Source of the DNA: a virus
DNA length: 20,123 nt
IMG/VR virus record: IMGVR_UViG_3300027749_002292
Span: 1-20,123 of that record
Direction: 5' to 3' (one strand)
The notes beneath the pieces were generated by a model. It made no database searches. It had not been told where the DNA came from and worked only from the letters and a program-made list of their open reading frames with translations. The translations under genes were made by a program, and so were the position numbers. Positions 1 to 20,123 of the stretch are shown here, one piece after another (position 1 is the stretch's first letter; each line of letters begins with the position of its first letter).

Positions 1-1
1 C

Positions 2-76
2 ATTAATGGAGTATTACTTTGTCCGAATGGATTTACCATAGATGATAATCTTCTTCAGACCCTAAAGGAACTATAA
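2..76 (+). CDS. C-terminal end of an unidentified phage gene (partial)
   Basis: An open frame enters from the left edge and ends at TAA 74-76, giving a 24-residue tail that finishes ...DDNLLQTLKEL. The stop shares its last base with the ATG of the next gene (TAATG), the same junction used at 826-830, which suggests translational coupling within one transcript. The fragment is too short to assign a function. Confidence 0.6.
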   Translation: MNGVLLCPNGFTIDDNLLQTLKEL

Positions 77-828
77 TGGCAAAGAAATACTACGCAAAAA
101 GAGTGAGTATGAAGACCGACGAGGAAACTGGGTCGGCCTCTGTGGGTTTGGGTACTCCTGCTGTTGGTGGTGGATTCGATGCTCCCTTGGGTTACAAGAA
201 GAAGAAAACTGTTATAGCAAGAAGGGCCACACCCACAGTAGAAGCTAAATCATTCGCAACCCTCAAACCCAAACCTAACAAAAACAAATGGGTTGAAATT
301 GACAATAAAGATCTACAAGAACCTGATTCAGAATTGAATGCCAATCTATATGATATGATCGATAAGTCATACAGTAAAATTGGTGGGCATACAGATTACA
401 ATTCCCCAAAAGATGTTCCTTATGGAAAAGATGGGAATGATACGAATGTAATTTGGTGGGCAATAGACACCGATCAAGATCCTGAAGCAGATGCTGTTAA
501 GTGGGTCCGAATAACTCCCCACGGATTTAAGTCTTTGGGTGGAGCCTCAGATGGTGGTCCTGAAGCAAAACAAGCCTACCTTGACATATCAGCAGAACAA
601 TTAAATACTCCGGGATATTATGGGGAAGCATCAGATACTATTGCTCATATATTAATCACTAGATATAAAGTTCCATTCGTTAATGATCAAAAACGAGTAG
701 AGAATGTACTAGGGAAAAAAGTTGAATGGGTTGGCCCAAATGGAAAGTATCCTGGATATGATGGTTGGTATAATCGTATGCTTGGTGGAAAAATTCATAT
801 GAAAATTATGTTAGGAACTCCAAAATAA
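76..828 (+). CDS. Conserved phage protein of unknown function
   Basis: A 250-residue protein that I cannot assign to a named family. The first ~70 residues are basic, low in hydrophobics and rich in Lys, Thr, Gly and Pro, so probably flexible. The rest looks folded, and the last ~55 residues are dense in Trp, Tyr and Gly (EWVGPNGKYPGYDGWY, then GGKIHMKIMLG), which reads like a conserved domain signature. No signal peptide, membrane segment or catalytic motif is visible. The ATG overlaps the previous stop and the TAA overlaps the next ATG (both TAATG), so it sits in a coupled operon. A structural or virion-associated role is possible but is only inference. Confidence 0.75.
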   Translation: MAKKYYAKRVSMKTDEETGSASVGLGTPAVGGGFDAPLGYKKKKTVIARRATPTVEAKSFATLKPKPNKNKWVEIDNKDLQEPDSELNANLYDMIDKSYSKIGGHTDYNSPKDVPYGKDGNDTNVIWWAIDTDQDPEADAVKWVRITPHGFKSLGGASDGGPEAKQAYLDISAEQLNTPGYYGEASDTIAHILITRYKVPFVNDQKRVENVLGKKVEWVGPNGKYPGYDGWYNRMLGGKIHMKIMLGTPK

Positions 829-1151
829 TGGACCCAGAAAATAACCACAACCTTGCTCTGGAAGTCGAACTCCTCAAACGAGACATCTCTCAGTTCGAGA
901 AGGTCATTGCGAAGTTGGATCAGACCAATGATAAGCTCCAGGATCTGATCAATAATATTTCTAAGATTGTATCTCTTCATGAACAGAAGTTCTCTATGAT
1001 AGAGAAGAGTCATGACGACACCACAAAGGTTATTTCTGATCTGATATCAAGAGTAGAGAAAGTCGAGAGAGTATCCTGGGTTATTGTGGGCATTGCAACC
1101 TTTATTACTGTTGTAATCAACGCTGTTTCCTCTTACTTTCCTAGAAAATAA
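828..1151 (+). CDS. Coiled-coil protein with C-terminal membrane anchor, XhlA-like layout
   Basis: A 107-residue protein. Residues ~8-75 are charged, with heptad-like spacing of Leu, Ile and Val (LALEVELLKRDISQFEKVI and onward), consistent with a long coiled coil. Residues ~82-101 (WVIVGIATFITVVINAV) form one hydrophobic helix followed by a short basic tail, SSYFPRK. There is no N-terminal signal. Amphipathic helix plus single C-terminal transmembrane segment is the arrangement of XhlA/haemolysin-type small phage proteins found near lysis genes, but no endolysin is visible here, so a holin or lysis role is only a suggestion. It starts inside the TAATG junction with the previous gene and ends just before the gene 55 promoter. 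Confidence 0.7.
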   Translation: MDPENNHNLALEVELLKRDISQFEKVIAKLDQTNDKLQDLINNISKIVSLHEQKFSMIEKSHDDTTKVISDLISRVEKVERVSWVIVGIATFITVVINAVSSYFPRK

Positions 1152-1154
1152 AGC

Positions 1155-1183
1155 TTTACTTTCACACATATATATGGTATAAT
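1155..1183 (+). promoter_or_regulatory. Sigma70-like promoter for gene 55
   Basis: TTTACT (1155-1160), a 17-bp spacer, then a perfect TATAAT (1178-1183). Predicted transcription start is about 11 bases before the gene 55 ATG, with GAGG (1191-1194) as ribosome binding site. The same two hexamers and spacing recur before gene 47. Confidence 0.75.
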
Positions 1184-1200
1184 AGTATTAGAGGTATAAC

Positions 1201-1749
1201 ATGGCAAAAAAGCATTACGTGGACAATGTGGCTTTTCTCAAATCCTTGGATGAATACAAGGTACGCAAACAGTTGTCCATTGATAATGGAACACCCATTC
1301 CTCCTATCCCAGATGACATCGGTACTGTTATCCTGGATATTTCCAATGGGCTGGCTCGTCGCCCCAACTTCTCTGGGTACTCATTCAAAGAAGAAATGGT
1401 ATCCGATGGTATCGAGAATTGCCTACACTATCTGGGCAACTTTGATCCCAGCATCTCCTCTAATCCATTCTCATACTTCACACAGATTGTATTCTTTGCA
1501 TTCCTGCGAAGGATCCAGTTTGAATCAAAACAAACTTATATCAAATTCAAAAGTTTTGAGCATCATGAACTGTTCACCAATCATGTGTATGAAAAGAAGA
1601 AGCACGTAGATCTGGTGAAGTCCATCATCAACGAGAACACACAATCTATCATCACTAAATTTGAAGAGCGAATGGATCGCTCTAGGAATAAAAATAAACA
1701 AGATCCCGCAATTGATATTAATTTGGGATTGTTGATGACTGACAATTAA
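1201..1749 (+). CDS. 55: gp55-like sigma factor for late transcription
   Basis: A 182-residue homologue of T4 gp55, the small sigma-family protein that directs host RNA polymerase to TATAAATA late promoters together with gp33 and the sliding clamp. The diagnostic core is residues ~50-105: GLARRPNFSGYSFKEEM, VSDGIENCLHYLGNFDP and NPFSYFTQIVFFAFLRRI, matching the T4 segments GLSKRFNFSGY...KQEMIADGIEA and NPHAYITQACFNAFVQRI. The C-terminus ends in an acidic/hydrophobic stretch, DINLGLLMTDN, placed where T4 gp55 carries its clamp-binding tail. Gene order 55-47-46 is kept as in T4 except for the inserted monooxygenase gene. The ATG follows GAGG by six bases. Confidence 0.95.
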   Translation: MAKKHYVDNVAFLKSLDEYKVRKQLSIDNGTPIPPIPDDIGTVILDISNGLARRPNFSGYSFKEEMVSDGIENCLHYLGNFDPSISSNPFSYFTQIVFFAFLRRIQFESKQTYIKFKSFEHHELFTNHVYEKKKHVDLVKSIINENTQSIITKFEERMDRSRNKNKQDPAIDINLGLLMTDN

Positions 1750-1754
1750 AATTA

Positions 1755-1762
1755 TATAAATA
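1755..1762 (+). promoter_or_regulatory. T4-type late promoter TATAAATA
   Basis: An exact TATAAATA octamer sits five bases after the gene 55 stop and 26 bases before the monooxygenase ATG, with a strong ribosome binding site (AGAAGGAGT, 1771-1779) between. In T4-like phages this sequence alone is the late promoter read by gp55-RNA polymerase, and both gp55 and gp33 are encoded in this window. Confidence 0.8.
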
Positions 1763-1788
1763 TTAACCATAGAAGGAGTACCACTCGT

Positions 1789-3090
1789 ATGAATCTTCGT
1801 TTATCTTATCTAATACTAGCATTAAGCCTGCCTGCATTCTGTGACACAGTTCCCACTTATAATAAAGATATCGCACCGATTTTCCAGGAAAAATGCGAGA
1901 CATGTCACCGTGCTGGCCAAGGCGCACCGATGAACCTCTCCACCTACGAAGAAGTTCGTCCGTGGGCGAAGTCGATCAAACAGCGAGTGGCAACCCGTAA
2001 TATGCCACCGTGGCATATTGATAAAACCACAGGTATTCAGCAGTTCGCTAATGATCGTTCCCTGAATGAAAAACAGATTGCAACCGTCGTACAATGGGTT
2101 GATGCTGGTTCTCTTCAGGGCGACAAGAAAGATCTGGCTGCGGCGAAAGTCTGGCCCGATGAATCTGGTTGGCAGTATGCCAAGGTGATTGGCCAGGAAC
2201 CCGATTTTGTTGTGAAGTCCGAACCTTACACAGTCAAGGCTGTCGGTCAGGACGAATGGTGGAAGCCTGTATCTGATGTTCCTGTGACTGAGGAACGCTG
2301 GGTACGAGCAGTTGAGATGAGAGCAGGAACCATTGCCGGTCGCAAGATTACGCACCACGCACTCGCTCAACTTGAGCAGGTTGAGTCCGCATCAACATCT
2401 GATGTTGGAGGTCCTGCTGGTCCTGGTCTCTTTATGGAATGGGCCATTGGAAAATCCTATGACGCATTTCGAGCGGATTCAGGAAAGCTGCTTCTTCCTG
2501 GATCTAAGATTCGTTGGGACATCCATTATCACTCAGTTGGTGAAGCCATTCGAGATCACGTTGAACTTGCTGTATATTTGTATCCTGTTGGTTACAAGCC
2601 ACTGCATCGGGTTCGTCTAAGTAGTTTGTCTGCATATCCAACAAATTCTGATCTAGATATTCCTCCGAATTCAATTACTCAAACTCAATCATTTCATGTT
2701 ATGAAATCTGCTGGTCGAATTGAAAGTTTTCAACCCCATATGCATCTTCGTGGTAAGGCTATGTCGCTTGAAGCAATTCTTCCTACAGGTGAAGTTCAAA
2801 TGATAAATTATGTAGATAAATTTAATTTTAATTGGATGAATGCTTATATCTATACTGATGAATCTGCTCCTGTTCTTCCTCGTGGAACTATCCTTAGAGT
2901 AACGGCATATTATGACAATACTATTGCAAATAAGGACAACCCGGATCCCGACCAGTGGGTTGGTTATGGTGATCGTACAGTTGATGAGATGGGCCACAGC
3001 TGGAATAATATCACTAACCTAACTGATGCGGAATATAATGATTGGGCGGTGAAGCATAAAACAAAACCTAATCTAGCATCTCGAAAATAA
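1789..3090 (+). CDS. Exported cytochrome c / copper type II monooxygenase-like protein
   Basis: A 433-residue metabolic-type protein, unexpected in a replication cluster. Residues 1-~19 (NLRLSYLILALSLPAFC) look like a signal peptide, so the product should be exported. A haem-c domain follows: CETCH at 36-40 and a likely distal Met in NMPPW (~72). The remainder resembles the peptidylglycine-hydroxylase fold of copper type II ascorbate-dependent monooxygenases: a His pair at 189-190 (THHA), HYH at 246-248, HMH at 317-319 and Met 401 in DEMGHSW are candidate copper ligands and all are present. In bacterial relatives the substrate is generally unknown. The gene lies alone between 55 and 47 with its own late promoter and terminator, as expected for an acquired cassette. 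Base composition changes inside the gene, being GC-rich early and AT-rich from ~2610. The domain call is firm; the reaction is not known. Confidence 0.85.
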   Translation: MNLRLSYLILALSLPAFCDTVPTYNKDIAPIFQEKCETCHRAGQGAPMNLSTYEEVRPWAKSIKQRVATRNMPPWHIDKTTGIQQFANDRSLNEKQIATVVQWVDAGSLQGDKKDLAAAKVWPDESGWQYAKVIGQEPDFVVKSEPYTVKAVGQDEWWKPVSDVPVTEERWVRAVEMRAGTIAGRKITHHALAQLEQVESASTSDVGGPAGPGLFMEWAIGKSYDAFRADSGKLLLPGSKIRWDIHYHSVGEAIRDHVELAVYLYPVGYKPLHRVRLSSLSAYPTNSDLDIPPNSITQTQSFHVMKSAGRIESFQPHMHLRGKAMSLEAILPTGEVQMINYVDKFNFNWMNAYIYTDESAPVLPRGTILRVTAYYDNTIANKDNPDPDQWVGYGDRTVDEMGHSWNNITNLTDAEYNDWAVKHKTKPNLASRK

Positions 3091-3109
3091 CTAACTATCA
3101 AGTATAATC

Positions 3110-3139
3110 AAATCCTCCTGTCATGGCAGGAGGATTTTT
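3110..3139 (+). terminator. Rho-independent terminator after the monooxygenase gene
   Basis: Perfect 11-bp stem (AAATCCTCCTG, 3110-3120, with CAGGAGGATTT, 3127-3137) around a 6-base loop, followed by further T residues. It lies 20 bases after the stop codon and insulates the late-promoter cassette from gene 47. Confidence 0.85.
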
Positions 3140-3148
3140 AACATACAC

Positions 3149-3177
3149 TTTACTTTACTCTTAAAATATAGTATAAT
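3149..3177 (+). promoter_or_regulatory. Sigma70-like promoter for genes 47-46
   Basis: TTTACT (3149-3154), 17-bp spacer, TATAAT (3172-3177): the same hexamers as the gene 55 promoter. The leader is about 30 bases and carries TTGGAGAA before the ATG at 3216. Confidence 0.75.
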
Positions 3178-3215
3178 TAATATAAGGGATATTTCCTTCT
3201 TGTATTGGAGAACCT

Positions 3216-4289
3216 ATGAAAATTGCATTGATTACTGATACCCACTTTGGAGTTCGTAATGATAATCCTCTGTTCCTTGAATATTTTGATAAGTTTTTGG
3301 ATAATATATTCTTTCCTGAACTGAAACGAAGAAAGATTCAGAACATCATCCATCTTGGAGATATGATGGATCGCAGGAAATACGTCAACTTCAATACACT
3401 TACCTGGGCCAGAACATTTATGAATCGAGCCAAGGGATTTAATATTGATCTGATCATCGGTAACCACGACACATACTTCAAGAACACCAATGATGTTAAT
3501 TCCCCTGATCTACTTCTAAGGGAATATGAGAACCTCAGGATCGTCTCTGAACCAACCGAGGTTGACATTGCTGGTCCTTTTAATGGCATTCTGTATCTTC
3601 CTTGGATCACACCAGAGAATGAACAAAGAACTCTGGATGCAATCAAGAACACTTCTTGCAAGGTTGTTATGGGACATCTGTCGCTAACAGGATTCCAGAT
3701 GCATAAGGGATCGATCTGTCAGGATGGAATGAATCCAGATCTATTCGAGAAGTTCTCTTCGGTGTTCACCGGACACTTTCATTCTAAACATTCTATTCGA
3801 AACATTCATTATCTGGGTTGTCCCTGGGATCTTATGTTTACGGATGCCGATGATATCAAGGGATTCCATATCTATGATACCGATACGGATACCACGGAAT
3901 TCATCGAGAATCCGTATAAGATGTACTGGAAGTTCTACTATGATGATACCGGAGCCAAGGATCTTCGGGATGTGGGTATTCCCAAGGATACACTATCCAA
4001 GATCAAGAACTCCTTTGTGAAAGTGTATGTCAAGAAAAAGACAAATCCGGTTCTGCTGGATCGATATCTTGCTAAGATCAATGAGGCTGAACCTGCATCT
4101 CTTTCTATTGTGGAAGACTATGTGAATGAGGACTTCCTTTCAGAAGAAAAACTTACTCTTGATGAGGACACTCTATCACTACTCAACAGTTCTTTGAATG
4201 ATTATTCTGATATCATTACTTCAGAAGACAAGAAAATCGAGATCCAGAAGCTGTTGTGCAATCTGTATATGGAAGCACTAAAGGCATAA
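3216..4289 (+). CDS. 47: gp47 recombination endonuclease subunit (Mre11/SbcD-type)
   Basis: A 357-residue calcineurin-like phosphoesterase. All metal-binding motifs are visible: DTHFG (D8, H10), HLGDMMDRR (D49), GNHD (N83, H84), MGHLS (H154) and TGHFHS (H187, H189). This is the nuclease subunit of the gp46-gp47 complex, the T4 counterpart of Rad50-Mre11, which resects double-strand ends to feed recombination-dependent replication. Length is close to T4 gp47. It is followed after seven bases by gene 46. The start is supported by GGAG eight bases upstream and by the first metal-binding motif beginning at residue 8. Confidence 0.96.
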   Translation: MKIALITDTHFGVRNDNPLFLEYFDKFLDNIFFPELKRRKIQNIIHLGDMMDRRKYVNFNTLTWARTFMNRAKGFNIDLIIGNHDTYFKNTNDVNSPDLLLREYENLRIVSEPTEVDIAGPFNGILYLPWITPENEQRTLDAIKNTSCKVVMGHLSLTGFQMHKGSICQDGMNPDLFEKFSSVFTGHFHSKHSIRNIHYLGCPWDLMFTDADDIKGFHIYDTDTDTTEFIENPYKMYWKFYYDDTGAKDLRDVGIPKDTLSKIKNSFVKVYVKKKTNPVLLDRYLAKINEAEPASLSIVEDYVNEDFLSEEKLTLDEDTLSLLNSSLNDYSDIITSEDKKIEIQKLLCNLYMEALKA

Positions 4290-4296
4290 ATAATCT

Positions 4297-6012
4297 ATGA
4301 TTACTTTTGAGACTCTTCGTTATAAGAATTTTCTTTCTGCTGGTAATACCTTTACGACTATCCCTCTTTCTGGGAACAAGACTAATCTGATTGTAGGCAA
4401 GAATGGTTCGGGTAAATCCACCATTCTTGATGCAATCACCTATGGACTATTCAACAAACCATTTCGTAAGATCAACAAACCTCAGCTAGTCAATACTGTC
4501 AACAACGGTGATTGTATGGTAGAGATCGAATTCTCTCTCAACAATAAGAAATATAAGATTGCACGAGGAATCAAACCAAACATCTTTGAGATCTATGAGA
4601 ATGGTAAGATGTTACATCAGGATGCTGCTATCAAGGATTATCAGCAGTATCTTGAGGAGAATATTCTGAGGATGACCTACAAGGCATTTTGTCAGATCGT
4701 GGTGATTGGTAACGCAACATATCAACCATTCATGAAACTGAATCCTGTAGAACGTCGGGCCATCGTAGAGAACTTTCTTGACATCGATGTCTTTACCAAG
4801 ATGAATGGATTACTCAAGTCTAGAATCACTGAGACCAAGGAACAGATCAATGGTACTTCATATAAGGTAGATCTATCCAAGGAGAAGATCCGAATGGCAG
4901 ATCACCTGCTGTCTTCTTCTGAAAAGAGTAATGATACCAAGATCAATGATAATAATATTGCTCTGGATAAGAAACGACTTCTGTTGGCGGAGTGGAATCA
5001 GGATATGTGGACCCTGTCTTCTGATATCTCTACCATCATTATCAATGATCAGATCATTCAGAAGACCAAAGCCAAGATCCGAGAAGTAGAAACTCTTCAT
5101 ACCACACTATCTACAAAGCATAAGTCACTCTACAAGGAAGTTGAATTCCTGAATAGCAATGACAACTGCCCAACTTGTAAGCAGGAAATTGATGAGGAAT
5201 TCAAGAGTACCAATCTCTCTGATAAGAGTGTTAAGATCGCTAAGTATGTAGAAGCCATGGCTGATCTATCAGAAAAGATCTCTCACTATAAGAATGATCT
5301 GGCAGGTCATATGGAACTAGTTGATGAGATCGATCTGATCAATACCAAGATCCGTAAGTTAGAGGTTGATATTGAATACCTGACCAAGGATATTGAACGC
5401 ATCTCCGAAGACAATATAAAATTAACAGAGGAGAAGCAGAATAACATCAAGAAGAATAAGGAAGATTATTCGGCTTTGGTAGGCGATCATCTGAAGCTGA
5501 CTGATGAACGAGATACTCTGCTGGAGAATCAACATCAACATTCCATTGCAGCCATTCTGTTGAAGGATGATGGAATCAAAACGAAGATCATCAAGCACTA
5601 TCTTCCTGCAATGAACAAACTCATCAACAAGTATTTGCACCTGATGGACTTCTACGTTTCCTACACCCTTGATGAGAACTTCTCCGAAGTCATTAAACAG
5701 GCCAACAAAGAATCGTTCACCTATGCATCATTCTCAGAAGGAGAGAAGCTTCGTATCGATCTTGCCATCCTGTTTGCTTGGAGAGAGATTGCCAAGTCCA
5801 AGAACTCGACCAACACAAACTTGTTGATCCTTGATGAGATCTTTGATTCATCCCTAGATGGAAATGGCATCGACGACTTCATCGGGATACTCGATACCAT
5901 TTCGGAAAACACCAATGTGTTTATTATTTCTCATCGTGGGGACCAGGTGGCCGACAAATTTCAAAATACTTTGAAGTTTGCAAAACTCAATGGTTTCTCT
6001 AAACTCGTTTAG
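4297..6012 (+). CDS. 46: gp46 recombination endonuclease subunit (Rad50/SbcC-type ATPase)
   Basis: A 571-residue SMC-like ATPase, partner of gp47. Walker A GKNGSGKS is at 34-41 and a Q-loop region lies near 133. Two coiled-coil arms (~175-285 and ~305-415) meet at the zinc hook CPTC (291-294), through which two molecules would dimerise. The C-terminal lobe has the ABC signature SFSEGEK (~478-484), Walker B LLILDEIFD (~509-517) and the switch His in ISHRGD (~546). Every catalytic element is intact. Only seven bases separate it from gene 47 and its ribosome binding site is weak, so coupled translation is likely. Its last 14 bases overlap the end of the convergent Clp-like gene. Confidence 0.96.
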   Translation: MITFETLRYKNFLSAGNTFTTIPLSGNKTNLIVGKNGSGKSTILDAITYGLFNKPFRKINKPQLVNTVNNGDCMVEIEFSLNNKKYKIARGIKPNIFEIYENGKMLHQDAAIKDYQQYLEENILRMTYKAFCQIVVIGNATYQPFMKLNPVERRAIVENFLDIDVFTKMNGLLKSRITETKEQINGTSYKVDLSKEKIRMADHLLSSSEKSNDTKINDNNIALDKKRLLLAEWNQDMWTLSSDISTIIINDQIIQKTKAKIREVETLHTTLSTKHKSLYKEVEFLNSNDNCPTCKQEIDEEFKSTNLSDKSVKIAKYVEAMADLSEKISHYKNDLAGHMELVDEIDLINTKIRKLEVDIEYLTKDIERISEDNIKLTEEKQNNIKKNKEDYSALVGDHLKLTDERDTLLENQHQHSIAAILLKDDGIKTKIIKHYLPAMNKLINKYLHLMDFYVSYTLDENFSEVIKQANKESFTYASFSEGEKLRIDLAILFAWREIAKSKNSTNTNLLILDEIFDSSLDGNGIDDFIGILDTISENTNVFIISHRGDQVADKFQNTLKFAKLNGFSKLV

Positions 6013-7036
6013 GGATAAGGGTCTGCCCGAGTTGGAATCCCAACCGATTGGACCCTGCCTTCATTGTTTTATTTTTCTTCTCGAATACAAACTCTGAGTC
6101 AACATAGTCCACAAAAATAATATCATTCTCCTGAACATCCGGATGTGATAGAGCATTGGCTAGCGGGTTGACCACATGAGTTTCCAGTGCCCTCTTCAAG
6201 AACCTCGCACCATATTCCTCTGAGTATCCCACCTCAATCAATCTATCCTTTGCCGTATCACTGATCACCGACATGATCTTCTTCTCATCAGACTTAGACA
6301 TTCTTTTCTGTACATCATAGAGTTCCAACTCCAGAATCTGTTTACAATCCGCCTTGGTCAGGTTACTGAATACGATTGTCTTGTCGAGACGATTCAGAAA
6401 TTCAGGAGAGAACTTCTTCTTCATCGATGCCTTGATTGCAGATTCCTTCTGCTTCTGCTCCACTATCATCTCATGGAAACCAAACTTAGCAGTCTTTTTC
6501 TCAATATTATTGATACCAATATTTGATGTCATGAATATGAATGAGGTAGAGAAGTCCACATCAGTATTGTCGCCGATGGATAGAGTTCCCTTATCAAAAA
6601 TTCCCAGCATGATGTTGAAGAATGCCGAGGACGCCTTCTCAATTTCATCCAATAGAATGATGGTGGGTTTGCCCTTCAACTCTACTCGTTCACGAGAGAA
6701 CACAGGTTTGGTTTCGTTGTGGCCAATATATCCGGGAGGAGATCCTACCAGCTTGGAGATGTCATAGGATGACTGGAATTCTCCACAATTTACAACCAAT
6801 GGTTTGGTGTCGAAGTATTTGGCAATATCATATACAATCTTGGTCTTACCAGTACCTGTGGGTCCGGCAAAGAAGAAGATACCAAGTGGCTTCTCTTCAG
6901 GACACAGGTCGGAGAATGCCTTTTGGAATCCAATACAAACTTCCTTGACAGCTTCGTCCTGGGACACCAGTCGGTCCCGGAGAAATTTATGTAGTACCGC
7001 TGCTTCCCCATTTAACTCTGTTAGATTCAGACGCAT
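5999..7036 (-). CDS. Single-ring Clp/HSP100-type AAA+ unfoldase
   Basis: A 345-residue protein equal to one ClpA/ClpB second AAA+ module with only a short N-terminal extension. Motifs in order: Walker A GPTGTGKT (58-65), pore loop GYIG (102-105), Walker B ILLDEIEK (~127-134), sensor 1 TSNIG (~170-174), arginine finger FLNR (~213-216) and sensor 2 GARFLKR (276-282). It probably forms a hexamer that threads proteins. After sensor 1, the segment EKKTAKFGFHE lines up with ERKSIGLIHQ of ClpA, so FGF (185-187) occupies the ClpP-docking position (IGL in ClpA, VGF in ClpC). No ClpP is encoded here. Residues after ~320 are basic and unlike Clp proteins. It could instead be a stand-alone remodeller. 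A hairpin covers its ribosome binding site. Confidence 0.88.
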   Translation of the reverse strand: MRLNLTELNGEAAVLHKFLRDRLVSQDEAVKEVCIGFQKAFSDLCPEEKPLGIFFFAGPTGTGKTKIVYDIAKYFDTKPLVVNCGEFQSSYDISKLVGSPPGYIGHNETKPVFSRERVELKGKPTIILLDEIEKASSAFFNIMLGIFDKGTLSIGDNTDVDFSTSFIFMTSNIGINNIEKKTAKFGFHEMIVEQKQKESAIKASMKKKFSPEFLNRLDKTIVFSNLTKADCKQILELELYDVQKRMSKSDEKKIMSVISDTAKDRLIEVGYSEEYGARFLKRALETHVVNPLANALSHPDVQENDIIFVDYVDSEFVFEKKNKTMKAGSNRLGFQLGQTLIPKRV

Positions 7037-7042
7037 GTTGAA

Positions 7043-7079
7043 AATCCCTCCTTCACCAATATTTAGGTGAGGAGGGATT
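7043..7079 (-). promoter_or_regulatory. Hairpin enclosing the ribosome binding site of the Clp-like gene
   Basis: Arms 7043-7057 and 7066-7079 pair over 14 bp with one bulged base around an 8-base loop. On the - strand the downstream arm contains GAAGGAGGGAT, the only good Shine-Dalgarno sequence for the ATG at 7036. When folded, the site would be closed, suggesting translational control or a thermosensor. The few T residues that follow make a weak terminator an alternative reading. Confidence 0.6.
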
Positions 7080-7080
7080 C

Positions 7081-7340
7081 CTTAGGAAATTAGTGCCACC
7101 GTTCTGTTTCCAAGTGGTGGCGAACTCAGTCGTTAGTGGTGTTTAGCCACGAGCAGACATGGTCTTAGCTTTCGCTTTGGCCGTTATTGTTTTGTTCTGA
7201 TTAACGTGAGTACTTCACGGATAGCTACTCGCACTTATTTCCGCCAATCGATACTATGTCAGACCCATATGTATGGTGGATCTGCCGTGTCCTGCCCACG
7301 GGTCTTGATCGGTATTCAGATTGTATCAACACTATCAATA
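7081..7340. other. 260-base stretch without a convincing gene
   Basis: On the - strand the only ATG codons open reading frames of four or five codons. Stop-free pieces exist in different frames, for example one from the TAG at 7343 ending ...SIGGNKCE and one ending KAKAKTMSARG, but they have no ATG and only poor alternative starts. The + strand frame here is the complement of real - strand genes further right. Arms GCCACC (7096-7101 region) and GGTGGC (7116-7121) can pair. It may be a long leader for the Clp-like gene, a decayed small gene, or a structured RNA. Confidence 0.4.
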
Positions 7341-7571
7341 CTATTTATGGTCCTGATACCCAAAGCAATGAGGTTGCCATTCCCCATTATCATCCGGCAT
7401 CAAGCCACCTGCCTCATTGAATCCGTAGAAACAGCATTCACCCAAGACATATCCTTCCTGGGTGGTCTCATAATATTCTTTGTTCATAACAATCATTCGA
7501 TGGTGGGACTCCCACGAATGTCCGCAAACACAGATACCACTTCGACCAGGTCCAGAGTATTGAGGTATCAT
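7341..7571 (-). CDS. Small Cys/His-rich protein, probable zinc binder
   Basis: A 76-residue protein starting MIPQYSGPGR. It contains CVCGHSWESHH near residue 14, GECCFYGFNEAGG in the middle and HCFGYQDHK at the end, so six Cys and several His residues could form one or two zinc sites. Short CxCGH...HH proteins of this look are common in tailed phages and have no known function. The start is chosen at 7571 because this ATG overlaps the previous gene's TGA (ATGA); a longer frame reaching 7646 would run through that gene. It is the last gene of the cluster before the 260-base gap. Confidence 0.75.
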   Translation of the reverse strand: MIPQYSGPGRSGICVCGHSWESHHRMIVMNKEYYETTQEGYVLGECCFYGFNEAGGLMPDDNGEWQPHCFGYQDHK

Positions 7572-7804
7572 ATGACTGCGCTGATAACATGATCGAAACA
7601 TTCTTTGAATGATTGCCACATCGATTTTTGTTTGAACAGGTCGCAATCATTATTCATATTCTTCAGGTGGGGTTTGTTCATTTCTGAATTATACAGCACA
7701 ATCTTAGAAGTATACCAAGAAGACCTGAGTTCAATGTTGTTAGGATGAGCACACTCGTGTTTCTTAGTTAAATGTTTACAATCACTACAATATACCTTAT
7801 TCAT
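7568..7804 (-). CDS. Small putative zinc-ribbon protein
   Basis: A 78-residue protein starting MNKVYCSDCKHLTKKHECAHP. The CxxCxH...C.HP opening and the later NNDCDLFKQK give a four-Cys pattern typical of small phage zinc-binding proteins of unknown function. The ATG at 7804 lies inside the last codons of the upstream gene (8-base overlap), and the TGA overlaps the next ATG. A start further upstream would extend deep into the neighbouring gene and is unlikely. Confidence 0.72.
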   Translation of the reverse strand: MNKVYCSDCKHLTKKHECAHPNNIELRSSWYTSKIVLYNSEMNKPHLKNMNNDCDLFKQKSMWQSFKECFDHVISAVI

Positions 7805-8102
7805 CTTCGTCTTTGTCTTCCTTGCAGTCAATATGATTATCAACTTCCTTCTTCAGTTCATCGGCTTTCCAATCACAGGAAGAAAGAATATGAATACACT
7901 CGATGAATAGACAGAAGACCGTGGTATTGAAATCATAGTCATCAACGACCCCATCAAAAGCAAACAACCCTTCCAATGCATTGATAGCAAACGTTTGACA
8001 CAGTTCCGGATCATTATCTTCTGAATCCTCAATCAACTGTTTCTTATCGACTTCTACAATCTCCGGAGACTTCTCTGAGGTTCGTTCCCAGCGTGTGGCC
8101 AT
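7797..8102 (-). CDS. Acidic phage protein of unknown function
   Basis: A 101-residue protein that is strongly acidic at both ends (KEDKDEDE at the C-terminus). The central part (TFAINALEGLFAFDGVVDDY, then FCLFIECIHILSSCDWKADELKKEV) looks like a small helical domain. No motif identifies a function. AAAGGAT lies about seven bases before the ATG. It follows the DUF2693 gene after 13 bases and overlaps the next gene by 8, so it belongs to the same transcript. Confidence 0.72.
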   Translation of the reverse strand: MATRWERTSEKSPEIVEVDKKQLIEDSEDNDPELCQTFAINALEGLFAFDGVVDDYDFNTTVFCLFIECIHILSSCDWKADELKKEVDNHIDCKEDKDEDE

Positions 8103-8115
8103 ATATCATTATCCT

Positions 8116-8412
8116 TTATACAGTTGGAGTGTTCGGTTTGAGTTGTTCAAAGAATTTAACTTTGTCTACAAGAAAGGAACGCCATCCTGCATTTTCCAGA
8201 TCATATGCAGCGATTGCAGCATCGCTTCTCACAGGGTTCCGAGACATATCATTCAATTTTTCCTTGGTTGCAGGAATCAACTTATGATGAAGAGTGCAGA
8301 TCATCTTCCTAACCGATCCATCCTTCTTCTCGAACAGGACCATTGTTGGTCCTGTCAGAAGGCATTTCACAATTTCATTTCGAGCATCTACTTTATTATA
8401 AACCTTTTTCAT
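8116..8412 (-). CDS. DUF2693 (WYL_2, SH3-like barrel) family protein
   Basis: A 98-residue protein. The pattern VLFEKKDGSVRKMICTLHHKLIPATKEK followed by AAIAAYDLENAGWRSFLVDKV matches the small barrel family DUF2693/WYL_2 that is common in T4-like phages: a charged beta-hairpin, a Cys-Thr-Leu strand, then a GWRSF strand. The biochemical role is unknown; related small barrels bind nucleic acid or modulate transcription. Its ATG lies 17 bases inside the end of the DUF3310 gene, so the two are translationally linked. Confidence 0.75.
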   Translation of the reverse strand: MKKVYNKVDARNEIVKCLLTGPTMVLFEKKDGSVRKMICTLHHKLIPATKEKLNDMSRNPVRSDAAIAAYDLENAGWRSFLVDKVKFFEQLKPNTPTV

Positions 8413-8809
8413 TTGTATGATCTTCTTTATGATTCAGATTCAACAACAGACAAACATAGTGAATGGTCTTCAGCAGATCCTTCTTGCTCTTTCCGTCTTT
8501 CTTCCCATATCGAGCAAGATATTTAATGGCGTTTGCAAGGAAGAAGGATTCTGCGTGACCAGTGCTGACCAGCAGATCAATTACCTGGATTGGCTTTACC
8601 TGAGAGGCGTCTCGATTTCCCACATAGTGTTGGGTATAGGTTGAGGCAATATAGGTTTTCGCAATATCCAGAAATTGATCTTCATTATATTCAAATACCA
8701 CAGGAGGATACTTATTTTCTTTCTGTGTAGGAAACTTCACAGCATTCAAACGGTTGTCAGGGGTCAATTCAGGGGTCAATTCCAAAATGTCCATATGAAA
8801 CATGTCCAT
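8396..8809 (-). CDS. DUF3310 family protein
   Basis: A 137-residue protein. Its second half has the DUF3310 pattern: VKPIQVIDLLVSTG, then FFLANAIKYLARYGKKDGKSKKDLLKTIHYV, a helical motif found in many phage proteins near nucleotide-metabolism or replication genes. Its biochemical function is not established. The first ~75 residues are polar and not recognisable. The ATG at 8809 is well supported by AAGGAAGGA about seven bases upstream. Alternative downstream ATGs (MFHMDILEL) exist but lack as good a site. Confidence 0.78.
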   Translation of the reverse strand: MDMFHMDILELTPELTPDNRLNAVKFPTQKENKYPPVVFEYNEDQFLDIAKTYIASTYTQHYVGNRDASQVKPIQVIDLLVSTGHAESFFLANAIKYLARYGKKDGKSKKDLLKTIHYVCLLLNLNHKEDHTNEKGL

Positions 8810-8833
8810 ATAAGTATCCTTCCTTCCTTGAAT

Positions 8834-9091
8834 TTAGTTGTCTAGACCCAGAGAGTAAAATGCCACAGGGCCTGAGCCTTTGCTGGTCCGAGACTCCCGC
8901 ATTTCAGTCACAACATCAATACCCATATATCTGATGTCGCTGATGACGGCTCGAAGATTCTTCACCTGAAATCGAGACTTAGCCTGACGTGCAGTCAGAG
9001 TCCGATCACTATCACCACCATTGAGATAGGTGTATACCTTTTCTGCCTGAGTCCGATTACGAGTGGTACGATTTGTCTTTGATGTATTCAT
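8834..9091 (-). CDS. Small winged-helix (HTH_39-like) protein
   Basis: An 85-residue basic protein. After a polar N-terminus come RTQAEKVYTYLNGG, then TLTARQAKSRFQVKNLRAVISDIRYMGIDVVTE, the arrangement of short phage helix-turn-helix proteins: a first helix, a TARQA turn, and a recognition helix with conserved NLRAVISDIR. A DNA-binding regulatory role is likely, though its target is unknown. It is first in the short-gene operon after a strong promoter (9121-9149), and AAAGGAT lies before the ATG. It is a candidate binder of one of the repeated operator-like elements in this window. Confidence 0.7.
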   Translation of the reverse strand: MNTSKTNRTTRNRTQAEKVYTYLNGGDSDRTLTARQAKSRFQVKNLRAVISDIRYMGIDVVTEMRESRTSKGSGPVAFYSLGLDN

Positions 9092-9120
9092 ATTTTATCC
9101 TTTCAATCGACTACATTACT

Positions 9121-9149
9121 ATTATAGCGCACTACCAAACAAAAGTCAA
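9121..9149 (-). promoter_or_regulatory. Sigma70-like promoter for the small-gene operon
   Basis: On the - strand TTGACT (9149-9144), 17-bp spacer, TATAAT (9126-9121). Predicted start is about 23 bases upstream of the HTH-protein ATG at 9091. It lies just past the end of the I78-like gene. Confidence 0.8.
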
Positions 9150-9156
9150 GTAATTT

Positions 9157-9375
9157 TTATCCAAACTTCACTCGTGTCACAATACCATTCTGGACTTGTA
9201 GATTGACACGAACCGGGTTGAAATCGCAGGTGAGCATTGCTGGATGACCCTCACTTGATGAAATACGCCACGGAATCCTACAGTTTGTGAGATCTTTTGA
9301 TACTTCCTCAATAGACATACCGATAAGGTAATTATAATACACCAAATCATTATAGTTATCCTGCAATGTCGCCAC
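9157..9375 (-). CDS. Peptidase inhibitor I78-like small protein
   Basis: A 72-residue protein. YLIGMSIEEVSKDLTNCRIPWRIS followed by TCDFNPVRVNLQVQNGIVTRVKFG fits the I78 inhibitor fold: a loop plus a C-terminal strand pair with RVNL and a V-x-FG ending. In the founding family this fold blocks serine proteases; in phages a role against host proteases is possible but untested. There is no signal peptide, so it acts in the cytoplasm. It starts at GTG (9375), within the end of the preceding gene (20-base overlap); an internal ATG at the MSIEE segment is an alternative but would cut the fold. Confidence 0.65.
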   Translation of the reverse strand: MATLQDNYNDLVYYNYLIGMSIEEVSKDLTNCRIPWRISSSEGHPAMLTCDFNPVRVNLQVQNGIVTRVKFG

Positions 9376-9538
9376 CTCTTTGTTTTTCGGCTGCTATCAT
9401 CAGAGATTCAACATAGAGAATGTCCCTCTCCAATTTATCCCTCATTTTAATTTCTCCTCGACATTTTCCTGTACGATACCAAAAGAAGCAAGATACTACA
9501 TAGAGTAATATAAGTATGATACCTTTGGTGTTATCCAT
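9356..9538 (-). CDS. Small single-pass membrane protein
   Basis: A 60-residue protein. Residues 6-21 (GIILILLYVVSCFFWY) form an N-terminal transmembrane helix, followed by a basic stretch (RTGKCRGEIKMRDK) and a charged amphipathic tail. There is no cleavage signal. The arrangement suggests an inner-membrane protein with its tail in the cytoplasm. Function unknown. Its ATG overlaps the stop of the upstream gene by eight bases and its end overlaps the I78-like gene, so the three form one coupled unit. Confidence 0.68.
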   Translation of the reverse strand: MDNTKGIILILLYVVSCFFWYRTGKCRGEIKMRDKLERDILYVESLMIAAEKQRGGDIAG

Positions 9539-9764
9539 TGAAGTTGGTCATCCCAAATTTAGTATAGGTGTCTTGGACCAATCCGGTGATCTCTTCCTTG
9601 GCTTTGATGGACGCATCATTTGCCGCAATCAAAGATTGCCACCGAGCATAGGAATGATACATTTCCACCTCAGCATCCTTGATTCGTTTCTCATTGTAGG
9701 AGAGACGACGATAGTTCTTGCGACGTTCTAAGTCCACTTTCAATCGTTCAATAATAGTTTTCAT
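9531..9764 (-). CDS. Small charged helical protein on a possible leaderless transcript
   Basis: A 77-residue protein (MKTIIERLKVDLERRKNYRR...), almost entirely Lys/Arg/Glu-rich and probably helical; function unknown. The frame is open further upstream to 9851, but that extension would cover a promoter and a hairpin, so the ATG at 9764 is chosen. The TACAAT -10 box ends exactly six bases before this ATG, so transcription should begin at or next to the A of ATG and leave no ribosome binding site. It heads a coupled unit with the membrane protein and the I78-like gene. Confidence 0.7.
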   Translation of the reverse strand: MKTIIERLKVDLERRKNYRRLSYNEKRIKDAEVEMYHSYARWQSLIAANDASIKAKEEITGLVQDTYTKFGMTNFNG

Positions 9765-9770
9765 AGAACT

Positions 9771-9799
9771 ATTGTACCGTATCCAGCCAAGGAAGTCAA
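9771..9799 (-). promoter_or_regulatory. Sigma70-like promoter with upstream 21-bp element
   Basis: TTGACT (9799-9794), 17-bp spacer, TACAAT (9776-9771), then AGTT. Six bases upstream of the -35 box lies a 21-bp element (9826-9806) that recurs at the same distance from the promoter at 17226. The two promoters also share TTGACTTC and GGTACAATAGTT. Confidence 0.75.
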
Positions 9800-9807
9800 C
9801 AAAAGAA

Positions 9808-9866
9808 TTCCCTTTAGAATCAACAAGATGCAAGGCATCTCTGCAAGTCATTGATTCTAAAGGGAA
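9808..9866. repeat. 16-bp perfect inverted repeat with nested hairpin after gene 32
   Basis: Arm 9808-9823 (TTCCCTTTAGAATCAA) is the exact complement of 9851-9866. The 27-base loop holds a second 6-bp hairpin, AGATGC-AAG-GCATCT (9826-9840). It begins 8 bases beyond the gene 32 stop codon, so as RNA it could protect or end the gene 32 transcript; as DNA the arms could be two operators. The left arm is part of the 21-bp promoter-associated element. Confidence 0.75.
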
Positions 9867-9873
9867 AATAGTT

Positions 9874-10764
9874 CTAGTCGTCTGCTAGACCCTTGAAGTA
9901 CGCCAAGGCATCATCCTCGTCGTCACCCGAAGCTTCAGGTGCCGCCCAAGGAGCATCCTCGGACTTGGTCTTTGGAGCAGATTCTCGAATCGTCGGCTTC
10001 GTTTCAGCAGTCGGACCAGCCTTTGCCGTGTTACCCAGTACACGATTCATTCGTGTCTTGAGTTCGTCATATGTCTTGAAGTTCTTCGGAGAAACGATTT
10101 CCTTCAGATCATACTCAGAAGTCCAGACCGCTTCCATCTTAGACTCATCACCTTCACAGATCGGAGACACCCCCTCGAAGAATGAGTTGTCATAATTAGG
10201 ATATCCTTCGACCTTGCGAACCTTGAGTCGGAAGTTGGCTCCCTTCCAAAGATCAAACACATCAATAGGCTTGTCGGTCTCAAACTCAGGCTTCAGAGCA
10301 TCCTGAATCTTCTGGAAGATCTTCTTTCCAAATTTATATAGGAATACCTTGCCTTCGTTCTTAGGATTGCGAGGATCAGATACTACAAGAATGTTTGTAA
10401 TGAAATGCTGCTTGCGTTTACGCTTGCGAACAATATCCTTGTTGGCATCAATACCTGTGTTCCAAAGTTCAGAATTGGTTTCTGAAACCGGATCAGGCTG
10501 ACCCAGCGTGGTGAGAGAGTTCTCGATGTACCATCCACCAGGACCCTGAAACCCGTGGGAGAATAGAGACACCCAGGGAATGTTGTTGTCCTTTGCTACC
10601 GGAAGGAATCGAATGAGTGCTGTGGCATTACCAGTCTTCTCATCAAGAGGCAGCGTCCAGTAACGGTCGTCAATATATGACTTGGTACTAGATAGCTTAT
10701 CCATTTCGGTAATAAGCTGATTGATATTTGCACTGCTTGTTTTTTTAAGGTCTTTGAAATTCAT
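9874..10764 (-). CDS. 32: gp32-like single-stranded DNA-binding protein
   Basis: A 296-residue homologue of T4 gp32, which coats single-stranded DNA and organises replication and recombination proteins. Visible parts are a basic LAST-like N-terminus (LKKTSSAN) for cooperativity, the binding core with SHGF...GGWYIEN (~68-80) and KRKQHFITNILVVSDPRNPK plus EGKVFLYKFGKKIFQKI (~115-155; T4 has [28 protein letters not shown]), and an acidic tail ending DDEDDALAYFKGLADD for partner proteins. The Cys zinc ligands of T4 gp32 are absent: the stretch after WYIEN reads SLTTLGQPDPVSETNSELW with no Cys. It has its own promoter inside gene 59 and a leader of about 85 bases, and AACAGGAGAA precedes the ATG. 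Confidence 0.95.
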   Translation of the reverse strand: MNFKDLKKTSSANINQLITEMDKLSSTKSYIDDRYWTLPLDEKTGNATALIRFLPVAKDNNIPWVSLFSHGFQGPGGWYIENSLTTLGQPDPVSETNSELWNTGIDANKDIVRKRKRKQHFITNILVVSDPRNPKNEGKVFLYKFGKKIFQKIQDALKPEFETDKPIDVFDLWKGANFRLKVRKVEGYPNYDNSFFEGVSPICEGDESKMEAVWTSEYDLKEIVSPKNFKTYDELKTRMNRVLGNTAKAGPTAETKPTIRESAPKTKSEDAPWAAPEASGDDEDDALAYFKGLADD

Positions 10765-10856
10765 ATTTGTTCTCCTGTTTGCTATACATCTATGCTAGAA
10801 TTGAGTAAGTTTTGATAGTCGCTATTTACATCTACATAAGGTTACCACCCATAACA

Positions 10857-10885
10857 AGTATACTACATTCAGTTCATCAAGTCAA
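10857..10885 (-). promoter_or_regulatory. Gene 32 promoter
   Basis: TTGACT (10885-10880), 17-bp spacer, TATACT (10862-10857) on the - strand, overlapping the last codons of gene 59. It leaves a leader of about 85 bases before gene 32; T4 gene 32 is autoregulated through its leader, so this length is suggestive. Confidence 0.75.
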
Positions 10886-11501
10886 GGGTGTTACTGATAA
10901 TATTTATGAGACGTTCTCGCTTTGGAATATGCTTTGAAAAGAATGGTTTGTATTTATCTATGAAAAATGTGGTTTCATTTACCAGAGGATCCAGAGAAAA
11001 CTTGGCCAGTCTATCAGTCACATCATATAACTTATCCAGACAGATGAAGGTTTCGTAGGATACAACATTCTGTTTGAGAAGATTATATATAATGGGTTTG
11101 TCTTCATCATCACCTTCCAGTAATCTCTTCTTTGTCACCTTGTTCTTGATACAATACGTCACGACATCAGAGACCTCTTTCTCGAATGTACGATCAAAGG
11201 CTTCCACATAACCCTTGGTCTTCAGATACTTCTTCTCATTATCCGGAGTCATCACATCTCGGATGTAGAAGTTCTTCTTCTCTTTGGCAGCAATCAACAA
11301 CTTATCAAGATACTTCTCAACATTGAATACCGATGCCATCTTCTCAAAGAAGTATCGATCCTTTCGTACTACGAATGCCTTGGGAGATGATCGTGTGCCG
11401 TGGCCTCGGAAGAAGTCGAATGACTGAGAGTTGAAATGAAGTTTCATCTCAACATAATATTTGTAATATTGGTAGGCTCGTTCCTGCGTTGACATAGTCA
11501 T
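10869..11501 (-). CDS. 59: gp59-like replicative helicase loader
   Basis: A 210-residue helical protein matching T4 gp59, which loads the gp41 helicase onto gp32-coated forks. The clearest matches are VRKDRYFFEKMASVF (T4 RRDKYFFQKLSEKY, near residue 45) and YNLLKQNVVSYETFICLDKL (T4 FKLLQSNIISFETFILLDSF, near residue 145). Its position directly upstream of gene 32 is as in T4, which supports the call. The ATG at 11501 overlaps the TGA of the Ser-Gly repeat gene (ATGA); a second ATG two codons later is equally possible. The end of the gene contains the gene 32 promoter. Confidence 0.93.
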   Translation of the reverse strand: MTMSTQERAYQYYKYYVEMKLHFNSQSFDFFRGHGTRSSPKAFVVRKDRYFFEKMASVFNVEKYLDKLLIAAKEKKNFYIRDVMTPDNEKKYLKTKGYVEAFDRTFEKEVSDVVTYCIKNKVTKKRLLEGDDEDKPIIYNLLKQNVVSYETFICLDKLYDVTDRLAKFSLDPLVNETTFFIDKYKPFFSKHIPKRERLINIISNTLDLMN

Positions 11502-11683
11502 TTTCCAGACCCAGACCTAGACCCAGACCCAGACCCAGACCAAGACCGATACTCAGACCAAGACCCAGACCCAGACCCAGACCAAGACCAAGACCAAGAC
11601 CCAGACCCAGACCAAGACCTAGCCCAAGACCCAGACCCAGACCCAGAGTACACAATTCGTTTTAATCTTGATTTCTTTGTCAT
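11498..11683 (-). CDS. Ser-Gly/Trp dipeptide-repeat small protein
   Basis: A 61-residue protein. After MTKKSRLKRIVY come 23 dipeptides, mostly SG, SW and SR, ending in SGK. It starts three bases after the gene 33 stop and its TGA overlaps the gene 59 ATG, so it fits the operon exactly, which favours a translated gene over random repeat DNA. There is no clear ribosome binding site, so reinitiation after gene 33 is likely. No fold or function can be predicted. It may simply be a repeat expansion that stayed open, keeping gene 59 translation coupled. Confidence 0.5.
   Translation of the reverse strand: MTKKSRLKRIVYSGSGSGSWARSWSGSGSWSWSWSGSGSGSWSEYRSWSGSGSGSRSGSGK
11507..11644. repeat. Hexamer tandem repeat, 23 units
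   Basis: Twenty-three consecutive 6-base units, AGACCC or AGACCA on the + strand with a few variants (AGACCT, AGACCG, ATACTC, AGCCCA). There are no indels across the 138 bases, so one reading frame is kept throughout. Almost all variation falls on the sixth base. Confidence 0.95.
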
Positions 11684-11686
11684 ATA

Positions 11687-11920
11687 CTAGATGGGAAGAG
11701 TAGTAATCTTGTAGTACTGTTTCTTCAGCATCCGAGTTTGACGAGCAGATTCTTCGACCTTGGAACGAAGAGAGGAGGGAATTAATGCGGCCAAAGACTC
11801 GACATCGAACTTGTTCTTATCACAATAGAAGACAATTGCGTCGATGTAGTTCATCCGATGTCTATTGACGATGCCTTCTACGTCTTCTATGAGTTGTTCT
11901 ACGCTTAGACCAAAATTCAT
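11687..11920 (-). CDS. 33: gp33-like late transcription co-activator
   Basis: A 77-residue helical protein (NFGLSVEQLIEDVEGIVN, then MNYIDAIVFYCDKNKFDVESLAALI) resembling the short gp33 of marine T4-likes. gp33 bridges RNA polymerase and the sliding clamp and works with gp55 at TATAAATA promoters. Placement one gene from 59 and 32 matches T4 order. The start at 11920 is chosen because AAAAGGAAAAG precedes it and because an in-frame ATG at 11950 lies only two bases from the promoter -10 box, upstream of the predicted transcription start. The identification rests on size, pattern and position. Confidence 0.75.
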   Translation of the reverse strand: MNFGLSVEQLIEDVEGIVNRHRMNYIDAIVFYCDKNKFDVESLAALIPSSLRSKVEESARQTRMLKKQYYKITTLPI

Positions 11921-11952
11921 AATCAACTTTTCCTTTTTCCGACTACTCATTT

Positions 11953-11981
11953 AGTATACCTCGTTTGGAGTGAAAAGTAAA
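11953..11981 (-). promoter_or_regulatory. Promoter for the 33-59 unit
   Basis: TTTACT (11981-11976), 17-bp spacer, TATACT (11958-11953) on the - strand. The predicted start, near 11946, falls inside the longer possible reading frame and sets the gene 33 start at 11920. Confidence 0.75.
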
Positions 11982-12018
11982 GGGTTATAATGATTAAGAT
12001 TTTTTAATCAGGTAATGC

Positions 12019-12047
12019 TTGACTTTTGGCTAGAAAGCCGCTATAAT
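12019..12047 (+). promoter_or_regulatory. Near-consensus promoter antisense to uvsW
   Basis: TTGACT (12019-12024), 17-bp spacer, TATAAT (12042-12047) on the + strand, lying between two - strand genes and pointing into the 3' end of uvsW. Downstream on the + strand only a 13-codon frame (MEVFHTRYQDQSL) is seen. It may make an antisense RNA. Confidence 0.5.
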
Positions 12048-12070
12048 ATTAAATGTAGTTACGTGATATA

Positions 12071-13555
12071 CTATAGTACAGGTAATGGAGGTGTTCCATA
12101 CAAGGTATCAAGATCAATCTCTTTAATGCTATACTTGAAGTCTTCTTCGGTATAAATCCGGATACGTTCGACAAAATGATTTCGAGTGTAGTTCGGCTTG
12201 CCTTTCCAGGTAAGATCGTCCGAGATATCAAAGATGGTAGAAATCTCTTTCTTGGCAGAGATTCTAAGGGCACGACCGATAGACTGAAGAGTTCGAACTC
12301 TGGACTTGGAAGGCTGAGAGAATATGATGTTGGCCAGAGACTTGATATTAATCCCTGTGGAAAATATCTGAGAGGATGCAACCATGATAGAATCTTCGGC
12401 CAGTTCAACACTCTTTCGAATGTCTTCTCGAATATTAGTGTCGGTCCCACCATAGATGAAATGTACTGGTCTCTGAGTACGTTGCTTAATGAGATCGTAT
12501 AACTTCATACCGTGAGACTCGACTCTGGAGAATAACACCAGAGTATTGCCTCGGGTATTCACAGCAAGATCGGCGATGAACTTATTCCGCTTATCGTTAT
12601 TGATTAGGAACTGAACCTCATCCTCATATTCATTATCCTTGTTAGCCTTCTTAACTTCATCCGGATACTTGATGACAAAACATTTGATCTTAAAATTCGA
12701 AAGATGTTTTGATTCTATTAGATCAGCGGTAGATATTACATTGAACACAGGACCAAATAGTCCTTCAAGTATCAATTGATTACAGTTCTCGCCGTCTAGG
12801 GTGCCAGTACATCCATATCTGTACTCACAATTGACCAGTTTCTCCAGCAGTGCCGAGATCTCCTTGCTCTTGTATAGATGGGCCTCGTCACCAATCACAA
12901 CATTATAGTCATCGAAGTATGAAGCAGGTTTATCATATAAGGACTGCCAGGTAGAGATTACAATTCTCTTGTCCTCTCGAACCATTCCGGAATATATTCT
13001 GGTAGTGTTCTTCTCGACATTCCAGTCAGTGCCAGCATATTGTTCAAAGTCAGAGTACATCTGTTCGACGAGGGATGTGGTCGGGACCATCACAAGTATC
13101 TTCCCCTTAACCTGAGAAAGAAGATTCCTTGCAATTGTATAGATGATTAGGGATTTGCCTGAGCCAGTGGGTGATAGGAAGATCTGTCGTTTGTTCTTGA
13201 CAGCAGCAAAGATTGCCAGCAGTTGATGGTTGTGAGGATGGATTTGTTCTCCATTGTAGAACCACTTGGAGAAATTAAGAGGTTGCGGATCTTGAGTGAT
13301 CTCAAAATCCTTACTGAAGGTGTAGGAGTTTTCTTTGGCGTATTCTTCGATGTATTTACAGAGACCAATATATATTTTGTTGGTCCCTCGGCGAAGTAGA
13401 CGAATCTTACCGTCCCATCGTCTACTTCTGACCGAAGGAATAAATCTTGCATTCGGAACTTCAAATGTGAATATTTCGGACAACTCCTGTAGAATATGAG
13501 GCTCTGCCTCGACTCGGCAAAACACATTATCTAATTGTTTAAGGAAAATATTCAC
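12071..13555 (-). CDS. uvsW: UvsW-like recombination helicase
   Basis: A 494-residue superfamily 2 helicase. The N-terminal region (~1-95) corresponds to the small UvsW DNA-binding domain. Helicase motifs follow: Walker A SPTGSGKS (128-135), motif Ia VPTTSLVEQ (~158-166), DEAH (223-226), motif III TGTL (~250-253), then VASSQIFSTGINIK and QSIGRALR as motifs V and VI. In T4 UvsW remodels branched DNA, drives fork regression and unwinds origin R-loops late in infection. It follows uvsY by 15 bases and shares a transcript with it. Length is close to T4 UvsW. A + strand promoter faces its 3' end. Confidence 0.95.
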   Translation of the reverse strand: MNIFLKQLDNVFCRVEAEPHILQELSEIFTFEVPNARFIPSVRSRRWDGKIRLLRRGTNKIYIGLCKYIEEYAKENSYTFSKDFEITQDPQPLNFSKWFYNGEQIHPHNHQLLAIFAAVKNKRQIFLSPTGSGKSLIIYTIARNLLSQVKGKILVMVPTTSLVEQMYSDFEQYAGTDWNVEKNTTRIYSGMVREDKRIVISTWQSLYDKPASYFDDYNVVIGDEAHLYKSKEISALLEKLVNCEYRYGCTGTLDGENCNQLILEGLFGPVFNVISTADLIESKHLSNFKIKCFVIKYPDEVKKANKDNEYEDEVQFLINNDKRNKFIADLAVNTRGNTLVLFSRVESHGMKLYDLIKQRTQRPVHFIYGGTDTNIREDIRKSVELAEDSIMVASSQIFSTGINIKSLANIIFSQPSKSRVRTLQSIGRALRISAKKEISTIFDISDDLTWKGKPNYTRNHFVERIRIYTEEDFKYSIKEIDLDTLYGTPPLPVL

Positions 13556-13570
13556 ATTGTATTTAGGAGT

Positions 13571-13996
13571 CTACCCGCCACTCTCGAATCTAATCATCGC
13601 AATCATTTCTTTGATGTGGAATGTGCGAGAGTTTATTTCTTTCATGGTGCGCTCCAACATATCAACAATACATTCCTGATAGGATACTTTGTCTTGTTGA
13701 TTTTGTAATTTATTATCAGCATCCAGCCAGATCTCTACGTCCTGACGCAGAACCTTTCTCTCATTGGCTTCTTCTCTATAGTCTTCCTCTGGCGCAGTCC
13801 CAAGATAAAATTCACGTCGAGACTTATACAAGGAGAAGTATTTTCTCTTTGCAGCTTTGAGTTTGAGCTTTTCTTCTTGGAACATGGCAAGGTACTTGGT
13901 GAATAGATTGGGTGTGCGAGACGATTCATCAACTAAATTCATGCGGTCGATTTTAAGATCAGCAGTTATTATCTGAGATATTTCTTCTATGGTCAT
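13571..13996 (-). CDS. uvsY: UvsY-like recombination mediator
   Basis: A 141-residue protein (T4 UvsY is 137). It shares with T4 UvsY an N-terminal helix with IDRMNLVDESSRTPNLFTKYLAMF, a Lys-rich middle (KLKAAKRKYFSLYKSRREFYLG; T4 IEAQKKVALKARLDYYSG) and the ending HIKEMIAMIRFESGG (T4 IKHIQDMRAFEAGK). UvsY displaces gp32 and loads the UvsX recombinase on single-stranded DNA. Adjacency to uvsW is as in T4. Its ATG lies 38 bases inside the end of the nuclease gene, indicating coupled translation. Confidence 0.92.
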   Translation of the reverse strand: MTIEEISQIITADLKIDRMNLVDESSRTPNLFTKYLAMFQEEKLKLKAAKRKYFSLYKSRREFYLGTAPEEDYREEANERKVLRQDVEIWLDADNKLQNQQDKVSYQECIVDMLERTMKEINSRTFHIKEMIAMIRFESGG

Positions 13997-14642
13997 CTAA
14001 TAAATCCTTCACTGGCTTATAATAATCTTTGCGTTTCTTCTTGAATACCAATCGATCTCCTGATGTGGTGATCATCAGAATAACAATACTGGGAATAACT
14101 ATCCCTGTCATCTCCTCGAACATAAGAGAGTACATGGTTAACTGCATGAAGTAACTCAGAATATCTTCTTCGTCTTTGAGTTTATTTGCAGTCTTGAAGT
14201 CAATGATTGATAGTTCTCCATCAAAGAATCCGATACAATCCACTCGACCAGCAACCTGAAGTAGATCCGAATACAGTGCGACCTCTTGGCACATCACATT
14301 ATCAATCCGGTTTAGAGATTCTTGGAACGACGAGAAGATCATTTTCTCATAGAAACCCACATCACCATAGTAGTCTTCTACATTATTGATGTAGTCTTCG
14401 GTGATCTTATGAATAGTGGTTCCCAGTGTGGTGGCTCTGTTTGAGACACGGTTGGCTTCCTCGTCTCCTACTCTTTTCCTCCAGGCCGCAATTGAGTCCT
14501 TAGAAAGGACACTGAGAACAGAAGTAACAGACAGATACTTCTTGCCATTAGGTGTAGTATAAATTCGTTTTCCATTCGCTCCTATTGAGGCTTCCAGTTC
14601 CGGAAGCCTCAACTCTAAATGATTAAATATTTTTCTCATCAC
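13959..14642 (-). CDS. PD-(D/E)XK exonuclease (RecB/Cas4-like)
   Basis: A 227-residue nuclease with a recognisable catalytic core: GTTIHKITEDY (G74, H78), E120, GRVDCIGFFDG (D135), IIDFKTA (D148, K150) and YFMQLTMYSLM (Q167). This order of G/H, D, DxK and QxxxY is that of RecB-type PD-(D/E)XK nucleases. Position ahead of uvsY and uvsW suggests DNA-end processing in recombination, or host DNA degradation. Such nucleases are common in T4-likes of aquatic bacteria but have no T4 gene name. It is first of a transcript with an extended -10 promoter just upstream, and it ends overlapping uvsY. Confidence 0.87.
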   Translation of the reverse strand: MMRKIFNHLELRLPELEASIGANGKRIYTTPNGKKYLSVTSVLSVLSKDSIAAWRKRVGDEEANRVSNRATTLGTTIHKITEDYINNVEDYYGDVGFYEKMIFSSFQESLNRIDNVMCQEVALYSDLLQVAGRVDCIGFFDGELSIIDFKTANKLKDEEDILSYFMQLTMYSLMFEEMTGIVIPSIVILMITTSGDRLVFKKKRKDYYKPVKDLLDDHRRNISDNNC

Positions 14643-14649
14643 TACTATT

Positions 14650-14679
14650 ATTATACCACTTTCTTATTCCAGCACGCAA
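14650..14679 (-). promoter_or_regulatory. Probable extended -10 promoter for nuclease-uvsY-uvsW
   Basis: On the - strand GTGGTATAAT supplies an extended -10 (TGG plus TATAAT, 14655-14650). A weak -35, TTGCGT (14679-14674), lies 18 bases upstream. It overlaps the end of phoH and is eight bases from the nuclease ATG. Confidence 0.5.
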
Positions 14680-15416
14680 CCAATACCCAAGGATCTCTTT
14701 GCGAGAATATACTCTCTCACGATTCCAGATCTGACAATATCCTCTACACCAAACTCCTCGATATTAAAACTTTTCATCTGCTCTATGATCGACACAAATT
14801 TTGGTAGACCTGTCACATCAAATCGACTCTTGAGAAGATCCGTCTGTTCTAGATCCCCACAGAAGATCATTCGAGAATTCTTACCGACACGAGTCATGAT
14901 AGTATCAAGTTCGCTCAGGTTACAATTCTGAAATTCATCCATAATAATAAATGAATCATTGATGCTGGTTCCTCGTAGATACGAAGTAGATACGAAGTCT
15001 ACAATACCATTGGTCTTCATAATTTCCCAAGCATCGCCTCGCCCCAGCAACTCAGAGAAGATTGCCTTGTAGGGTGCCTCATAGACCGATAACTTCTCCT
15101 TCAATGTTCCTGGGAGAAACCCAACATCTCTGGAAGAAACCACGGATCTGATAATCAGGATCTTATTGGGGCCATTATTAGTCTTGTTATCGACGATGGA
15201 TTTCAATGCCAGATACATAGAACAGAAGGTCTTTCCTGTTCCGGCAGTTCCCATCAGAACCAGATTCTTCGCCGAATCAAATTCATTGAAGATCTTCTTC
15301 TGGGTATCGGTAAGAGGAATGATGGATTTTAGTTTGAAACTATTATCCATCTTGGGTTCTAATGATTTCTTTGTACGAGTCTGAGACTTGGGGGATGCTG
15401 GGCGTTTTGTGGACAT
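14664..15416 (-). CDS. phoH: PhoH-family P-loop ATPase
   Basis: A 250-residue PhoH-like ATPase. A Lys/Ser/Pro-rich tail (~1-25) precedes the core: TDTQKKIFNEF, Walker A GTAGTGKT (56-63), RSVVSSRDVGFLPGTLKEK, the SYLRGTSIND motif, Walker B FIIMDEFQN (~157-164) and a sensor-like ...MIFCGDLEQTD. This is the PhoH signature, frequent in marine phages; PhoH proteins have been linked to RNA metabolism, and a phosphate-stress role is often assumed without proof. ATG 15416 is preferred over a TTG two codons upstream because it follows AAAGAG at normal distance. The FmdB-type gene ends 14 bases upstream. Confidence 0.93.
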   Translation of the reverse strand: MSTKRPASPKSQTRTKKSLEPKMDNSFKLKSIIPLTDTQKKIFNEFDSAKNLVLMGTAGTGKTFCSMYLALKSIVDNKTNNGPNKILIIRSVVSSRDVGFLPGTLKEKLSVYEAPYKAIFSELLGRGDAWEIMKTNGIVDFVSTSYLRGTSINDSFIIMDEFQNCNLSELDTIMTRVGKNSRMIFCGDLEQTDLLKSRFDVTGLPKFVSIIEQMKSFNIEEFGVEDIVRSGIVREYILAKRSLGIGCVLE

Positions 15417-15430
15417 AGGCAATCTCTTTT

Positions 15431-15712
15431 CTAGATCTCTTTAATATTATTGGGAGCCTTTGGGTTTCCCATCGTATGACGTGGGTGTCCTGTGCGAATC
15501 CTATCAAGAACAAATTTATTGAAGTCTGAGGGGACTTTGGATACACCAAGCCTTACAGAATCTCCAAGATTCATTTGTGTTACAAACTGTTTGATTTTGG
15601 ATTGGGCACAGGCAGGACATGGCTGAGACTCGGGTAACTTGTGCTCGGCCATTTTCAATTGCTTCTCAAATTCATGGTCACAATCGGAACAACGATACTC
15701 ATATGTTGGCAT
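15431..15712 (-). CDS. FmdB-type zinc-ribbon protein
   Basis: A 93-residue protein beginning PTYEYRCSDCDHEFEKQLKMAE with CPACAQSKIKQF following, the two CxxC knuckles of the FmdB/CxxC_CxxC_SSSS putative regulatory family. The remaining ~45 residues are polar and basic. Function is unknown; binding of nucleic acid or protein is plausible. GGAG precedes the ATG. Just downstream of the terminator at 15743-15774, a one-mismatch version of the late promoter (TCTAAATA, 15735-15728) lies 15 bases before the ATG and may drive this gene and phoH late in infection, but I rate that promoter low. Confidence 0.82.
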   Translation of the reverse strand: MPTYEYRCSDCDHEFEKQLKMAEHKLPESQPCPACAQSKIKQFVTQMNLGDSVRLGVSKVPSDFNKFVLDRIRTGHPRHTMGNPKAPNNIKEI

Positions 15713-15742
15713 AATGACTCCTGTTTTTATTTAGATCCAAAG

Positions 15743-15774
15743 AAAAAGGGATCAGGTTTCCCCGATCCCTTTTT
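15743..15774 (-). terminator. Strong Rho-independent terminator
   Basis: Perfect 11-bp stem, AAAAAGGGATC (15743-15753) with GATCCCTTTTT (15764-15774), around a 10-base loop. A/T runs on both sides let it work in both directions. It ends the cobS transcript two bases after the stop of the small downstream gene. Confidence 0.88.
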
Positions 15775-15775
15775 A

Positions 15776-15937
15776 CTACTCTTCGTCGTCGAACCCTTCT
15801 GGTAACTCCTTATCTGTATCTTCCTTGAAATTTTCCTTCAAGCCATAACGAATATAAACATCTGCTGGCCCAAAGTCAGCATTTTGGTAAAAGTATAGTA
15901 GAAATTCAAGTTCAGTAGCTCGTTCTTTAATTGGAAT
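15776..15937 (-). CDS. Small conserved-looking phage protein with probable ATT start
   Basis: A 53-residue protein, probable sequence MPIKERATELEFLLYFYQ, then NADFGPADVYIRYGLKENF and ELPEGFDDEE. The FGPAD...R...F...LPEGF pattern is familiar from short hypothetical proteins of T4-like cyanophages, which supports real coding. The frame is open upstream through the end of cobS but has no ATG, GTG or TTG. At the cobS stop the sequence is TAATT, exactly where other genes here have TAATG, and AGGGGAG lies 11 bases upstream. So the start is most likely ATT at 15937, a rare start codon; a frameshift extension of cobS is the alternative. Confidence 0.7.
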   Translation of the reverse strand: MPIKERATELEFLLYFYQNADFGPADVYIRYGLKENFKEDTDKELPEGFDDEE

Positions 15938-17139
15938 TAGAAAGTAGGCTCCCCTGGTCCAAACGTAACATCGGACTCCACAGGAAGTTCCTGACCAGCA
16001 ATCCCAATAGTAGCATCGAACTTCTGATACAGAGACTTGAAGGATACCTTGGTCTCATCATCAAATCGAGCGATGCAATATTCAATGGCCTTCATACGAT
16101 TCTTGGTTCCACCGAAGATGTAGAAGTTCAGAATATGAATCAGGCGACGAGTAGTTACGATCTCATCAATAGCACCTTCCTTGAAGGTATGGCGAATCGC
16201 CGCAGCCCACTCAATGAGCCGAGGAACAAATTCTAATGTATCCTTATCAGTGACCTTATTCTTGGCGAGGATCAAATTCAGAATCTTGGTTTCCACCACA
16301 GTCGAAGGATAGTCGTGTTCAATTGTGATGGCAAAGCGATCCAAGAAGGCTTCATTGAGAATATTACTACCCATATATCGACCATCAGACGATCCCTTAC
16401 CCTTGCTGTTAGCTGTGGCAACCACAGTAAATCCAGCAGCAGGATAAACCAATTCGTTGGTCTTCTTGATATAGATAGCATTGCCTTCAAGAATTGGCTG
16501 AAGGCACATGATCTTGGGAGACCCAAGATTGATCTCGTCCAGCAACAGCACGGCACCACGTTTCATTGCTTCGATTGCAGGACCGTCCTGCCAGATAGTA
16601 TTACCATCAACCAGTCGGAAGCCACCAATCAGATCGTCCTCATCAGTCACCTCTGTGATGTTGGCACGAATGAGTTCTCGTTTGGCCTTGGCACATGCTT
16701 CATATACCATCTTGGTCTTGCCATTGCCAGACTCACCAGTGATATACACCGGAAAGAATGAGTTGGCTTTCATCAGATTATATACAATACGATAATCGCC
16801 GAATGCCACAAAGTCTGGGTCTGACGCAGGCACCAGACTCTTATCACACTTTGGAGTGAGAGCCACATTAATAACAGGGGTAGGCTCGGTGGCCTGTTGT
16901 CGTTTAGATACAATGTTCATTTCAACTTTGGTGTCCTTGGTAGTAGGAGAGGATGTCCTATACAGACCACGAGAAATTTTATATTCAGGAGTCTTACAAA
17001 ACTGCTGATAACCCGAGGCATTACCAGTGAACTCGAAGACCTGAATCAATTGGCTGCGAGTCAGATACTCCTGATTGTCAGGAAAGGCTGCCTGCACATC
17101 TTCGATAAACTCTTGCATCGGATTCAATCTGCGTTTCAT
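15937..17139 (-). CDS. cobS: CobS/MoxR-like AAA+ ATPase
   Basis: A 400-residue AAA+ ATPase of the CobS/MoxR group. Residues 1-~60 look like a small helical domain (RSQLIQVFEFTGNASGYQQF). The ATPase has Walker A GESGNGKT (135-142), Walker B LLLDEIN (198-204), sensor 1 ATAN (~241-244) and arginine finger FLDRF (265-269). CobS with CobT inserts cobalt during cobalamin synthesis, and cobS is widespread in marine T4-likes; but MoxR relatives more generally act with a von Willebrand A partner to remodel proteins. The divergent gene at 17775 encodes such a partner. A TTGACA/TATACT promoter ends only eight bases before the ATG, so the leader is nearly absent. Confidence 0.88.
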   Translation of the reverse strand: MKRRLNPMQEFIEDVQAAFPDNQEYLTRSQLIQVFEFTGNASGYQQFCKTPEYKISRGLYRTSSPTTKDTKVEMNIVSKRQQATEPTPVINVALTPKCDKSLVPASDPDFVAFGDYRIVYNLMKANSFFPVYITGESGNGKTKMVYEACAKAKRELIRANITEVTDEDDLIGGFRLVDGNTIWQDGPAIEAMKRGAVLLLDEINLGSPKIMCLQPILEGNAIYIKKTNELVYPAAGFTVVATANSKGKGSSDGRYMGSNILNEAFLDRFAITIEHDYPSTVVETKILNLILAKNKVTDKDTLEFVPRLIEWAAAIRHTFKEGAIDEIVTTRRLIHILNFYIFGGTKNRMKAIEYCIARFDDETKVSFKSLYQKFDATIGIAGQELPVESDVTFGPGEPTF

Positions 17140-17147
17140 ATGAACCC

Positions 17148-17176
17148 AGTATAGCGGATCCTTGGAGAGATGTCAA
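17148..17176 (-). promoter_or_regulatory. cobS promoter, almost leaderless
   Basis: TTGACA (17176-17171), 17-bp spacer, TATACT (17153-17148) on the - strand, the best -35 box in the window. Predicted start is about two bases before the ATG at 17139. It is back to back with the + strand promoter at 17226. Confidence 0.8.
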
Positions 17177-17198
17177 CTAAAATTTCAACAGTATATTT

Positions 17199-17219
17199 TT
17201 GTTGATTCTAAAGGGAATT
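17199..17219 (+). promoter_or_regulatory. 21-bp promoter-associated element
   Basis: The 21 bases here, containing TTGATTCTAAAGGGAATT, recur exactly on the - strand at 9826-9806. In both places the element ends six bases before a TTGACTTC -35 region. The core ATTC...GAAT has partial dyad symmetry, as an operator or activator site would. Confidence 0.7.
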
Positions 17220-17225
17220 ATTTTC

Positions 17226-17258
17226 TTGACTTCTCTCGCAGCATAAGGTACAATAGTT
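17226..17258 (+). promoter_or_regulatory. Promoter of the beta-helix gene, copy 1 of a 33-bp repeat
   Basis: TTGACT (17226-17231), 17-bp spacer, TACAAT (17249-17254), AGTT. The whole 33 bases recur without change at 17720-17752. It drives the repeat gene starting at 17282. Confidence 0.82.
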
Positions 17259-17281
17259 ACATAAGGTTTGATTGAAACGAT

Positions 17282-17716
17282 ATGACACTAGAAATCTTGA
17301 AACTAACTTTCCCTGATGCCACTTTGGATACCTGGCACCAGCATTCAAATGGTGGGGGCTGGGTCCAGAACACAGCCTTCGTGGCCGACACAGCTTGGGT
17401 TGGGCCAGATGCCATGGTCTATGATAATGCCAAGGTCTCTGGTAAGGCCGAGATCACAGGTAATGCCCAGGTCTCGGGTACGGCCTGGGTCTTGGATGCG
17501 GCCTGGGTCTCGGGTAATGCTAGGGTCTCGGGTAATGCTAGGGTCCGGGGTAATACCGAGATATCGGGTAATGCTCAGGTCTTGGGTAATGCCGTGGTCT
17601 TGGGTAATGCCGTGGTCTCTGGTGATGCCGTGGTCTCTGGTGATGCCGTGGTCTCTGGTGATGCTAGGGTCTCGGGTTATACCGTGGTCTCGGATGATGC
17701 CGTGGTTTCAGAATAG
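17282..17716 (+). CDS. Left-handed beta-helix hexapeptide-repeat protein
   Basis: A 144-residue protein. Residues 1-~30 (LEILKLTFPDATLDTWHQHSNGGGW) form a short unique head. The rest is tandem six-residue units such as VSGNAR, VLGNAV and VSGDAV, with a small hydrophobic at every sixth position, the pattern of a left-handed parallel beta-helix. Acetyltransferases with this fold carry a catalytic His and extra loops; none is visible, so it is probably a scaffold, DNA-mimic-like or decoy solenoid rather than an enzyme. The 18-base DNA repeats allow other frames to stay open, but only this one has a promoter, start and regular hexads. It stands alone between two identical promoters, like a mobile cassette. 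Confidence 0.78.
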   Translation: MTLEILKLTFPDATLDTWHQHSNGGGWVQNTAFVADTAWVGPDAMVYDNAKVSGKAEITGNAQVSGTAWVLDAAWVSGNARVSGNARVRGNTEISGNAQVLGNAVVLGNAVVSGDAVVSGDAVVSGDARVSGYTVVSDDAVVSE

Positions 17717-17719
17717 TTG

Positions 17720-17752
17720 TTGACTTCTCTCGCAGCATAAGGTACAATAGTT
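17720..17752 (+). promoter_or_regulatory. Promoter of the VWA gene, copy 2 of the 33-bp repeat
   Basis: Identical to 17226-17258: TTGACT (17720-17725), 17-bp spacer, TACAAT (17743-17748). It begins four bases after the beta-helix gene stop and serves the gene at 17775, whose ribosome binding site is ACGGAG. The 21-bp upstream element is absent from this copy. Confidence 0.82.
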
Positions 17753-17774
17753 TTGTAGTTAACGGAGATCTTAA

Positions 17775-19859
17775 ATGTTAAGAGAACACACAGAGAAACT
17801 CGCCAAGCTGATGGCTGGTGAAGACATCGATGTAATTCAAAAGAATGCTCCGACTGCATATTTCGATCTACAATATCGTCGTCTCATCATTCCTAACTGG
17901 AAGAATCTCTCTACGGTCGAAGAAGAAATGATCGTCGGTCATGAGATCGGACATGCTCTGTATACTCCTCTAGATATTTGGATGACTGAAACAGATGCGT
18001 TCGAGGGTAGTAAGAATGTATTCCGGAATATAATTAATGTGATCGAGGATGCTCGTATCGAGCGCAAGGTCAAAACCAAATATCCTGGAATGAGACAGAC
18101 ATTCTACTTCGGCTATGAAGAACTCTTCGAACGTGGTATCTTCTGCATAGATGAGACGACGACTCTGCTGGGAAATATCATCGATCAGATCAACTGGCAC
18201 TACAAGATTCCTGGTAAAGTTGACTTCACCAAACACAAGATGTTTGATCACTTCGTCACTAAGATTGATGCCGTTGTCACATTCGAAGATGTGATTGCTC
18301 TTAGTAAAGAAGTGTATCAATATTGTAAAGAAGAACACGAAAATAAGAAATCCGAAGGTAATAAGAAATCCGAATCTGAAGGTGGCTCGGAATCTGAAAG
18401 TGACTCGGAATCTGAAGGTGGCTCGGAATCTGAAAGTGACTCGGAATCTGAAGGTGGCTCGGAATCTGAAGGGGACCAAGAGTCTGAAGGTGGAGAAGAT
18501 CCGTCTAGCAAAGACTCATTCGAGTCCAACTATGGTAGCAATAAGTTAGAGAAAGACAAAGAAGAATTTCTCAAAAATACTCAGGATGAGATTAAATATG
18601 ATGCTGAGACGAAATATATTCCTGAGATCGATCTCAAGAAAATTATCATTTCCTACAAGACAGTCTTAGACGAATTTAACTGTGCGGTTGTAGATTCTTC
18701 GAATCCTGAAGATGAAGATGACGAGGATATCGAACCTATCGACTTTAATATTTCCTCCTCGCTGAAATCATTCAACAAGACTCGGAAGTCTACCATTGAT
18801 TATTACTCCAAGATCTTCGAGATGAGAAAGAAGGCCTCCGAATACAAGAAGACTCTGAACTTCCGATCTGGTAAGTTGGATATGAATAAACTCACCAACT
18901 ATAAGTTCGACGACAAGATCTTCATGACAGGTCAGATCAAATTTAAAGGTAAGAATCATGGTCTGGTTGTGTTCCTGGATATGTCAAGCTCGATGCGTGC
19001 AGTGTTCAAATCGTGTCTGGTTCAGGTTTTGGAACTGGTTTCGTTCTGCCGGAACTCTAGAATTCCTGTGAGTGTGTATGGATTCAGTGACCAAGCAGGT
19101 TTAGGTAAGAACCCAAACTGGTATGGCTACAAGGTAGATATTGCTGAGGAACATAAAGTTGGGATGTATCAACCATTTCACCTGATTGAATTATTTTCTC
19201 CTCAGATGTCGATTAAAGACTATAATACCATGTTCAATAAGATTGTCTCGGGTCAGATCCAACATAATAAATACTTCTATTTGTCTGGAACTGCTCTGGC
19301 TCCTGCGTGTCTTTGTCTTGAGGCTGTGGTCAATAAGATGAAGAAGGAGAATGGATCAGAGGTTGTCAATGTGGTGTTCCTCACTGATGGTGGGGACAGC
19401 GATGGTCATGACTTTTTTTCCTATCAGGGTTCAGTATTTGATCCCAAAACCAAGATGAAGGTATCCTTCGATACTATTGAGAAGACTCTGAATCATCATA
19501 GTAAGTTCCCAAGCTATTCGACCTATACTGTGCCGATGGCCATCCTAGAACTTATGAAGAAGAGAGTCCCCTATGTCAATGTAGTCAATTTCTACATCAC
19601 ACCTAAGATCAAACAAATATGGAATGGTCGTAGCTATATCAACAATCCTGATACGGGATTAGCTTCAATAGATACTGCCAAGTTGCTGGGATATGATGAG
19701 ACCTATTTTATCGACCCCGTATGTTTCAAAGACAAGAAGGGTGATGGGATAAAGTCTGCTACCACAATCGAAGATATAAATACTTCTTATATGTCTTCCA
19801 ATAAGAGCACAAAGGAGAAGCAGGCCATCGTGAGAAGTTTTATTGATAAGATCTGCTAA
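17775..19859 (+). CDS. HEXXH metallopeptidase-like / von Willebrand A protein (CobT-like)
   Basis: A 694-residue multi-part protein. Near the N-terminus EEEMIVGHEIGHALYTPLD carries a zinc-peptidase HEXXH (56-60), followed by NVIEDARIERKVK (~88-100), where a Glu could complete the metal site. Residues ~190-245 are a Ser/Glu/Gly repeat linker. The C-terminal half is a von Willebrand A domain with MIDAS motif DMSSS (402-406), a SGTALAP Thr segment and FLTDGGDSD. MIDAS proteins of this kind work with CobS/MoxR ATPases, and the CobS-like gene lies nearby in divergent orientation. CobT proper has a comparable acidic linker and VWA domain, so annotators often call it CobT; cobalt insertion in a phage is doubtful, and a proteolytic or remodelling role fits the HEXXH better. 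Confidence 0.87.
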   Translation: MLREHTEKLAKLMAGEDIDVIQKNAPTAYFDLQYRRLIIPNWKNLSTVEEEMIVGHEIGHALYTPLDIWMTETDAFEGSKNVFRNIINVIEDARIERKVKTKYPGMRQTFYFGYEELFERGIFCIDETTTLLGNIIDQINWHYKIPGKVDFTKHKMFDHFVTKIDAVVTFEDVIALSKEVYQYCKEEHENKKSEGNKKSESEGGSESESDSESEGGSESESDSESEGGSESEGDQESEGGEDPSSKDSFESNYGSNKLEKDKEEFLKNTQDEIKYDAETKYIPEIDLKKIIISYKTVLDEFNCAVVDSSNPEDEDDEDIEPIDFNISSSLKSFNKTRKSTIDYYSKIFEMRKKASEYKKTLNFRSGKLDMNKLTNYKFDDKIFMTGQIKFKGKNHGLVVFLDMSSSMRAVFKSCLVQVLELVSFCRNSRIPVSVYGFSDQAGLGKNPNWYGYKVDIAEEHKVGMYQPFHLIELFSPQMSIKDYNTMFNKIVSGQIQHNKYFYLSGTALAPACLCLEAVVNKMKKENGSEVVNVVFLTDGGDSDGHDFFSYQGSVFDPKTKMKVSFDTIEKTLNHHSKFPSYSTYTVPMAILELMKKRVPYVNVVNFYITPKIKQIWNGRSYINNPDTGLASIDTAKLLGYDETYFIDPVCFKDKKGDGIKSATTIEDINTSYMSSNKSTKEKQAIVRSFIDKIC
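18375..18482. repeat. 18-base tandem repeat inside the VWA gene
   Basis: Six consecutive 18-base units. The first five alternate perfectly between two versions (TCTGAAGGTGGCTCGGAA and TCTGAAAGTGACTCGGAA), and the sixth is degenerate. They encode the SESEGG/SESESD linker. The length can change in whole units without breaking the frame. Confidence 0.9.
19775..19782 (+). promoter_or_regulatory. Possible internal late promoter TATAAATA
   Basis: An exact TATAAATA inside the last codons of the VWA gene, 85 bases before the next ATG. It could give late transcription of the thioredoxin-like gene, but an octamer this AT-rich can arise by chance in coding DNA. Confidence 0.35.
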
Positions 19860-19866
19860 TGCAAAA

Positions 19867-20123
19867 ATGTATCTGACCAAAGAAACATTCGCCGAACAAA
19901 CAGGGAAGGGGAGGACAGTCGTACTGTTCTCTTCTTCCCAATCTGTATTAGGTAATAAGTATTTCACCGAACTAACCACCACCTTTCCGGATCTACCAAT
20001 CTTCAGAGTAGACATCGACAAGGAACGAGATCTGGCAGCTGATTCGAACATCAGAATAACCCCCCTGGTATTTGTCTTTCAGGATGGTGAGATCCTAGAT
20101 AAATATATGTGGAACCAGAAGGA
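19867..20123 (+). CDS. Thioredoxin-fold protein lacking CXXC (partial)
   Basis: The first 85 residues of a gene that runs off the right edge. RTVVLFSSSQSVLGNKYFTEL occupies the place of the thioredoxin FWAxWCGPC strand-helix, followed by IFRVDIDKERDLAADSNIRITPLVFVFQDGEI, with the cis-Pro (ITP) and terminal strands of the fold. The active-site cysteines are replaced by SSQS, so redox activity is not expected; it may be a structural or processivity-type relative. The ATG at 19867 is chosen because the earlier ATG overlapping the VWA stop (TAATG, 19857-19861) hits a stop after five codons. The ribosome binding site is weak. Confidence 0.72.
   Translation, partial: MYLTKETFAEQTGKGRTVVLFSSSQSVLGNKYFTELTTTFPDLPIFRVDIDKERDLAADSNIRITPLVFVFQDGEILDKYMWNQK

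Follow-up and report, generated by a model that had tools for sequence, protein, structure and literature searches.

Promoter-early stem-loops (PeSLs) have been described in the phages RB49/phi1, T4/PST and KVP40/nt-1. Interspersed with small accessory genes, whose content varies between relatives at the elements, PeSLs are composites of a stem-loop and a sigma-70-type promoter that occur in several copies per T4-type genome, and the sequence family analyzed here shares these features, the stem-loop at several of its members. As outlined in PMC4503421, such elements mediate gene shuffling between related T4-like phages, and earlier work quoted there refers to them as 'mobile regulatory cassettes' of T4-type phages (Arbiol 2010; Comeau 2014; both via PMC4503421). 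For the region that it examined in cyanophage S-PM2, the same source notes a much lower density of surrounding candidate elements than other T4-like phages have (PMC4503421). A dense set of elements in a phage distantly related to the cyanophages is therefore of some interest.

The stretch of DNA analyzed here (the window) is the whole 20,123-nucleotide record IMGVR_UViG_3300027749_002292, which derives from an uncultured virus rather than from RB49/phi1, T4/PST or KVP40/nt-1. Judging from its gene content, the window is a fragment of a T4-type phage. Profile matches identify the marker genes for gp32 (the ssDNA-binding protein; 9874-10764, minus strand; PF08804, 6e-48), UvsW and the late sigma factor. 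Other genes encode gp46/47-like proteins, arranged in the same order as in P-TIM40, together with a Clp-like ATPase, PhoH, a CobS-like ATPase and a VWA/CobT-like protein. No close isolate phage was found, and the sole megablast match to isolates covers 44 bp of a recombination endonuclease gene in phage S-H38. The gp32 and UvsW proteins are approximately 46-52% identical to those of Kyanoviridae (cyanophages), Pelagibacter phages and Methylophilales phages. A search of the genome_contigs collection returned no relative, and the comparison set consists of IMG/VR contigs L003 through L019, all of which are short and uncultured (L005 is contig L004, reversed). Most core proteins encoded in the gp32-uvsW-phoH region of these relatives are more than 90% identical to those of the window. 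Contig L017 codes for a major capsid protein, portal and tail sheath, and L018 encodes a clamp loader.

Kyanoviridae cyanophages, which are likewise T4-type, also carry a gene for a CobS-like ATPase beside a VWA/CobT-like gene. In the cyanophages examined, cobS and this 'peptidase' gene are close and co-directional, whereas in the clade of the window they are divergent and separated by a promoter-rich accessory region. The cobS gene of the window (15937-17139, minus strand; CobS/MoxR-like AAA ATPase; AAA_5, 3e-19; PHROG 249, 1e-101) lies directly behind its own predicted promoter (TTGACA-N17-TATACT; 17176-17148, minus strand), which scores 11/12 and is among the top-scoring promoters of the window. 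The VWA/CobT-like gene (17775-19859, plus strand) encodes 694 amino acids and matches PHROG 459 'peptidase' (E 3e-124) and, more weakly, PHROG 5298, a cobalamin biosynthesis protein. Its product carries an acidic linker encoded by an 18-bp repeat (SESEGG; 18350-18495), whose length varies among relatives.

Between these two genes, on the plus strand, lie two copies of a 33-nt sequence at 17226-17258 (copy 1) and 17720-17752 (copy 2), spaced 494 bp apart. As the preliminary description had stated, the copies are identical (33/33 nt; 35/36 if three flanking bases are included), and both correspond to a predicted sigma-70-type promoter, TTGACT-N17-TACAAT, hereafter type A. Apart from coding tandem repeats, the pair is the sole exact direct repeat of at least 20 nt among those listed for the window, and the longest exact repeat expected by chance is 13-16 nt (20 order-1 simulations). 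The bracketing of a hexapeptide-repeat gene noted earlier is also borne out: copy 1 precedes the open reading frame at 17282-17716 (plus strand), and the -35 box of copy 2, which precedes the VWA gene, begins 3 nt past its stop codon. Copy 1 is followed by a leader (17259-17281) with an AAGG Shine-Dalgarno sequence, a variant of the family leader TATAAGGTTGATTGA according to the leader alignment. The repeat is limited to the promoter core, and the leaders behind the two copies differ.

The bracketed gene encodes a 144-residue hexapeptide-repeat beta-solenoid protein built from 18-bp repeat units. It matches PF18836 (YdcK) at 1e-13, with a score of 50.4 bits against a gathering cut-off of 30, and PHROGs 7964 and 5070 at 3e-32; these phage PHROGs have no assigned function. 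An AlphaFold model (pLDDT 81) places two-residue strands every six residues, and a PDB fold search with this model gave no match at E<=0.001. The protein has the G-[ND]-A-x-V hexapeptide repeats of YdcK-type proteins, and differs from them by an N-terminal segment, ETWHQHSNGGGWV, and by a length of 144-252 residues that is set by the number of 18-bp units. Hexapeptide genes in the set vary over this range by whole units (window 17375-17716; L005:59-817; L015:5533-6165), and this variation resembles minisatellite change within the gene for a beta-solenoid protein.

A third, diverged copy of the promoter (type B; 9799-9767, minus strand), absent from the preliminary description, matches the type A pair at 27/33 positions. 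All three copies score 10/12 in a sigma-70-type scan and have 17-nt spacers. Between the third copy and copy 1 the likeness extends over 60 nt (17199-17258 versus 9767-9826; 87%) into the right arm of a stem-loop, of which copy 1 retains only this remnant (17199-17225, plus strand), the left arm being gone. At the third copy, a strong terminator-like stem-loop (9808-9866, minus strand; -30.9 kcal/mol; z -7.0; 0/200 shuffles) is positioned between gp32 and promoter B, which feeds a 77-amino-acid gene directly (9531-9764, minus strand). The -10 box lies 6 nt before the ATG of this gene (9762-9776, minus strand), and its transcript is therefore predicted to be leaderless.

The region behind gp32 differs among relatives in what it carries. 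The window has the stem-loop, promoter B and the 77-amino-acid gene, with no hexapeptide gene. L012, L013 and L015 share this stem-loop and promoter and carry a hexapeptide gene between the promoter and the 77-amino-acid gene. L015 additionally has a type D promoter and a shortened second gene between the hexapeptide gene and the 77-amino-acid gene. In L019 this second gene is present at full length (101 amino acids) behind the same stem-loop and the same -35 box and spacer, and there is no hexapeptide gene. The window thus represents the empty state at the gp32 locus and the filled state at the cobS/VWA locus. The sequence AATAGTT occurs both at the empty junction and at the end of the gene that L019 has there, which suggests that the junction arose by deletion at a microhomology. 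The hexapeptide gene at L012:1859-2344, which stops early and is followed by no promoter, is by its sequence a decaying copy.

A predicted promoter immediately precedes every hexapeptide gene in the set, and five of the seven genes end with AGAATAG-NNN-TTGAC, such that the stop codon is 3 nt from the next -35 box. The promoters behind these five genes are of types A, D or E. The genes likewise have a common 5′ leader (TATAAGGTTGATTGA), from which that of the window departs by one insertion and one substitution. Constant gene ends beside differing promoters are the expected trace of exchanges that occur inside promoters. Moreover, a second, independent bracket is present in L017, where a 76-amino-acid ORF is enclosed by a pair of type D promoters that are the same at all 33 nt.

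The divergent promoters at the cobS/VWA locus of L007 and L008 are identical type C copies, and the spacer between them (L007:938-1128; L008:596-774) matches at 168/178 positions when one sequence is reverse complemented, versus 118/179 in direct orientation. The spacer of L006 has the orientation of that in L007. Such an inversion is expected from recombination between inverted copies, and the spacer between the divergent stem-loop promoters is possibly an invertible regulatory region. A small loop inside the stem-loop is likewise inverted between L007 and L008. Our literature search found no paper on promoter-mediated inversion in T4-like phages.

Stem-loops are unevenly preserved among members of the family. 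When compared with shuffled sequences, the folds are pronounced at 9808-9866 as noted above, in L006 (z -5.2) and in L015 (z -8.8), and less marked in L017 (z -3.5) and L008 (z -3.1). The region upstream of copy 1 (17140-17226) folds no better than its shuffles (z -0.37). Copy 1 retains the stem-loop characteristic of PeSLs in decayed form only and copy 2 lacks it, and it is present at the gp32-locus member and in relatives; contig 3300032284_001174 carries three stem-loop modules at two loci. Both bases of one stem position differ (C-G to G-C) when the gp32-locus stems are compared with the stems of L006, L007 and L017; in L008 and L018 this position is mismatched. RNAalifold yields no common long stem over all 14 modules, which is due to the fact that some left arms differ.

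Several features set these modules apart from PeSLs. The promoters at 17226 and 17720 lack an intact stem-loop, and a boundary here needs no more than a promoter placed 3 nt behind the preceding stop codon. Also unlike PeSLs, the modules carry the conserved leader, and divergent promoter pairs in this clade enclose an inverted spacer. From these comparisons, the family would appear to work like the PeSL system and the 17226/17720 pair to be a stem-loop-less variant of it, where promoter activity, timing and termination are all predicted properties.

We consider it probable (roughly three chances in four) that the promoter copies serve as homologous-recombination joints for accessory genes, and that the identical pair in the window reflects local homogenisation. 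According to this proposal, a promoter/stem-loop/leader family is scattered through the genomes of this T4-type clade, the two 33-bp repeats being sigma-70-type promoters of that family, and its members would act both as regulatory signals and as recombination joints. Recombination between copies, either within one genome or between co-infecting phages, could then move, delete, duplicate or flip the units that lie between them. Genes between promoters indeed differ among relatives by presence or absence, duplication and replacement at both the cobS/VWA and gp32 loci. In the lineage of the window, exchange or gene conversion would have made the upstream promoter equal to the downstream one, or, alternatively, an older match would have been lost in the relatives. 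Conversion of the upstream copy by the downstream copy is the simplest path, since type A is kept downstream in three genomes and the upstream promoter is variable, but this direction, read from three genomes, is tentative. A more far-reaching version would have the promoter/stem-loop copies be standing recombination sites that actively reshape accessory regions, including by inversion between divergent promoters, such that phages within one population differ in their small genes and regulatory wiring. We regard this stronger version as rather improbable.

The preliminary description had instead proposed that the gene was captured by promoter duplication, whereby its insertion brought along an additional VWA promoter copy and the 33-bp pair is the scar. 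The exact identity at both ends of the gene would fit such an event, as would the three bases preceding copy 1 (TTC), which are those that precede the downstream copy in L005. However, relatives that carry the gene beside dissimilar promoters had been named as the outcome that would count against duplication, and such relatives were found. L005 and L006, both of which have a hexapeptide gene directly before the VWA gene, share the downstream type A promoter at 33/33 positions, but the promoter upstream of their hexapeptide gene is TTGACACCACGCCCACCATTTGCTATAATTTCT in L005 and TTGCCTTTGTTCCTCGAATCAGCTATACTTGTT in L006, each matching type A at only 20/33 positions. The gene thus occupies the same place in these phages without the duplicate, and among these three genomes a type A promoter upstream of the hexapeptide gene at this locus occurs in the window alone. 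Elsewhere the hexapeptide gene uses other promoter types, and the repeat in the window covers the promoter core without the leader. We therefore rejected capture by promoter duplication on the basis of the dissimilar upstream promoters, and consider it unlikely. As a caution for the proposal of local homogenisation, the VWA proteins of the phages that share type A at 33/33 positions are 76-80% identical. Identity of the pair within the window consequently need not mean a recent copy, and it provides no date for the event.

This same conservation could be taken to mean that selection acted by itself, with promoters that serve a shared polymerase becoming or remaining alike through convergence or strong constraint and without any recombination. 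Type A is unusually conserved between phages, and most family members have good -35 and -10 hexamers. However, each of the other strong promoters of the window has a spacer that shares only 5-11 of 17 positions with that of type A, and the 17 spacer bases are therefore free to vary. The copies are also alike outside the hexamers, in the stem-loop and leader; gene content changes at the promoter sites, and a spacer is inverted. We give selection as the only cause the same low standing as capture. Still less credible is a dedicated mobile element or site-specific inversion system that targets the stem-loop or promoter, for which the spacer inverted between inverted promoter copies (L007 versus L008), the inverted loop inside the stem-loop and the occurrence of the same gene at two loci can be cited, but no recombinase or transposase was detected among the window proteins scanned, and the boundaries fall at promoter homology that general phage recombination can explain. 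T4-type phages are known for a high recombination rate.

Under the preferred reading of promoters as recombination joints, recombination between copy 1 and copy 2 would delete the hexapeptide gene, with the VWA gene still under the same promoter sequence. Because that sequence would be unchanged, loss of the gene is predicted to be roughly neutral for VWA transcription. This excision model, first put forward in the preliminary description, is plausible and is matched in kind by the series of presence and absence at the gp32 locus. The portrayal of the gene as a removable cassette holds in that its presence, number and position vary at promoter boundaries, but none of the relatives compared shows the VWA gene with a single promoter left by excision.

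Two other arrangements occur at this locus. The start of L008 equals the end of L004 in an exact 110-bp overlap between contigs from one sample, and joining L008 with L004/L005 gives the order promoter C, gene A, promoter E, gene B, promoter A and VWA. From this overlap we infer a tandem pair of hexapeptide genes before VWA in a single genome, each with its own promoter. L007 has no hexapeptide gene; instead, a 72-amino-acid gene behind a type C stem-loop promoter abuts the VWA gene with no promoter between them. Towards cobS, both L007 and L008 carry an additional gene of approximately 100 codons, likewise behind a type C promoter. The arrangement in L007 also bears on the earlier statement that the cassette separates an ATPase from its likely partner. 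The two genes are indeed close and on one strand in cyanophages, but cobS and VWA are divergent in the clade of the window with or without the hexapeptide gene, and therefore the cassette is not the cause of their separation.

Other insertions and repeats were observed in the window. A gene for a 433-amino-acid cytochrome-c-like protein, with weak matches to PF13442 and PF00034 and a signal-peptide-like start, lies between the late sigma factor gene gp55 and gp47, which are separated by approximately 10 bp in L019. The insert (1789-3177) ends with a predicted hairpin terminator (3110-3137) and a predicted sigma-70-like promoter (3149-3177), and thus looks like another insertion of a gene, stem-loop and promoter. 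A 61-amino-acid ORF of SGSGSW repeats, encoded by 6- and 12-bp DNA repeats, is located at 11498-11683 (minus strand), and a similar ORF is present at L017:137-373 (minus strand).

The shuffling mechanism proposed here is already known, and the form that it appears to take in the clade of the window is new. Promoter-mediated shuffling of genes has been known from a small number of cultured T4-type phages, and these findings would extend it to an uncultured clade. The two loci together offer a compact natural series in which accessory positions are empty, filled, doubled, replaced or inverted, and the idea that promoters serve as recombination joints can now be tested with existing metagenome reads. 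Identity of flanking promoters is, moreover, by itself no mark of gene capture.
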